A DNA stretch of 64,000 bases. It comes from Tetramitus jugosus. Lineage: Eukaryota > Heterolobosea > Eutetramitea > Acrasida > Vahlkampfiidae. The translations under genes were made by a program, and so were the position numbers. This document shows, piece by piece, positions 1 through 64,000 of this stretch (position 1 is the stretch's first letter; each line of letters opens with the position of its first letter). The DNA lies in the NCBI GenBank assembly GCA_937625935.1, contig OW569381.1, positions 372,001 through 436,000 on the forward strand, read 5' to 3'. The notes under the pieces are model-generated. The model was not told where the DNA came from and did no database searches. It saw only the letters and a list, made by a program, of their open reading frames with translations.

Positions 1-385
1 TACCACAGTCCTATTCGAGTAATACACCAAATATTACTTCATTCCTCTTCACAACAGAATTGATTAATATCTTGTGTAAGGCCTTGATTCGGACCCTTTT
101 AGTTGAGTACCCTTCTCGTCCAGAGCAAGTTTGCTTCGTCCATCGCACCGTCGCTTCAGTTGTTCACTTTATTGTCTGTTGTTTTCATCAGCCATCGCTC
201 CCAGAAAGTCATTGCTATCTCACTTTCTTTGTCGTGAATAGGTGGAGGATAGTCGTGAGGCACGTCAGTTTCACACTATTTACATATGTTGCACCCTTCA
301 CAGCGACTTAGGGCTAACTAACTACCCTAAAAAGGAATTCTTTGTTCCATCCATGATAAAGCTTGTCTCGAGTTCCCTCCGATCA
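1..385. other. intergenic, no gene seen
   Basis: I see no open frame with an ATG and a credible protein here. The only open stretches start at non-ATG codons and read as composition-driven sequence. The right edge adjoins a decayed coding remnant on the minus strand. Confidence 0.5.
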
Positions 386-695
386 TCATCTGCGAACAGT
401 CTCTGTTAATCTTTCATAATTACCATAGGATACTTCTAAACGTGTTGGTTGTGTCATAGTATTGGTCCATTCGATAGTGAAAGGTCCAGCAAAGGCTCCT
501 CCAACGGACACAACATCTAAACACTGACCGTTTATCAATGTCAAAGAAGAATGGGTCCACGAAAGATCCAGAAGGCCCCGGTGCTACTTGTGAATCCCCT
601 AAGTAAGTAAATACAAAGAACCCGTTCAAGGCACACTTCAGAATTGAATCTAAACACTGATCATAGTACTTGGAGATAGCTTTAGTGTATTGCAA
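386..695 (-). pseudogene. decayed protein-coding remnant with a frameshift
   Basis: On the minus strand the reading starting near 695 gives a protein-like stretch containing GFFVFTYLGD and PSGSFVDPFFFDI. Near 531-536 the sense jumps by one base into another frame, where it continues as GQCLDVVSVGGAFAG and FTIEWTNTMTQPTRLEV before a stop at 386-388. Neither frame alone is open and convincing across the whole segment, but the two joined look like one former exon. No ATG opens it and an in-frame stop lies just upstream. I do not recognise the family. Reading it as a one-base insertion in a pseudogene is inference; a small indel in the assembly would give the same picture. Confidence 0.35.
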
Positions 696-1337
696 TCTGA
701 CAGTGTGTCCTCCTCAATCGAGGACCTTTTTACTCATGTGAACGCAATAATAATGGATTTTTCTCCTATGAAGGAGGATCGGGGGTTTAGAATCTCCATA
801 AAGAAGCAATCGAATCATACGATTGTTTCAGCTTTTCTTGGATGTTCGATGGAGACCCATTTGGGTGTCCGAGATGTAACCTTCTGTTTTCATTGCTCCG
901 GAAACAGAAACGGGTGCAATGAAAATTTTTGAGAGGTCCTGGATCCCTATTTCGATCGTTACCCATTATTCTTGTTTTTTCGCTTGTTTCTTTTCGTATG
1001 GGTTGAGCTTTTATTTAAGGACCTCTCTCGACATCAACAACAAAAATGAGAGGCGAAATCAATCGTAGTGTTTTGGTCTAACAATGTGGTGCATCAAGAA
1101 CTGTAACTCGGATGGTCTCCAACAAATAGATCAAGTCTGGTGAATATCAATAAGGTGTAGTTGAGGTTCCATGATAGGGTTAAAAAAACGAAACTAACAA
1201 CTGCTAATCCTGGTTCAATGGAATACCATTGGCTCTATGTCACCTAAATTAAGTTCGACCTCCTGCGACTGGAGCCCTCATTACCAGCACCGTTGATTAT
1301 TTAGTCTACTAGATAGATATCAACAACCAAACAACAT
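696..1337. other. intergenic, promoter side of the secreted protein gene
   Basis: No supported gene. An open stretch at 690-932 on the plus strand lacks an ATG and resembles nothing. The last 60 bases before 1338 become rich in A and C (CAACAACCAAACAACAT), as in the leaders of other genes in the window. Confidence 0.4.
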
Positions 1338-2309
1338 ATGAATACTTGTAAGATCATTGCGGCGCTATTGTTAAGTGTAATTCTCAATGAAGTCTGTATG
1401 GCTCAAGGAGGAGCCCAACCACATCTAGAACATACCAAGAGAGGTTTATTCCGTGTATCAAGTCTCTCTCAAATTCAAGCGACCACCACTGTGCTCAGCG
1501 CAACTCCAACATCACCATCTAGCAGATTCAACTGTTTCCCATTCTTTGCTGGTACTCAGGTAATTGTTGGTCGTCCAGACACTTGGTTGCCATACTTCTT
1601 TGGAATTTATAAAAACTTACCAGCTGCAGAAATTCAGGTAGGAGATAAGATTGTATTCGATATGACCTTCATCAATGAAGTAGTACAATCATTTGATATT
1701 GCTTTAGCCCACACAGCAACAAATGGAGGAACTACGCCTGATACCAATGGATTCACAGTTATAGCACCAAACAAGAGTCCCCCTGTTCCTGGAGATTTCA
1801 TTCTTGATAATTATGAACTGTCATTCGATGTTACCACACCATTCTCTTTTGCTGGAGGAGGGTTAATGATCCGTTTCTCAGTTGCTACACCATCTGCATT
1901 TGCTTCTGACGGTCTTTGTCAAAATGGTTTCAATGGTGCTTCGGCCTCTGATACTTCGAATCTGTTTGTTCGAAGAGTGTATGCTGGAGATGCCAATGGA
2001 AACCCACCAAGCGAGCAAAACGAACCCGATGATAATATACCAGCTTTTAAGATCATCAGAACTACTCAGCCTGTGGGTGCTTGCACTCAAAGAACTTGTC
2101 CATCGGGAAAGAATTGTTGCAGATTCGTTCCTCCTTGCCGAACAACACCAATTGAGAAGTGCTATGGTTCGTCCAAATCTTGCATTCCTGACATTATTAA
2201 TCCCACTCAAGCATGCTTATGCAAGACTGGAGATGAATGTTGTAATCAGGTTTGCTATGATCCAAATAGATTCCGATGCTCTGTTCCAGGAAAAGTTGTT
2301 AGACTGTGA
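1338..2309 (+). CDS. secreted cysteine-rich protein, 323 aa
   Basis: The protein opens with a typical signal peptide (MNTCKIIAALLLSVILNEVCMAQ, cleavage likely near residue 23), so it should enter the secretory pathway. Residues about 60-235 form a Thr/Phe-rich, probably beta-rich domain with few cysteines. The last 80 residues hold 14 or more cysteines in pairs and short spacings, including CPSGKNCC, CLCKTGDECC and VCYDPNRFRC, which suggests a disulfide-bonded module like the cysteine-rich tails of secreted amoebal proteins. No membrane segment follows the signal peptide. The ATG at 1338 is preceded by an A/C-rich leader and is the natural start. I do not recognise a catalytic family; a cell-surface or carbohydrate-binding role would be a guess. 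The stop lies against retrotransposon-like sequence. Confidence 0.75.
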   Translation: MNTCKIIAALLLSVILNEVCMAQGGAQPHLEHTKRGLFRVSSLSQIQATTTVLSATPTSPSSRFNCFPFFAGTQVIVGRPDTWLPYFFGIYKNLPAAEIQVGDKIVFDMTFINEVVQSFDIALAHTATNGGTTPDTNGFTVIAPNKSPPVPGDFILDNYELSFDVTTPFSFAGGGLMIRFSVATPSAFASDGLCQNGFNGASASDTSNLFVRRVYAGDANGNPPSEQNEPDDNIPAFKIIRTTQPVGACTQRTCPSGKNCCRFVPPCRTTPIEKCYGSSKSCIPDIINPTQACLCKTGDECCNQVCYDPNRFRCSVPGKVVRL

Positions 2310-2390
2310 GTTGGGGCAAGTTTCGACATTACACTCGTTTGACAGAACGATTTTCTCAACCAATTTTGTAGGATAGTGATAGACCACACC

Positions 2391-2445
2391 ATTAAACACT
2401 TGTTGGTTTTGATATGGTCCCGCCCTTCTGAGCACCCTGAGGGTC
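2391..2445 (-). repeat. short diverged copy of sequence at 4260-4314
   Basis: By eye about 70 percent of bases match between 2391-2445 and 4260-4314, same orientation. On the minus strand both can be read in a frame giving related peptides (LRRAGPYQNQQVFNG here, LLGRTGLYQKQQLLNEG in the other copy). The second copy opens the LINE-like fragment, so this is probably a relic of a related retroelement. The similarity does not extend far on either side. Low confidence because the match is short and was not computed. Confidence 0.3.
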
Positions 2446-3374
2446 GTTAATGATGACGATTCCCTTCTCTTGCAACCTCATCATTGTGCTATTATGAAAC
2501 GTCTAATGCATTCGTTCGTGATAGGCAAGACCTGAAGGTATTCCATCATTTCTGGCGTTAACCTTTCTTTGTAACGCCATGTTGATGACCTTACCTTGGA
2601 GATCGAGGAGCAGCCTAGGACAGAAGTGCACCTCCGGTCCTTTGACAGGAATTCTGGAGGTACTCTGTGCTTTTCAATATCTCTCTTCGCTCTTCTGCCT
2701 TTCTGACGACCGGGCAATTCTTCTGCCTGTCGGTACCGTCTCTGTCCTCCGCATTATAGACCTTCTTCACCACCGCCTTCGTGTACAATGTGACTTTTGT
2801 GTAACGAACCATTCCAGATGGAGATACTCAGCCTGTTGCACCTACCAAACACGCTTCTCTTTACATATCAAATCTCTGTATTGTCTGATAGACATACCAG
2901 ATCTGTTGTTCTTCTGTCACTTCAAAATTGTCCTCGCATATGAATGTTTGAAGAAGCTTGATCTCAACCTTAAGTTTCAGGTCTCTGGGCAGTAATTGCA
3001 TCTGTCACTCGGCACCAAGCCTTAGGCTTCACCCAGTTTGTTTTCAAACTCAACAACATGCGAGTTTTTTTCCATGCAATGTGAGTTGCCTCTTTATTCA
3101 TTTCACCTTGCTACAGGGAATGATGCTGCTCTGCATCGGCACGGTGCAGAGCTCTTGGTCATCCTTACCCTGTCAAGTCCATGAGGAATAGTAGTTGTTG
3201 TGTTGCTGCTTTGCACGGTGCAAGCATCTTTTCCTCCATCGCTCCTTGGACGTGGTTAACAACTTGGCAGCTCTTTAGCACACCTTCTTGGTGCGTTTTC
3301 CTGCGGACACTTGTCAACGTTCATTTTTTTTTTAATACAACGCGTAGTTGCTCACTTTTTTGTGTATCATTCTG
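2446..3374. other. gene-poor stretch beside retroelement relic
   Basis: No convincing gene. On the minus strand two overlapping short open frames near 2481-2812 look like mutually frameshifted coding sequence rich in basic residues, and could be the eroded downstream part of the retroelement next door. This is only a suspicion; no motif supports it. Confidence 0.25.
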
Positions 3375-4316
3375 TCAAATAGTTTCTCTTTTTCTCACTG
3401 TGCCGCTCGAAGAGCGGCACTTATCTTTCCTTTCAGTGGAGGAGAACGTTACTACTGTTTGCAGTCCTTTGATTGCTGGAGGAGTCTGTACAGCGTTGTG
3501 ATGCAGCGACTCTTCACCCAGCACAAAACTACGGGCCTTTCGCTGCGCTACTTCTTGTTTCATCCCATTTTTCATCAGCGCATCCAACACCTGTTCGACA
3601 TTGTCGTTCTCTAATCCCATCATTCCCATGAGGTACTCTCTGCTCGACTTCCTCGGCATGGGTCCCATGAATCCGTTTCTGAACAGCACTTTGTCAAACC
3701 ATAGGGAGATGGCGGACTCTCGATGTAATGGAAGTTTGAGCAACTTGTTGTAGACTTCCAGGACACGTCTTCTTCGGGCATCAATTGCGTACTGGCATCT
3801 GACAAGGCAATGAAGAATTGTATCAGGTTCAGTACCGCATCTCGGGCATAGATTGGGGCCGTCATCATCGTACAAATAGTTACATATCACTCTGGTATGC
3901 AACGTACCACTACGTACTTGAGCGTGGAACCACTCCAACTGACGATCAACAACAAATGGATTCTTGAGAAAGTCGAACTGATTTTTATGTTCCATTGCAG
4001 CTACCTGCAACCACCATTGTGAATACCGACAGATGAACGCCTTACGTTCCTGGAGGAACAATTCTTTCAGATCTTCTTTTCCCCTCGCGTACTTACCATT
4101 GAATCTGATGGTATGTATGAACCCCTTTGTTTGATGCAACTCCATATTCATGCACTCCGGCATTGCCATCACCGTTAGGGCCACCTCTTGGTAGGTTTTA
4201 GGCCCAAACCCCTTGCCAACCTCGGTCTTTAGTGACTCGAAGCTCTTGACTCTCCCCTCATTAAGTAGTTGTTGCTTTTGGTACAGTCCAGTCCTGCCGA
4301 GCAGTCTGAGAGACAA
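3375..4316 (-). mobile_element. C-terminal fragment of a LINE-type reverse transcriptase ORF (zf-RVT region)
   Basis: This 313-codon open frame on the minus strand has no ATG at its beginning, so it is the tail of a longer coding region. Residues about 120-180 match the zinc-binding region found after the reverse transcriptase in non-LTR retrotransposons: NPFVVDRQLEWFHAQVRSGT leads into CPRC, then eight residues, then HCLVRC, a Cys-Cys-His-Cys set with the spacing C-x2-C-x8-H-x4-C. About 130 basic residues follow to the stop. The catalytic reverse transcriptase motifs and the endonuclease are absent from the open frame and I did not find them upstream. It is therefore a 5'-truncated, inactive copy, as is usual for LINE insertions. 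No poly-A tail or target duplication could be defined. Confidence 0.6.
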
Positions 4317-4579
4317 GTCCGGAGTTCATTGATGGTGGACAGATAACATAATCTGCTCATTGTTTATTACGAAATTAGTCTTTGTTCAAGCTCAGACAAC
4401 GGTACTATCGATCATGCAGTACCGATCCAATACGATCTTCAATCAACATCATTCGCAGACAACCCGTGGTCTTCAAGTATATAATCCATGATACTGTCCA
4501 CCGGAACGCGCTCTCCTCTTCTATGATTTTCTTTCTTGATATTGAACAGCAGACATACGATGGGACATGAGATCTCTTG

Positions 4580-4741
4580 TCATGGTTGTCTGCCATCAAT
4601 TGTTTTGTCTGTGTTAATTGACGCATCATTCGATCCACTGGCCCAGACGTAATAGGAGGAACAGTCTTGAGTGCCAATGGAACATGTGTAGTTTACAGAA
4701 GCATAGATTGTTGTCCAAGAGATTACAGTGATTCTTGCATG
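4580..4741 (-). pseudogene. possible remnant of a secreted protein exon
   Basis: In one minus-strand frame the segment between stops at 4742-4744 and 4580-4582 reads as a plausible extracellular domain piece with three cysteines (YASVNYTCSIGTQDC and YYVWASGSND). The frame may continue upstream past the stop. An overlapping frame is open longer (4405-4677) but is less protein-like. I do not recognise the family, and with so short a segment chance is possible. Confidence 0.2.
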
Positions 4742-4915
4742 TCAGTTGGAAGGATTGGACAGATGTGGAAGGACTGACAAGGGCACTACTGCCCCTTCAT
4801 CATTGTCCTCCTTCCAATGTATTGCAACTCCGCCCCTGAGAAACCACACACGTTTGTCAGATTTCACAAACATCCAAACATAAAAACAAACAACTCAACA
4901 CACAATTGTCAAAAG

Positions 4916-7591
4916 ATGAGCACATTTCACACTGGTGGCAATCATTATCGATTCAACTCTCTTTTGATCAATGCAATACTACTATTGGTCATCATCATCT
5001 GTTGTTGTTTCACATCGAAAGGAATAGAATGTGCTGTCAAATTCAATTCCTTTCAAGGCGAACCATGCATACAGCAGAGAATTGCCAACACCTCTCGTCC
5101 AAAACTTCTTGAACAATCATGGACAGTTGCCATCTCTCTATCCATTACTCTTGGTGTCATATGGTGTCTCTTGTTGATCTACTTGTTGATACCATGTGCA
5201 TGCAAGGATTACACATGTCTCGATTTGGATCTATTTTCACATCAGCAACAACAAGAAGAGGACAGCAATAGTCATGTTTATTATTTGGAACACAAGGTAT
5301 CACACATCCAATGCCCCATGTTCATTTGTTGTTGTTGCAGTAGTAGTCGTTCCAGTAAAAGTAGTCGTTATCAATCGATGGAGGATGACAAGGAAGACAT
5401 GAATCAGAATGATGACATGAATCACCACAATAATGATGATGAAACAAATAACAACAACAACAACATTGACATGGTGAATGATGAAGATGCAATTGGCAAT
5501 CAAAACAAGAAGAATCGTCATGTCGTACTCAAATGGAGACCATGGAACATGTTTCATTCATTGGAGAGTGCAAGACATGGTACGATTCAAAATGCAATCA
5601 TCACTACTACCACCACTACCACCACTACCACTGCTACTACGACTCCAAACTCTACTCATAGCACAAGACAACAACAATTACAACAACAAGAGAACAACAA
5701 CAAACAAAGAGTAGTGACATTGATTAGTGAGAGTGAAAAGACGATTGCAGGTGGATTCATGACCATTACCATTCTCATTCTCTGTGTCATATCAGTCATG
5801 TTTGGTATATTGAATCGAGTGGATCCATTGACTGCTGAACTGGACAAGCGAAACGATTCTGTCAATAAGCAACTCTCTCATTTTGTCATGAAGTATCAAG
5901 TGAATGTGTATGATGTGTTGTGTGATCCATTCATCATCATGAATAACAAGACTACTAGTGCTACTCTTGATGATGACAGTGATGATGTGAATGACAATGA
6001 TTCAACAATCATTCAAATCATTCCACTACCCTCTCCATCCAATCACTCTTCATCTCATCATGCATACCTCGTATTGTTGAACAGTACGGGAGTAGAGTAT
6101 GATGGATCACAGGACATGTCTCTCCACGTGCATCGCAACTGTTTCTCTACCATGAACATTGAACCGGTTGCTCAATTACGAAGAGTGGTGACTACTACCT
6201 CGAACAATAGCAATCAAAGTACGAGTGAAGCAACATTTGTGGATGCAGATGGTAAACTGCCCTATTATCAATCAGCTGCCATCTACAGTCGAAATTTCAA
6301 GTACTCGTGGAATATTACCATGCAACAGTCATATGATGTGTTGTTGGTCGATGCTACATGGTACAGTTTAGAACCGATTGTGGATGTGTTGACAGTGAGT
6401 GACATATCGAAAAAGTACATGAACTGGATTGTGGATCAATATCCAATCTTGCAATTGGTGCTCGGTAAGAACAGTAACTCCAATTCCAACAGAAACAGCA
6501 CCAATGATGACAGTACTGGATCTGATGATGCCAATCAAACCAAGGAAACACTTGTCATGGAATCCAAAGACTGCTTCATGTACAACAGTGTGAACAGCAA
6601 TCGAAAGACAGATGCATCTGATCGAATCCAAATCAAATTCTCAATCGACTCCACAGTGAAACAGAGGTTCTATGAGAGTCAATCCTCTCGTATCTCTCGT
6701 CTACCATTGAACGTATTGGCCAGTATTGGTAGTATTATTGCTCTGAGATCACCTGCCACCTATCTCGTTGTATCCGTGTTGGAATCACTCAGTGGATTCT
6801 TCTTGCTCAAGTCAGTTGTTGTCTCTATTGCTGTGTTGGTGCCTACGTTTGTTCACTTGTCCGTGTATGCTGCTCAGGCCATTTCAGATCCCAGTCTATT
6901 CCATCAAAAGGTCGACTACTACAATATTCTCGTTATTTTAAATTGTGTAGTGATTGTTGTTGTGTTCCATGGCATGCTCCTATGGAATATGGATTTCTGT
7001 TCTCGATGGAGGCAAATGGAATTGTGGGATCTGTGGAATATTGTGACACAACCGCTGCACATGGTGAGAATAGGACTAGGATATGAATCTCATACTCAAC
7101 AGGTATATCATAAGAAGCAGCAACAAAAGAAGTCAAAACAGAGCAATGGACGAATAGCACGTGCTCTGTTTTTGGTCTACTGTATTGTTTATTGTTCATC
7201 TTTTGTTGTTTGTGTGATGATGGCATGTGGATTGATATGGATTCATTGGAGTTGTGCCATTGCCAGTGTGATTCTCGAGTTGTGCATTGTTACTGTGTTG
7301 CACTTGATTTGGAAACTGTATCTAAGGGATGCACTCTCATTGCCTGACATGTTGACCGATAGCAGCACCAACAACAGTAGCAGCAACAGTAACAATAATC
7401 ACAACAGTAGCAATCTCTACCCTTCTCTTTCAGGTTATTCAAGCGCCAGTGGAGGAACCAATAAGACAATCAACAGCGAAACACAAAACTTGATGGTCAT
7501 TCAACATGTGGATCACACTGGTTTTGATGATGACGAAACCTCTGATCACAAGACGGACATTAAGCTCTACGGCTCACTCCTGTCACAATAA
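4916..7591 (+). CDS. multi-pass membrane protein with low-complexity loops, about 891 aa
   Basis: The open frame has an earlier ATG at 4817, but the one at 4916 follows an A/C-rich leader like those of neighbouring genes and starts just before the first membrane segment, so I prefer it. Hydrophobic segments (numbered from 4916) lie near residues 16-33, 73-95, 281-300, then a cluster of five or six between about 650 and 815. The soluble parts are runs of Asn, Asp, Thr and Gln, with a large segment between the third and fourth membrane helices that holds many Asn-x-Ser/Thr sites and is probably extracellular. The 100-residue tail is Ser/Asn-rich. I recognise no transporter or receptor motif. 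A small relative in layout is the four-helix protein at 10498. Confidence 0.75.
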   Translation: MSTFHTGGNHYRFNSLLINAILLLVIIICCCFTSKGIECAVKFNSFQGEPCIQQRIANTSRPKLLEQSWTVAISLSITLGVIWCLLLIYLLIPCACKDYTCLDLDLFSHQQQQEEDSNSHVYYLEHKVSHIQCPMFICCCCSSSRSSKSSRYQSMEDDKEDMNQNDDMNHHNNDDETNNNNNNIDMVNDEDAIGNQNKKNRHVVLKWRPWNMFHSLESARHGTIQNAIITTTTTTTTTTATTTPNSTHSTRQQQLQQQENNNKQRVVTLISESEKTIAGGFMTITILILCVISVMFGILNRVDPLTAELDKRNDSVNKQLSHFVMKYQVNVYDVLCDPFIIMNNKTTSATLDDDSDDVNDNDSTIIQIIPLPSPSNHSSSHHAYLVLLNSTGVEYDGSQDMSLHVHRNCFSTMNIEPVAQLRRVVTTTSNNSNQSTSEATFVDADGKLPYYQSAAIYSRNFKYSWNITMQQSYDVLLVDATWYSLEPIVDVLTVSDISKKYMNWIVDQYPILQLVLGKNSNSNSNRNSTNDDSTGSDDANQTKETLVMESKDCFMYNSVNSNRKTDASDRIQIKFSIDSTVKQRFYESQSSRISRLPLNVLASIGSIIALRSPATYLVVSVLESLSGFFLLKSVVVSIAVLVPTFVHLSVYAAQAISDPSLFHQKVDYYNILVILNCVVIVVVFHGMLLWNMDFCSRWRQMELWDLWNIVTQPLHMVRIGLGYESHTQQVYHKKQQQKKSKQSNGRIARALFLVYCIVYCSSFVVCVMMACGLIWIHWSCAIASVILELCIVTVLHLIWKLYLRDALSLPDMLTDSSTNNSSSNSNNNHNSSNLYPSLSGYSSASGGTNKTINSETQNLMVIQHVDHTGFDDDETSDHKTDIKLYGSLLSQ

Positions 7592-7634
7592 CAACAATTT
7601 TCCCCTATTTCGGCTTTTTTAGGCCTATTCGCAA

Positions 7635-7679
7635 TCGCCAACGATACCGTAGTGCCGTTACTGGTCTACGGACTGGCGA
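7635..7679. other. perfect two-part inverted repeat (hairpin)
   Basis: TCGCCA at 7635-7640 pairs with TGGCGA at 7674-7679, and inside it CCGTAG at 7647-7652 pairs with CTACGG at 7666-7671, leaving a 13-base loop and a small internal bulge. It is richer in G and C than its surroundings and lies 44 bases past the stop of the membrane protein gene. It could fold in that gene's 3' untranslated region. Confidence 0.5.
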
Positions 7680-7819
7680 ACAGACATTCAAATCATTTTT
7701 GGATTCGAGTATAAACGAGGTGATAAAATAGAGTAACACCATCATCTCCCTTGCTCCTCTCTGTAACATCAAACCATTCTATCCTCACATCAACCACACA
7801 ATCATTTCACCTTTTAAGA

Positions 7820-8338
7820 ATGACTGATAATTCTGAATATGCAAAATGCCACAAATGCTTTGGCGCAGGACAACACTTGTGCCCCATTTGCCAGGGAAGA
7901 CACGTACTGAGTCGGAAGGATGCCTATACTGTCGTCATGTGTAAAAATTGCATGTCTGGTAGAGTTCAATGCAAAACCTGTCTCGGCACAGGAAAGGTGA
8001 AGAGTTTGGACATTTCACTCAGTACAACACCTCCACCAGCTAGGTCTTGCTTCCTACCGCCACCTCAATCTCATACAACAAAGCAAACACCTGTACAAAC
8101 ACAACAAGTCTACAACAACTCGAGCTCTCCTTCCTATCAATTGAATCAACAGGACAGCCCTCGAAATCGGGAGAAGATTATTGAAACTCTACAGCTCCAA
8201 GTCTCCTCGCTTCAAGAGCAAATCAAATCCCAGCAAGAACAAGTCAATCAATTGATGCATCAGAATACTCTTCTGATGGAATCAAACCTGCAATTGACCA
8301 AACTGTTAACGAATAGCGATTCTGCTTCGAATCGCTGA
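7820..8338 (+). CDS. DnaJ-type cysteine-rich zinc finger protein with coiled coil, 172 aa
   Basis: Residues about 9-60 hold four CxxC pairs, three of the CxxCxGxG type of the DnaJ central domain (CHKCFGAGQ, CPICQGR, CKNCMSGR, CKTCLGTG), enough to bind two zinc ions. There is no J domain. A Ser/Pro/Gln linker follows, then a coiled coil from about residue 113 to 160 with leucine heptads (IIETLQLQVSSLQEQI). Such small DnaJ-zinc-finger proteins act as folding or redox helpers in other eukaryotes; the partner is unknown here. The frame is open from 7751, but that start is not ATG; the ATG at 7820 is used. The 3' ends of this gene and threonine dehydratase converge 117 bp apart. Confidence 0.75.
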   Translation: MTDNSEYAKCHKCFGAGQHLCPICQGRHVLSRKDAYTVVMCKNCMSGRVQCKTCLGTGKVKSLDISLSTTPPPARSCFLPPPQSHTTKQTPVQTQQVYNNSSSPSYQLNQQDSPRNREKIIETLQLQVSSLQEQIKSQQEQVNQLMHQNTLLMESNLQLTKLLTNSDSASNR

Positions 8339-8455
8339 TCCTCTCCGATAACTTTATAAACAATGTCTACTATCTGATCAGCTCGCATTTTACAATGATA
8401 CACGATTTCATCTTAATTCATGTATTTTATTTGGCAAATGATGATCACTGATCTC

Positions 8456-9994
8456 CTAGGAGCTCATTTCATACTTGTATCCTCTGCTGATCAATGTTTC
8501 TTGAATCTGTTCAATGTGATCGAATCCCTTGGTACTGACAGTGACGCACAGTGTAGTGAAACCCAGTGGAATATCTCTAAAGTTTCTCTCGTGCTCCACT
8601 TCACGAATATTGCATCTCATTTCATGGAAAATGCTCAACACGGATGCCAGTTGACCTGGCACATCAGGCACTGTGACTCTCATGCGTGCCAATCGACCCG
8701 ATGTCACCAATCCTCGATCAATAATCTCTCTCAATATGGATATATCAATGTTACCACCGGACAGCACCACACAAATTCTCCTGTTCTGAGGATTCTTGGA
8801 CGACTGATGATGCAAGTGAGGCAACTTTCGGAACAAGAGTGCAGCCAATCCGGCACTTCCTGCGCCCTCACTCAACGTCTTTTCTCTCTCCAGTAGTGTC
8901 AACACGGAGTGAGCAATCTCATTCTCTGATACAGTGACGACATCATCAACGTACTTGTCAATCAAATCATACGTCTTATCACCCAGTGCTCTCACTGCAA
9001 TACCATCTGCAATGGTTGGATTGAATGGTACACTGGTCAAGTACTTGTTGTGTCGACTGAGATAGGCACTGGGCATGTTGGTTGCCTCTACACCGTACAC
9101 CTTGATCCGAGGATTCATTGTCTTGAGTGCCACAGCCAACCCTGCAATCAATCCTCCTCCACCAATCGGACAAATCACAGTGTCCAAATATGGATTTTGT
9201 TCCATGAGTTCCAATCCGAGTGTGCCCTGTCCGGCAATGACTGCCGTGTCGTTGAACGGATGAACAAACACTCGATTCTCTTGTTGAGCAATCAGAGTGG
9301 CAACTGCATATGCATCATCTACACCTTGTCCACTCAGAACGACATGTGCTCCAAAACGTTTGGTTCCCTGTACTTTGGCCAGTGGAGTCGTCTCGGGCAT
9401 GCATATCGTTGCACTGACACCGAGTCTCATGGCATGATACGCCACTGCTTGTGCATGATTGCCTGCACTGCAGCACACGACACCTCGCTTTCTCTCTTCT
9501 TCACTCAACAGTGTCATTTTGTTGATGGCACCTCGTTCTTTGAAACTGCCAGTCAAGTGCTTGTTTTCATACTTTAGGTACAATAGTGGTTGAATCGACT
9601 GCTTGTGATTTGTCTCATAATTCTTGAACAGCTCGGCAGAGAGTGATTGAGAGACGAGTAGGGGTGTGGGTGGTAGTAGGGGACGAATTCTGGTGAATGC
9701 GTCTTCAATGTCTTCCAGTGTCACCAAATCTTCACCACTCTCCACTTTGTCCAGAATGGTTTCTCTCTCTGTATCAGTCAATACAATATTTTGTTCTTCT
9801 TCTATTGTTGGTGTTTTTGGAGTCGTATTGGTGGTGGTGGTTGATTGTTGTATCAGTAGTGCATGACTGTGATAGAGACGGTTGTTGTCGTTGTTGTTGT
9901 TGGTGTGTAGTGGTTGTGATCGCGGAACAAAACGACAATGTAAAGTGGTTGCTGTTGCTGGTGGTGATGTGATGAACCTTCTTAGTTGTTGCAT
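8456..9994 (-). CDS. threonine/serine dehydratase (PLP-dependent), probably mitochondrial
   Basis: A 512-residue enzyme of the IlvA/TdcB fold-type II family, which deaminates L-threonine to 2-oxobutyrate (and often L-serine to pyruvate). The pyridoxal phosphate lysine is K152 in HLTGSFKERGAINK; the phosphate loop GGGGLIAGLA and the asparagine loop CSAGNHAQAVAYHA are intact, and LSEGAGSAGLAALL and LSGGNIDISIL match the family. The last 80 residues (RMRVTVPDVPGQLASVL onward) form an ACT-like domain, which in this family can bind amino acids and regulate activity. The first 70 residues are basic, hydroxylated and low in complexity, consistent with a mitochondrial targeting peptide (inference). 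Start is the only ATG before the conserved domain. One ACT-like domain makes it resemble the catabolic or eukaryotic short form rather than the two-domain biosynthetic enzyme. Confidence 0.92.
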   Translation of the reverse strand: MQQLRRFITSPPATATTLHCRFVPRSQPLHTNNNNDNNRLYHSHALLIQQSTTTTNTTPKTPTIEEEQNIVLTDTERETILDKVESGEDLVTLEDIEDAFTRIRPLLPPTPLLVSQSLSAELFKNYETNHKQSIQPLLYLKYENKHLTGSFKERGAINKMTLLSEEERKRGVVCCSAGNHAQAVAYHAMRLGVSATICMPETTPLAKVQGTKRFGAHVVLSGQGVDDAYAVATLIAQQENRVFVHPFNDTAVIAGQGTLGLELMEQNPYLDTVICPIGGGGLIAGLAVALKTMNPRIKVYGVEATNMPSAYLSRHNKYLTSVPFNPTIADGIAVRALGDKTYDLIDKYVDDVVTVSENEIAHSVLTLLEREKTLSEGAGSAGLAALLFRKLPHLHHQSSKNPQNRRICVVLSGGNIDISILREIIDRGLVTSGRLARMRVTVPDVPGQLASVLSIFHEMRCNIREVEHERNFRDIPLGFTTLCVTVSTKGFDHIEQIQETLISRGYKYEMSS

Positions 9995-10497
9995 TGTGTT
10001 GTTGTTATTGTTGTTGGTATTGTTGGTTTCTTTTTTTGAAGTTGTCTGTCAAATGATTTGGTCACGATGACTTTTTCGCCGTCTAATATTTGTTGATTGG
10101 GCCAGCGATGAAAACTGGACTGTCAGAGGGGAATACCTCGCATCATGTGTTAGTTTGGCGAATCGCCCCACCTGTTGTTCTGAAATGAAGGCGGACGTTA
10201 TGCAAAGTACCGAATGTTGGCGCCAAAGAACGAAGATTTTTGCTCGGATATACCGGAGTATCATACACTGATCCCGACAGATTCTCTCCAAACCACTCAT
10301 GGCAACTCGATCGAAGAACAACAAGGAAGAAGAAGAAAAACGACGTCGCGTGTTTGAAAACAATAGTATCGTGGGGGTAACAATCAAGAATACACACAAA
10401 CACACACGTAACAAAATACAATAACAACACCAAATCAAACACAAATAATAATAACAACAACACTCATCATAATTGACAACCATTTATACAAAAAAAA
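9995..10497. promoter_or_regulatory. divergent promoter region between threonine dehydratase and a membrane protein
   Basis: About 500 bases separate two outward-facing genes. Both edges are simple: GTTGTT repeats on the dehydratase side and A/C-rich sequence on the other, the strand-symmetric signature of leaders here. A 144-codon minus-strand open frame crosses it, but its cysteine/tyrosine-rich start is translated repeat, so I do not call it. Confidence 0.35.
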
Positions 10498-11247
10498 ATG
10501 TTGATGGGTAGTGAAACATTGGAAGAAATTGTCGAACAAGAGGCAATCAATGAAACATACAGAAGTAAAACACTGGTCTACTTGGCCAAACACCCCATGA
10601 TACCACTCATTAGCAGAAGAACACTGAGATGGAACATTCTACTTGTTCTCTCCACTGTTTTCATGCTCATTTTCTGTATCGTGTGCAGTGGATTCGCCAC
10701 CAAAAACTCTACTCTCCACGTTCCACACGGTCTCTACAGTCAAATACAAATGTCATTCAACAGTACGCGTGTCTATGAAATCAAACAGAGTTTGAACAGT
10801 GTAGGTCTATTGGCATTGGGTGTTCAAAATGGTACAGAGTTGGCCACCAGTGTACTGTACACTCTTGTTCTCATGCTACTGTTGTTGAGTGTAGCAAAGA
10901 GATTGCAGAGTGATAAGAGGTGTCACGTGACGAGAAATCAATTGTTTGTCAAGGCGAATCGAGCAGTGATTGTTGTTGGATTTTCATTGGCATGGCTCGT
11001 TGTGATCCCATGCTTGTTGCACACGATTTCTCACTTTTTCATCTTTTCACAGCTCATGACACCAATGAGCACTGTGCCTTCTCAAGCACTCTCCGTATTG
11101 ACTGGTATCTCCATGCTCTTGTTTTTCATTTTTGCTGTGGGAGTCGGAGGGTTGTACATTGTGTTGGCCGGCATCTATGCACTGTCTCTGTTGTTGATAT
11201 CAAAGAGGAGAGGCTATTATTTCCATCATGCAAACTCTCATCACTAA
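10498..11247 (+). CDS. four-helix membrane protein, 249 aa
   Basis: The ATG at 10498 follows a run of A and is the first in frame. Hydrophobic segments lie near residues 45-66, 118-135, 155-180 and 200-235. Between the first two is a short loop with several Asn-x-Ser/Thr sites (KNSTLHV, FNSTRVYE, QNGTELA), placing it probably on the lumenal or extracellular side. The N-terminus is acidic and the tail basic (SKRRGYYFHH). No family motif is recognised. Its helix layout and glycosylation pattern resemble the end of the large membrane protein at 4916, which may reflect a lineage-specific family; that is inference. Confidence 0.65.
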   Translation: MLMGSETLEEIVEQEAINETYRSKTLVYLAKHPMIPLISRRTLRWNILLVLSTVFMLIFCIVCSGFATKNSTLHVPHGLYSQIQMSFNSTRVYEIKQSLNSVGLLALGVQNGTELATSVLYTLVLMLLLLSVAKRLQSDKRCHVTRNQLFVKANRAVIVVGFSLAWLVVIPCLLHTISHFFIFSQLMTPMSTVPSQALSVLTGISMLLFFIFAVGVGGLYIVLAGIYALSLLLISKRRGYYFHHANSHH

Positions 11248-11621
11248 AATAAATCAAGGTGATTTTTTTGAGCATAACAGTGGTTTAGTTGTTTCTCTTT
11301 GGGGATCATCATCATCATGATATGTTGTTATCCATGGATGCGCTCTGAGTTGTTGTTCTGATTCGTGGTTGTTGTTGGTGTTGTACGTTCGTTGTATGCG
11401 AGACGTCATCCGATCCTTTTATGGACAGTCGGAGAATATAAGAATGTCACTTGTCAAGAAAAATATCCGCTCCTGAAAACAGTCGAAAACAACAAAAAAC
11501 AAACAGCCAACAACACAAACATCACACAACATCCATCAATCAACAACAACAACACCAAACAACACCAACAACCAAACAACATACCAAATTTTTGCCATCA
11601 TCAAATTAGCAACGTATAAAA

Positions 11622-13973
11622 ATGGCAACATCAACACTTCAATACTTGTATCAACACTTGTCCGCCTATGATCATTACACATTGGACATTGTGTTTCTCA
11701 TTGCTGTCATTTCAGTGTTTCCCTACTTGTTGATTTGTTACTTCTTGAAAAGTACACCATCAACCACCAAAAAAAATGATCAGGAAAAACAAGAAACAAC
11801 AACACCCATCATTCAACAACAACAACCACAACCAGAACACACAAAAGAAGAAGAAATTTTGAGTCCTGTGATTACGATACTACCACCACCCAAAATCATC
11901 AAAAAACAATCCATTGACCTCGAGAGTCAAAACAAGAAACAAATACAAAACACCGTTTCTGAGTTGTTGTCCACTGAACAGACCTATATTCATCAACTAG
12001 AGACGTTGAACACCATGTTTATCCAACCGATTCAGAATCAAAAGTTAATCAAGAATCAAAAAGTGTTTGACACCATCTTTCCAATCGATATTCAAATTAT
12101 TACTCGAACGAATCGTATGTCAACAACCATTTGTCTATTTCGCTATTATATATATTTGTGTGTGCATGTGTGTGTGCGTGTGTGTATAACTATTCATTTA
12201 CTAAACATCCATTTGTCAATAATAATAATAATAATAATAGAACAATTCTTTCATCATTTGAAGCACATTATTCAACTGTATTCCCTGTCTGATAAATCAC
12301 TCAACTCATTCTCATCATTCTCTCGATCTCAGACATCCACACCCATCTCTCCTACTACTACCACTACTACTACTACTGAACAACAATTAAATCATACTAA
12401 TCATGATAATAGTATGGAAAATGATGAGGATGAAGGTGATGAACTGTTGAAAATGGAGGAAGAAGAAGAGGAAGAAGTGGAACAAATGAGTGAATATGCT
12501 CACAATACGACCAATAGTCAAACAGAGAGTGAAAATGATTCGGATGACAACAGTTCAACTACTTCGTCAAGTGACGATATCGAAGAAGCAGAACCTGTAA
12601 TGAACGATTTGGATGTGGAATCTACTACCTCTGCTACCTCTACTATTTCACCTATTGCCACACCTAGAGAAACAACTACTACTTCAACTTCAACAACAAC
12701 TACTACTACATCAACATCACCATCACTTGTCATCTCATCCAATCTTCATCTAGACATTGATATTAATCAGAGTCAACTGTACAATATTGGTCACTTGTTC
12801 AATCATTACAGTAAGCTATTTCGATTGTATGTCGGTTATATTAGCAAATATCAGAATTGTGTGAGAACGTTGGAGATGGAATGTGAAAAGAACAAAAAGT
12901 TGAACTCGTTCCTGAGTGCTCAAATGAATCAATTGATGCAACTCAATCAAAACACAATGATTTATGACTATTTGATTACAATGATTCAGAGAATACCACG
13001 ATATCAATTGTTGTTGCAGGATTTGATGCGACACATTGAACTGAAACAATCACAGCAGCAATCCAGTGATGAGAATAACATGGAAGAAGTGGAAGATGTG
13101 AACCAGAGTACGCGTACCATACTGAACAATGCACTCGAATCCATCAAACACACTGCAAAGTACTGCAATGAAAAGGAGAGAGAAGTTCACATGTTGTTAA
13201 AATTGTTTCAAATTGAGAAGTCGTTGCCTCAAAAGTATCTCATGAAATCATCATCGTCATCAAGCAACAACAGTGGTCACAATAGTATCAGTGAACTCAG
13301 TAGTGGTGGAAATGGCGGCGAACAAAACACAAACAGAAGAGTGCTTCTAGAGGTCTACAATCAAATGACTCATCATCATCATCATGAAGATGATGGTTAT
13401 GACAATGGTGGTGACGATGCAGCAGAGGCACTGCTCAATACTACTGTTCACTACTATTCATTGAAAAAGAAACGATTTAGACCAATGGGTGAACTGTTCC
13501 TGTGCAATGATTGTCTCTTGTTCGAGAAGGAGAAGAAACGAATCAGTAACATGAAAAAGAGGAGAAAGAGCTCCAAGAAAAAGTCACTGGTGGCAGCCGT
13601 TGTGACAACCATGTCCTCTCAAAAGAGAAAAGAAGATTATTATCATATTCAGTATTGGAAGTTGAGATCAGTGACACATTATGGCACTGTTGTCAACGTT
13701 CAACTCAATTTGAATTATCAGAACGAATCCAACGTGTTCCAATTGGTGACCACGTTTGAACAACAGTCGTCTCAACAGTCGTCGCAACATGTCTTTATGA
13801 GCCGAAGAAAGAGTGCTCATGAATCGACTGCATCAAGTACCTCGACTACCGCTGATCACAACAACAGTAGCAGTGGTGGTGGTAGTAGTGTGACGCATCA
13901 GTGTGTCATTCGATGTCCTTCAACTTACAGTTACAACCAAATTACATCGGTGATCTCTGAATTAATTAAATAA
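11622..13973 (+). CDS. membrane-anchored RhoGEF (DH-PH) protein with one intron
   Basis: A Dbl-family exchange factor that should load GTP on Rho/Rac GTPases. Residues 21-42 form a membrane helix, unusual for the family. The DH domain begins near residue 106 (TVSELLSTEQTYIHQLETLN, the CR1 pattern) and is interrupted by an intron and a long acidic Ser/Thr-rich insert before the CR3 region RIPRYQLLLQDLMRH (near 456-470 of the unspliced frame). A PH domain follows from about 560, split by His-, Asp- and Lys-rich loops, ending with a Trp-containing strand and final helix. The intron is 12115-12240 (GTATGT to AATAG), 126 bases, a multiple of three and without a stop, so an unspliced reading would insert 42 hydrophobic residues inside the DH domain. 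The spliced product is 741 residues. Confidence 0.85.
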   Translation: MATSTLQYLYQHLSAYDHYTLDIVFLIAVISVFPYLLICYFLKSTPSTTKKNDQEKQETTTPIIQQQQPQPEHTKEEEILSPVITILPPPKIIKKQSIDLESQNKKQIQNTVSELLSTEQTYIHQLETLNTMFIQPIQNQKLIKNQKVFDTIFPIDIQIITRTNRMSTTICLFRYYIYLCVHVCVRVCITIHLLNIHLSIIIIIIIEQFFHHLKHIIQLYSLSDKSLNSFSSFSRSQTSTPISPTTTTTTTTEQQLNHTNHDNSMENDEDEGDELLKMEEEEEEEVEQMSEYAHNTTNSQTESENDSDDNSSTTSSSDDIEEAEPVMNDLDVESTTSATSTISPIATPRETTTTSTSTTTTTTSTSPSLVISSNLHLDIDINQSQLYNIGHLFNHYSKLFRLYVGYISKYQNCVRTLEMECEKNKKLNSFLSAQMNQLMQLNQNTMIYDYLITMIQRIPRYQLLLQDLMRHIELKQSQQQSSDENNMEEVEDVNQSTRTILNNALESIKHTAKYCNEKEREVHMLLKLFQIEKSLPQKYLMKSSSSSSNNSGHNSISELSSGGNGGEQNTNRRVLLEVYNQMTHHHHHEDDGYDNGGDDAAEALLNTTVHYYSLKKKRFRPMGELFLCNDCLLFEKEKKRISNMKKRRKSSKKKSLVAAVVTTMSSQKRKEDYYHIQYWKLRSVTHYGTVVNVQLNLNYQNESNVFQLVTTFEQQSSQQSSQHVFMSRRKSAHESTASSTSTTADHNNSSSGGGSSVTHQCVIRCPSTYSYNQITSVISELIK
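12115..12240 (+). other. in-frame, stop-free intron of the RhoGEF gene
   Basis: Donor GTATGT follows AACGAATC and the acceptor is AATAATAG; joining gives TRTN-QQFFHHLKH, which continues the DH helix. The interior contains a GT repeat and an AAT repeat that would translate as runs of Val/Cys and Ile, unlike any DH domain. Length 126 bases. Confidence 0.75.
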
Positions 13974-14118
13974 AGTAAATCTCAAACTCTCTCCGCAGGC
14001 TAAGATTGGCAGTTGGCAGCCATCCATCCAATTCACACAATCATGAAAGCAACTCGATCCGCTATTTTCGGGTGCCCCGAACAAACAAAAACATCAAACA
14101 AACCCAAAGACAACAAGG

Positions 14119-15091
14119 ATGACATCGTGTGCTTGCGGAGGCGTCAGTTCTCACAACAGTGAAAAAAGAGGAAGAAAAGACAAGAATCTGTCCCTCATTG
14201 ATGACATGTCTCCATTTGACACTGCCAAGAACCATTTTATCATTCAAGAAATTACTTCGTTTGAAGTACTGTGGGACATGATGGATCATGATGATGATGA
14301 CGATGAACAAGAAGAAGAGGCAGATGATGATTCAATTCTCTCATCCATGCCCGATGCACAACAACAGCAGCAATTGAACAGCAATACTACTACTACTACT
14401 ACTAAGACTACAAGTAGAAAGAGTAGATCAATGAGTGCAATGGAGGCATCGCCAGTTGATCTCGTAGCAAAGATTCTAGTACTGGGCGATACGTCTGTTG
14501 GTAAGAGTAGTCTATTGTGTCGCTATGTTCACAAGGAGTTTGATACGATACATTTTGCGACTATTGGTGTGGATTTCAAGTGTGTCAACGTTCGAATCAA
14601 TGACAAGTACATTGTTAGAGTATGTTGTTATTGTTGGTTGGTTATTTGTTCTAATCTTTATGTGAATTTACTAACAAATTGTCAAATCTCTTCTTGTATT
14701 GCTGCAGTGTCAATTTTGGGATACGGCGGGGCAAGAACGGTTTCACAGTATCACGAGCTCGTACTTTAGAGGATCGGATGCGTGTGTACTTGTGTATGAT
14801 ATCACCAATTTGGACTCATTTGAGAATGTCAAGAGATGGAACAGTCATCTCATTGAGAAGACAATGACTCAACTCCCAAGACTCCTCGTCGGCAACAAGA
14901 TTGACTTGGAATCACAGAGAAGAGTGTCAGACAAGGAAGTGCAAAGGATGGTGCATACATTGAGCGATCAGGAAATGGGCACAATTGATCATGTCCCTGT
15001 CAGTGCACTCACTGGTCAAAACATTAATGAACTGTTTGAAATGATCATCAAGAAAGCTGTTCTCTCGCTCAGGAAGAGAGAAGAACAGTAA
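14119..15091 (+). CDS. Rab-like small GTPase, long N-terminal extension, no prenylation cysteine
   Basis: Two exons (14119-14619 and 14708-15091) encode 294 residues; the intron 14620-14707 runs GTATGT to CTGCAG in phase 0. The G domain is complete: LGDTSVGKSSLL (P loop), TIGVDFKCV (switch I with the Thr), WDTAGQERF (switch II), VGNKIDLE and SALTGQ. The switch sequence and FRGSDACVLVYDITN are Rab-like. About 110 residues precede the G domain, with acidic and poly-Thr/Gln runs. The protein ends KKAVLSLRKREEQ without the C-terminal cysteines that Rabs need for geranylgeranylation, so it should not be membrane-anchored in the usual way. RabL and IFT27 types also lack them, but I cannot assign it to one. 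It ends 17 bases before the next start on the same strand. Confidence 0.88.
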
Positions 15092-15108
15092 ACACAAAAA
15101 TACATTGT

Positions 15109-16429
15109 ATGGCGCCAAAACTTTTACAATCAGACAGGAAAAAGCTTTCATGGTGTGAGAAGAAAACAAAGAGCGACAGCATATACAACATACAAAAACA
15201 AATGTATCAGCCAATGAAATCTTTGTCAGCACAAGAGTTAAACAAACTAAAGAGAAGGTATAGTGAGATCATCTCTTCTCTTGACAGTGCAGAAGAGTAT
15301 TGCTTCTCTCTCAGGCATTCTCATGAAGCGGAGAAACAACAACAACAGCCCACTGCTAATGAAGAGAACTCGGGCAATGAGAGCTCTCATTGTAAACTTG
15401 ACGAATATCAAGAGATGATATCAGAGTTGACACAAGGTGAGTATTCACATGTGAATAAACTTGTTAGTACTTGTTTTCTTTTTTATTTGCGATCACTAAT
15501 ACCAGAAGAATCAATTCATGAAACAGAATGTCAATCAAAGAAGCAGAGAATACTTCAACTAGAAGAAACTGTTCAAATTGTTCTCAAACTACAACAGGAG
15601 AATGAAGAGTTAGTCCAGGACAAGCACACATATCAGAATCAATACAATGAAACCATTCAAGTACTTGAAACAGAGATTCAAAATCAAGAGTTGAGTCATA
15701 TTCAAGTCAACCGAATATTTCACAAGCTAACGGAACATGTCAATGAAAAGGTGTTGGACATTGAGAGGCAACAACTGGAATTGTAAGTGATGGACACTAG
15801 GTTTACAAACAACAAAGTTTACTAACATCATCTTCCAATGAAACGAAAGGGATCGAGTCATGAAGAAACTCATTCATTCTAACCAGTGCACCTCGGCTCA
15901 AAATAGAGAATTAGTGAAAAGAAATGAGACGATGTCGAAAACATTGAGACAACGAGGGAAAGAAGTGGACGACATGCACATGGAGCTGGCCAACTGTGAA
16001 AGAAGGTTTCAAGATACACTCAACAAGACCAGAATACAGTATGAAGACAAGTTGATGAAGATGTCTTCTGAACTGGATCAATCCAACTCGACCTCACTCG
16101 AGCTGTGCAAGCAAAGAATGGTGCAACAAAAGATGGACTATGAGAGACAGATTCAAGAACTAAAGCAACAGTTGATGGAGCACCAACAGTCTAGCAACAG
16201 AGCAAATTCCACAAACAGTAGTGCTGTATCGTCCTCTTTGAGAAGTTCAAGGTCATCTTCTGCCGATCGCAATTCTACACAATTCATCAGCTCTTCGCTC
16301 AATTCGAGTAGAAGCAGTACTCTCACATCCACCAGAAAACTCTCTGTCCTTCCAAATGCTCCCAGTGCGTCCGGGGAAACCAGGAGCTCTCGAAGAGTCC
16401 CTCCAAAACCAGGCATAAAGAGCAAGTAA
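15109..16429 (+). CDS. coiled-coil protein, three exons, 394 aa
   Basis: Exons 15109-15436, 15506-15782 and 15850-16429 join in frame; introns are 69 bp (GTGAGT to ACCAG) and 67 bp (GTAAGT to GAAAG). The first is a multiple of three and lacks stops, so it is invisible to simple frame calling; the second must be removed because TAA follows the donor. The product is almost wholly alpha-helical coiled coil: residues 40-80, 115-215 and 215-320 are rich in Glu, Gln, Lys and Leu (for example IQVLETEIQNQELSHIQV), followed by a Ser/Arg-rich tail ending PPKPGIKSK. Basic SxxP-like tails of this kind occur in cytoskeleton-binding proteins, but I recognise no named family. Start is the ATG 17 bases after the Rab-like gene. 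Confidence 0.75.
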
Positions 16430-16578
16430 GGGTCATCGGAGATTGTTTCGCGCTTCTCATTAATGCCCCGAATCGCACCAACAAGCCCGATGGAGTAACA
16501 AAACTATCCTCTTCTCTCTTCATAAAAAAACCACACACAACTCACTCAAACAAACAACAACCATCATCAAACATAAAC

Positions 16579-16803
16579 ATGCCTGCATCAAAGAAGGATA
16601 TGAAAAAAAAGCAAAAGGCTGCTGACGTCAAGGCAGGTATCGATAGAACTCAAAAGAAACCAGAAAATACCACAGCCACTTGCACTCAATGCAAACTCCA
16701 ACTTCGAACAACAAAGAAAAATGTTGAATTAAAGCAACATTGGGAGTCCAAACACACTGGAAAAACCTTTGACGAAGTCTTCCCAGGAGAGAAGTACGAA
16801 TAA
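16579..16803 (+). CDS. small ZNF706/At2g23090-type zinc finger protein, 74 aa
   Basis: The layout matches the short eukaryotic family that includes human ZNF706: a lysine-rich N-terminus with KKKQKAADVKAG, then one C2H2 finger CTQCKLQLRTT followed by LKQHWESKH, then a short acidic tail. The finger has C-x2-C and H-x4-H with the HWESKH ending typical of the group. Members are abundant small nuclear or cytosolic proteins and have been linked to translation or transcription control; the exact role here is unknown. The A/C-rich leader (CAACAACCATCATC) and the ATG at 16579 agree well. Length is as expected for the family. Confidence 0.85.
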   Translation: MPASKKDMKKKQKAADVKAGIDRTQKKPENTTATCTQCKLQLRTTKKNVELKQHWESKHTGKTFDEVFPGEKYE

Positions 16804-17031
16804 ACAACATCATTTATCATCTATCTGTCGTTTTTCTTTTTTGTGAGGCTCGAAGTCATTTTGTTGGTTTGATTGAAGAGATACAGTAGGAAAATCATTT
16901 TTACTCATTGAATGTTCAATGTTGTCGCGAAAAAACGGCAAATCACACAGACAGAGAAAAAAAGCATTTCGTCACCACACAAACATCCGCTTCAACAACA
17001 AAAAGAGAGATTTGAAAAAAAGAAGAAAAAA

Positions 17032-17355
17032 ATGGTCAAAAAGTACACTCATACGCTCATGCACTTCAACTACATTGTTCAACCATCTGGCGGTGTCAGT
17101 CATCTGATGACAGTTTGTCCCGCACGATTCATCACCAATCAATTCGATGCCGTGAGTCTATATGATCACTTTTATTCTGACAATATTGAAGAAAAGAAGG
17201 ATTTTTTCAAATTCGCAAAGGGTGTCAAACAAGTTGAACCAGAGGTCGATGTCTCCACATGGATGAGCGATGAGACCAGAAAGGCATATTTGGAACATTT
17301 GCAGAGAATGAAGCAGAAGCAAGCGGCTGCTGCCACTTTGACTGGTTATGAATAA
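17032..17355 (+). CDS. small conserved-looking protein of unknown function, 107 aa
   Basis: The frame is open from an ATG at 16912, but the 40 residues between the two ATGs are translated A-rich leader (runs of Lys and Gln), so I place the start at 17032, MVKKYTHTLM. The protein has a compact N-terminal half with hydrophobic and aromatic residues (HFNYIVQPSGGVSHLMTV, SLYDHFYSDNI) and a helical, Lys/Gln/Ala-rich C-terminus (YLEHLQRMKQKQAAAA). There is no signal peptide or membrane helix. I do not recognise it. The longer start cannot be excluded. Confidence 0.6.
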   Translation: MVKKYTHTLMHFNYIVQPSGGVSHLMTVCPARFITNQFDAVSLYDHFYSDNIEEKKDFFKFAKGVKQVEPEVDVSTWMSDETRKAYLEHLQRMKQKQAAAATLTGYE

Positions 17356-17419
17356 TCATCATTGATGAACACTATCTCTCGACCCTAATATCGATATGAT
17401 CATCACATGTGATCCAAAA

Positions 17420-17833
17420 TCATTGTCTCTCTATCTTTGTCGTCGTCATCATCATTATCATCATCATCCTTCTCACACGCAAGCTTGTGTGTGCTTGTGT
17501 ATGTGACTGTGTGTTGTGGTGGTGATGATGACAATGACGCTTAAAATATGACTTGCAAACGGCCAAACAGTGTGAGTACAAATTATCCATATAAGACCTT
17601 ATTGTTGATAGATTATTGACTATCGAAGATCGAAAATCCCGACACGTCAATACCAAATTCAACACATCTTCTACACCAAGGAACGAACCAACTAGATACA
17701 CAAATAAATCAATATGTATATCGGTTATTCTTACTTTTCTTTTGACTCCAAACTTTACCAATTGTTGGTGTTGGTTATGTCTTCTTTTGGCGCCTTTTCC
17801 TTGTTTTCCCATTTGTTCATTGATTTTTTTCAT
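17420..17833 (-). CDS. short F-box-like protein or fragment
   Basis: From the ATG at 17833 the frame has a basic start (GKQGKGAKRRHNQHQQ) and then an F-box-like helix set, IDLFVYLVGSFLGVEDVLNL followed by VLTCRDFRSSI, around residues 40-80. F-box proteins recruit substrates to SCF ubiquitin ligases through such a domain. After residue 100 the sequence degenerates into His, Met and Thr runs from simple repeats, so the normal substrate-binding domain is missing: either a truncated gene or a missed splice site. Its start faces the VPS35 fragment at a short distance, which further suggests rearranged DNA here. Confidence 0.45.
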   Translation of the reverse strand: MKKINEQMGKQGKGAKRRHNQHQQLVKFGVKRKVRITDIHIDLFVYLVGSFLGVEDVLNLVLTCRDFRSSIVNNLSTIRSYMDNLYSHCLAVCKSYFKRHCHHHHHNTQSHTQAHTSLRVRRMMMIMMMTTTKIERQ

Positions 17834-17999
17834 CAAAAAAAACTTGCAAAAAACAGAAAACAAACACTCTGAAGGACATCGTGAATGCGAGTGACCTGAT
17901 GATGAGTGTGAGTTTTCTGACGTTTGTCAAATTCTGTCCTATTGATACCATTAGAGAGGTGTTGAATTGTCCGATAACTTGAGTATTCAGATCTCATTG

Positions 18000-18602
18000 A
18001 TGACACTTGCTCTTCAAACATATCCTGATAACACTGACTATGTCAACAAGATTATTAATAACATTGCTAGTCAATTGAATAGCACTGCACTTGCTTCAGA
18101 TGAAATTGTAGACATGTCGAAGCGATTGTTGTTGGTGCCACTCGAGTCATACAACAATGTGCTAACAGTTTTGAAGTTGGAGAAGTATGGTGATATTATT
18201 CATTCTCTTGGATATGAACAGAGAAAGTTTATTGCACTGAGCATTGTGAGATGCGCACTTGACAATGGACACAAGATTTCAACATTTGAACAAGTGAACA
18301 AACTGTTTGATTTGATTCGTCCACTGTTGAAGGATGAGGAAGACCAAACAACATTCTCACCTTCTGACGACTCACCAATAGCTGCAACATTGCTCGAAGA
18401 TTTCGAAGAAGAACAGAACTTGATTGCCAGATTGGTTCATTTGTTTGATAATAGCGATACTGATCAATTGTTTAAAGTTTTGGCCGCAGCCAGAAAGCAC
18501 TTTGGTCAGGGTGGTGCCAAGAGAATTCAATACACATTGGTACCGCTTGTATTCTCCTACTTGAAACTTGCTCAGAGAATCTACAATGCACACTGCAAAT
18601 AG
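18000..18602 (+). pseudogene. partial VPS35 (retromer subunit) gene
   Basis: The encoded 200 residues match the middle to lower part of VPS35, the alpha-solenoid scaffold of the retromer that recycles endosomal cargo: LQTYPDNTDYVNKI, LVPLESYNNVLTVLKLEKY, EEEQNLIARLVHLFDNSD and AARKHFGQGGAKRIQYTL are family signatures. A full VPS35 has about 800 residues; some 470 upstream and about 100 at the C-terminus are missing. The frame is open a little upstream from 17967 but no ATG occurs before 18000, and an in-frame TAG lies at 17955-17957. Just upstream another frame reads SVSFLTFVKFCPIDTIREVL, which could be the frameshifted continuation. Most likely a truncated duplicate next to the Fanzor element; a split gene with distant exons is less likely. 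Confidence 0.75.
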
Positions 18603-18958
18603 ACACCTCTTGTCGACTCTCCATCTTTTTTGATTGATTTGGTTGTTGTTGTTGTTGTTGATGTTCGTTGTGCGACTTGTGTTTTTCGTTGTTGTTGTTG
18701 TCGTGTCAGAGAGAAAGTTTTTCGTTGTCTTTCGTTTGGTTCAAGATTGGATAGATAGGTGGATATATTATAAAAAAATACAATAAATGTTGTATCAGTT
18801 TCCTCTAAGCTGCGGAATTGGTGCAGTTGTAAAAATTTCCGTTGAGACTGTCTTTACAACGACAACGGCCATCTACCTCGGTTTAAAAAGCGCTGTCTTT
18901 TTCGCTGTTTGATTCAACTCACACAACAAATACAACACACAACAAATACAATAACATT
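18603..18958 (+). promoter_or_regulatory. 5' flank and leader of the Fanzor gene
   Basis: The first part is GTTGTT-rich spacer. The last 45 bases carry a 14-base sequence, CACAACAAATACAA, twice in tandem directly before the ATG, the same A/C-rich leader style as host genes (compare 16540-16578). This suggests the Fanzor gene is transcribed with host-type signals. I looked for a terminal inverted repeat shared with 20873-21110 and saw none. Confidence 0.4.
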
Positions 18959-20872
18959 ATGCCACGAGGCGTGCCTAAGGACGGCAAGAGAAAGAGAAAG
19001 AGAGAGACTGTCAAAAAGAATGAATACTCATCACATTACGTGGTCAAGGTCGGTCTGAAGTCTCTGTTGTTGCATCATCCAACTCTGTTACCAATCATAC
19101 AGACTCAAGCTCTGGAGATTACAAGGATTGCTCTTCGACTCACAAGATTTATAAACATATTCGTTTTGAGGCACTTGGAGTCTGACTATCAAATCCCTTT
19201 ATTAGATCAAGTGTTTCTTCAAAGATTAGGTTCTGTGTTGTTTGGACGCAATTCAAAACCAAGAGACAATAACTTAAGTCTCATCAACGAGTCTGTCAAC
19301 ATGGACGATGTAGTAGTCAAACTCAGAAAGATTTATCAGAGTTTTGCCACGTCCATCAATTATGTTGCCAGGTCTCTCAATGTCAACATCTCCAACATGC
19401 TCAAGTTCACATTGGAACCAAGACTGAGGAAGTATCTGAGGGTCAGAATGAATCAACTACACAGTGACTCATCTATTCCAAAGTCAGAACAAAGAAGGGT
19501 TGTTGAATACATTATCAGAAGGTTGACATTTAGCACTCCTGTCCACGATTTTATCAAATTGCCTCCAAAAGAGTTGATAGAGACGATTCCTGTGTTGATC
19601 CGAGAGGTTCGAACACTTGTTGATGCTAAAACTGATGAAGTAATTGATGAATCATTTGTGAAGAACAACACCAATAACATGCTGAAGTTTTACTGGCATG
19701 TTCAACAATTTCTGATCAACAATGATATGAAATCGTTTGCACTACTTCCTTTGTCTCATTTCAAGTGCAGGTGTATGGAGATTGGCACAAAGGAATTAGT
19801 TGATATGCTTAAACAGAAGAAACAAGGAAGACAAAAGAAGGGCGAGGAGTCAACTGAATTGAAGTGTAATCTCAAGTGTTTGAATGTTGGAACAAAGAAG
19901 ATTCAAATCGACTCTATCAGAACTGACGGTATTCAAGCCTCTGTTGTTCTCAGACATCAACTCGTTGGCAATCACAAGAACAATAAGGCAAAGGAATCCA
20001 AGGGCCAGAAAGAAGCAAAGAAGAGAAAGAAAGAAAAAAGTATGAACGAAGGTGCTGAATATTTGGTTGGGATTGACCCGGGTATTGTTACGTTGGTGAG
20101 TTGTGCAGATTCAGATGGCAAGAAGTGGGAGTTGTCTAACAAAACATATAGACATCTGTCCCACCATTCAAAAAACTCCAAGCGATTGTTGAAATACAAA
20201 GCAGAATGGAACGAAATGAATGAGAAGAACTTGGATGAACTCCAAAACTCAATCAAACAGGCCGGTGTACCAACAAGTGGTCTGTTCCTTGAACACATCA
20301 ATTCTGTATTGAAAGTCGAGGACGATTTGTTGAATTTTTATTGCACCCCAAAGGTGAAGAGACTGAATTGGGATAGCTATATAATGAGAGATAAGACGAT
20401 TGCCAATGTTATGAATGACTTTCGAAAGAGAGCAAATGGAAGAAGCATGTTAATTGGGATGGGCAATGCTGGTTTTGGTCATTGTTACAAAGGACATGCT
20501 CCAACACCAAAAGGAAAGCTATTGAAAAAGTTGAATGAGCACTTCAAAGTGAAAATGATCGACGAGTTCATGACAAGTCAGAAATGTCATCATTGCCATT
20601 CTCACATGAAGCCAGTCAAGCATAAGAGAATAGACAAGAATGGAACGTTGAATGTCTCTGTCGTCCGAGGAGTTAAACAGTGTGCAACCACTAAATGTTT
20701 AGTGACTCACAACAGAGACATCAATGCGGCCAAGAACATGCTCCATCTACTGAGAACAGAAATGGATGGACAGTCACGTCCCGATGCCTTCAAGAGGAAG
20801 AAAAAGGTCGCAAAAGAATTAATCAAAATGGTGGAACACCTCCAAGGCTCACTCCATCAAGCTGCTATGTAA
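18959..20872 (+). CDS. Fanzor: eukaryotic TnpB-like RNA-guided nuclease, 637 aa
   Basis: The protein ends in a RuvC nuclease with a zinc ribbon, the core shared by TnpB, Cas12 and Fanzor. RuvC-I is LVGIDPGIVTLVSC with Asp373. RuvC-II lies in FKVKMIDEFMTSQKCHHC, where Glu536 sits in the position characteristic of Fanzors. RuvC-III is THNRDINAAKNML with Asp587. The zinc ribbon is C543/C546 and C575/C580. All catalytic and zinc residues are present, there is no internal stop and no intron. The helical N-terminal half (for example ALEITRIALRLTRFINIF) fits the REC/WED part. Basic stretches KRKRKRE (10-16) and KKRKKEK (354-360) could be nuclear localisation signals. Fanzors are known to cut DNA guided by an RNA (omega RNA) encoded near the 3' end of their gene; that this copy is active is inference. 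No IS607-type recombinase is in the window. Confidence 0.93.
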   Translation: MPRGVPKDGKRKRKRETVKKNEYSSHYVVKVGLKSLLLHHPTLLPIIQTQALEITRIALRLTRFINIFVLRHLESDYQIPLLDQVFLQRLGSVLFGRNSKPRDNNLSLINESVNMDDVVVKLRKIYQSFATSINYVARSLNVNISNMLKFTLEPRLRKYLRVRMNQLHSDSSIPKSEQRRVVEYIIRRLTFSTPVHDFIKLPPKELIETIPVLIREVRTLVDAKTDEVIDESFVKNNTNNMLKFYWHVQQFLINNDMKSFALLPLSHFKCRCMEIGTKELVDMLKQKKQGRQKKGEESTELKCNLKCLNVGTKKIQIDSIRTDGIQASVVLRHQLVGNHKNNKAKESKGQKEAKKRKKEKSMNEGAEYLVGIDPGIVTLVSCADSDGKKWELSNKTYRHLSHHSKNSKRLLKYKAEWNEMNEKNLDELQNSIKQAGVPTSGLFLEHINSVLKVEDDLLNFYCTPKVKRLNWDSYIMRDKTIANVMNDFRKRANGRSMLIGMGNAGFGHCYKGHAPTPKGKLLKKLNEHFKVKMIDEFMTSQKCHHCHSHMKPVKHKRIDKNGTLNVSVVRGVKQCATTKCLVTHNRDINAAKNMLHLLRTEMDGQSRPDAFKRKKKVAKELIKMVEHLQGSLHQAAM

Positions 20873-20873
20873 G

Positions 20874-21032
20874 TCCCGATTATGTAGGAGCGTTAAGGTG
20901 TCTTCTCGGGAAATCATAATTTTTTTATTATGGGTTTTATTTCACCGAACTACATCCTTAAACACATCGCCTTACAATTAAATCAAATCTACCAAATCTA
21001 CTTTTTCATGACATGCAACAATGAATTGCATG
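20874..21032 (+). ncRNA. candidate omega RNA region: three inverted repeats after the Fanzor stop
   Basis: Starting two bases after the stop, TCCCGA (20874-20879) pairs with TCGGGA (20906-20911); then CATAAT (20915-20920) pairs with ATTATG (20927-20932) around six T; then CATGCAA (21012-21018) pairs with TTGCATG (21026-21032). All stems are perfect. In TnpB and Fanzor elements the guide RNA comes from this side, often overlapping the end of the nuclease gene, and its 3' segment matches flanking DNA. Whether these repeats belong to such an RNA or only to a 3' untranslated region is not shown; boundaries are a guess. Confidence 0.35.
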
Positions 21033-21144
21033 CATGTTCAATATAATCTATTGACAATACAAAAACATTTGAAAAACAATTGCTTTATTTATCGTTTTAT
21101 TTGTTGTTGTTATTGTTCGAATACATTTAGCTGTGTGTGTTCAA

Positions 21145-23670
21145 TTATTGTGCAGAAGCTACACCAGAGGTGGCAGCAGGTGCAGCTGGTGATGGTGTGA
21201 ATTGAATGTCCTCTGTTGGCTTTCTCTCCAATTTGCCACCCTTGAGCAGTAGTTGAACCTCTGATCCCGTCAATGTCTCGTACTCCATCAACGAGTCTGC
21301 AATGTGCTTCAATTGAACCTTGTTGGTCGTTAAATCCTTCATTGTTCTCTCATAGTTGTCTTGCAAAATTCTTCTCACTTCCAAATCGATTTCTCTCTTG
21401 GTCTCTGGACTGCAATTGTCTCTGTGTTCCTTGACTCTGAATGTGCCTAGACCCAAACTGCTCATACCATAGGCCTCTACCATGCTGCGAGCAATGTCTG
21501 TGGCTCTCTCTAGATCGTTGCTTGCACCAGATGTTACATTGTCCTTTCCAAAGACGAGTTCTTCAGCGACGACACCACCCAACAACACTGCAATCTTGGC
21601 TTCCATTTCAGCCTTTGTGATGGAAACAGTGTCCTTTCGCTTCAGACTTGCAGCAAAACCGAGAGCTTGACCCCGAGGAAGAACAGTGAGCTTGTGCAAT
21701 TCAGATTCCTTGTCTCTGAGCAGTGTCATGAGTGCGTGACCCGTCTCGTGAACTGCAGTCACATATCGATCCTTGGCATCGACGAGATTTCTTCTCTCGA
21801 GACCCATGAGAACACGATCAAATGCATGATCGAGATCAGCATTGGTCAATTGTTCGTGCTTGAGCTTACTGGCACGAATACTGGCCGTGTTGACAAGATT
21901 CTCCAACTCGGCTCCACTGAAACCAACTGTGCGCGATGCAACTCTCTGAATGTCCAAATCGGTCGACACTGGAATGTTGTTCAAGTACAGGTTCAAGATA
22001 TCGACTCTGCCGTGCATGTTGGGCAGTGGGACATGAATCTTCTTATCGAAACGACCTGGTCTAGTCATGGCAGGATCGAGCACCTCCAAGAAATTGGTTG
22101 CACCAATCACTATAATACCATCTGTTGTGTTAAATCCGTCCAACTCACTCAAAAACTGATTGATTGTCTGTCTGTGATAATTCTCTGATGATACACCTCT
22201 CTTGCCACCGAGTGCATCAATCTCATCAATGAAAATGATGGCAGGTGCGTGTTTCTTGGCTGCTTCAAACAGTGAAATGATACGCTTGGCACCCAATCCG
22301 ACCAACATTCCATCAAATTCAGCTCCCGAGGCATAAAAGAAGGGCACACCGGCCTCACCTGCAATCGCCTTTGCGATCAGAGTCTATACATGGTCACAAA
22401 TACATGAGTGAGTGAGTGAGTGTGGTTAGTTAGTATTGCATGATGATGTGAGAGAATGAAAAACGAAAAACAGCTGAAGTTCAATTGAGAATAGGACAAA
22501 ACAAACCTTTCCAGTACCCGGAGGTCCACTCAATAAAACACCGCGAGGTAATTTTCCACCGAGTCGGGCAAATTCCTGCGGATTTTTGAGGAATTCGACA
22601 ATTTCCATAACTTCGTCCTTGCATTCGTCAATGCCCTTGACATCATCAAACGTCTTCTTGGTGTTGACAATGGGTGTGAACTGTGGTGTGAGACCATTGA
22701 GCAATGTTGATGTGCCACCATCGGAGAATGGCTTGAACATTTTGAGCAGCACGTAAATGATGGCAATGATGAGCACTGTTTTTCCAATACTGGCTGCAAA
22801 GCCCTTGGATGGCATCATTCGACGGAAGAAGCCACTGTTGGCACCACTGCCACCCTCACCTTCACCATAATATCTCTGTTGTTGTTGTTGATTTGCAAAT
22901 GATGATGATGATGATTGTTGTGTGGATCGCAACAACTCTGCAAACAGTGCTTGATTGTTCAATAGAGCTTTGAGTGCTCTGTCTGATGTTTCATTGCTCA
23001 GTCCACTACTACTACCACTGCTACTACCACTACCGCCTGCTCGATGTTGTTGTTGACTGGTAAAGGTAGATGATGATGAAGGTCGATTGTATCGAGATGA
23101 AGAAGAAGCATTGTGATGTGGATCCAACATGTGTCTCGTTGCTCCCAAAACAGCCTATGATTATCATCATGATATTGATGATGACGATGAGTACAAAATG
23201 AAGAAAACACAATTGATTTGTTAATAAAAATTGCATCAAAAAAGAGTCCACACAATTCAAGTCGATCCTATCTAGATCTCTATCTCAATCTATATACATA
23301 CTTGAGCATACTCAAAATCAACTTGTCTGTTTCTGGCATATTGTTGACTGTCATATCTTCTAATGACTTCATCAAACTGACCTGTCTCATTCAATTTATG
23401 CATGTACAGTGCCTGTGCATCTGCATTGTTGGGATCTTCCTCTGCATGTGACTCTAGGCGATCGAGTTGAGCACTGCGATAGTATGCAAGCTTATTCGAT
23501 GATGTAGTTGAGAAGTGTCTCATGGCTGTGTTGTGATGTTGATTGATACATGACGGAGATCCAACATGGTGAAGGAGTGAAGAGAGAGCAGAAGTAAAGG
23601 CAGACTGATTGATTGAAAGTCTGTTGTGAGTGGAGCTGTTGATGGGTAGATGTTTGATAATTTTTTTCAT
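21145..23670 (-). CDS. YME1: mitochondrial i-AAA protease, FtsH/Yme1 family, 751 aa
   Basis: Three exons: 23302-23670, 22507-23154 and 21145-22383, joined by introns of 147 and 123 bp (donors GTATGT and GTTTGT). The product has a basic, Ser-rich N-terminus suited to mitochondrial import, a helical TPR-like stretch, a Gln/Ser-rich linker, one membrane helix ([16 protein letters not shown]), then the AAA module: Walker A GPPGTGKT (K339/T340 span the exon 2-3 junction), Walker B IIFIDEID (392-393), RPGRFD second region of homology, and the metalloprotease site HETGH at 551-555. One membrane segment and [13 protein letters not shown] place it with Yme1/i-AAA, which degrades proteins of the inner membrane facing the intermembrane space, rather than the two-helix m-AAA type. 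The ATG at 23670 is the only one in the first exon upstream of the conserved part. Confidence 0.92.
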
Positions 23671-24389
23671 AGCTAATTTTTGTTGGGATGATGCGTGTTG
23701 TATTTGTGTATGTACAAGCGAAAGGAGTGAGTTAGTTTTTTTTGTGGTAGAGCTTTGTTGTTTGATTGTGTGCTGCGCTGTTGGAATTCGGATGAATAAT
23801 GCTTTGCGGATCAAAAAAGATTGTTCCTGGGCTTGAGGCACGTTGAATGAATACAAGCACGAGGTTCTTCCGATAATGGCGAGTTTGTTTGACCCATGGG
23901 AATCCACTCCTTCACAAAGTCACATTCCAAGTGAATCTAATGGATATTGTGATTCATGAACATTGGGCACCCTTCGAATACTCTCCTGCATCCTGTGAGG
24001 CAGCAAGAATCATTCGTTGAAGTGTTCATTTTGTAAAATTCCTAAAATAAATTTATTTCTCTGCGAATTTCCTGTAGTCTTGAACTTATTCTCACAAGAA
24101 AATACAAATCATACAAAACAGAAAAGTTTGAGTACCGAGAACGTAAGTGTTTCATGTCATGTGACATTTTTTCCTTTTGACAATGGTGAATAGCTCGTGC
24201 ATCGTTTGTGATGGACCGCTCTTCCCATTTACTTTTTTTCTCTCAGTCAACTGACCCTTTTTTTTCCCTCGCAAATCTCGTGATGATCACGACAATTTTT
24301 TTCCACTTTTTTTTTTCTGAAACAAACAAACACACATACACACGTACAGTACATCAACTACTACACGCACACACAAATACATACAAAAA
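23671..24389. promoter_or_regulatory. divergent intergenic region between i-AAA protease and Def1-like gene
   Basis: No gene is seen in these 719 bases. A long open frame continues upstream of the protease start but has no ATG. The side near 24389 has T-rich tracts followed by an A/C-rich leader with CACACA repeats. Confidence 0.35.
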
Positions 24390-26534
24390 ATGGGTAAAGG
24401 CAAAAAATCAAACACACAAAGCAACAACGACATAGACATAAGCTTTAGGAAGTTGGAAATTGAGAGTGCACTCTCTTCTTCTTCTTCTTCTCATTCTAGA
24501 CCAAATATTTCACAAAGAGATCTTGAAACCAAGGTGGCTCAACTCTATGGAGTATTCGATGGTAAAGTAGAAAGAGGTGACATCAAAAGAGTTCTAGAAG
24601 ATCATCAATATGATGATGACCTTGCTCTCAACTATCTATTGAGCCACGTGAATCAATGGAACGAAGTCAAGAAGAAGGTATGTTTTTTTTTCATTCAATC
24701 ATCCACATGTGTGATCAATGTACATTCTTTTTTTGTATGCAACATGAAGATTCTCACACGCGCATTCTCTTCCATACAGGACATGGCAAAGAAGTCAAAG
24801 AAAAGAACACCATCATCATCATCAGCAGCAGCAACTGCCACACCAAAAGACAACGTAAATACTGCCACCACTACCACTGGAACCACTTTTGTACGAAGTG
24901 GACCTAGAACTGGCAGAGGAGCTGCTCGTGCCTCTGGTGACTCTCGCAAGAGGAGAGAAACTGGAGAAGAGGGCGTCGTTGAGTCTACCACCACAAACGA
25001 AGTGGCACCACAAAAGACTACCACCACTACCACTACCACTCCTTCTGTTCCAACATTTGCAGACGCTGTCAACAACAACATAAACGAAAAAGTAGTTTCT
25101 AAAGACACTGACGAGTTCTTTGAAGTGGATCGATCAGGAGCAACATCTACCTCTAGCGAAAAAACCACTAGCAAGAATGCAGCCAAGAAACAAGCAAAGA
25201 AGGCTGCTCCATCGTCCTCTTCCACATCCGCCCCAACTCACGCTGAACAAAAGCCTGCAGTCACAACCTCTACCGCCACCAACGCCACTCCAGTCATGTC
25301 CTACAGCCAAGTAGCATCCATTGGTCAATCAACCGCACCAGCTGTCACTGCAACAAACGACAAGCAAACAAAGGAGAAGGCTAAGAAGGCAAAGAAGAAC
25401 AAGCAACTACAACAAGAGAAGCCAGCTTCATCCGAGAGTGTTGCATCTGCTGCTCCAGTCTCCAAGCCTGCATCTACCACAGCCACAGCCGCTACCACTA
25501 CTGCTCCAACCACCGCTGCTACTCCTGTAGTCTCCACTGTTACCACTAGTGCTCCGACTGTTTCTCAAACAGTTGAACAACCTGTTCCAGTCACATCTGT
25601 GCCTGTCGAAGTGACTCCAGTGATCAAGGAACAACAACCAGCTCCAGTTGTTGAAAGTGTTAAGCCAGCAGTCGTTCAAAGATCCACTGCTCCAGTCACC
25701 ACTGCTGCCGTTGTCGAACAACAACAACAACCTGTTCAGCAACAACAACAAACAAGACAAAGCGATATCATCTTCCCAAATACTACTTCCATGAAGTGGG
25801 AGAACAATCGCAGCATTAGTTTAAAGTTTGGCAACTTGGGTGATGATGAAGATGAGCCTTCTGCTCCTTCCATGAACCAGACTCAAGTGTCTGCACAAAG
25901 AGGTGTTCACCACTTCCATCAACACGGTTATCATCCAATGGACCAAAGTGCTTATGCTGGATGGGATGCACAACAGCAACAACAACACTACTCTCAACAT
26001 CAAGAACAACAGGATCAATATGACCAAAGTGCTCAAGATGCAAGCCAAAAGCAAGGACTCCAAAATGGACCACACCCAGGCTACTATCATCATCCAGGCT
26101 TCTACCCATACATGATGTACGGTCAACAATATCCATTCCCTCAATATGGTCAACATCCTCAAGCAAACAAGAATGTGTATGGAAACAGATACAATGCTGC
26201 TCAACAGGCACATGATGATAAGCAACCAACTGCTGCTCAACAACAACAAGGTGCTACTCAATATGGTGCTCAACATCCTCAGCCATATTACGGACACTAC
26301 TACTATCACGAACAACAGCAACAACAACAACAGGAAGTGACCAGAACTAGCCCACCTACAAGTGATGAGAGCCAACAACAGGGATTGCATCAAGCCTATC
26401 CATATCCATACTCTATTCCATACTACTATGGAATGTACCCTGCATCGGCTTACACCCAACAAACACACCAACAACAGGGTGCTTACCAACAATCTCAACA
26501 AGGCCGACAATCAGGCGATTCTTGGAACCAATAA
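24390..26534 (+). CDS. CUE-domain protein with Thr/Ala and Gln/Tyr-rich tail, Def1-like, 680 aa
   Basis: Exons 24390-24677 and 24780-26534; the 102-bp intron (GTATGT to ATACAG) is a multiple of three without stops, so the unspliced frame reads through as 714 codons with a Phe/Cys-rich insert. Residues 46-86 form a CUE-like ubiquitin-binding domain (LETKVAQLYGVFDG, then IKRVLEDHQYDDDLALNYLL). Then come a lysine-rich part, a long Thr/Ala/Pro/Val low-complexity region, a short conserved-looking motif SMKWENNRSISLKFGNLGDD, and a 220-residue prion-like tail of Gln, Tyr, His and Pro. This order matches yeast Def1, which promotes ubiquitination of stalled RNA polymerase II, and plant GIP1-type proteins. 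The domain order is seen; the shared function is inference, since low-complexity tails align poorly. Confidence 0.75.
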   Translation: MGKGKKSNTQSNNDIDISFRKLEIESALSSSSSSHSRPNISQRDLETKVAQLYGVFDGKVERGDIKRVLEDHQYDDDLALNYLLSHVNQWNEVKKKVCFFFIQSSTCVINVHSFFVCNMKILTRAFSSIQDMAKKSKKRTPSSSSAAATATPKDNVNTATTTTGTTFVRSGPRTGRGAARASGDSRKRRETGEEGVVESTTTNEVAPQKTTTTTTTTPSVPTFADAVNNNINEKVVSKDTDEFFEVDRSGATSTSSEKTTSKNAAKKQAKKAAPSSSSTSAPTHAEQKPAVTTSTATNATPVMSYSQVASIGQSTAPAVTATNDKQTKEKAKKAKKNKQLQQEKPASSESVASAAPVSKPASTTATAATTTAPTTAATPVVSTVTTSAPTVSQTVEQPVPVTSVPVEVTPVIKEQQPAPVVESVKPAVVQRSTAPVTTAAVVEQQQQPVQQQQQTRQSDIIFPNTTSMKWENNRSISLKFGNLGDDEDEPSAPSMNQTQVSAQRGVHHFHQHGYHPMDQSAYAGWDAQQQQQHYSQHQEQQDQYDQSAQDASQKQGLQNGPHPGYYHHPGFYPYMMYGQQYPFPQYGQHPQANKNVYGNRYNAAQQAHDDKQPTAAQQQQGATQYGAQHPQPYYGHYYYHEQQQQQQQEVTRTSPPTSDESQQQGLHQAYPYPYSIPYYYGMYPASAYTQQTHQQQGAYQQSQQGRQSGDSWNQ

Positions 26535-26603
26535 GTCTCTTTGTTGTACAATAAATTGTTGAACACAAATCAACATAAACTTTGATGTCTTCACTACTTT
26601 TTA

Positions 26604-28715
26604 TTACTGCCCTGCGAGATGCAGCTCTATTGCATCTTGAAATGTTCGGTAGAGGTTTACATGCCTCTTTTTGTCAGTCTTTCGCCAGCTATTTGCTTCC
26701 AGCGGGCGAGCAGAGTTCATGTCTCTGCAGTCAACAAAGGTAAAGGAGCTCGAATTTTCATCTTCTCCCTTGCTAATGCGCCAGACACTAAAGAGTTTGC
26801 CTTGTTGTCTTTCCAGCAACCTTCTTGATTTGGTTGACTGGATTGAGTTTCCTAAACTTGGCTTACTTATGATGAAGTATTGCTCTGTTTCTTGGTCGTA
26901 AATACAAGATGTCACGAACACAAAATCTCTGGCTCCCCAAAGAGATGATTGACTCATGTGAATAATGGTCGAAGGATACACAACTAAAGAGTCATCGTCC
27001 ACACTGTCGCTCGACGGAGATGACTCCTCACTATTGGTTCTGGTGGAGATAGATTCTGACTTGTGAAGTAGTTGACGATAGGTCAGTGTGCTTACAACTT
27101 TCTCCGGAGGAAATGATATTTCTCCCTCTGTTCGATACATTTTCTTCGTCGATCCTGTTGTCACACCATCAGAGAATCGACACACCTGCTTACTTTGAAA
27201 GCTTTTCGACTTACTCGTACTTGATATTTGTCTCCAGTCGGTCAGAGACATGACAGACTTGGCAAATGTAAAATCTTCTTCCGTTATTCTTACTTCTTTG
27301 GGACTCCAACGTACTATTATGTCCTCTTCTTGACGAGGTGTCAATGATTCAGAACTCTTGGAAGCTTGGGGAGTATTAGCAGTGTTAGTGATTGAATCTA
27401 CTGTCGAATATCCGAGTTCTACCCACATTTCCAAAGCAGTCTGGTTATGATTGTTCTTCACATCTGCTCGGACATCTGTGTCCAATAGAAATAACAATGA
27501 TAATTCTTGTTGCTTCAACGAGAGGGCTAGATGGAGTGGTGTATTTCCGTGGCGATTTCGTACATTCGAGTTAATTCCGAGTGAACCAATAAACAATTTG
27601 ACCATATCAAATTTCTTATTGAGAACAGCAATATGGAGAGGAGTGTTTCCTTGTATATCATCCGGTTCGTTCAGCAATGTTGATAGGTTAGAGTCTGAAA
27701 GATAAGACACCACAATAGCAAGTGACTTCAGATTACCACACTCGGCTATTCTGTGAACAATGTTTTGTCCATCATGGTCGGATGCCATAAGCCACTTTGT
27801 GAGGGATTGTTGTTTCACTTGTTTCATTAGTGAAAGCATGTATGCTAGCTTTTCTGACTGATCGGTACAACAGAAGATTGGAGGCTCATCGTGTCTGTTC
27901 TTGGGATTTAGAATGATTTTGTCTTTGGCTTCTTGAAGGAATTGGACAAGAGCTTTGAAATCTCCTTTGCTTGTTAAATGATGAAGAACAGTGTTTCCCA
28001 TTCTTCCAGATAAATTTACATCGGCACCTGCCAACACGAGTAGTGAAACAATGTCCATTGATCCTCGTCTTGCAGCCAACAAGAGAGGGAAATTTTCGTG
28101 ATCATCCTTCAGATTGACCGAAGCTCCGTGGTGTAATAGTGTCAAACAAGCTTTCGTATTACCGTTCAAACATGCATAGAACAGAGGGGAGCTTCGCGAC
28201 TTATCTAGTGTATCTACATTCATATTACAATTCTCAATCAAGTACGATATCATTTCTTCGCAGTCGGGTCTTCGGGCCAAAAGGTGCAACGGAGAACATT
28301 TCATCGTGGAAAGCACCACCTTGTTCACATCGATCGTAAAATCGTTCAGGAAACGAATCATATCTGATAGGGTACTTTCATTGACAATCGATTCAAAAAT
28401 TTCATTCGCAGGTGTACCAAACTCTTGAGAAAAGACACTTGACTTGCGAGAGCGTTGTGGTTCTCTCGATTCAGGTGACACAACCTCTAATGGAGACCAA
28501 ATATCTGTTGACTGACTTTGTGTTGATGGACCTGCTGTGTATTCTATATTGCTGCAGGATAGATAGAGAGACGGTATGGATTGGTGAATGGGATAGGAAG
28601 AGGACATTTTGATCGTTTCTCTGTCGTATAGTGGTTGGGCGACTCTACCAAACTCCATGGGTCGAAGAGTATCTTCTATGACTTGCTTTAGAGCTTCACG
28701 AATCGTGGTTTTCAT
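26604..28715 (-). CDS. ankyrin repeat protein, 703 aa
   Basis: Starts at an ATG (28715). Residues about 120-430 contain roughly eight ankyrin repeats, seen as SPLHLLARR, SPLFYACLNG, FPLLLAARRG, TVLHHLTSKG, QNIVHRIAECG, TPLHIAVLNK and TPLHLALSLK units with 33-residue spacing; two central ones are degenerate. Ankyrin arrays bind proteins. The N-terminal 110 residues and the last 270 (with Ser-rich stretches and an RRLLERQQGK motif) have no domain I can name. There is no signal peptide or membrane helix. A promoter-sized gap of about 390 bp separates it from the end of the armadillo gene on the same strand. Confidence 0.85.
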   Translation of the reverse strand: MKTTIREALKQVIEDTLRPMEFGRVAQPLYDRETIKMSSSYPIHQSIPSLYLSCSNIEYTAGPSTQSQSTDIWSPLEVVSPESREPQRSRKSSVFSQEFGTPANEIFESIVNESTLSDMIRFLNDFTIDVNKVVLSTMKCSPLHLLARRPDCEEMISYLIENCNMNVDTLDKSRSSPLFYACLNGNTKACLTLLHHGASVNLKDDHENFPLLLAARRGSMDIVSLLVLAGADVNLSGRMGNTVLHHLTSKGDFKALVQFLQEAKDKIILNPKNRHDEPPIFCCTDQSEKLAYMLSLMKQVKQQSLTKWLMASDHDGQNIVHRIAECGNLKSLAIVVSYLSDSNLSTLLNEPDDIQGNTPLHIAVLNKKFDMVKLFIGSLGINSNVRNRHGNTPLHLALSLKQQELSLLFLLDTDVRADVKNNHNQTALEMWVELGYSTVDSITNTANTPQASKSSESLTPRQEEDIIVRWSPKEVRITEEDFTFAKSVMSLTDWRQISSTSKSKSFQSKQVCRFSDGVTTGSTKKMYRTEGEISFPPEKVVSTLTYRQLLHKSESISTRTNSEESSPSSDSVDDDSLVVYPSTIIHMSQSSLWGARDFVFVTSCIYDQETEQYFIISKPSLGNSIQSTKSRRLLERQQGKLFSVWRISKGEDENSSSFTFVDCRDMNSARPLEANSWRKTDKKRHVNLYRTFQDAIELHLAGQ

Positions 28716-29111
28716 GGAAAGGTTCAGTATAAGAGTAACAGGATTTCAATTGTTTGTTTTTGTTTCTGTTGTTTTGTTGATGTGACTTTCAATGAAGAGG
28801 TCATCTATGCCTTAGCTGCCAATGATCATTTGTGGATTCAACACAAGATGAAGATTCGTGGGTGATAGGTTGTTGCGAATGGTTAATTTTAGGGTCAAAG
28901 GTTTTCCTCACCTGGATGATGGAGAGATATCTTCCTCGAAATTAGACCACTTTTTCCTCCTTCAATGTTCCAAACCTGTCACCGGAGTTCCACCTTTGAA
29001 AAATAGGAAATTTACACATCAACACACCTGCAGAGTCACAAACACGGATTATTCACAGGTGATTGCTTAGATTTCATCTGTCACCCAATAGAAGAGAATA
29101 ATAACACCTTT
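28716..29111. other. intergenic, no gene seen
   Basis: This holds the 5' flank of the ankyrin gene and the 3' flank of the armadillo gene, both minus strand. A 70-codon plus-strand open stretch at 28858-29070 begins with TTG-type context and shows no motif. Confidence 0.35.
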
Positions 29112-31187
29112 TTAATCTTCTAGTTTTTGAACTTTGCCTCCTCTGCCTCTTGCAGGAGGTCCTCCCTTTCTCATATTATTGACCTTCTTTCCAATGAAAT
29201 CATTATCTACATCTAACTCCTTCTTCAATTTATCAAATGCCTCAATGACCTTACTTTCATCAGCATCATCAGCATCATCTATTTTGTTGATCATGTCTGA
29301 TACTTCATCATTTTCGAGCTTGGTCTTCTGAGTGGCTCTTCTTGGTCTTGAAGAGGAAACAGCTGACTTTACAGGTTGTGATTCTTCGCTGTCAAGTTTG
29401 GCAGCAGCACGTCGAGGAGGTCCAGTTGATTGAGGTTTAACTGGTGCAGGCGCAGGTGCTTCATCTTCATCATCACTATCTCCTGCTAGCTTCGTAGATT
29501 TCTTCACTGGTCTCTTTGAAATCTTTGGCCTTGGAGCACTGATTGATGCGAGCTCGCTCTCATCGTCAGAGTCAGCAAGCGTAGTCTTCTTTGAACGACC
29601 TGACTTGGTGAGAGCTTGTTGAGAAGATGTTGTCTTGGGTTGATCCAATTCAAATGTAAGCTCTTCTGGTTCAAGTTCTTCTGGCTCCAATTCAGTTTCT
29701 TCGTCCTCTGTTGATTGATTCTCTCCGCGACCTGAACCTCCTGCAATAATGGTCAATAGCTTCTTCAAGCCTCCCAACTTTTTGATCAACATCTTATTCT
29801 TGTTATCAGCACTGAGATTCCACAGAGCACCAGCAATGTTCTCCTTTGCCTCTTGACATACGTCCTCCTTGTCCAACAATTGCACAAGCAATTGTATTCC
29901 ACCATTTTCTCTGAGAGTTGTTTGGACCTTCTTGCTCAATGAGAGATTCAAGAGAGCACCGGCCGCCTTCTCCAACAACTCATCATGATTATAGCTCTGC
30001 ATCACGTGCAACAAATTGTCGATTCCACCACCTTCAAGAACTTCGACCTTGGCTTCCTCTGGATATGACAGAACAGCAATAGCTGATGCCACATTCACCA
30101 ACATATCCACACTCTCGTCCACAGTCAACAAAGGAATCAACTTTTCAAATGCACCCATTTGTCTAAACATGGCAGCACTGTCCGTGTCAATCGACTGTGC
30201 ATAAATTGCACCAGTCACCTTCTCCAATGCATCCACCATGCCACAATCCAACAGTGCAAACAACGGTTCAAGTGCACCACTCTCCCGAATCACATTTCTG
30301 TTCTCTTCATTGTTAGCCAGATTCCACAATGCCATGGCCACATTGGTCTGCAACTCCAACTCGTCCTGATAGCCCAACAATTGAATAATGCGCTCCAGTC
30401 CTCCCATCTCTCCAATCATTTGTCCAATTTCGTCCAGTGCAGCAATACCGGCAATCACAACGCACGCATTGGCAATCACTTCGGAATAACCACAGTCGAA
30501 CAAGGAGAAAATTTTTTCGACAATGGATCGATCGTTGAAGAATGGTTTGCTATCGTCTGATACGGCCATATTCCACAGGCATCCACTACCTCTTTGCATC
30601 ACTTCAGGGTCCACTCCCTCTTCAGTGATCAAATGAGTCACCAGTTTGACAGCATTGAGCTTTGTGGCCAGTTCAATGGCACATGATTCATCAGAACTGA
30701 TGGCAGCCAACGCACCCATCGTGTATTGCAACGTTGTCGTATCATTCTTGATGAGAGCTTTTTGAAGGAGTTGAACAAGTCGTTGCAATCCATCACTCTC
30801 AATGACCTTGGGAGCTACTGATGGTTCAGCAGCCAAATTATTGAGCGCACCAGCTGCGTACTGTGCCACATTGTCATTCGCATGACTCAACAATTTACAA
30901 ATGGCGGGAACAGCGTCGGGGAATTGTGAAATTTGGGCGCGATTCGCATCGGTTGTCGAACAGTTGAGCAAAGCACCACAGGCTCTCAACACGAGATTAT
31001 CAGGATACTTTTCAGAATCCAAATACTGTACAAACACTTGCAGTCCACCATACTCACTGATCCACTCTTGTTTCTCAGGGTCAGAGCTATGATTGAGAAG
31101 AGAGCCAATGAGACGAGATTTGGTGTCGTTGGAGGCAGTTGGTGCTTGAACGGCCTCGATTAAACTCTTGATTTCGGAGGCTGACAT
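29112..31187 (-). CDS. armadillo repeat protein with disordered charged tail, 691 aa
   Basis: From the ATG at 31187 residues about 40-460 form some ten armadillo repeats, with the diagnostic third-helix sequences GALLNCSTTDANR, GALNNLAAEPS, ALWNLANNEENR, AAGALLNLSLSKK and GALWNLSADNKNK. The relation is to Vac8/beta-catenin-like scaffolds rather than importin alpha, because no importin-beta-binding region precedes it. The last 230 residues are disordered: an acidic block (DEETELEPEELEPEEL), Lys/Ser-rich parts, and a Gly/Arg ending (GGPPARGRGGK) that could be an arginine methylation site. The gene diverges from alpha-SNAP with about 310 bp between the start codons. Confidence 0.88.
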   Translation of the reverse strand: MSASEIKSLIEAVQAPTASNDTKSRLIGSLLNHSSDPEKQEWISEYGGLQVFVQYLDSEKYPDNLVLRACGALLNCSTTDANRAQISQFPDAVPAICKLLSHANDNVAQYAAGALNNLAAEPSVAPKVIESDGLQRLVQLLQKALIKNDTTTLQYTMGALAAISSDESCAIELATKLNAVKLVTHLITEEGVDPEVMQRGSGCLWNMAVSDDSKPFFNDRSIVEKIFSLFDCGYSEVIANACVVIAGIAALDEIGQMIGEMGGLERIIQLLGYQDELELQTNVAMALWNLANNEENRNVIRESGALEPLFALLDCGMVDALEKVTGAIYAQSIDTDSAAMFRQMGAFEKLIPLLTVDESVDMLVNVASAIAVLSYPEEAKVEVLEGGGIDNLLHVMQSYNHDELLEKAAGALLNLSLSKKVQTTLRENGGIQLLVQLLDKEDVCQEAKENIAGALWNLSADNKNKMLIKKLGGLKKLLTIIAGGSGRGENQSTEDEETELEPEELEPEELTFELDQPKTTSSQQALTKSGRSKKTTLADSDDESELASISAPRPKISKRPVKKSTKLAGDSDDEDEAPAPAPVKPQSTGPPRRAAAKLDSEESQPVKSAVSSSRPRRATQKTKLENDEVSDMINKIDDADDADESKVIEAFDKLKKELDVDNDFIGKKVNNMRKGGPPARGRGGKVQKLED

Positions 31188-31498
31188 TGTTATGATGTTT
31201 TTTTATGTGTTTTTGGTTTATTGTTGTGTTGGTGTCTGATGGTTTCTGACATTTGACAAGGAGGAGTAATGTCGCACTGTTTGATGTCGATTAGGAAACT
31301 GTAGAGTCGAGAAGGAACCGCTCTGGTGGCTTTGGACTTTGTTGTCACCTTTGTGACGTCAATCTCCATGCCACCTGTATCTTACTGGTGAACGTTCACA
31401 GATTTTTGTTCTCCAGAACTGAACCCTCGGAACTGGCTACGAGGATAAAAAGGTGGCGCGACCTGATGTTCTCGGCCACCAAACAAGAACAAAACACA
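31188..31498. promoter_or_regulatory. shared divergent promoter, armadillo gene and alpha-SNAP
   Basis: 311 bases lie between outward-facing start codons. The alpha-SNAP frame is open back to 31388 but only from a GTG, so those codons are probably leader. A palindrome-like TTTGTGACGTCAATC near 31350 contains TGACGTCA, a perfect CRE/bZIP-type site; its use here is unknown. Confidence 0.35.
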
Positions 31499-32416
31499 AT
31501 GGACAATACTGAATCTCAAACAGCAGATATACTTGCCAAGAAGGCGGATCATATTCTAAGTAAACTCCTCTACTGGGGAGACAGAAATCAAGATGCTGTT
31601 GAACTGTATGAAAGAGCAGCAAACATGTACAGAATGGACAAACAATGGGTTGAATCCGCTTTGTGTTTTGAAAAATGTGCACAGTGTTATGACACTATGA
31701 AGGAGGGCCTGTTAAAATCTGAGGCTTGCAAATCTGCAGCTCTATGTTACCTTCGAACGAAATCCCACTCGGACACTGCTCTCAATCTCATGCAGGAAGC
31801 TCTCAAAATTCATTTGGAGAGAGGTGCTTTTGATTCTGCTGGTCGAATGGCAGAACAAATTGCTGAAACGATTAAAAATGAATTGGGGAACCAAAAGGAT
31901 TCAATTGCAATGTATCAAAAGGCTCTGGATTGCTATGACGCACAGAATATGGTACCGTTGGTTATCAAGATACAGACCAAGATGGCTCACATGTATGCCT
32001 CGATAGATCAATTCAATGACGCACTTCAACTCTTTGAAACATTGGGAGAGACAGATAGTCTGAACAAGTATCGGTCCAAGGATTACTTCATGAAGGCAGT
32101 GTTATGTCAATTCGCTCAACTCAAACCTGCTGATTTTATGGATGAAGAGTTGGAGAGAATTCAAAAGAAGCTCCTGTACTACTTGGACACAAGTTTGTAC
32201 TTTAATGGTTCTTTCCAGCATACCCTCGTATCAGAGATCCTGACTAGCTTCCAGAAGAGAGATTCCAAAGTGTTTACTGAAGCTGTTACTAAATGCGACA
32301 GAACTCAAAAATTCGATGATTGGATGGTTCAAATTCTTGTCACAGTCAAGAAAGTGCTGTTGGCTATGGAAGAAGGAGAGATGTTAGGATATGATGATTT
32401 CGTTGATCTAACCTAG
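31499..32416 (+). CDS. alpha-SNAP (Sec17), 305 aa
   Basis: The protein is a helical TPR-like solenoid throughout and follows the SNAP family: AVELYERAANMYRMDKQWVE, ALCFEKCAQCYDTM and CKSAALCYLR near the N-terminus, IAETIKNELGNQKDSIAMYQ in the middle, and the C-terminal helix LVTVKKVLLAMEEGE that in alpha-SNAP stimulates NSF. Alpha-SNAP binds assembled SNARE complexes and recruits the NSF ATPase to take them apart after membrane fusion. Length is close to the family norm of about 295. Upstream in-frame codons exist from 31388, but that start is GTG; two later ATGs (31466 and 31499) remain and 31499, directly before MDNTESQTADILAKKADHI, best matches the family N-terminus. Confidence 0.9.
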   Translation: MDNTESQTADILAKKADHILSKLLYWGDRNQDAVELYERAANMYRMDKQWVESALCFEKCAQCYDTMKEGLLKSEACKSAALCYLRTKSHSDTALNLMQEALKIHLERGAFDSAGRMAEQIAETIKNELGNQKDSIAMYQKALDCYDAQNMVPLVIKIQTKMAHMYASIDQFNDALQLFETLGETDSLNKYRSKDYFMKAVLCQFAQLKPADFMDEELERIQKKLLYYLDTSLYFNGSFQHTLVSEILTSFQKRDSKVFTEAVTKCDRTQKFDDWMVQILVTVKKVLLAMEEGEMLGYDDFVDLT

Positions 32417-32723
32417 TTGTATATCAAGACCAGTGTGCAGTACAAACGAGCACATTTTCACTTAAGGTGACCGTTCAATTGGCAAGAAATCGAAAAATAC
32501 AATGAACCGCAACCTTAAGACAATGATTTACTTCCAAGAGATAAAAGTATGAACTAACGCTGTTGTATTTTAGTTCGTTGAAATCCTCTTCGTTTTTTGT
32601 GTGTACAAAATGGCTTGATCAGGTTTTCATTCGATGGGCCCCAAAATGAAAAGACAAGATTTCAGGTGCGTGTTATGATGCCAAACTTGTCCAAACTATC
32701 TATCTCCCTTGGAAATCGATAAT

Positions 32724-33170
32724 ACTCACACTCAATATGAGTTGTTGCAACCAAATCATTGATAGTGCATTTCTTCATTTGGTTGGCATTCACACACTCG
32801 ACTTCTCTTGATTGAAACTTGATAGCACCCATTCCTATCGAGTGCTATGAGAGAACTTCAACAACGAGAAAACGTGAAATAGAAGCAAGCATTTTGACTG
32901 TCATGTCACATTCTTGGTAGCATCAAATGGTTTGTTCAACAGTAGAATATTCCTTCTCAACCGGAGACGCCACAGTTTGTTCAGTTGGACTCTGGTGAAT
33001 TCAAAGACAAGTTCTTCACAGATTGACAGCCAAAATGATTTTTATTCTTGGATGAATTTCTTGTGGAGTTTCGAAGTATTTGACTCATGGTTCGTTGGTG
33101 ATTTTTGAATCTAGTTAAAGTTTTACTTGAAAATTTCGTAATTCGAGTTTCCTCCCTAGAATATGTACCT
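32724..33170 (+). pseudogene. decayed relative of the F-box-like LRR gene
   Basis: Bases 32724-32805 are close to one repeat unit of the intact LRR gene (compare 36052 onward: both share GAGTTGTTGCAACCAAATCA and TTCATTTGGTTGGCATTCA with few differences). Further on, 33050-33170 resembles 37365-37480, beside the other decayed copy (shared GAGTTTCGAA, TTTGACTC and GTTCGTT in order). No long open frame remains. The piece is therefore the end of a former LRR gene. Confidence 0.6.
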
Positions 33171-33759
33171 GCAAACCTATGCTGAAAAGATAGAGAATGA
33201 CAAACAAGAATGATTGTAGTTGACTAAAAGGATAAGGATTGTGATGACGCACGAGACAGGAAACAATCCCGTCTGATTGCTAGCTACTGTTCCATGACGT
33301 TCATATCTTGAACTACCTTTCTCGTTTGTTTCTTCAACTTGTGTTTCAATTTGTTTGTTTCATTGACTTTCCCTCATTTCATTCAAACTACATGAGCTTG
33401 TTTCGTTCTCCTTTGAACTTGATTCCTTCATCCCTGAAAAGATTGTATATTTCTTAGATTGATCGTTCTCCATCATTCAATTTCAACAATGTTTCGTAGT
33501 TGTACTCCCAACTAAAACTTTGTACCATATCCGATAAGAATAGCACGAACTAAATTCGAAGCATGCGAGTAGCCACACATTGAAAGACCAGTTCCTGGAG
33601 TAATTCTCCCTTGTCTGTGATGTCTTTCCTCAGGTGGTTGTTCAGCGCAATGAGAGGTGCGTCTATTCTGTCCTTGAGATACATTGTGAAGTATCTTGGT
33701 AGAGATACCTTCATCAATGGAGAATCTTTCTGGTAGTTTTCAAGAAGATACTAGCTCCA
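33171..33759. other. no gene seen
   Basis: No open frame of note on either strand and no repeat that I can relate to the rest of the window. Confidence 0.4.
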
Positions 33760-34105
33760 TTATGGGATAGGCGAAGCTTGACTCTTGATGACGATCTTGA
33801 GTTCCATATCCAAGGGTACACCTAAATTTGCGACCAGAAGTAATTTAGATACCAATGAATTCATCCACTCACGATGCGTGTATGGAGGATTGGTTGTTGG
33901 TTGTTGAGTGCCAGGAGGAGTCATGTTGTGTAATTGTGATGGCGCATAGTCCCGGGGGTTTGATAGTGGGTGGGGCAGGTGAAGCCATTCCCATTTGAGA
34001 ATAATATTGAGAATACTGTTGCCAGAAAGCATAATTTTGTGCATCGTAGGCACCTCCACCAGTAGTAGTAGTGGGATAACTGGGATAGACTGCTGTTGGT
34101 ACCAT
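33760..34105 (-). pseudogene. Tyr/Pro/Gln-rich protein remnant with frameshift at a C run
   Basis: From an ATG at 34105 one frame reads YDAQNYAFWQQYSQYYSQMG and SPAPPTIKPP, then loses sense; the neighbouring frame continues with RDYAPSQLHNMTPPGTQQPT and runs to 33760. The change occurs at a CCCCCGGG tract near 33950-33957, a typical slippage site. Tyr-rich AxxxYYSQYY segments of this type occur at the C-terminus of KH-domain FUBP-like RNA-binding proteins, but the KH domains are absent. A fragment or a one-base assembly error are both possible. Confidence 0.4.
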
Positions 34106-34116
34106 TAGGTCAAGAC

Positions 34117-34455
34117 CTATCTGTCGATTGTAACCTTCTTGTTCAAAAAATTGATCAAGGATGTCTTCCCATCGAATTTACATTCGTTTTCGAGCTTGAA
34201 CAGACCTAGTAAAGCAAGGGATACATTCCTAGCAATTCTTGGGATACCTGAGGAGTAAGAATCGCAATAGGTAAAAAAGTCGGTGACCACTGTGGCATCG
34301 TACCCACATAGGTATCGCAAGATATCGAACGATGGTGTACAAAAGTTTTCATGTTGGATACTCACCTCAGTTAATTTGAGGCTTGTCTGGACATGGTCAG
34401 GAGTCAACCCGGGTAAAGTAATAGAAAGATAATTTGTTGGTGAATGTCCGTCCAT
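34117..34455 (-). CDS. unknown protein or fragment, 112 aa
   Basis: An ATG at 34455 opens 112 codons of normal-looking composition without low complexity (LSITLPGLTPDHVQTSLKL, FDILRYLCGYDATVVTDFF, NVSLALLGLFKLENECKFDG). There is no signal peptide or membrane helix. I do not recognise it. Its 3' end lies 11 bases from the broken Tyr-rich remnant, and the whole interval between the alpha-SNAP and SMYD genes is rearranged, so it may be a fragment rather than a working gene. Confidence 0.4.
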   Translation of the reverse strand: MDGHSPTNYLSITLPGLTPDHVQTSLKLTEVSIQHENFCTPSFDILRYLCGYDATVVTDFFTYCDSYSSGIPRIARNVSLALLGLFKLENECKFDGKTSLINFLNKKVTIDR

Positions 34456-34807
34456 ATTGGAACGGAACCCTTTCCAATCAATGTAAATAAAGAACTCCTT
34501 CCTGCAACTATTGTAAATATTCTATCGTATTCCATAGATACAGAAACATATTGGGAAGCCGATCTTTTTCATGATGTCCTGTATAGATGAGATTTAGATA
34601 GAACTACTACAATGATTAATATCCTAGGATCTAGAGAATTAAGAATACCCTTTGAAAACTAATGTCCTTAAAAACCAAGTAATCTTTGTGTGCACCAACC
34701 TGTCCATTTATCTTAACGCACGGCAAGAAAATTTGGAGCCAAAATTTAGGTCCTGTTACGATACTTAGAAACAACATTCTTTGGCATCAACAACAAAAAC
34801 AGGCAGA
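34456..34807. other. intergenic, 5' flank of the LRR gene
   Basis: No gene seen. The LRR frame is open from 34781 but only from TTG; its first ATG is 34808. The 40 bases before that contain CATCAACAACAAAAACAGG, a leader of the usual A/C type. Confidence 0.35.
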
Positions 34808-36340
34808 ATGAAAAAACGCGAACGCTCAGAGCACCTAAAAAATACTGACGCAACAAGCAAACGAAAGAAAAGAAATGAAATTGAGGAGTGGAAAAATGAA
34901 ATGATTGACATTTGTTCAGAAGTTTGCAGAGACGTGTGGTCAGCAATCATTGAGTTTTGTGCCACTCCTGAATGGTTGCAATTGAGTTACACTTGCAAAG
35001 GAATCAATCAATTCAAATTCAATCGATTGCTCATGTCCAACAAGGTGAGAACACTAAAACAAAATTTGAAAGAAGATGAGATTGAACGCCTGTTTCGATT
35101 GGGAAAAGGAACACTGTTCAATGTTCACTTGAACAAGAATATTAATGTGACGATTGGTCATTTTCGACTGTTGGAAGGAATTCACACACTCAATATAAGT
35201 CATTGTTTTCAAATATCTGGCTGCGCTCTCTGTCACTTGACTGGTATTCACAAGCTTGATATGAGTCATTGCGAGAGAATTACAGACGGAGCATTCTCTC
35301 ATTTAGCTGGTATTCATACACTCAATATGAGTCATTGCGAGAGAATTACGGACAATGCATTTTCTCATTTAACTGGCATTCACACACTCGATATGAGTTA
35401 TTGCAAGCAAATCACAGATAATGCACTTTCTCATTTGGCTGGTGTTCACACACTTAACATAAGTCATTGCGAGAGAATTACAGACGAAGTATTTCCACAT
35501 TTAGCTGGTATTCACACACTCAATATCAGTGGTTGCAATCAAATCACAGACAATGTATTTCATCATTTGACTGGCATTCATACACTCAATATAAGTCAGT
35601 GTAACCAAGTTACAAACAAAGCATTCCCATATTTGACTGGGATTCACACACTCGCTATGAGTTGTTGCAATCAAATCACAGACGACATTTTTCCTTATTT
35701 GGCTGGTATTCACAGACTTGACATAAGTCATTGCGAGAGAATTACAGACAAAGCATTTTCACATTTAGCTGGTATTCACACACTCAATATCAGTGGTTGT
35801 GAGCAAATCACAGACAATGTATTTCATCATTTGACTGGCATTCACACACTCAATATAAGTCATTGTAACCAAATTACAGACAAAGCATTTCCGCATTTGG
35901 TTGGTATTCACACACTCAGCATGAATTGTTGCAGGCAAGTCACAGATAGTGCATTTTCGCATTTGATTGGTATCCACACCCTGTCCATGAATAGCTGCAA
36001 TCAAATCACAGATAAGGCATTCCCATACTTGACTGGTATTCACACACTCAATATGAGTTGTTGCAACCAAATCACTGATAGTGCATTTGCTCATTTGGTT
36101 GGCATTCACACGCTCAACATGATTCATTGCAAGCAAATCACAGACAATGCGTTTTATCATTTGGCTGGCATTCACACACTCAATATGAGTTTTTGCAAGA
36201 AAATAACAGATCAAACCCTCTCTCATTTGGCTGGCATTCATACACTTGATATGAATGGGTGCTATCAAGATTCAAGCACAGAGAAGTCGCTAGTTTATTT
36301 GAAGGGTATCCACACACTCGCTCATGGCTATGCCTACTAG
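34808..36340 (+). CDS. F-box-like leucine-rich repeat protein, 510 aa
   Basis: A lysine-rich start (KKRERSEHLKNTDATSKRKK) leads into a degenerate F-box-like helix set, DVWSAIIEFCATPEWLQLSY followed by TCKGINQF, around residues 43-75. From about residue 122 to the end run 17 to 18 leucine-rich repeats of exactly 22 residues with consensus GIHTLNMSHCNQITDNAFSHLA. The Cys and the ITD segment recall cysteine-containing LRRs of F-box proteins, which choose substrates for SCF ubiquitin ligases, but those have about 26 residues per unit. Repeat units are nearly identical in DNA, which shows recent copying inside the gene. Decayed relatives lie on both sides. Membership in an SCF complex is inference from the F-box-like region. 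Confidence 0.8.
   Translation: MKKRERSEHLKNTDATSKRKKRNEIEEWKNEMIDICSEVCRDVWSAIIEFCATPEWLQLSYTCKGINQFKFNRLLMSNKVRTLKQNLKEDEIERLFRLGKGTLFNVHLNKNINVTIGHFRLLEGIHTLNISHCFQISGCALCHLTGIHKLDMSHCERITDGAFSHLAGIHTLNMSHCERITDNAFSHLTGIHTLDMSYCKQITDNALSHLAGVHTLNISHCERITDEVFPHLAGIHTLNISGCNQITDNVFHHLTGIHTLNISQCNQVTNKAFPYLTGIHTLAMSCCNQITDDIFPYLAGIHRLDISHCERITDKAFSHLAGIHTLNISGCEQITDNVFHHLTGIHTLNISHCNQITDKAFPHLVGIHTLSMNCCRQVTDSAFSHLIGIHTLSMNSCNQITDKAFPYLTGIHTLNMSCCNQITDSAFAHLVGIHTLNMIHCKQITDNAFYHLAGIHTLNMSFCKKITDQTLSHLAGIHTLDMNGCYQDSSTEKSLVYLKGIHTLAHGYAY
35177..36331 (+). repeat. tandem 66-bp coding repeat, about 17.5 units, with a 264-bp duplicated block
   Basis: Each unit is 66 bases (22 codons) and starts near GGTATTCACACACTCAA. 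Beyond the basic period, the block around 35455-35650 recurs near 35719-35915, an offset of 264 bases or four units, with shared private variants such as AATATCAGTGG and TGTATTTCATCATTTGAC. This indicates duplication of four units at once by unequal exchange. Confidence 0.85.
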
Positions 36341-36392
36341 TCTACGAACATATCTCGAATCACGATCCATCCAGGATAGAATTGTGAATGAT

Positions 36393-36723
36393 TTACCCCA
36401 CCTCAATCTCAAGATAGTCCCGCACAGCGCACTCTAGCTCTGATGCAACTGCGAGCACACCAGTGAGATTGATCGATCCTGTGAACAAAGGTTGAAAGAA
36501 TACACCTTGTGTGTTTATCAGTTTTCATAGGTATCATGACTGGTCTCTGTGTCAAGTTCACTGAACAAGCTTCTGGGATGACTTGATCACAATACATCGG
36601 CAAGTTCACAGACTGATTTAAAGAGTCTAAGTCGTTTACTTCTCTTGTAGATCTGCAGCGCATTGAGATCACCGATGTTTCACTTATGTTCCCAGGTTCT
36701 TTCTTCCACATACTGTATCTCAC
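36393..36723 (-). pseudogene. frameshifted coding remnant
   Basis: The minus-strand frame open from 36723 (VRYSMWKKEPGNISE, VNLTQRPVMIPMK) loses sense after that last motif. Shifting one base at an AAAA run near 36528 gives a continuous, protein-like reading, KLINTQGVFFQPLFTGSIN to VASELECAVRDYLEIEVG, which ends at a TAA at 36393. The two together look like one broken gene. I do not recognise the family. It lies just past the LRR gene, converging with it. Confidence 0.4.
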
Positions 36724-37039
36724 TCCGCATTGGATTCCACTGAAGCAAGAGTATGAGTTTCAAGAACCCAATCAACAACTGCAGTCCAAACACCTGGCAA
36801 CAATGACATGTCTTCAGCTGCTGAGGATGAATACACTCTTGTCAAGATGTCTCTTTGCGTTGGGCTTAACAGTTTTCACAGAAACCAAACGTCAAACCTG
36901 GTTTAGTGTGTGACCGATCTTGCGCAGGCACCGCGTTAACTATACCACTAGATTTTTGTAATTAAATACAACAATAATAAAACATTCGTTACTCACACCA
37001 TACAAAAAACACTAATCTCAGACCGAGCTTTCTGTCGCT

Positions 37040-37440
37040 TGACCATGACCGGTATTCACAAGCTTGATATGAGTCATTGCAAGACACAGACAAAGCACTC
37101 CCATATTTGCTGGTATTCACACATTCAATATGAGCTGTAGTGAGAGAATTACAGATAATGGACTCACTCATTTGGTCGGTATTCACAAATTCTTTGTGAG
37201 TAGGTGCGAGCAAATCACAGGCATTTTCTCATTTGACTGGCATTCGCTCACTCACTATGAATCATTGCAGAAAGATTACAGACAAGGCATTTCCTCATTT
37301 CCTCCACTATTCACTTACACTATCCAAGCGGTATTCACGAATGTTGATGTTTCAACTCAAGTATGCTCGTGGGAGCCGGAGTTTCGAAAGTGTTTGACTC
37401 CTAGTTCGTTTGTGATGTTTGAATGAAGTCGAAGTTGGAC
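37040..37440 (+). pseudogene. second decayed relative of the LRR gene
   Basis: ACCGGTATTCACAAGCTTGA at 37049 matches a unit start of the intact gene (35250 region), and at least four partial units follow (GAGAGAATTACAGATAATG, ACTGGCATTC, AAGATTACAGACAAGGCATT) separated by deletions that break the 66-base period and frame. Its 3' part, 37365-37480, is related to 33050-33170. No protein can be made from it as it stands. Confidence 0.65.
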
Positions 37441-37664
37441 TTGTAAATTTCATGGCTCAAGTCTAATTTCTTCCAAGATGATCTTTGTTTCAAGATAATT
37501 GTTCAGTTCCTATAGGGACTATCTCATCTGATTGGAATTCCCCATAACGAAAATAAGAAGTACTTGTGTTGATGTTGCACAAGAGAAGAGCAATAGTTTT
37601 TGGTGATAGAAGAGATGATCATTGACTGTTTCAATATCCCGACTGTTTTGTAAGTAAAAACTCC

Positions 37665-38930
37665 TCATAAAAGTTGTTTTATTCCTTCTAAATCACCCAT
37701 GGAAAAGAAATATCGCAGTACATCGAATGCCCGAGTAGCATATTGCTTCCTATCCTCGACCTGGCCTAAAACAGAAAACAGTTTTGCGAGCATTAAGTAA
37801 TGGACACCCAGTAGCGGTAGTAACGAGGGATAGTATCTCTCGAAGCAAGGTGTAAGTTGTCGACCAAACTTCAGTGCAAGATCAAACTCCGCATTTTGAA
37901 TGTAGTTGTGACACAACTTTGAGCACGTATTGACTAATCGCTCATGCATTGGACCGTATATTCTTTGATACAAATCATAAGCTCTCTTGAGACATTGTGT
38001 TTCTTCTATCGTGCTATCGCTGCATGATGATCTATCAAAATACGAATCAGCTTGTTGCTCGTCAGATTCGGTGTATGTATCCAATAAACGCTCTGTTAAC
38101 GGTGCATCGCTCTCTGTATCTATGCATCGAATGCAGTCACATAAAAAGCTATATCTCTCTTTCAGTAGCTTCCTTCTGCTATTTGTGCTTTGTGCTAGTT
38201 CTATGTAAGTAATTGTTAGCTCCTCATGTTGTCTCAATGGACGTAATGAGACAGTCTTGGCACGTATCCCTTCGAAGAAGATTGCTGTGTTGGGCTGACA
38301 ACTATGGTTCATCTTGGAAACAATAGGATACAAACCAACCCCAACACTGTTCATATCACTATGACAAATTCCAATGTTGTTCGCCCGAAACTGGCACAAC
38401 AAGTGATAAATATCATCTACATCCAGACTAAAGTTGGGTATCTTGTCTTGGATCAGTGATATCAATCGATATATCAATACACTTAGATTGCGTAAATTGG
38501 TCACATCAATATGTTCAGAGGGAGTCCATGCCACAAAAGATCTCATCATTTCTCTCACATCCGATCCACCATTATGACAAAGAATGATTAAGCGAGTTGC
38601 TAGACGAATAGACCTCGTGTAGTTTGAAATATCAACTTTCATTCTATTGGATAACCTCTGCAATACCAAACATTCCAGTCGATGAATGGGAACATCATTC
38701 TTGAAACATTGGGGTGAACAATATCGACAAAACTTGCATGACGAGCATGAAAACTTCTTGTTCAGCACACCGAGGCAAAAATGACAATGAGTACTGCTCA
38801 TGCCATCATCAATCGTGTAAACAATCGGATCAATGAACGATTGAGAGATCAAATGTCCAGCATTGATTGCATCATTCGTGATGATTCCTTCGCCTTTGTT
38901 CGCAATAGGCACCACAGACAATCCCTTCAT
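37665..38930 (-). CDS. SMYD-type SET/MYND protein lysine methyltransferase, 421 aa
   Basis: From the ATG at 38930 the SET domain is split by a MYND zinc finger, the mark of SMYD enzymes. The MYND finger at residues about 49-87 reads CHFC, CSSCKFCRYCSPQC and HRLEC. The second SET part contains NHSCQPNTAIFF (cofactor and substrate pocket) and LTITYIEL, followed by the post-SET cysteines FLCDCIRC. A helical TPR-like tail (residues 290-421) closes the protein, as in SMYD2/3. These enzymes methylate lysines on histones or cytosolic proteins with S-adenosylmethionine. Substrate cannot be told. Length matches the family. Confidence 0.88.
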   Translation of the reverse strand: MKGLSVVPIANKGEGIITNDAINAGHLISQSFIDPIVYTIDDGMSSTHCHFCLGVLNKKFSCSSCKFCRYCSPQCFKNDVPIHRLECLVLQRLSNRMKVDISNYTRSIRLATRLIILCHNGGSDVREMMRSFVAWTPSEHIDVTNLRNLSVLIYRLISLIQDKIPNFSLDVDDIYHLLCQFRANNIGICHSDMNSVGVGLYPIVSKMNHSCQPNTAIFFEGIRAKTVSLRPLRQHEELTITYIELAQSTNSRRKLLKERYSFLCDCIRCIDTESDAPLTERLLDTYTESDEQQADSYFDRSSCSDSTIEETQCLKRAYDLYQRIYGPMHERLVNTCSKLCHNYIQNAEFDLALKFGRQLTPCFERYYPSLLPLLGVHYLMLAKLFSVLGQVEDRKQYATRAFDVLRYFFSMGDLEGIKQLL

Positions 38931-39134
38931 TTCTTTTTTTTGCTGGCACCCTAGAACGAGATTGACGCTCGTTCAATATTTACAAAACTTACAACATGGA
39001 CTGCTTTGTATCCTCGTTTGATCTCAACCAATAGGTCACAACAAACAACAAATCACAACAATCAAAACAACAAGAACAACAACACAAAAGAACAATAAAA
39101 TACGCAGTAGTAGCAAACAACAAAAAACACAAGT
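38931..39134. other. short intergenic region, no gene seen
   Basis: Holds the 5' leader of the SMYD gene and the 3' end of the SmD1 gene. The part near 39050-39134 is CAACAA-rich. Confidence 0.3.
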
Positions 39135-39515
39135 TTAATGTCCTCTTCCTCTGCCTCTTCCACGACCGCGGCCTCCACCACCACCACGACCTCCTCCTCG
39201 GCCACCTCCCCGTCCACCAGCCTTAATCGGCTTTCTTTCCTTGTTCTTTGGTTTAGGCCTAATCGTCGTGTCCTGCAACAAATTGTCTAGATTCAACGAG
39301 TCAGGCAGGATAACATATCGTATATTGTTGCCACGTATGGACATGTGCTCTAGAGCAATCGGATTTCTGTTCTTTAACGTCATTTTGACCGTTTTTAGAT
39401 GAGTGTTCATGGAAAGATCCACACCAGTGATCGTACCCGAGACAACAGTGCCATTCTTCAGTTCAATTGTTACAGTTTCATTGCTTAGTTTCATCAAAAA
39501 TCGTACAAGTATCAT
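39135..39515 (-). CDS. small nuclear ribonucleoprotein SmD1, 126 aa
   Basis: The core from [20 protein letters not shown] to [15 protein letters not shown] follows SmD1 almost residue for residue: Sm1 motif [20 protein letters not shown] and Sm2 motif [15 protein letters not shown]. SmD1 is one of seven proteins forming the ring on U1, U2, U4 and U5 snRNA in the spliceosome. The tail is a Gly/Arg array ([20 protein letters not shown]), the usual site of symmetric arginine dimethylation. The frame is open back to 39659, but the extra codons are translated leader; the ATG at 39515 matches the family start. Confidence 0.95.
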
Positions 39516-40122
39516 TTTTTTGTTGTTATATAGAGTTGTTTTGATTGTGTGTTGGTTTGTTGGTTGAGAGATATATAATATGATATGTGATCTTAGTGTT
39601 GTTGTTGTTATTGTTGGGAAGATAAAGCGATTGTGAGATCGGTAGTCGTCTTGCTGCAAAGCTTGCTTCTTCTATCTATGTTGGCGCTTTTTTTTTCTCT
39701 TGATGGTGAAACTTCCACGAATTGATTGAACGGGAAAAATCTGGAATACAACAACCACGAGAAGGACAACAATTGAACTTCTCACAAGTTCATCTTAAAG
39801 ATATAAGTGTATGCTGTTAATTCTACCACGATGAGATCTATCGTGCAGACTCTTTCAGGTTGTTGAGCGACACAACTAATTATACCCATTTCGGCAACCA
39901 AACAATGAACCAATTTCTCATAAATCTTGTGGTGCTTAATTCAACAGTCAAACACTGCTTCTAAGGCCTTATTTCATGGGTTTTCTTTTTTCTTGCTAAT
40001 AGCCCGACTGAAGGTTCAATGTGCTCTCCCAATTGGTTGACTTTCTTACAAAAATTTGTCGCAAAAACAAACACAGACGGCGCAAGCATTTGAATTTTTT
40101 CTCCACAACATATCAATTGAAC
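39516..40122. promoter_or_regulatory. divergent intergenic region, SmD1 and cytochrome c1
   Basis: 607 bases between the two start codons, with no gene seen. The cytochrome c1 frame is open from 40021 but lacks an ATG before 40123. Confidence 0.35.
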
Positions 40123-40947
40123 ATGAAGGCAGTGTTTACCAAAGTGAACCCAAGACAAGCTTTGATTCTTGGTGCATTGGGTGGATTGGGTGTTGCTACC
40201 TATTCCATGAAGCAAAACAATTTGTCAGCTGATAACCCAGCTGCAGTTCCATACCCACATCCATGGTCACACAAGGGTCCATTCGACTCTTATGATGCTG
40301 CTAGCATTCGTCGTGGTTACAAGGTGTACAAGGATGTTTGCTCTGCATGTCATGGTATGTCTGAAATCGCCTTCCGTAACTTGGAAATTGCTTTCACTCC
40401 AAATGAGATCAAGTACTTGGCCTCTCAAGTCGACGTTGACGCTGACCCTGATTCCCAGGGTGAAATTCACAAGAGATCTGCCAAATCCTTTGACTACTTC
40501 CCAAGTCCATACAAGAATGAACAACAAGCTCGTGCTTCCAACGACGGAGCTCTTCCACCAGATCTATCTATCATTGTTAGAGCCAGACAAGGCAATGAGG
40601 ACTATGTGTTCTCTCTGTTGACTGGTTATGACAGCCCACCACCAGGTGTTTCCATTAGAGAGGGTTTGTACTTCAATGCTTACTTCCCAGGTGGTGCTAT
40701 TGGTATGGCACCTCCTCTGTCTGATGGATCCGTTGATTATGACGATGGAACCCCTGGTACATTGTCCCAATACGCAAAGGACGTCACCACCTTTTTGACA
40801 TACTGTGCAAGACCAGAAGAAGAAGACAGAAAGAAGTTTGGTGCCAAGGCCATTACCGGTCTTGCCATCATGACTGTATTTTTGTATTACAACAAGAGAT
40901 TCAAGTGGAACGTGATTAAGAACCGTCGTATTGAGTTTAGAGATTAA
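40123..40947 (+). CDS. cytochrome c1, complex III heme protein, 274 aa
   Basis: Mature cytochrome c1 carries electrons from the Rieske protein to cytochrome c in the mitochondrial bc1 complex. The heme c attachment site is CSACH (C73, C76, H77), the family signature YKVYKDVCSACHGMS is intact, and PGGAIGMAPPLSDG supplies the methionine ligand. A hydrophobic helix near the C-terminus (AITGLAIMTVFLYYN) with the basic ending FKWNVIKNRRIEF anchors it in the inner membrane. The N-terminus MKAVFTKVNPRQALILGALG has a short hydrophobic presequence. Two heme cysteines, rather than the single one of Euglenozoa, are informative about the lineage. Confidence 0.95.
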   Translation: MKAVFTKVNPRQALILGALGGLGVATYSMKQNNLSADNPAAVPYPHPWSHKGPFDSYDAASIRRGYKVYKDVCSACHGMSEIAFRNLEIAFTPNEIKYLASQVDVDADPDSQGEIHKRSAKSFDYFPSPYKNEQQARASNDGALPPDLSIIVRARQGNEDYVFSLLTGYDSPPPGVSIREGLYFNAYFPGGAIGMAPPLSDGSVDYDDGTPGTLSQYAKDVTTFLTYCARPEEEDRKKFGAKAITGLAIMTVFLYYNKRFKWNVIKNRRIEFRD

Positions 40948-41227
40948 GCGCTTTCAAATACTGAATATTTTTGCCATCATGTATGGAGTCGCATGCGAGA
41001 GTCTATGTTGTTGTTGTATGATGATGATGACACAATATTTTGCGAATCGACGTCAATCTGCTGACTGCTATTATTGTTGTTGTTCTGTGGAATGACTCGC
41101 TCCTTTTCTCGATGACGAATATAATATTTTGAGAAGCACTCGAGACCAATTGAACCATTGTAGGGACCTTGTATGTGAATAAAGAATCAAAACAAAAATA
41201 AGTACGAATTTGGCATGTCAAAATTTA

Positions 41228-43000
41228 TTATTCGACCTGTGCAATCGATGTTCCGCTAATGATCTCCTGTTGTTGATGTTGCTCCTTCTTTTGTCGCTCG
41301 AACTCCAATCGCTTGTATTTGGAGTTGAAGAGGAATGTGGGGATGATGGCTGCCGTTAACAAACCGAGACAGATCCACAGTGAACTTTGCATGCTACCAT
41401 TCTTGACATCCTTCTCTACAAAATCCAAAACAATAACGCATAAGGCTGATACAAGTGTTGAGCAAGCATTCAGTATAGATGCAGAGATGCTTTCAGGCAC
41501 GGGGTACGTAGTCTCCACACTCAACTCAAGAGTCAGAGGCACAGTTGGGCAAGCGAAAATTCCCAAAAAGGCAATAGAAATACAACTGATAATCATACGG
41601 GTTGGTGTTCTGTGGTGCAACATGTTGATTGAGAACCATGCAAATGAGGCGCAGCCACCGACACCACTAATGCACAATAGAAGCTTGTATCTCTTGGTAT
41701 AATCTGCAATGAGTCCCATGACAACAGCACCAGTCATTCCACAGAACACAACAATCACACCAAACACACTACCATCCTTGACACTGTATCCCATTGGTAC
41801 AATAATCTGATCTAACATGACAGAGAAACTCTGTACGACAGCATAACCCACCGAGAATGAAATAATTAGGAAGATAAAATGAATATTCTTAATGACGATC
41901 CAAAAGTCCTTTGCAAATGAATTGGGCTCCAAGTGCACATTACTAGGGCCGATAGGAATCGTAATCTTTGATGGTACAATCTCGCTCGCTTCATTGCTGC
42001 TGCTACTACTGCTCAAATCATCCGAAATCTCTCCATTTGTTTTGATGATTGCTCTTTGTTCCTGATTCCACACCATGTCACCTTTTTGAGATGTAATACT
42101 ATCGGAGATGGACACCTCTGGATAATGCCCAATATGTTGAATGGCAGAGTTGGTACTGTGTTGAACACGGCGACGGCGATGACTGTGGTGATGGTGATGA
42201 CCCAGTGTAGGAGGCGTCGGAGGTCTCTCTCTAAACACCATAACGAACATGAGTAATGTAAATGCTGCCAAGGCTGCCTCACCGCCCAACAAAATGGCCA
42301 TTCCAGTCTCCGTTCCATCACCAACAACGGAAGGACCCACACCAAAAATGAAAGCACTACCCAAGATGCTCAAAAACGTAGCAATCGTCGTTGCGGTCGT
42401 TCTCTCCTTCTCACCAAACCAATTCGATGCAAGCATCGTTGTCGCATTTCCCACAAACGGTTGAGCAAGTGCCGTAATGCACTGACCACTGAAAACGATC
42501 CAGAAGAAGAGCTCTCGGCCTTTTTTGAAGCCGGCCAACCGTACACAACCACCGACAAAGTTAAACATGACAGCAATGAACACTGACGCCTTCAATCCAT
42601 ACTTTTTCATAACCATACTGCTGGCCAAACTCATTGGCACATAGGCAATCATGTAAGCTATGGCAAGAGAGTTCACTTTCCAACTGGAACTCTCTGGAAT
42701 CTTGTAATACTTTAACACGACTGTGCTCATACTAGCAAACGTCATTTGATAGACTGTACAAAGGAATTGAGCCAAAGCAAAAACAAACAACATGACCCAT
42801 CTTCTCCTGTACAAGATGATCTTTTTCTGATTGTTGGATGCAGGTGGTGATTCCTTGTTATTGTTACTCTCTCCATCTGCATCCAGCAGACCTGCATCAC
42901 CATCATCACCACCACCAAGTGAGTGATACTTCCGTTGATCAGTCAATGAAGAAAAGGGTGTGGATTCATTGGCTCCCACCACAGATTGGTAAGATGACAT
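41228..43000 (-). CDS. major facilitator transporter, FLVCR/DIRC2 (SLC49)-like, 590 aa
   Basis: The ATG at 43000 begins an acidic, Asn/Ser-rich tail, then twelve membrane helices from about residue 68, split after the sixth by a long His/Arg- and Ser-rich loop (residues about 260-365). RRRWVMLFVFALAQFLCTVY and the loop FVGNATTMLASNWFGEKERT after helix 4 are typical of the FLVCR/DIRC2 branch, whose animal members carry choline, ethanolamine or heme-related cargo. The cargo of this protein cannot be inferred. The final 35 residues are Gln/Lys-rich and cytosolic. Confidence 0.82.
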   Translation of the reverse strand: MSSYQSVVGANESTPFSSLTDQRKYHSLGGGDDGDAGLLDADGESNNNKESPPASNNQKKIILYRRRWVMLFVFALAQFLCTVYQMTFASMSTVVLKYYKIPESSSWKVNSLAIAYMIAYVPMSLASSMVMKKYGLKASVFIAVMFNFVGGCVRLAGFKKGRELFFWIVFSGQCITALAQPFVGNATTMLASNWFGEKERTTATTIATFLSILGSAFIFGVGPSVVGDGTETGMAILLGGEAALAAFTLLMFVMVFRERPPTPPTLGHHHHHSHRRRRVQHSTNSAIQHIGHYPEVSISDSITSQKGDMVWNQEQRAIIKTNGEISDDLSSSSSSNEASEIVPSKITIPIGPSNVHLEPNSFAKDFWIVIKNIHFIFLIISFSVGYAVVQSFSVMLDQIIVPMGYSVKDGSVFGVIVVFCGMTGAVVMGLIADYTKRYKLLLCISGVGGCASFAWFSINMLHHRTPTRMIISCISIAFLGIFACPTVPLTLELSVETTYPVPESISASILNACSTLVSALCVIVLDFVEKDVKNGSMQSSLWICLGLLTAAIIPTFLFNSKYKRLEFERQKKEQHQQQEIISGTSIAQVE

Positions 43001-43710
43001 GTGTATGAGTGAGTGATGAACCGGTTCTGAGTTGAGATTCGCCTCTACTTCAATATGATGTTATGATATATCAGATGTTGTTTTGTGTGTTGAGTTTTTG
43101 TTGTTCAGCTTTCTGTGTGCAAAAGTGTGGAGTCGACTCTTTCTAAAGGAACAAAAAATTGTGATGGATGATAATCAATGCAGTTAGGTTGTTTTGGAGA
43201 CAAGGGCGATTGGAATGCCCCGTTTCCAACGAGGGGAAATACGAATTCACTTAGGGAATTCCAACACAGATAACTCCGATTATTGTAATCCGGCATCTCC
43301 TTTCTACCTTCCTTGAATCGATTGCTGTGAGGTCAGCAGAAACTTTGTACATTCCAGGAAAGGATCTTTAACTTTGGATCTTTTGAACACCACAGCCAGT
43401 TCCACAATATAGATTCACCAACAGGTTTACCAGCGAAAACCAAACAAATTCTCGAGCCAAAGTGTTAAGCAACAGCAATAAGGAGTTCCGTGACATGTAA
43501 GTCATAACACGTATCAAGGTTCACACAGGATTCATCTCGAGAACACAACCAAGAATCCCAAAAAAAGCGCGAACCCGCGTTTCTCCCTTTTATCCCGATG
43601 TTCTTCTTTTTCCTTGGAAGCTCGATTCAAAGCCAAAAAATCTCAATCACCAACAGAGCAATCTCTCTCTGCTGCAACAATATTGATTTGTCTGTCTACA
43701 CACAACAACC
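43001..43710. promoter_or_regulatory. divergent intergenic region, no gene seen
   Basis: 710 bases between two outward-facing membrane protein genes. No ATG-started open frame of credible composition. The last 60 bases before 43711 are a CAACAA-type leader. Confidence 0.35.
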
Positions 43711-44562
43711 ATGCCCACCAATTTCACTGGTATCAAATCGCTTGATGACTCTGAAGTGACCTATGTTGACGAAGAAGAGGAACAAGAGGCCAATCTGAGA
43801 CCATTTGCCTCTCATTCAACATCATCATCATCATCTGCAACTCCTACTACTACTACTATTACTAATAATAATAATAATTCTACTAATACGAATACTGCCA
43901 CTACACCTAGTATTGACCTCCTGTTGAAAAATAAAAAGAAAAAGAAGAAGCATGTTGGAAATAACAAGAATAGCTCATCGAGTCATAAATTGATGGATGA
44001 GAGAAAATTGATGAATGATTATGCAAATGAGTACATGAGTTCAGAGGAGGGTGGTGACGGAACAGCGAACGACTCGGAATATGATTTGAATGAGGAGGAC
44101 ATTGATTTGGATTCGTCGTATCATGGAACATTGGTTGATCGTTTTACGACACCTCTCAAACTGGTTCAAATTGGGTATTTGGTGATGATTGTCACGAGTA
44201 TTATTTTGTCCGTTTGTTTGATTGCTGTTGGATTTGCATTTTATATGATTTTGGTGGATGGATTGTTTCGGTTGATTGCATGCATTGTGGGACTGGGAGC
44301 TTCGATCCTATTCTTGTTGAGAATATCGGATTATGATAAGAAGCAGATGAGAAATGCGTTTAGATTGTTGATTGCGAGTTGTGTGATGCTAGTGTTGGAG
44401 TTTGGTGCGTTGATGGGCATTTTGATTTATGTCAAGGTGAAGCAGGTGAAGACGGATTTGCAAGGTGCCATGTGGAGCGCCTCCCTGTTTATTAATCTTT
44501 CAACGATACCTCTCGTGGCAATTGGTGCCGGTTACTGCTGGTTAATGAAAAGGAGATTGTAA
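43711..44562 (+). CDS. four-helix membrane protein with long acidic N-terminal domain, 283 aa
   Basis: The first 150 residues are hydrophilic: acidic DEEEEQEAN, poly-Ser/Thr/Asn, a lysine run (KNKKKKKKH) and a second acidic block ending EDIDLDSSYHGTL. Four hydrophobic segments follow at about 155-182, 184-203, 217-238 and 255-276 with a short basic end KRRL. The compact bundle is tetraspan-like but no family motif is evident. ATG at 43711 is in the context ACAACAACC. No function can be assigned. Confidence 0.65.
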   Translation: MPTNFTGIKSLDDSEVTYVDEEEEQEANLRPFASHSTSSSSSATPTTTTITNNNNNSTNTNTATTPSIDLLLKNKKKKKKHVGNNKNSSSSHKLMDERKLMNDYANEYMSSEEGGDGTANDSEYDLNEEDIDLDSSYHGTLVDRFTTPLKLVQIGYLVMIVTSIILSVCLIAVGFAFYMILVDGLFRLIACIVGLGASILFLLRISDYDKKQMRNAFRLLIASCVMLVLEFGALMGILIYVKVKQVKTDLQGAMWSASLFINLSTIPLVAIGAGYCWLMKRRL

Positions 44563-44886
44563 AAAATAAAGTTTTTGTTTCAGGACGTAGTACATTGGGA
44601 CACTACCTGATATTGCTTGAATTCCACAGAACTCTGCTGAACAAGTGTCATACTCGTCCTCATATTCATCATTGAACTAGAAGAGACCTACTCACCCAAA
44701 GGGACAATAGAATACACTCAAAATTGACATAACCACCGAATTGTGTTGTCTCACGTAAGTCAATGACGTCTCACCTTCGAACAATCTGCTTATGCATGTG
44801 GATAATGGAAAATGCATCTGTGAGAAGCACACTTCTTTCCATTTGGCTTCGTTTCGTTTTCAATCAGTTATTGTAAGTGAGTGTCC
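44563..44886. other. intergenic between convergent genes, no gene seen
   Basis: 324 bases holding the 3' ends of the membrane protein and SUMO ligase genes; AATAAA occurs just after the first stop. Confidence 0.3.
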
Positions 44887-47030
44887 CTAATCGATTTCTA
44901 TTGCCTCATCAATTGTCAGTCCATTTGAATGATTCTTCTCTAGTGTTGCTTTTGTTGTCACCTTCTTGGATAACAAACCAAACAATGATGGTGAGTAAGT
45001 AGCATTCATGAGTTTGGAGTTGATGGCTTTGAAAGCGTATGGAGTCGATCTCTGACTGCTCAAATCGCTGGAAAGTGCACGGCTGAGAGCGAGAGCAGGC
45101 GAAAGCGGACTACTCTCAATCTGTCCATCTCGGTCATCATCTTGCATCTCACCATCATCGTTATCGATCGATATAACTTCTGCTTCAACCTTTGATGACG
45201 GAGTAGGAGCAGCCGTCGAAACCTCCTTCTTGTTATGAGGTGTTGCCGGAGCATCGCTTCTGCTTTTAGCACTAGTATCTACAATTTCCCATTCACCCGT
45301 CTTATTGTTAATTTTAATTTTGTCAACGCTTTGATCTTTTGGTATCTTACTTAGTACTTGTGTCAAATAGTCATCCACCACTAACTCTTCATGGGGACAT
45401 CTCCGGTGACAACAAGGGCATTGCCATATTCTAAAATCTGAACAGTACCTCACATAAGTATCCAAATCAAAGCATCTCTTATGTACACAGAATTTACCCT
45501 TGGCGGGCACTTCAATTTGACACATAACAATTGGATCCTTGATAGTGATGACTTCTTCATCACAGGAGAACAAATCTTCGTCTTCATCCTGTTGCTGGGG
45601 AGGAAATATCACTGGTGGTATTGATGTCGTAGAAACATCACTACTTCCACTACCACCACTACCAAGGGCATCAGTCATCGTTGAGTCGTCATCATCGAGT
45701 CGTAAATTGTGTTGCTTTGATTCCTCATAACTCTGCCTTACACTTGCGATTAATTCGTCTACAGTTCTCTTCAAAGACAACGTAATCAGAATAATACTGT
45801 TGAAGGAGGTATTTGGTGGCGATTGAACTTCCAATCGATTCCAATTAGAACTCTCGTTCAATCCATAACAGATATCAAATGACAGTGTGCTAGATCGACT
45901 CACAATTGGTTTCTTAGATAATAGTTGAAGACGTGCAGGCGTAGAGCAAACAACATTTGCCTTTGTTTTTCCCTTTTTGTTCTTCTGTAGTGCTTTGATC
46001 GTTTTTGGCTTGCTCAGTGTTGGTCCATCATTCACTCGAAACAGAGTACCATCACCCCAATTCTGCGCCTTCAAATCCAAAGAATCAATCACTCGATCTG
46101 TTTGCGTAATCTCAAACAAGTGAACACCAACTTCATACAAATTACTCTGCATCGATAGTTTTTCCATATTTTGTTTTGTCAACTCGAATGCGAAACCTAC
46201 TTTATGATAACCTCCAGAGTGACCACTCGGTATATGACAATGCTTCAATTCAATTATTTGTTCAATAGGGTACCTCGGATCTATCAATCCATTAATTGTT
46301 TTTGATGTTTGTAAAATAGTTTCAATCTTTGCTTGCATCGCTGTTTCCATTAATGATTTGTTCCTGTATGCGTGCGTGTGTGTGTATGTAATACATAATC
46401 CATGGAGATCAAAAAAACTTTCAGTTAGCTCACATCTTCATCTTCCGTTTTTACACAAGAACAAGCTTGTTGTTGCATTTTCGTCCTTCTTTTTTTTTAG
46501 CTCCAAAACAGAAACCTTGTTCATGCACACCGTCCAATAACACAGACACATATGAGATAGAAAAAAAGATAATCTTACCTTTGCAAATTCAATGATGCAC
46601 CACTCATCGAACTACTGCTGCCACTCAAGATACTTGAACTGTGCAGCGCACTGGGTAACGCATGAGCAAATCGCATGGCCATACTCGGATTGTAACTACT
46701 CTGTGAAGAACTGGCAGCAGCAATGTCTTCAGCACTGGGAAAGAGTGCACTGGAGCAGCGTCGAATGAGTTCATCCTTCTTTCCACTCAGTGTCAAATGC
46801 TTTCCCTTTTCTTGTGTAAGAAAACGTAAAATATCCTTGAGTTCATCCACTTTGAGTTGTTTCATGTTCGTGTTGGGTGAGCCATCTGATTTTGGTTTGA
46901 GGTATTTTGTGAGAAACTCTGATGAGTTGTTTTCTTTGAATCGTACGAGTTTTGTTGTGATCAGCTTGTCAACATCACTGTCTGATAGCACACACTTGTT
47001 TGTTGTTGAGGATGATTTAGCCTTGGGCAT
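44887..47030 (-). CDS. PIAS/Siz-type E3 SUMO ligase (SAP + SP-RING), 642 aa
   Basis: Two exons, 46579-47030 and 44887-46363; the 215-bp intron runs GTAAGA to ATACAG and splits an Arg codon. Exon 1 encodes a SAP DNA-binding motif at residues 57-94 (LKVDELKDILRFLTQEKG and KKDELIRRCSSAL). Exon 2 encodes a PINIT-like region and then the SP-RING at about 432-475: MCQIEVPAKGKFCVHKRCFD and WQCPCCHRRC, the zinc fold that holds the SUMO-charged E2. An acidic SUMO-interacting motif follows (EVISIDNDDGE near residue 540). The architecture equals yeast Siz1 and animal PIAS. The upstream exon is needed: without it the second exon would start at an internal Met and lose the SAP domain. Confidence 0.88.
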
Positions 47031-47176
47031 TGAGTGTTCGTGTTGCTGAGAAACTCAAGAAGTGAGAGTGGTTGTTGATAGCTGTTTGCGCGGTTTTGTT
47101 CGAATGCTAAAAAATTGAAGCGAGTTTCTTCTGGAAGTGTCGTCGGTTTTTATTGTGTGAAGGAGACGAAGAAGTG

Positions 47177-48724
47177 TTAGGAGCATCTGACAGAGGAACT
47201 GGTCTGCGATCCCTCACTTGAGGACCAAATATCTATTGTGCTGTCTGAGCTTCGTGATCCGTTGTTTCTGGTTGTTTGAGCATCGGGAGTGTTTGGTAGA
47301 AAGAAGTGATTAGTGGGAGAAAGGAAACGACCACTAGTTGTGGTCCTAGAACCCAAGAATTGGTTTCCGAGAGCACAATCTGAGAATGATCCAATCTTTG
47401 GTGTTTGACATATCGAATTCAAGTCAAAATCTGGATGTGAATCTCCAAATGTTAGTACTGTAGAATGAGAGGGTTCCTCCTCTTCATTCAATTGTAGAGT
47501 TAACCCTCCATACTTGTTTCTCCTTGATATCGAAGGATTTGAAGGATTAGAATACATATTGGATGAATAGGGATTGAAGTCGCTGATGTTCTCGTCTGTT
47601 TCAAGTGTGAGCTCGCTCTCGACCTTCACTCTCTTGATTGATCGCTGGCCTTCGAGTTCATGGTCTTCATGGGACCTCTTTCGTTCTTCTTGGCCGGATG
47701 CATTGAATGAACTTCCTGAGAATGGATGAGATTCTTCATTGTCAAAGGTATCTCCGGGGGTTTGGTATGTGGGTATTGGGGCAATGTTTTCTTGGTTTTG
47801 TGTCATGGATTGAAATTCCTCTGCCTTCTTCATTTCATTCCTCCGGCTTAAGGTGGAATTCCAATGATTCTTAATCGCATTTGCTGTTCTACCATGCAGT
47901 TCTCTGCTAATCTTTGCCCATTGGTTCCCATATTTACTATGCATCTCAACTATAATATCATCCTCTTCGGGCGCCCATGCTTTCTTACTGATCCTAGGAT
48001 CCAAGTGGTTCAAGTATCTTTCCCTACATTGCTTTCCTATTCTACCCTTCAGTTGAGTCGCAATATGAGACCACCTCTTTGCTCCGTGTTTTCGTACAAG
48101 ATCTATCAGTAGTTTGTCCTCTTCTTCTGTCCAACTTCCCTTAATATGAAAATCATCCTCTACTCTCTTCAACTCTCTTGTTGGGGTCCCATTTCCCTCA
48201 ATGGAAGAGGAGCTAGTGTTGACCATACTGTTTAGAGTTCCACTACTATTTTGAATATCAACAATCATATTATCATTGAAGCTGTGAGCTCCCATATCTA
48301 CAGTAACTTGCTGAGGAATGCTCCTTGGAGCGCTTAACATCTCAACTACCCTCTGAAATAAAGCTACTGGTAGCTTGGCATACACAAAGGGTTCTTCACT
48401 CCCTTGATTGATCCCATGTCCAGAATTATAGTTTTGAAACGAAGAAGTGAGGTCGTATATGTGAATATTAGATAGAGAAGATGACGATGGAGAGCTACTC
48501 AAAACATGGGAAGGATTTTCTAACATGATGCACATCTGTTGAGACATGTTGTTAGGTGGCTCTGGGTGTTGAGCATACACTGTTTGATGGTGAAACAATG
48601 GTGCTTGTGAGCAGTGAGATATTTCATTTGGATTCTTATATATTCCAGTTCCTAGGATATGTAAGGAGGATAGGTCTTGCTCTGGAAACTCATGTTGGTG
48701 ATTGTGATCTATCGGAGATGTCAT
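47177..48724 (-). CDS. R2R3 MYB transcription factor, 515 aa
   Basis: Two MYB repeats lie at residues about 195-245 (GSWTEEEDKLLIDLVRKHG with GRIGKQCRERYLNHLDP) and 246-295 (KKAWAPEEDDIIVEMHSKYG with RTANAIKNHWNSTLSRR). Spaced tryptophans are all present, including the first one of the second repeat as in animal c-MYB. This repeat pair binds YAACNG-type DNA. The N-terminal 180 residues and the 220-residue tail are Ser/Asn-rich, with a basic KRSHEDHE to RSIKRVKVESE region that could be a nuclear signal. There is no third repeat. Target genes are unknown. Confidence 0.9.
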   Translation of the reverse strand: MTSPIDHNHQHEFPEQDLSSLHILGTGIYKNPNEISHCSQAPLFHHQTVYAQHPEPPNNMSQQMCIMLENPSHVLSSSPSSSSLSNIHIYDLTSSFQNYNSGHGINQGSEEPFVYAKLPVALFQRVVEMLSAPRSIPQQVTVDMGAHSFNDNMIVDIQNSSGTLNSMVNTSSSSIEGNGTPTRELKRVEDDFHIKGSWTEEEDKLLIDLVRKHGAKRWSHIATQLKGRIGKQCRERYLNHLDPRISKKAWAPEEDDIIVEMHSKYGNQWAKISRELHGRTANAIKNHWNSTLSRRNEMKKAEEFQSMTQNQENIAPIPTYQTPGDTFDNEESHPFSGSSFNASGQEERKRSHEDHELEGQRSIKRVKVESELTLETDENISDFNPYSSNMYSNPSNPSISRRNKYGGLTLQLNEEEEPSHSTVLTFGDSHPDFDLNSICQTPKIGSFSDCALGNQFLGSRTTTSGRFLSPTNHFFLPNTPDAQTTRNNGSRSSDSTIDIWSSSEGSQTSSSVRCS

Positions 48725-49327
48725 TTAACAGGACAAAGAGCGGCTCACGGCAAATACTACTGGTTGCGTTAACGAATTTTGAGAACTTGGTCAGGTAAGT
48801 ATATATCTGAAGCGGATGCCGATTGCACGCACTTCTCCCAACCGTAAATAATGTCGGGTTTATTTTACAACACAGAACGTTTGTGTGAAAATTATGGATT
48901 CTGTTCCAAGGAACTACAAACTTCTGTATCATTTTTTTTCGCGAGATATTCCGGAAAGACCCACCGATAAATTTCGCTACTTCACCAAACGTAGACGGCG
49001 GAATTTTAGAAAATGAGGGTTACAATTGCTCCAGTCAACCGTGGGTTCAACAAAACCTATTTTTCGGGCCCGATTATCTTTGCGCATGTGCGATTCTGGT
49101 TTTTCGAATTTGACATCCACAGGACGATCAAAGATTTTTGAAAAACACAACACGTTACACCCAGGACACCCAAAAAGCTTTCAGTCACACTAGAGCAGCC
49201 CACCCGACACCTCTGTTTAACGTACCTTTATATAATTCACTTGAAATCCCAGTATCTCTCGAAGAAGAATATTATTCAGTGAATTAACCCCCTTTTAACA
49301 AAGACAAAAGAAACCAATTACTGTTTT
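48725..49327. promoter_or_regulatory. divergent region between MYB and AdoMet decarboxylase genes
   Basis: No gene seen in about 600 bases. The central part around 49000-49170 contains G/C-richer blocks (for example GGGCCCGATT) than the usual spacer. Confidence 0.35.
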
Positions 49328-50924
49328 ATGGCCTTTGTTAAGCAAAACTACGACGAAAAAAGACCACTTACCGCACTAGAACTCTTCATCCTTTCCAGCA
49401 ACGTATGTGTACTTTCACATTTTCACACACACTTTTCTCCGATGTGACAAAAAAAGCTAACATCCTTTTTTTTGTGCACGTTTCTTTCGCTTTTTGTTGA
49501 CAAAAATGCAGAGCAAAGAACCAGGGTAGCAGATGAAAAACACCCATCAAAACACGATCGATCACACTTACGAAACGGAAAAAATTCACGCACAAGACAT
49601 ACACCAAGAACACTTCATCTCCGAGTATGAGTTCGAGGGATTTGAAGGCCCAGAAAAAAAGATTGAATTAGAATTTCGTTATTCCCCAAACGCCAAACAA
49701 CAAAATAAGCATGGTCTCCGCCAATTGACCGCATCTGAATGGCAATCTCAATTGCTTGACGATGTTCACTGCAAAATTATCTCTCAAACAAGCAATCATT
49801 ACTTTGATTCCTATGTTTTGAGTGAAAGCTCCTTGTTTGTCTACCCATTCAAGTTGATCTTGAAGACTTGCGGCACTACTACATTGTTGCATGCCGTTGA
49901 ACCCATTTTGAAGATTGCCTCTCAATTTGAAATGGTTGTTGATTTTTGTTGGTTCTCCAGAAAGAACTATGTGTTCCCACATAAGCAACTCGCACCTCAC
50001 ACTAGTTGGGAGGACGAAGTTCAACATTTGGATCAATACTTTCCAAATGGCAATGGGTTCATTGTTGGACCAATGAGCAAGGATCATTGGTATCTGTTTG
50101 TTGCTGATTACAGAAACAGAATGGATGAAGAAGAGTCTATTGCACACAACTCACCAGTGGTTCATCACTCTCAACAACCGGATCAAACCTTTGAGGTGTT
50201 GATGCACGAGTTGAGCCCAGATACGATGAAGCAGTTTTTCAAGGATGAGAATTTTGTGAGCTCTGAACAGGTCACAATCTCTAGTGGTATTGCCGATTTG
50301 ATCCCTGGTAGCGTCATTGATGCATTCCAGTTTGATCCTTGTGGTTATTCAATGAATGGCCTGTATGGAGAATCCTATTGGACTATTCACATTACTCCTG
50401 AGGATTCCTGCAGCTTTGCCAGCTTTGAAACCAACTATTTGCCATCCAAGGGTGTTGCATACTATGCAGAGTTGACTCAAAAGGTCATTGATGTTTTTAG
50501 ACCAGGTCGCTTCTCTGTGACTTTGCTTGCCGATGACCACACACCCATTGTTGCTGATGATGAAGAAGACTTGAATTTGCCTCATGACAAGTCCCTGGCT
50601 GCCTTCTCCAACTTGAATTTGCCAAACTTTACTCAATTGTCCAAGTCTTTCTATGAGTTTGAAGGCGGTTTCAACATGACCTTCTGTAGTTTCAAGAAGA
50701 CACCCGAAGTGATTCGCACAAGAGAAAAGAAATTGGCTGAGCTTGTAATCAATTCTGCCAAGAAGCACAAGGCAATCAAGGAACATTGTCAATTGCCTGT
50801 TGTCGCATCACGCGAAGAATTTGACGAGAGTGTCAGTGATAGCAGCAGCGATTCTGAAGAAAAAGATAGCTTCAGCCCTGTTGTCCATAGCCCAGCCACC
50901 AAGTGTGCTATTGATGTACTTTAA
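49328..50924 (+). CDS. S-adenosylmethionine decarboxylase proenzyme, probably two exons
   Basis: Makes decarboxylated AdoMet for spermidine synthesis. The conserved part begins at 49533. The proenzyme cleaves itself at VLSESSLFV between E98 and S99 (numbered from 49533), S99 becoming the pyruvoyl group; ILKTCGTTTLL holds the catalytic Cys113 and CGYSMNG with YWTIHITPEDSCSFASFETN holds the processing Ser and His. Length after 49533 is 463, longer than animal enzymes, mainly at the ends. The start is open: ATG at 49533 is preceded by a seven-codon upstream frame (49506-49529) ending three bases before it. Alternatively ATG at 49328 begins 25 codons ending in a GTATGT donor at 49403, and GTAGCAG at 49526-49532 is the acceptor; this joins in phase and removes the small frame. 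I favour the spliced form (488 residues). Confidence 0.88.
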
Positions 50925-51058
50925 TTTATTATTATTGGCATGGGCGGTGCAAGCACTGATTGTTCACACGATTCCAAAAGAATAAATACTTTTATTTTTT
51001 ACTACACCAGAACAACAGTCAAAAAAAAGGAGCTCTGAAGTTACGTCAACTTATTTAT

Positions 51059-51744
51059 TTATGTGTACTTGTACATTGCCTTGTTGTGCATAATCATCTT
51101 GTCGTTCACAAAATAGAATGAATCAGACACAACTTCATATGGATGAGCTACAATGTCCTCAACTGTATTTAATCATTGAGTCAGCAAAGAACGAAACCAA
51201 CAAAAAACAGAAGCACCACATACTCTCTTGACTGGATAAAGCTGGCATATTGTAAATGCATTCCCAAGAGTTAGTACTGTTAGGAATACAAAAATTGAAA
51301 TTGAAATCAAATGTCTTTAGGAGCCTATCCTTAAAGTAATGCCTCTCAATCATTCTGAAATTCTGCAGTGGCTTGTCTCCAACAGAGAAAATCAAGGTTG
51401 TTCCCAGAGCTGGACTCTTCAGTACTTCTCTGCTAAATTGATACTTGATACATCTGAGGTCATCTTCATCAGTGATTCCTTGGTTAATGGCATCTCTTGT
51501 GACTTCTTCAGCCGAAGTTTCAAATATAATTTTGTTTGTAGATGTGTCTCTAATCTTGAACTGCAAAAATTGTACATCAAAAGTGTTGGAGGATAATGGA
51601 CACAAGTAGTCTATGATTGTGTTTGATTGAGACACATGTAAGTCATCTGACTGGTTCAGTTCATCAAAGGAAAGAAGAAGACTACGTACTCACAGTTGGT
51701 TTCTTTAGCTTCAGAACATCGGATGGAGTGTATGTCCCTCTCAT
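51059..51744 (-). CDS. UNC119: UNC119/PDE6D-family lipid-binding chaperone, three exons, 193 aa
   Basis: Exons 51694-51744, 51224-51650 and 51059-51162; introns are 43 bp (GTGAGT to ACCAG) and 61 bp (GTATGT to ATACAG). The spliced product follows UNC119: TPSDVLKLKKPT, DYLCPLSSNTFDVQFLQFKI, IERHYFKDRLLKTFDFNF, FCIPNSTNSWECIY and HPYEVVSDSFYFVNDKMIMH. The family forms a beta sandwich that wraps the myristoyl group of cargo and delivers it to cilia or membranes under control of ARL3. The last exon is needed for the conserved C-terminal strands; the unspliced frame ends instead in an unrelated tail. The start ATG at 51744 is the first in frame; the frame upstream is open without an ATG, so a further 5' exon is possible. 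Confidence 0.88.
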
Positions 51745-51895
51745 GATTAGTGTTTGTTGATCGATGTGCTCCTGTTTTGTGTCGGGAAAGTTGTAGACGG
51801 AGAAGGGCGCGATCAATGGTCCGCAGCATCTGCACAGCAAAAAAGTGATCTCAAAAAACACAAGCAAAAGCTTTGATCAAACAAACAACACAGCT
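51745..51895. promoter_or_regulatory. short bidirectional promoter, UNC119 and S-formylglutathione hydrolase
   Basis: Only 151 bases separate two outward-facing start codons, so both transcripts must start inside this interval or overlap. The sequence near 51800-51835 is richer in G and C (GGGCGCGATCAATGGTCCGC) than the usual spacers. Confidence 0.5.
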
Positions 51896-52798
51896 ATGAG
51901 CCAATACAACATCCAACAGACATCCAACGAAAAGGTTTTCGGTGGTCAATTGTACCGCTTCTCTCACAAGTCACCAACTCTCGGTGGCTGTACCATGAAC
52001 TTCCACGTGTTCCTCCCGCCATTTTCTTCCCTCCAAAATAATTTGGCGCCAGTTTTGTATTTTTTGAGCGGTTTGACGTGTACAGATGAAAATTTTGTAC
52101 AAAAGGCGGGAGCTTTCGGCGCTCTAGCCAAGCACGGCTTAGCTCTTGTTGCTTGCGACACTTCTCCAAGAGGTGACGACGTTCCTGATGATGAGTCAGC
52201 ATGGGACTCTGGTAAGGGAGCTGGTTTCTACGTGGATGCTACTCAAGAACCATGGAGCTCTCATTACAAGATGTATAGCTATGTCGTGACTGAGCTTCCA
52301 CTGGTGCTACAAGAGTTGGTTGAGCAGAAAAGTGCAGAGTTTGGTGTGTTGGACTTGAGCAGAGCAGGTATCTTTGGTCATTCAATGGGTGGTCATGGTG
52401 CATTGACCATTTATTTGAAAAACCGTGAAAAGTATCAATCTGTTTCTGCTTTTGCACCCATTTCAAACCCTTCTCATCCAGAGTGTAGTTGGGGTCAAAA
52501 GAACTTGGGAAGATACTTGGGAACAGAGGACAAGTCTGCCTGGGCTCAATACTGTGCGGTTGATTTGGTCAATCAACTGAATGGACAAGGTTCTGGAATT
52601 GAGATTTATGTGGATCAGGGAATAGAGGACTCCTTCTTGAAGAGGGGAGAGTTGAGAGTGGATGAATTGAAGACTGCCTGTGACAAGAATGGTGTGAAGC
52701 TTGTGTTGAACATGCGTGAAGGTTATACTCACGGTTACTGGTTCGTTCAAACATTTGTGCAAGACCATATCGAATTCCACGCTCAGAGATTAAAGTAA
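51896..52798 (+). CDS. S-formylglutathione hydrolase, 300 aa
   Basis: An alpha/beta hydrolase of the esterase D family that splits S-formylglutathione into formate and glutathione, the second step of formaldehyde detoxification. The nucleophile is S163 in IFGHSMGGHGAL; LYFLSGLTCTDENFVQKAGA near residues 55-74 and FAPISNPSHPECSWGQKN are family signatures; the charge-relay Asp lies in IYVDQGIEDSFL and the His in EGYTHGYWF. The ATG at 51896 is preceded by CACAGCT leader sequence and matches the usual N-terminus; the open frame upstream has no ATG. Cytosolic by lack of a targeting peptide. Length equals the family norm of about 280-300. Confidence 0.93.
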   Translation: MSQYNIQQTSNEKVFGGQLYRFSHKSPTLGGCTMNFHVFLPPFSSLQNNLAPVLYFLSGLTCTDENFVQKAGAFGALAKHGLALVACDTSPRGDDVPDDESAWDSGKGAGFYVDATQEPWSSHYKMYSYVVTELPLVLQELVEQKSAEFGVLDLSRAGIFGHSMGGHGALTIYLKNREKYQSVSAFAPISNPSHPECSWGQKNLGRYLGTEDKSAWAQYCAVDLVNQLNGQGSGIEIYVDQGIEDSFLKRGELRVDELKTACDKNGVKLVLNMREGYTHGYWFVQTFVQDHIEFHAQRLK

Positions 52799-52851
52799 CC
52801 TCAGTTGGTCGTAATTATCAAGGAATACATTGTTTTTGGGTATTATTTGTT

Positions 52852-54999
52852 TTATAGCGCAATAGAATAAGATCTTCCGCCAACATTGTGCATTGGTACG
52901 ACTTGGTGCGAAGTTAGGTCTCTGATTGTCCACTCATACCAAACCTTTGTTTTGTCGACACATCTGTACATGTGAACTTGTATCTTTGCTCCACTCTTTA
53001 CGCTCATTGGGGCACGCACTGGAAACAAAATTGGGAACCATGAGAACATGCCTTCAGAGAAAGACTTTGGAAGAATACTCATTAATACGTCTCCATAGAG
53101 TGTACATTCAAAGTATCCAATCAGACCGTGAATTACCATCTCATTTCCACCTACTTGATTGGAGGGAACACACCCTGGCAGCTCGAAGCTCAATACCGTA
53201 TGGCGGCTGTTGTTAATCGGATGTTTGTTATTTGGATGCTCGAAGCTGAAACACTCTTGTGGCTCGCACAGCGGCAAACCACTGAACACATTGACAACAT
53301 AGGCCGTCTCGAATGCCTTTCTGACCTTTGTAGGAGTTACGTTCATCACTTCGTGATGCATCTTGGCAGACATCAATGGACTCAAATAGGACCTGTATGA
53401 AGATGGAATACTAATTCCAGTGTCAGGCTTCAGCAGCCTTTGAGCACCGTCCAAACATTCCGGACTCAATTCATTGTCACCGAATGAACCCAAGAGTTCA
53501 CTGACAATAATATCGGCCAATTCCTCTGGTTGCCAAACTCTCATATCACTCTCAACGATATGAACGTCCATATACTTCCAAATCGTGTTCTTGAAATGAT
53601 GCAAAGTAACAAGTGCATTCGGATTTTTCTCTACTGCATAGATTTTGACCTTTTTCTGAGCTTGACGAGCAGCTCGAATCGTGGCTTTTACCAATGGTCC
53701 TCTTCCAGCACCAACAACCATGACCACAACAGTATCCAAATGAGAATACTTTTCGATCAAAGCTTGCTTGATTGCTTGCTGATACAGAGCGTACTTGACT
53801 GGATCCTTCTCAAACACCTCATACGTCTGAGATTCCAAATTGTGATGCAACGGTTGCAAAGGAGCTTGTAAAAAGTCTCTGTAAGGCTTTTCAAACGCCT
53901 CCACTTCAGTCAACATCTCACACTCGTCATACAAGTGATTAATTGCATCAACATATGGTCTTAATCCTCCGTTACGATTGATTGGTGTTCCAGACAACAC
54001 AATCTGTAGTTCATGCCTAAACGCCTTCTTGATAAAATCTGCCATGTATCCATTGCGCCCCGATTGAGTAAAATGAATCAAGTTTTCTCCATGCTCCAAC
54101 GCACTCAACGGCAACACACAAACCTTTAACACTTCACCAAACCACCGTTGCCACATGACTGGAGACACCTCATGACTCTCTCGCTCTTCTTCCTTGTCAT
54201 TTTCATCATCATCAAATGACACAAGTTCCACCATTGGTAACATGTTCTTCCAAGCGTCACTACCCTGACACAAGCTCTTCAACTCATTCCAAATGTTCCA
54301 TCGATCGACTGGTACCTGGATCCAAAACGCACAAAACGCATTCGTATTCTTCATTAAAACATTGGCATAAGCCACTATATTTTCACTTGTTGGACAAGGC
54401 AACACCACTGCAGGAACACTTAGATGATATGCCCATGCCAATTCTCTCTCAATTATCATTGTTATTGCATCAACATTTTCACTATTCTTCTCACCACTAC
54501 TCAAACAATCAAATGGAATGGAATTGATTTTGGCTACGATACGATTACTCCAATCAGTCGTTCGAAACAACAACTCTGTCGATTGAATGTTATGTCTCTG
54601 ACTCATTGGTCTCTGATCCAACAATGACATGTCATTTCTATTATCATTATCATGAGTAAGAGGAGTAGAATTATTGGTTGTTGTTGTTGTTGTTGTTGAA
54701 TGATCAAAGTAAGCAATGGGATGAACCATGTAATCAATTTGTTGTTCGGAAATGATTTGAAGGCATTGATCAATGGACCAACAACTACTACTATTGGCTG
54801 AATTCACCAATGATTGTGATTGTGATGATGATGATGTCTCGTATCCAATATAAATCTTTTCACACAAGTCATAGTATGGATTATTATTATTGTTGTTGTT
54901 GTCGCTGTGTTCATCATTGTCTTCATTGGAGTGGAGTTGTAGTTCTTGTCGAATGTTGTGAATGACATCGACAATGGGATCTTCATTGGGATCGATCAT
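52852..54999 (-). CDS. PRMT5: PRMT5, type II protein arginine methyltransferase, 715 aa
   Basis: The C-terminal half aligns closely with PRMT5: DFLQAPLQPLHHNLESQTYE, VFEKDPVKYALYQQAI, the cofactor loop VVGAGRGPLVKATIRAARQA, AVEKNPNALVTL, the double-Glu loop SELLGSFGDNELSPECLDG (around residues 505-525) and the beta-barrel GMFSWFPILFPVRAPM and VWYEWTI. The first 290 residues form the less conserved TIM-barrel part with poly-Asn and poly-Thr insertions. The enzyme makes symmetric dimethylarginine on Sm proteins and histones. ATG at 54999 is natural. An SmD1 with a Gly/Arg tail, a classical substrate, is encoded at 39135-39515. Confidence 0.95.
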   Translation of the reverse strand: MIDPNEDPIVDVIHNIRQELQLHSNEDNDEHSDNNNNNNNPYYDLCEKIYIGYETSSSSQSQSLVNSANSSSCWSIDQCLQIISEQQIDYMVHPIAYFDHSTTTTTTTNNSTPLTHDNDNRNDMSLLDQRPMSQRHNIQSTELLFRTTDWSNRIVAKINSIPFDCLSSGEKNSENVDAITMIIERELAWAYHLSVPAVVLPCPTSENIVAYANVLMKNTNAFCAFWIQVPVDRWNIWNELKSLCQGSDAWKNMLPMVELVSFDDDENDKEEERESHEVSPVMWQRWFGEVLKVCVLPLSALEHGENLIHFTQSGRNGYMADFIKKAFRHELQIVLSGTPINRNGGLRPYVDAINHLYDECEMLTEVEAFEKPYRDFLQAPLQPLHHNLESQTYEVFEKDPVKYALYQQAIKQALIEKYSHLDTVVVMVVGAGRGPLVKATIRAARQAQKKVKIYAVEKNPNALVTLHHFKNTIWKYMDVHIVESDMRVWQPEELADIIVSELLGSFGDNELSPECLDGAQRLLKPDTGISIPSSYRSYLSPLMSAKMHHEVMNVTPTKVRKAFETAYVVNVFSGLPLCEPQECFSFEHPNNKHPINNSRHTVLSFELPGCVPSNQVGGNEMVIHGLIGYFECTLYGDVLMSILPKSFSEGMFSWFPILFPVRAPMSVKSGAKIQVHMYRCVDKTKVWYEWTIRDLTSHQVVPMHNVGGRSYSIAL

Positions 55000-55154
55000 T
55001 CTATTCTTGTTGTAGTTGTTGTTGCGATTGGAAATACGATGTTTTTTCTCTTTTTTTTATTTGTATGGGTGTGAAATGCACTGTGGATCTTGTTGTTGGA
55101 TGGGAGGATGATGGAGGGATGTTGTGTGTCAGAGACATGGAGTGAGATCAAGGT

Positions 55155-55784
55155 TCAACTAGAAGTGCGACGACCAGTGATCTTCAAGAGAGTTGCTTTG
55201 AATTTAAATCTCCTTGTCCTTTTCTCAGTTGTTGTATTCAGCTTTGTGGGTTGTTCGACTTTTTCTACTCCTTTGTCGTCCAGTTCCAGCGATGTTTTAG
55301 ACGATAGATCCACAACATTTTGCTCATGACGAAAAGTACTATACTCTGCACAAATGTTGTTGTTTTCCAAATTCAAAATCTCTCCATCGCCTGGATTGGA
55401 TGACCGGGTCACATGTACCACATTGCAGCGAATGGTATTGGGACTGTATTCTGAATTGAGAGGTGACATATGACCGCATCCTCTACAACTGTTAATCCAG
55501 GGAAGAAACAGAGAACTCATTCGATTTCTGTTCTTGGATTGTTCAGGTGCTGATCTGGGTGTATCAATGGACACAAGATACGACCGATGACGAGGATGAC
55601 AGGTCATGGAGCGACTGGTCGTGTGTACATACTGAGGTATGTTTGAATGATTAGTTGATGAGTATTCCTGGTATGTAAAACGTTGGAAAACGGTATGAGT
55701 GGGCGACTGAATGCAGAAGGGAGATTTGGGAGTGATATTCAGATGATCATTCAAATCCAACGTTTGAATATCATTGAATCTCAT
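55155..55784 (-). CDS. unknown protein, 209 aa
   Basis: An ATG at 55784 opens 209 codons without low complexity. The protein is polar, rich in Ser, Thr, Asn and Arg, with cysteines in WINSCRGCGHM and a basic C-terminus (KRTRRFKFKATLLKITGRRT). No membrane helix or signal peptide. It lies between PRMT5 and the coiled-coil gene on the same strand, with about 155 and 190 bp of spacing. Disordered overall; I do not recognise it, and it could be a lineage-specific gene. Confidence 0.55.
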   Translation of the reverse strand: MRFNDIQTLDLNDHLNITPKSPFCIQSPTHTVFQRFTYQEYSSTNHSNIPQYVHTTSRSMTCHPRHRSYLVSIDTPRSAPEQSKNRNRMSSLFLPWINSCRGCGHMSPLNSEYSPNTIRCNVVHVTRSSNPGDGEILNLENNNICAEYSTFRHEQNVVDLSSKTSLELDDKGVEKVEQPTKLNTTTEKRTRRFKFKATLLKITGRRTSS

Positions 55785-55976
55785 TCTTCCAATTATGAGC
55801 TTGATGTGTTAGACAACAGATACAGAGTAAAGTTCGTTGGGTGTTTCTTGAAACCCTAGAATGAAATATCAGCTCAACTCCTCTGTCATGTTGAGAGAAC
55901 TAACTGTCGAGCTGAAAAGAATCCATCAGCCAAACACCCTTCGAAAAAAGAAAGTGTATCGGTCTACAGTAGTTTT

Positions 55977-58016
55977 TTATAGATCCGAAAAGCTCTGATC
56001 GGTCATACCGATAACTCCGTTACTAAAAGCACCTCGGAAAGGTATTGATTGCATGACCCGAGGTGACATCCCATTTTGTAAGGGTGATGTAATTTTCTTT
56101 GGAGATGTCCTGCTCGCTAGTTGCCTTCGAAATAGTTCTACTCTCTTGTCCCTCTGAAAGTTGGATATCGCTGAAGATGGGTTCGTTTTTGGTGTGGCCT
56201 TGTTAGGGCTGGAAGTTGGCGTCACATGAGAGTTACTGAATAGGTTCGTGTTGTTTGTGATATTGGAACGAGTTGTCTTTGGACTATGCTTGGAGAGATC
56301 GAAAATACTTGGAATGTTGTTGGCAAAGCTGGCAAACATTTGAGCTTTCGAATGTTGCAACGACAAATCCACTCCCATGGACGTATAATCTATGAAATCT
56401 TGATCTCTATCCTCCTCATATGTTCCCTTCTGTAATTCTCTATCTCTATGTTCATCTTCATCAACCTGCAATTCTCGTTCAACTCTTGTTGAATTATCCG
56501 TTCCTCTTCCATGAGAAAAGTGGACCCAACTACTAAATAGCCCGTTCTCTGTATTTGCTTTGGTAGAGGAGTCACACTCCGCAAATCTCCCGATAGAAGG
56601 TTGTGTAAGTAGCAAACTCAAATCATTCTCAAGCATGCACCATAGATCATCGTTCTTGGATATCCTCTTTTCAATGTACTTCTTCATTTCTGTTACAGAA
56701 CTTTTGTACGTTTCTAACTCCATCATCTTCTTAACTAAATCCCTCTTTTGAGAGATATTTCCCTTTTGTTTCTTCATTATCTCTCTATCACTATTGGATG
56801 CTAGCTCGACATCGTTGTCGAAAATGGGATCGCTTATCATAGCCCATATGATTTGTCTGATGTTAATCTCCTCTTCGTTCGATAACACTTTTTTTTTGGA
56901 AACTATCTCCCCTGCTTGGCGATCACCAATTGGCTTTGATGTTTTGAATGGATTCTCTTTGTCTCGAACAAGGAGCTCAACGATGCTTCTCAAAAAATCT
57001 TTCAAATATTGTCGGAACTCCACTGCCGATTCTTTAAGTAATGTTACTATCGGTTTCATCTGCTCTAATCTACTCACAAATATCTCTAAATCAAGAGCCA
57101 ATTCGATCTCTTTCTCAGTCTTGAATTCTATTGGCTTACTATTTGGCGATGTAATGTTCGGATCGGGAGGGGTTGCACTAACACCACTTGTTAACTTCTT
57201 AACGAATTTTTGGTGTTCAGTTTTCAAGGTTCGTGGTTGGGTTATGAGATTCCTTTCCTGCTTAGAATTCATCTTGGACATCTTTAGAAGTGTAACATCT
57301 AACTCCCGTGCTAACACTTCCTTCTCTCTTCTCAACTTCTTGTTTTCTAGCATCAAGGTGTTCCTTTCCTCCTTCATCCTCTTGTTTTCCGATCTAATTT
57401 CATCCTGCTCTCTTAACTGCTCGTGATTTTTCACTTTGAGCTCAGCAATCTCCTTCGACGAAGAATCATCAATTTGTTTAAATCTTGCAATCAAGTTTTT
57501 AGCCTGTATTAGCTCCTCTTCCAACTTTGCAATGGTTTGCTGAGACTCATAATGGGCAGATGTTATCGTATTTAACCGAGATGAAGTTGCATTCAATTTT
57601 GATCTCGCATTATTGAGCTCAATATTATACTTTACCAGAAAGTGATCCTTCACATATGTTAAAATATTAACTTTACAAGAGGATAAACCCAACCGAAATT
57701 GCTCCCCAGTACTCGCGTTTCTCATGGGAGTATCCCACTTTGACTCTGCAATTACTGCCGTTTCAGTACAAGTAGGAACATTTTCAATTGGAGTGAACTC
57801 TGAAGAATCAGTCTCAAATTCAACAATTGACGCTTCACTCGTTTTTGAACTCGATCGTGAACGTTGTTTGCGTTTGGTCCTGTCCCTTTCTTCATTGCTA
57901 GAAGGGCCAATACTCTCGCTCAAAGCTCTTACCTTGATATAATGGGGAAACTTAAGTGGAGGTATAATCGTTGGATGTTTCGTCACCATTCTGCTTGAGG
58001 GCTCTCGTGTTGTCAT
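55977..58016 (-). CDS. coiled-coil protein with Ser/Thr-Pro-rich ends, 679 aa
   Basis: The middle (residues about 125-270) is a long parallel-type coiled coil with leucine heptads (IAKLEEELIQAKNLIARFKQ, ERNTLMLENKKLRREKEVLA), followed by a second helical region near 290-470. Both ends are basic and contain many Ser-Pro and Thr-Pro pairs (TPTSSPNKATPKT, TSPKKITSPLQNGMSP), possible targets of proline-directed kinases. Such a layout is common for centrosomal, spindle or basal-body proteins, but I recognise no named one. The frame is open to 58121; ATGs occur at 58085 and 58016. I use 58016 because the stretch upstream is hydrophobic and lies only 97 bp from the ubiquitin-S27a gene; the earlier ATG would give 702 residues. 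Confidence 0.7.
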   Translation of the reverse strand: MTTREPSSRMVTKHPTIIPPLKFPHYIKVRALSESIGPSSNEERDRTKRKQRSRSSSKTSEASIVEFETDSSEFTPIENVPTCTETAVIAESKWDTPMRNASTGEQFRLGLSSCKVNILTYVKDHFLVKYNIELNNARSKLNATSSRLNTITSAHYESQQTIAKLEEELIQAKNLIARFKQIDDSSSKEIAELKVKNHEQLREQDEIRSENKRMKEERNTLMLENKKLRREKEVLARELDVTLLKMSKMNSKQERNLITQPRTLKTEHQKFVKKLTSGVSATPPDPNITSPNSKPIEFKTEKEIELALDLEIFVSRLEQMKPIVTLLKESAVEFRQYLKDFLRSIVELLVRDKENPFKTSKPIGDRQAGEIVSKKKVLSNEEEINIRQIIWAMISDPIFDNDVELASNSDREIMKKQKGNISQKRDLVKKMMELETYKSSVTEMKKYIEKRISKNDDLWCMLENDLSLLLTQPSIGRFAECDSSTKANTENGLFSSWVHFSHGRGTDNSTRVERELQVDEDEHRDRELQKGTYEEDRDQDFIDYTSMGVDLSLQHSKAQMFASFANNIPSIFDLSKHSPKTTRSNITNNTNLFSNSHVTPTSSPNKATPKTNPSSAISNFQRDKRVELFRRQLASRTSPKKITSPLQNGMSPRVMQSIPFRGAFSNGVIGMTDQSFSDL

Positions 58017-58181
58017 TCTTTCCACAGTCTGTGCCTTGAAAATAATGTGTTTGCTTTTCGAAAGAAAAAATCTGTAGATGAGCATAACGGGCAGAAAATG
58101 AGCCGTCAGGCTCAAAACCAAAGAACAAGCGAAAATGATGCGAAAAGATAGTATTTGATTTGATGATAAAAAACAAGATGT

Positions 58182-59394
<1,213 letters not shown>

Positions 59395-59880
59395 ATGTCT
59401 GCCAAAGCAAGCGTCGATGAAATTGTCAAAAGTTACAAGAATCTTCTGGTCAACCTGAAGAATAATCCGACAAACCCTGGTCTCAATGATCTGAGATTGA
59501 TCAACTCTTCTCTCCTGATGGTCCACTCACTGTTTGCTATTGTTTTACCAGTGATGATCCGTGCATTCACAGGTGGTGTCTCCGTTGTGAGCAATGACTA
59601 CACTTGTGTGAGACTTGTGGACGAACAGATTCGTTTCTCTGGTGTGTTGAGTCTTGCTCTCGTCCTGTTCAACTACTTGTCTTCTAGATGGGCCGAAGTA
59701 GCACAGAGAGATGTCATGAGAGTGATGGCAATTGTTTATGCTCTGGGAAGCTTTGTCTGTGTCTTGTCAGTGTACTCTGGTGGATCATTCTTTTATTTGA
59801 TTGGAATGTTGATTATGAGTGCATTGGCTTTCTTCCATGCTCAATCATCCGGATTGGCCTCCTATTTCAAGAAGGAGTAA
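59395..59880 (+). CDS. small four-helix membrane protein, 161 aa
   Basis: Starts MSAKASVDEIVKSYKNLL with a soluble 35-residue helix, then hydrophobic segments near 37-57 (SSLLMVHSLFAIVLPVMI), 83-100 (GVLSLALVLFNYL), 110-128 and 132-152, and a short tail ending YFKKE. The lysine at KKE could act as an ER retrieval-type end (KxKxx not exact). ACCACC before the ATG supports the start. No family recognised; in size and layout it resembles small four-helix ER proteins, which is only a description. Confidence 0.65.
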   Translation: MSAKASVDEIVKSYKNLLVNLKNNPTNPGLNDLRLINSSLLMVHSLFAIVLPVMIRAFTGGVSVVSNDYTCVRLVDEQIRFSGVLSLALVLFNYLSSRWAEVAQRDVMRVMAIVYALGSFVCVLSVYSGGSFFYLIGMLIMSALAFFHAQSSGLASYFKKE

Positions 59881-60174
59881 TGGACGGAGGAGATGCCTAG
59901 TTGAGAAACAACGCCCTCAACAACAACGATAACAACAAGGTTCTGATCCTGCCGTGTCGGAACACACACGACTCTCTATTGAACATAATGACTCCTTCAT
60001 AAATGGAATAAAACAAAATTAAATATATCAGGAGCTCTTGACAGAATGAATGCACAACAAAAGAAATATGAAATTCAACGATGAATAATATTATATTTTG
60101 TTGTGTATTTGGAATGTTTTTGTCTGGGTGGAGGCTTTGTCTGGTGGATAAGATGAGGTGGGTTGGAAGAAAAG

Positions 60175-62283
60175 TTAGAGATTGCTTGGATGAGATCGCA
60201 TCACACTCACCACATCCTTGTCTTTGTCTTGCAACAATTGATTCACCATCTCTTGAGCCCAATCTATCAGAAATAGGTTGTTATCTCTCACGAAGCGAGC
60301 CACACCAAGTCTAATGTTTGGTACTTTGTCTGCGACTAGTGTGTTCAACTCTGGGACAAACTCTGTTATGAAAAAGTCTGTTGGGATGTCACGGTAGAGA
60401 GAAGAGCAAGCATAAATAAAGGCTAAGCGACGGTGGTGTGCTCCTCTGGCCATGGAGTGAAGGAAGGATAGGAATTCCTCTCTTGCTTCCTTGCGTTCCT
60501 CTTCGTCATCTGTGCGATAGTAGGGATTCTCTTCGACATCATCGGAATTTGGAGTCGGTATAGAGTCAATAACAGCAGCGCTTGTGGTCACTGGAGGCAA
60601 GAGTCGCTTAAGGAGCAGACCTGCACTTAACACTGCTTGCTTTCTGACGCAGGCGAATTGATCATCATAAGATGATTGTGCTGGCTTCAGTATGACATGC
60701 CTCACGCATTGGACTGAGACGAGCATGGCCATTTCACCTAATTGTTCGCTGATGCGAGCTCTTATTCTCCAATTGTCGGTTTCTTCTGGCAGCAGACATA
60801 TCAGTGGTACATATTGTTCACGCTTAGCAAGGGAAAGATTGCTCAAAAAGATGGAAACATTGGAAATGACACCAATCTTCACTTCATCCAAATCTCTCAA
60901 GAACAACTCGAATGCACTCGATAGAACACGCTCACTGATTTCGCGTCCCACAATTCTTGCAATCTCGTGCAATGAGCAGGCCAATGACCTTCTCACCTTC
61001 CATTGCACATCCTTGACCAAGTGTTGATATGCCTTCTCGAGATTGGAACTGGCAAACTTTTCAGGACCACAAGTGTACACAACAGCAGGGAAGTTGTAAG
61101 CACAGTACTCTACCAAGTCACTCTCGCTCTGAGAATCATGATCATTCACAAATGCCATATCACTAAAGTAGTTGATGAGTGAGTCAGGAACGTTGGCTCT
61201 TCTCTTTTCCTGAGGAATGTCATCATTCTCAGAATTGTCTCTAAAGGACAGAATGAACGCGCCCAGATTCTTGTAGCTCTCCATCTTGACCCACCTGCTC
61301 ACATCTTCAGTAAATCGTTCAAACAGTTCGACAAGGGACTTTTCACGCACATCCTCCGAACAGCACTGAGACACCTTTGGTAAGCTTTCGGCACAAGCCT
61401 TTCTCACACCCCAGATATCATCTCTACTCAGTGTGAGAAACACTGGAATCAACTTTGAGTCAGTCTCTTCCACACCAATCTCATAACAAATGTTGCCCAA
61501 GTTTTGAGCCACAGTCTTCCGCACCAACAAGCTCGGATCCTCACTCAATGAGATAATCTCCTGAACTACAATATTGGTGCACAGTTCTCTGCCAAAAACA
61601 GGTGCCAATTCATTAAATAATTTTGCTGCAGCAATCCTGTACTCTTCCACTCTTTCATCATGAGCCAAATTGACAATGACACTCAATAGTTGAGGATCGA
61701 CGTGTTCGGCCTTGATGTGCTGCGAGATTTTATTGAGGGCTTCAATCGCCGACTGTCCCACCTCTACACTCTTGTCAATAATCAATTCGAAAGCATAGGG
61801 AATGAATGTGTTGATGAGTTCACTGTAACCATCTTCATCCATCTTTGATTCATCTCTCTCCAATTGACCATACAAGTCCTTGTCATCACCACTACCACCA
61901 CCACTACTCTCATCCATTTGATCGACATCAATACCCTTTGCTTGATTAAAAACAGGTTTTTGAGCCTTTTTTGGTAGAGTGTCCAAGTGCTCATTGTATA
62001 GGAAGAAGAGAGCGAGTTGATGAAGTTGATCAGCAAACACTTGTCGCACCACTGGTTCCGTATCGCTCACAAAATGAGTCAATAGTGGCAATAATCGTTT
62101 TTTGGCCTCTTCGTGACCTGCTTCACGTGCTGTATCAAAAATATCACGCACCAACACTAGTCTTTGCAAGGAAAAATCAGAGTTGTAATATTTTTCGAGT
62201 CGAGACAGTGAGTCGAGAGAGTCATCAATGGTGTATTCGTTAAATATGAAATCACCATCGTCGTATTCGTCTTCGTCATACAT
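60175..62283 (-). CDS. PPP4R1-like HEAT-repeat regulatory subunit of protein phosphatase 4, 702 aa
   Basis: HEAT repeats fill the protein. The segments DDIWGVRKACAESLPKVSQC, SRWVKMESYKNLGAFILSF, DVQWKVRRSLACSLHEIARI and LRDLDEVKIGVI agree with human PPP4R1, more closely than with the PP2A A subunit PR65. Such subunits scaffold the phosphatase catalytic subunit and choose substrates. As in the animal protein there is an acidic low-complexity insert (EERKEAREE region, about residues 555-570) within the array. The end is uncertain: KDKDVV is encoded by GATGTGGTGAGTG, a possible donor at 60202, so the last ten codons may be intron and a further exon may lie to the left. ATG at 62283. Confidence 0.85.
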   Translation of the reverse strand: MYDEDEYDDGDFIFNEYTIDDSLDSLSRLEKYYNSDFSLQRLVLVRDIFDTAREAGHEEAKKRLLPLLTHFVSDTEPVVRQVFADQLHQLALFFLYNEHLDTLPKKAQKPVFNQAKGIDVDQMDESSGGGSGDDKDLYGQLERDESKMDEDGYSELINTFIPYAFELIIDKSVEVGQSAIEALNKISQHIKAEHVDPQLLSVIVNLAHDERVEEYRIAAAKLFNELAPVFGRELCTNIVVQEIISLSEDPSLLVRKTVAQNLGNICYEIGVEETDSKLIPVFLTLSRDDIWGVRKACAESLPKVSQCCSEDVREKSLVELFERFTEDVSRWVKMESYKNLGAFILSFRDNSENDDIPQEKRRANVPDSLINYFSDMAFVNDHDSQSESDLVEYCAYNFPAVVYTCGPEKFASSNLEKAYQHLVKDVQWKVRRSLACSLHEIARIVGREISERVLSSAFELFLRDLDEVKIGVISNVSIFLSNLSLAKREQYVPLICLLPEETDNWRIRARISEQLGEMAMLVSVQCVRHVILKPAQSSYDDQFACVRKQAVLSAGLLLKRLLPPVTTSAAVIDSIPTPNSDDVEENPYYRTDDEEERKEAREEFLSFLHSMARGAHHRRLAFIYACSSLYRDIPTDFFITEFVPELNTLVADKVPNIRLGVARFVRDNNLFLIDWAQEMVNQLLQDKDKDVVSVMRSHPSNL

Positions 62284-62497
62284 GTTTGTTGTTTGTTTGT
62301 GTTGTGTTGTGTGTGAGTGTTGTGTGAATTCAAAGATGTGTTTGTTGTTGTTGTTTGGCTGGGGGTGGATTGGGGGACCTCAATACTGCTGTTTGCTTTA
62401 CAAAGAAGGAGAACAACAATTCTCCGCAAGTTCTGTTTTAGGTTGACTGCGATTGAAAAAATAGGGCAAATATTCAAAATCAGCAGGATGAATATCT

Positions 62498-62569
62498 GGC
62501 TTAATAGCACAGCGGTAGTGCACCAGTCTTGTAAACTGGGGGTCCCGAGTTCGATTCTCGGTTGAGCCT
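62498..62569 (+). tRNA. tRNA-Thr (anticodon UGU)
   Basis: A complete cloverleaf: acceptor GGCTTAA pairs with TTGAGCC; D stem GCAC with GTGC around AGCGGTA; anticodon stem CCAGT with ACTGG holding the loop CTTGTAA, anticodon TGT; T stem CCGAG with CTCGG around TTCGATT. Discriminator base T. No intron. Box A and box B promoter elements are internal (TAGCACAGCGGTAGTG and GTTCGATTC), and TTTT three bases after the gene is a polymerase III stop. It decodes ACA threonine codons. Confidence 0.96.
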
Positions 62570-62627
62570 ACTTTTGCGATCGACAGATTCTTGGGAACTC
62601 GATCAATAACAAACATCCTTTCGAACT

Positions 62628-63954
62628 TTATTGCCAATAACAAGTTGCGTTGCATCTTTCGTTCGACCAATAGGTGATTGGACATGCAAATGTGTTATTC
62701 ATAAGGTTGCAAGCATACATCATAGGAGGGGATGGAATATTGGGAATACCACCCAAATTGTTGTTACTCAAATCCAATACCTGAAGGGAGTATGAATAAC
62801 CGATTGTGGCTGGAATACTTCCGTACAAGTAATTATTTGACATATTCAAGTATCTTAAACTTGGAAGAGAACCAATCTCATCAAGGATATAGTCCTGCAA
62901 TCCATTGTTTGACAAGTCTAAAACTTCCAAGTATGGGAGTCGACTAAAGATGTGTGGAATTCGTGAAATTTTTTCTCCAGATATCCTAAGGGTCTTCAAC
63001 ATGAAACACACTCCAAGACCTTCTGGAAGGTAGGTAGATTCGAACTTGTTATCTCTAATCTCTAGAGTGGTCAAATTTCTCATGAAATCAAAGTATGGAA
63101 ATGCACCTTGGAATCTGTTACCAACAATGACCAAGCTCCTCAAATTTGACAGATATTGGAAGGAATCTGGCAGAAAACCAGAGACCACTTTCAATAATGG
63201 AGAGAACTTCCAATGAACTTGGTAGATAGGGAGGTAGCGAACCATGTAAGAAAAGATAGGAAATGTTGAGCTCTTTCAAACTAAAAAGGTTGACAAGTTG
63301 CTCTGGAAGTACTCCATCGATCAAGTTGACAGCCACATTCAGCGAGGTCAGATTGGAAAGCATGACAATGGAGGATGGAATATGTCCAGAGATCAAGTTT
63401 TCAGACAAATTCAACTCGGTCAACAGTGTAGCATTACCCACATTACTTGGGATTTCACCACGGATTCTGTTTCCTCTCAAATCCAACTTTTCCAAGGTTG
63501 TTAGGGAGAAGAGAGAGAATGGAATATCTTGTGTTGTTCCCAGATACCAGAGATTGTGGAGTTAGTTGAGATTGTCAGTGACTACACGGACACGAGCATT
63601 GAAAAACAAACACATCAATCAAGAGACAAGTACCAGCTACATACAACCAGACAAATTATTTTCAGCCAAGAACAATGAGACGAGTTGAGTGTTGTTGTAG
63701 GTAGAGTCTAGTCTACAAGATACACCAAACCATGAGCAATAGTCATCCTTGACTAACCAACCAGAAGAGTGAACCCAATTTTTACCATTGGTTGCGTTAA
63801 AGAGCTCCCCCAAAGCTCTGTAGACTTCATGGCTGTAGTGGTGGTGCTGTTGAGGGTGTACAAACCAGTTTTGGAAGGAGAAACCTTGGCAAATATGACT
63901 CATCGTAAGAAAGAGAACAATGCCGCATAAGACGGCGCCCATAAGCTTTGACAT
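62628..63954 (-). pseudogene. secreted leucine-rich repeat protein gene with one frameshift
   Basis: Exon 1 (63645-63954) encodes a signal peptide (MGAVLCGIVLFLTMSHICQG) and an LRR N-cap like that of plant receptor LRRs (NATNGKNWVHSSGWLVKDD then YCSWFGVSC). The 117-bp intron 63528-63644 runs GTATGT to ACAAG and joins to give LSGYIPFSLFSLTTLEKLDL, a perfect LRR. About ten 23-24-residue repeats follow. Near 63178-63190 the frame must change by one base: IIESG in the first frame continues as SGFLPDSFQYLSNL in the next, which then runs to a stop at 62628 after a cysteine-containing cap (CPITYWSNERCNATCYW). So either the gene is broken or the assembly has an indel. No membrane helix is seen at the end; a secreted or surface LRR protein is likely if intact. 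Confidence 0.7.
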
Positions 63955-64000
63955 GATGCTAGTGTGAAGAAGTACAACTGTTGTTTATGTGGATATTTTG

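Follow-up and report, generated by a model that had tools for sequence, protein, structure and literature searches.

Junction duplications at left-truncated copies of a TTAA-flanked Fanzor1 element in Tetramitus jugosus: possible scars of RNA-guided cutting at empty alleles

The role of Fanzor proteins has been called unknown, with TnpB-like copying named as one possibility (PMC10432273). SpuFz1 from Spizellomyces punctatus has the target motif CATA and cuts the two DNA strands after bases 16/17 and 20/21; GtFz1 from Guillardia theta, a Fanzor1, has the target motif TTAAN and cuts after bases 14-17 (PMC10432273). The two motifs are swapped in another account (PMC11423790), and the original paper (PMC10432273) is followed here. 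SpuFz1 resides in an inverted-repeat element for which its authors report no transposase, and is followed past its stop codon by a noncoding RNA region of ~80 nt (PMC10432273). As a rule for Fanzor and TnpB alike, whatever follows the scaffold on its 3' side acts as the guide (PMC10432273). TnpB of the IS200/IS605 elements cuts the motif-adjacent empty site, and recombination then favors retention of the element (PMC10432273, PMC11870625); a 2025 preprint reports that, in plasmids, TnpB works as a gene drive (PMC11870625). A literature search, with most subscription papers outside its reach, found no claim of Fanzor cutting in a natural host.

Short duplications beside Fanzor1 elements have been on record for Chlamydomonas since 2013. 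Bao and Jurka described duplications of ~7-19 bp, some of 44-443 bp, directly after TTTT or a similar motif (PMC3627910). Such duplications mark ~70% of CRe-1 loci versus 1/200 copies of the Fanzor-less Helitron-1N1 (PMC3627910). One-ended transposition was inferred, and the causal part of the Fanzor protein was left undecided (PMC3627910). Fanzor2 elements of Chloropicon and molluscs combine a Fanzor gene with inverted repeats and target-site duplications, and move by cut-and-paste (PMC10711439).

Tetramitus jugosus, a heterolobosean amoeboflagellate, is free-living in soil and has the assembly paTetJugo1.1 (PMC11106597). The window, a stretch of 64,000 nt from this species, lies on a nuclear chromosome and carries an uninterrupted reading frame of 637 codons, from ATG to TAA, at 18959-20872 on the plus strand. 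Its 637-aa product is predicted to be a Fanzor1-type nuclease with an RNA-guided role, from the frame itself and its matches to SpuFz1 and Pfam. SpuFz1 (PDB 8gkh) is the sole convincing match among solved structures (E 5.1e-13 with the single sequence), and a profile of 10 sequences strengthens it to E 3.3e-22 over profile positions 131-619; GtFz1 was unmatched in both the single-sequence and the profile searches of solved structures. The putative catalytic residues of the RuvC domain are Asp373 (codon 20075-20077, plus strand; motif GIDPG), Glu536 (20564-20566, plus strand; IDEFMTSQKC) and Asp587 (20717-20719, plus strand; motif NRDIN). A constant offset, counted by hand along the alignment, links them to D383, E541 and D606 of SpuFz1, which are listed among its metal (magnesium)-binding residues (PMC10432273). 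The second acid thereby occupies the Fanzor-type position. The window protein thus shares the D/E/D set of SpuFz1, unlike GtFz1, in which the third catalytic residue is Asn (PMC11423790). Four cysteines (C543, C546, C575 and C580) form a predicted zinc ribbon at 20585-20698 on the plus strand, within the TNB zinc-ribbon domain PF07282 (E 7.2e-10; 39.3 bits against a cut-off of 26.3).

These results agree with the earlier note, which had placed the 637-codon gene, the RuvC residues and the four cysteines exactly where they are found, had assigned Glu536 to the Fanzor-type position, had considered the active site retained and had set the gene in a protist nuclear genome. Its identification of a Fanzor is borne out by the SpuFz1 profile match, and the profile search that it proposed returned PF07282 above cut-off and the TnpB model NF040570 at 29.6 bits, well under its cut-off of 100. 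Sequence comparison accordingly places the kinship of the protein with Fanzor1 over TnpB in general. The AlphaFold prediction (mean pLDDT 46.2, pTM 0.32) fell short of the quality needed for a fold search and, as a model, lends no support to the explanation preferred below. A protein search that scored 7998 candidates yielded five relatives: P0002-P0005 at 59-75% identity, and P0006, a 360-aa piece, at 96%. No Fanzor relative in viral contigs was upheld by tblastn. The frame almost certainly encodes a Fanzor1 member, with fold and activity predicted from its sequence.

The protein matches 65 stretches of its own genome (26,348,746 bases in 56 contigs), some loci yielding several. Residues 1-637 are covered in 20 of these matches, 17 at 80-100% identity and three at 65%, and 19 of the 20 are free of stops. 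Many genomic copies are likewise a feature of SpuFz1. Twenty copies were compared with their flanks (L009-L028), and the 17 with a frame of more than 600 aa were used further, those of L022, L027 and L028 being shorter. All four motif patterns are kept in 16 of the 17; the other, L015, has VDPG instead of IDPG and retains the Asp. Across 103 copy pairs with dS above 0.1, dN/dS is 0.15-0.21 (median 0.175), a range that indicates purifying selection on the protein. A chance reading frame is excluded because of the PF07282 and SpuFz1 matches, the 65 genomic matches and this dN/dS range.

The copies L009-L028 are mosaics. The ends of the Fanzor module, as delimited below, are mostly 95-100% identical across element types, and the middle of the reading frame falls to 60-80% identity with switch points that vary between pairs. 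In the last 100 nt of the module, type B differs from the other types. Homogenization of the 3' end only was considered and dropped, the 5' leader being equally conserved and the middle of the frame mosaic. Degraded Fanzor fragments of 45-65% identity also lie at C38:436819-437374, ~0.8 kb past the right end of the window.

The Fanzor gene sits in a eukaryotic transposable element with a TTAA target and terminal inverted repeats. Comparison of copies defines three types of ends: type A (TTAAGGTGGCGGTCTAC left, GTAGACCGCCACCTTAA right), type B (TTAAGGATGTAGTTCG left, CGAACTACATCCTTAA right) and type C (TTAAGGTGGCCGTCCACTG left, CAGTGGACCGCCACCTTAA right). With positions paired by hand, 19 elements have both ends, 12 of them with TTAAGGTGG ends and seven with TTAAGGATG ends; they measure 2.2 to 4.6 kb, some with inner deletions. 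One of the 19, C32:2808-4989, represents a distant family with 42-44% protein identity. The window holds a type B element at 17549-20961 on the plus strand, which aligns with L010 over 3416 bp at 99.3% identity. L010 is a complete reference copy whose left end reads TTAAGGATGTAGTTCG, and the window copy starts at its position 272, so that the first 271 bp, including the left terminal repeat, are missing. The right terminal repeat, which includes the TTAA target site, lies at 20946-20961 and reads TTAAGGATGTAGTTCG on the minus strand. A host TTAA stands at 17541-17544 (plus strand), 4 bp left of the left junction. The Fanzor module, made up of 5' leader, reading frame and 3' end, is common to types A, B and C; it spans 18795-20961 on the plus strand and begins similarly in each of the 20 copies. 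The leader ahead of the ATG, which the earlier note had taken for host-style and for a sign of expression, is therefore the element's own, and that argument for expression fails. The same note had called the Fanzor intact: the gene is, and the element around it has lost its left end.

The architecture recalls several described systems without coinciding with any of them. Inverted repeats are shared with the SpuFz1 element, whereas GtFz1 loci seem to be without them (PMC10432273). The insertion site TTAA equals the TTAAN motif of GtFz1 (PMC10432273); unlike SpuFz1 with its CATA motif, the window protein is predicted to use TTAA, and its element family is further set apart from SpuFz1 by the VPS35 cargo and the scarred truncated copies described below. 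The Chloropicon and mollusc elements share the combination of Fanzor gene, inverted repeats and target-site duplications, but are Fanzor2 elements with unrelated repeats, and comparable scars are not described in the available text (PMC10711439). TnpB, in turn, is bacterial and accompanied by TnpA, whereas the present element belongs to a eukaryote, has inverted repeats and duplicates its target site.

As in the study of SpuFz1, no transposase came to light inside the element. Reading frames of at least 90 aa in L010, L014, L017 and L024 comprise Fanzor, VPS35 pieces, antisense frames and five others, and a Pfam search of these five returned no transposase and nothing above cut-off. Elsewhere in the genome, the piggyBac domain PF13843 is matched at 12 places, some in open frames of more than 580 aa. 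All 12 are more than 30 kb away from any exact TTAAGGTGGC or TTAAGGATGTAG element-end site; transposases of this type may or may not mobilize the Fanzor elements. Type C elements carry a minus-strand frame of ~250 aa (L024:1312-2073 and L025), shorter in L014, L015, L023 and L027, whose end is weakly chromodomain-like (Pfam Chromo E 0.71, HP1 E 0.16; far below significance). In the window, a 147-codon reverse frame at 17420-17863 (minus strand) spans the left junction and has a weak F-box-like match below cut-off (E 0.024). An AAA/M41 (FtsH-type) protease gene at 21145-22347 (minus strand) adjoins the right side of the element; upstream of it, a frame at 22426-23148 has no Pfam match and may be the first exon of the protease.

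Part of the host retromer gene VPS35 has also been captured by the window element, at 17918-18592 on the plus strand, and is 97.9% identical by blastn to the apparent native gene; the frame at 17967-18602 matches PF03635 (E 5.4e-44). The apparent native gene lies at C22:81999-84489 (within L071, C22:81900-84600). Thirty VPS35 matches, grouped by hand, form 23 loci: this gene, a distant relative at C19:127380, and 21 that adjoin Fanzor matches. In L012, L014 and L028, one VPS35 piece is 97.4% and a second 99.5-99.8% identical to the native gene, and the piece in L064 is 100% identical to it. Because the two pieces within one element differ in identity to the native gene, the sequences suggest that VPS35 was captured or converted more than once.

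By analogy with the RNA of SpuFz1, the 3' end of the element is a candidate guide-RNA scaffold. Folding and alignment predict a hairpin at 20862-20961 (plus strand), a region likened to the noncoding RNA past the SpuFz1 stop codon; in its outer stem, TTAAGG (20892-20897) pairs with the terminal CCTTAA (20956-20961). The folding support is mixed: z-scores against shuffles are -3.25 for L017, -2.04 (126 nt) and -0.88 (96 nt) for the window and -1.58 for L024, and the minimum-energy folds of C32 and L039 lack the outer stem, C32 forming an inner hairpin from other bases. CGTTAAGG and CCTTAA are unchanged in all eight aligned right ends, the divergent C32 and C39 included, a constancy that for CCTTAA is partly by construction, as it served to locate the right ends. 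Rfam returned two weak matches, far under gathering scores. Under the Fanzor/TnpB rule, we infer that host DNA directly right of the element, 20962-20981 (plus strand) in the window, would serve as the guide.

Right-end queries led to 15 left-truncated insertion events (C27 among them) with a located left junction and right end, and left-end queries to two left-end-only loci (C12:183260 and C45:176676); the latter queries comprised types A and B without type C, so this asymmetry is not fully balanced. The count of 15 leaves aside L070, as the host-region duplicate of L067; C39 and L041, which retain a degraded left end; C1:680378 and C19:169566, where the sequence followed stopped short of the left end; and all Fanzor fragments with no detected right end. 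L067 (C47:119430-119760) and L070 (C52:91020-91220) are closely similar short remnants with similar flanks on two chromosomes; their host region was probably duplicated after insertion. All 15 left junctions were placed by hand, with the sequences already in view.

At five of the 15, TTAA and ~6-22 nt of the right flank are repeated at the left junction. These duplications, at L025, L026, L051, L052 and L059, start at TTAA and stop at the truncation point. Exact matches anchored at this position extend over 16, 12, 13, 12 and 15 nt, respectively, against 0-5 nt in the remaining 10 copies and at most 7 nt in 210 cross-pairings of flanks from different loci. Alignment scores of the flanks separate the same copies (L052 45, L051 38, L025 32, L059 30, L026 24) from the other nine copies scored (at most 14) and from 182 cross-pairings (at most 22). 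Hand counts that allow for bases shared at the joint put the duplicated length past TTAA at 12 nt for L025, 6-9 for L026, 18-20 for L051, 21-22 for L052 and 8-11 for L059. Two mismatches interrupt the duplication at L051, and a single indel that at L052. The element remnants behind these junctions range from 33 to 4013 bp. By eye, the joints of L026, L059 and L051 share 2-3 bases and that of L025 has a few filler bases, features resembling those left by end joining. The left junction of the window copy has TTAA and 1 nt in common with its right flank, and hence no scar.

An initial scan for copies of the right flank covered the sequence upstream of 29 right ends, with L025 left out by a filter. 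Candidates at L015 and L024 were rejected, the former as internal element sequence common to L015 and L024, the latter as a repeat within a host gene. A second, far match at L026 was judged to be low-complexity, and a 9-nt match at L042 was taken as chance.

The closest precedents for these junctions are the CRe-1/2/3 Fanzor1 elements of Chlamydomonas, which also have 5'-truncated copies with intact 3' ends and short duplications after the motif (PMC3627910). Unlike the present family, they are Helitron-type, with the motif TTTT, multi-exon genes and complete copies without duplication (PMC3627910). Because the same scar marks an unrelated TTAA element, the comparison suggests Fanzor as the common cause.

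LINE products are characterized by 5' truncation and by duplications of similar size. A LINE-type enzyme that retrotransposes a Fanzor transcript could in principle generate 5'-truncated copies with target-site duplications. Such an origin is highly improbable here, since the copies show neither poly(A) nor any other tail: at the right junctions inspected, TTAA follows the transposon end, a constancy that is partly by construction because many right ends were located by their end pattern, and longer right-end queries gave no tailed copy that was noticed.

The reading slightly favored here is that a Fanzor1 gene resides in TTAA inverted-repeat transposons and that guided cutting of empty alleles, followed by one-sided repair, leaves the scars. 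Because ordinary TTAA insertion duplicates TTAA alone, the extra 6-22 nt would imply an opening of the empty site on the downstream side of TTAA. Transcription of the element's 3' end would yield a structured scaffold for the guide RNA, with UUAA at its terminus and host sequence from the right flank behind it as the guide. The nuclease would then find the uninterrupted allele, which reads TTAA and the guide sequence, take TTAA as its target-adjacent motif and cut ~15-22 nt downstream. Repair off the element-bearing chromosome would copy the element into the cut, and the element would thereby be retained or pass to the homologue (homing). On its right, the break would match the donor without a tail, and copying would proceed leftwards from the right end. 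Were copying to stop early, its new end would be joined to the left half of the break, where TTAA and up to ~20 nt of target remain; the element would lack its left part, and the junction there would show a short repeat of the right flank. The model therefore predicts an excess of copies that retain the right end, in line with the 15 left-truncated events against two left-end-only loci from the queries above.

Evidence on guided cutting points in both directions, and on sequence grounds the chance that the scars are its products is about even. Scar lengths comparable with the cut distances of SpuFz1 and GtFz1, together with the TTAAN motif of GtFz1, would speak for it. Two duplications (18-22 nt) exceed the GtFz1 distance and fit only the farther strand of SpuFz1, two of the five scars are imperfect, and no full-length allele was seen at the five scarred loci, all of which count against it. 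So does the TTAA at the right end of the element, which would make filled sites cuttable too, such that self-cutting must be avoided or tolerated. Of 23 insertion sites, 22 have W before TTAA (background 54%), and the TTAA closing the element on the right is preceded by C; this difference might be a self/non-self signal, and may as well reflect a transposase preference.

A further point against guided cutting is that 10 of the 15 left-truncated copies, the one in the window among them, have no duplication, for which deeper trimming would account. Cut-and-paste transposons are known to leave gaps that may be repaired from one side. If the gap behind an excised element were refilled starting on the right, and the left end copied a few bases off an empty homologue before repair was aborted, truncation would arise with or without a scar. 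Such aborted repair fits that known outcome and would explain the 10 unscarred truncations, but it requires a second copying step that halted within ~22 nt in all five scarred cases, and it is improbable.

The Chlamydomonas duplications of 44-443 bp outrange any cut distance and thus also tell against guided cutting (PMC3627910). They are accommodated by one-ended transposition, the explanation already proposed for those elements (PMC3627910), in which a trans-acting transposase joins the right end alone to TTAA, DNA synthesis starting at the target nick copies a short run of flank and an incomplete portion of the element, and end joining completes a new insertion with a short duplication, no RNA-guided cut being necessary. 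Intact right ends and the varying length of the duplications would follow as well, and the 12 piggyBac-type matches in the same genome offer a possible source of transposase, albeit at distances of more than 30 kb from any exact element end. Yet the proposal was made for Helitrons, and a like scar is found here on inverted-repeat TTAA ends; the Fanzor-less Helitron family shows the duplication in just 1/200 copies (PMC3627910); and all five duplications in T. jugosus, a small number, are at most ~22 nt. One-ended transposition is rather unlikely, though a serious contender.

Guided cutting, as preferred above, extends to a broader proposition: that the left-truncated copies are repair scars of Fanzor cutting the empty alleles of its own host, with a TTAA motif and a cut at ~20 nt, in a homing or gene-drive process, and that the Chlamydomonas duplications arose likewise. 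The case for and against this proposition is evenly poised. The likeness to TnpB would then include the cutting of empty sites.

A Fanzor element is in itself a known kind of element, and the scars are the part of potential importance. The junction scars at five of 15 left-truncated TTAA copies are new here, similar duplications having been known from Chlamydomonas since 2013 (PMC3627910). A single genome offers 20 full-length Fanzor-family matches, defined element ends, a predicted motif and deposited reads; for the cultured amoeba T. jugosus CCAP 1588/3C, both long reads and second-haplotype contigs are deposited (PMC11106597). In Auxenochlorella, the commonest repeat is said to encode Fanzor and a phased diploid genome is available (PMC12636532), making it a possible second place to test for scars. 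If the scars are what they are proposed to be, the role of Fanzor becomes testable with existing data, and the target motif and cut position of Fanzors in general would be readable from genome sequence alone. Fanzor would then cut the empty sites of its host, a clue to the natural role of the family.
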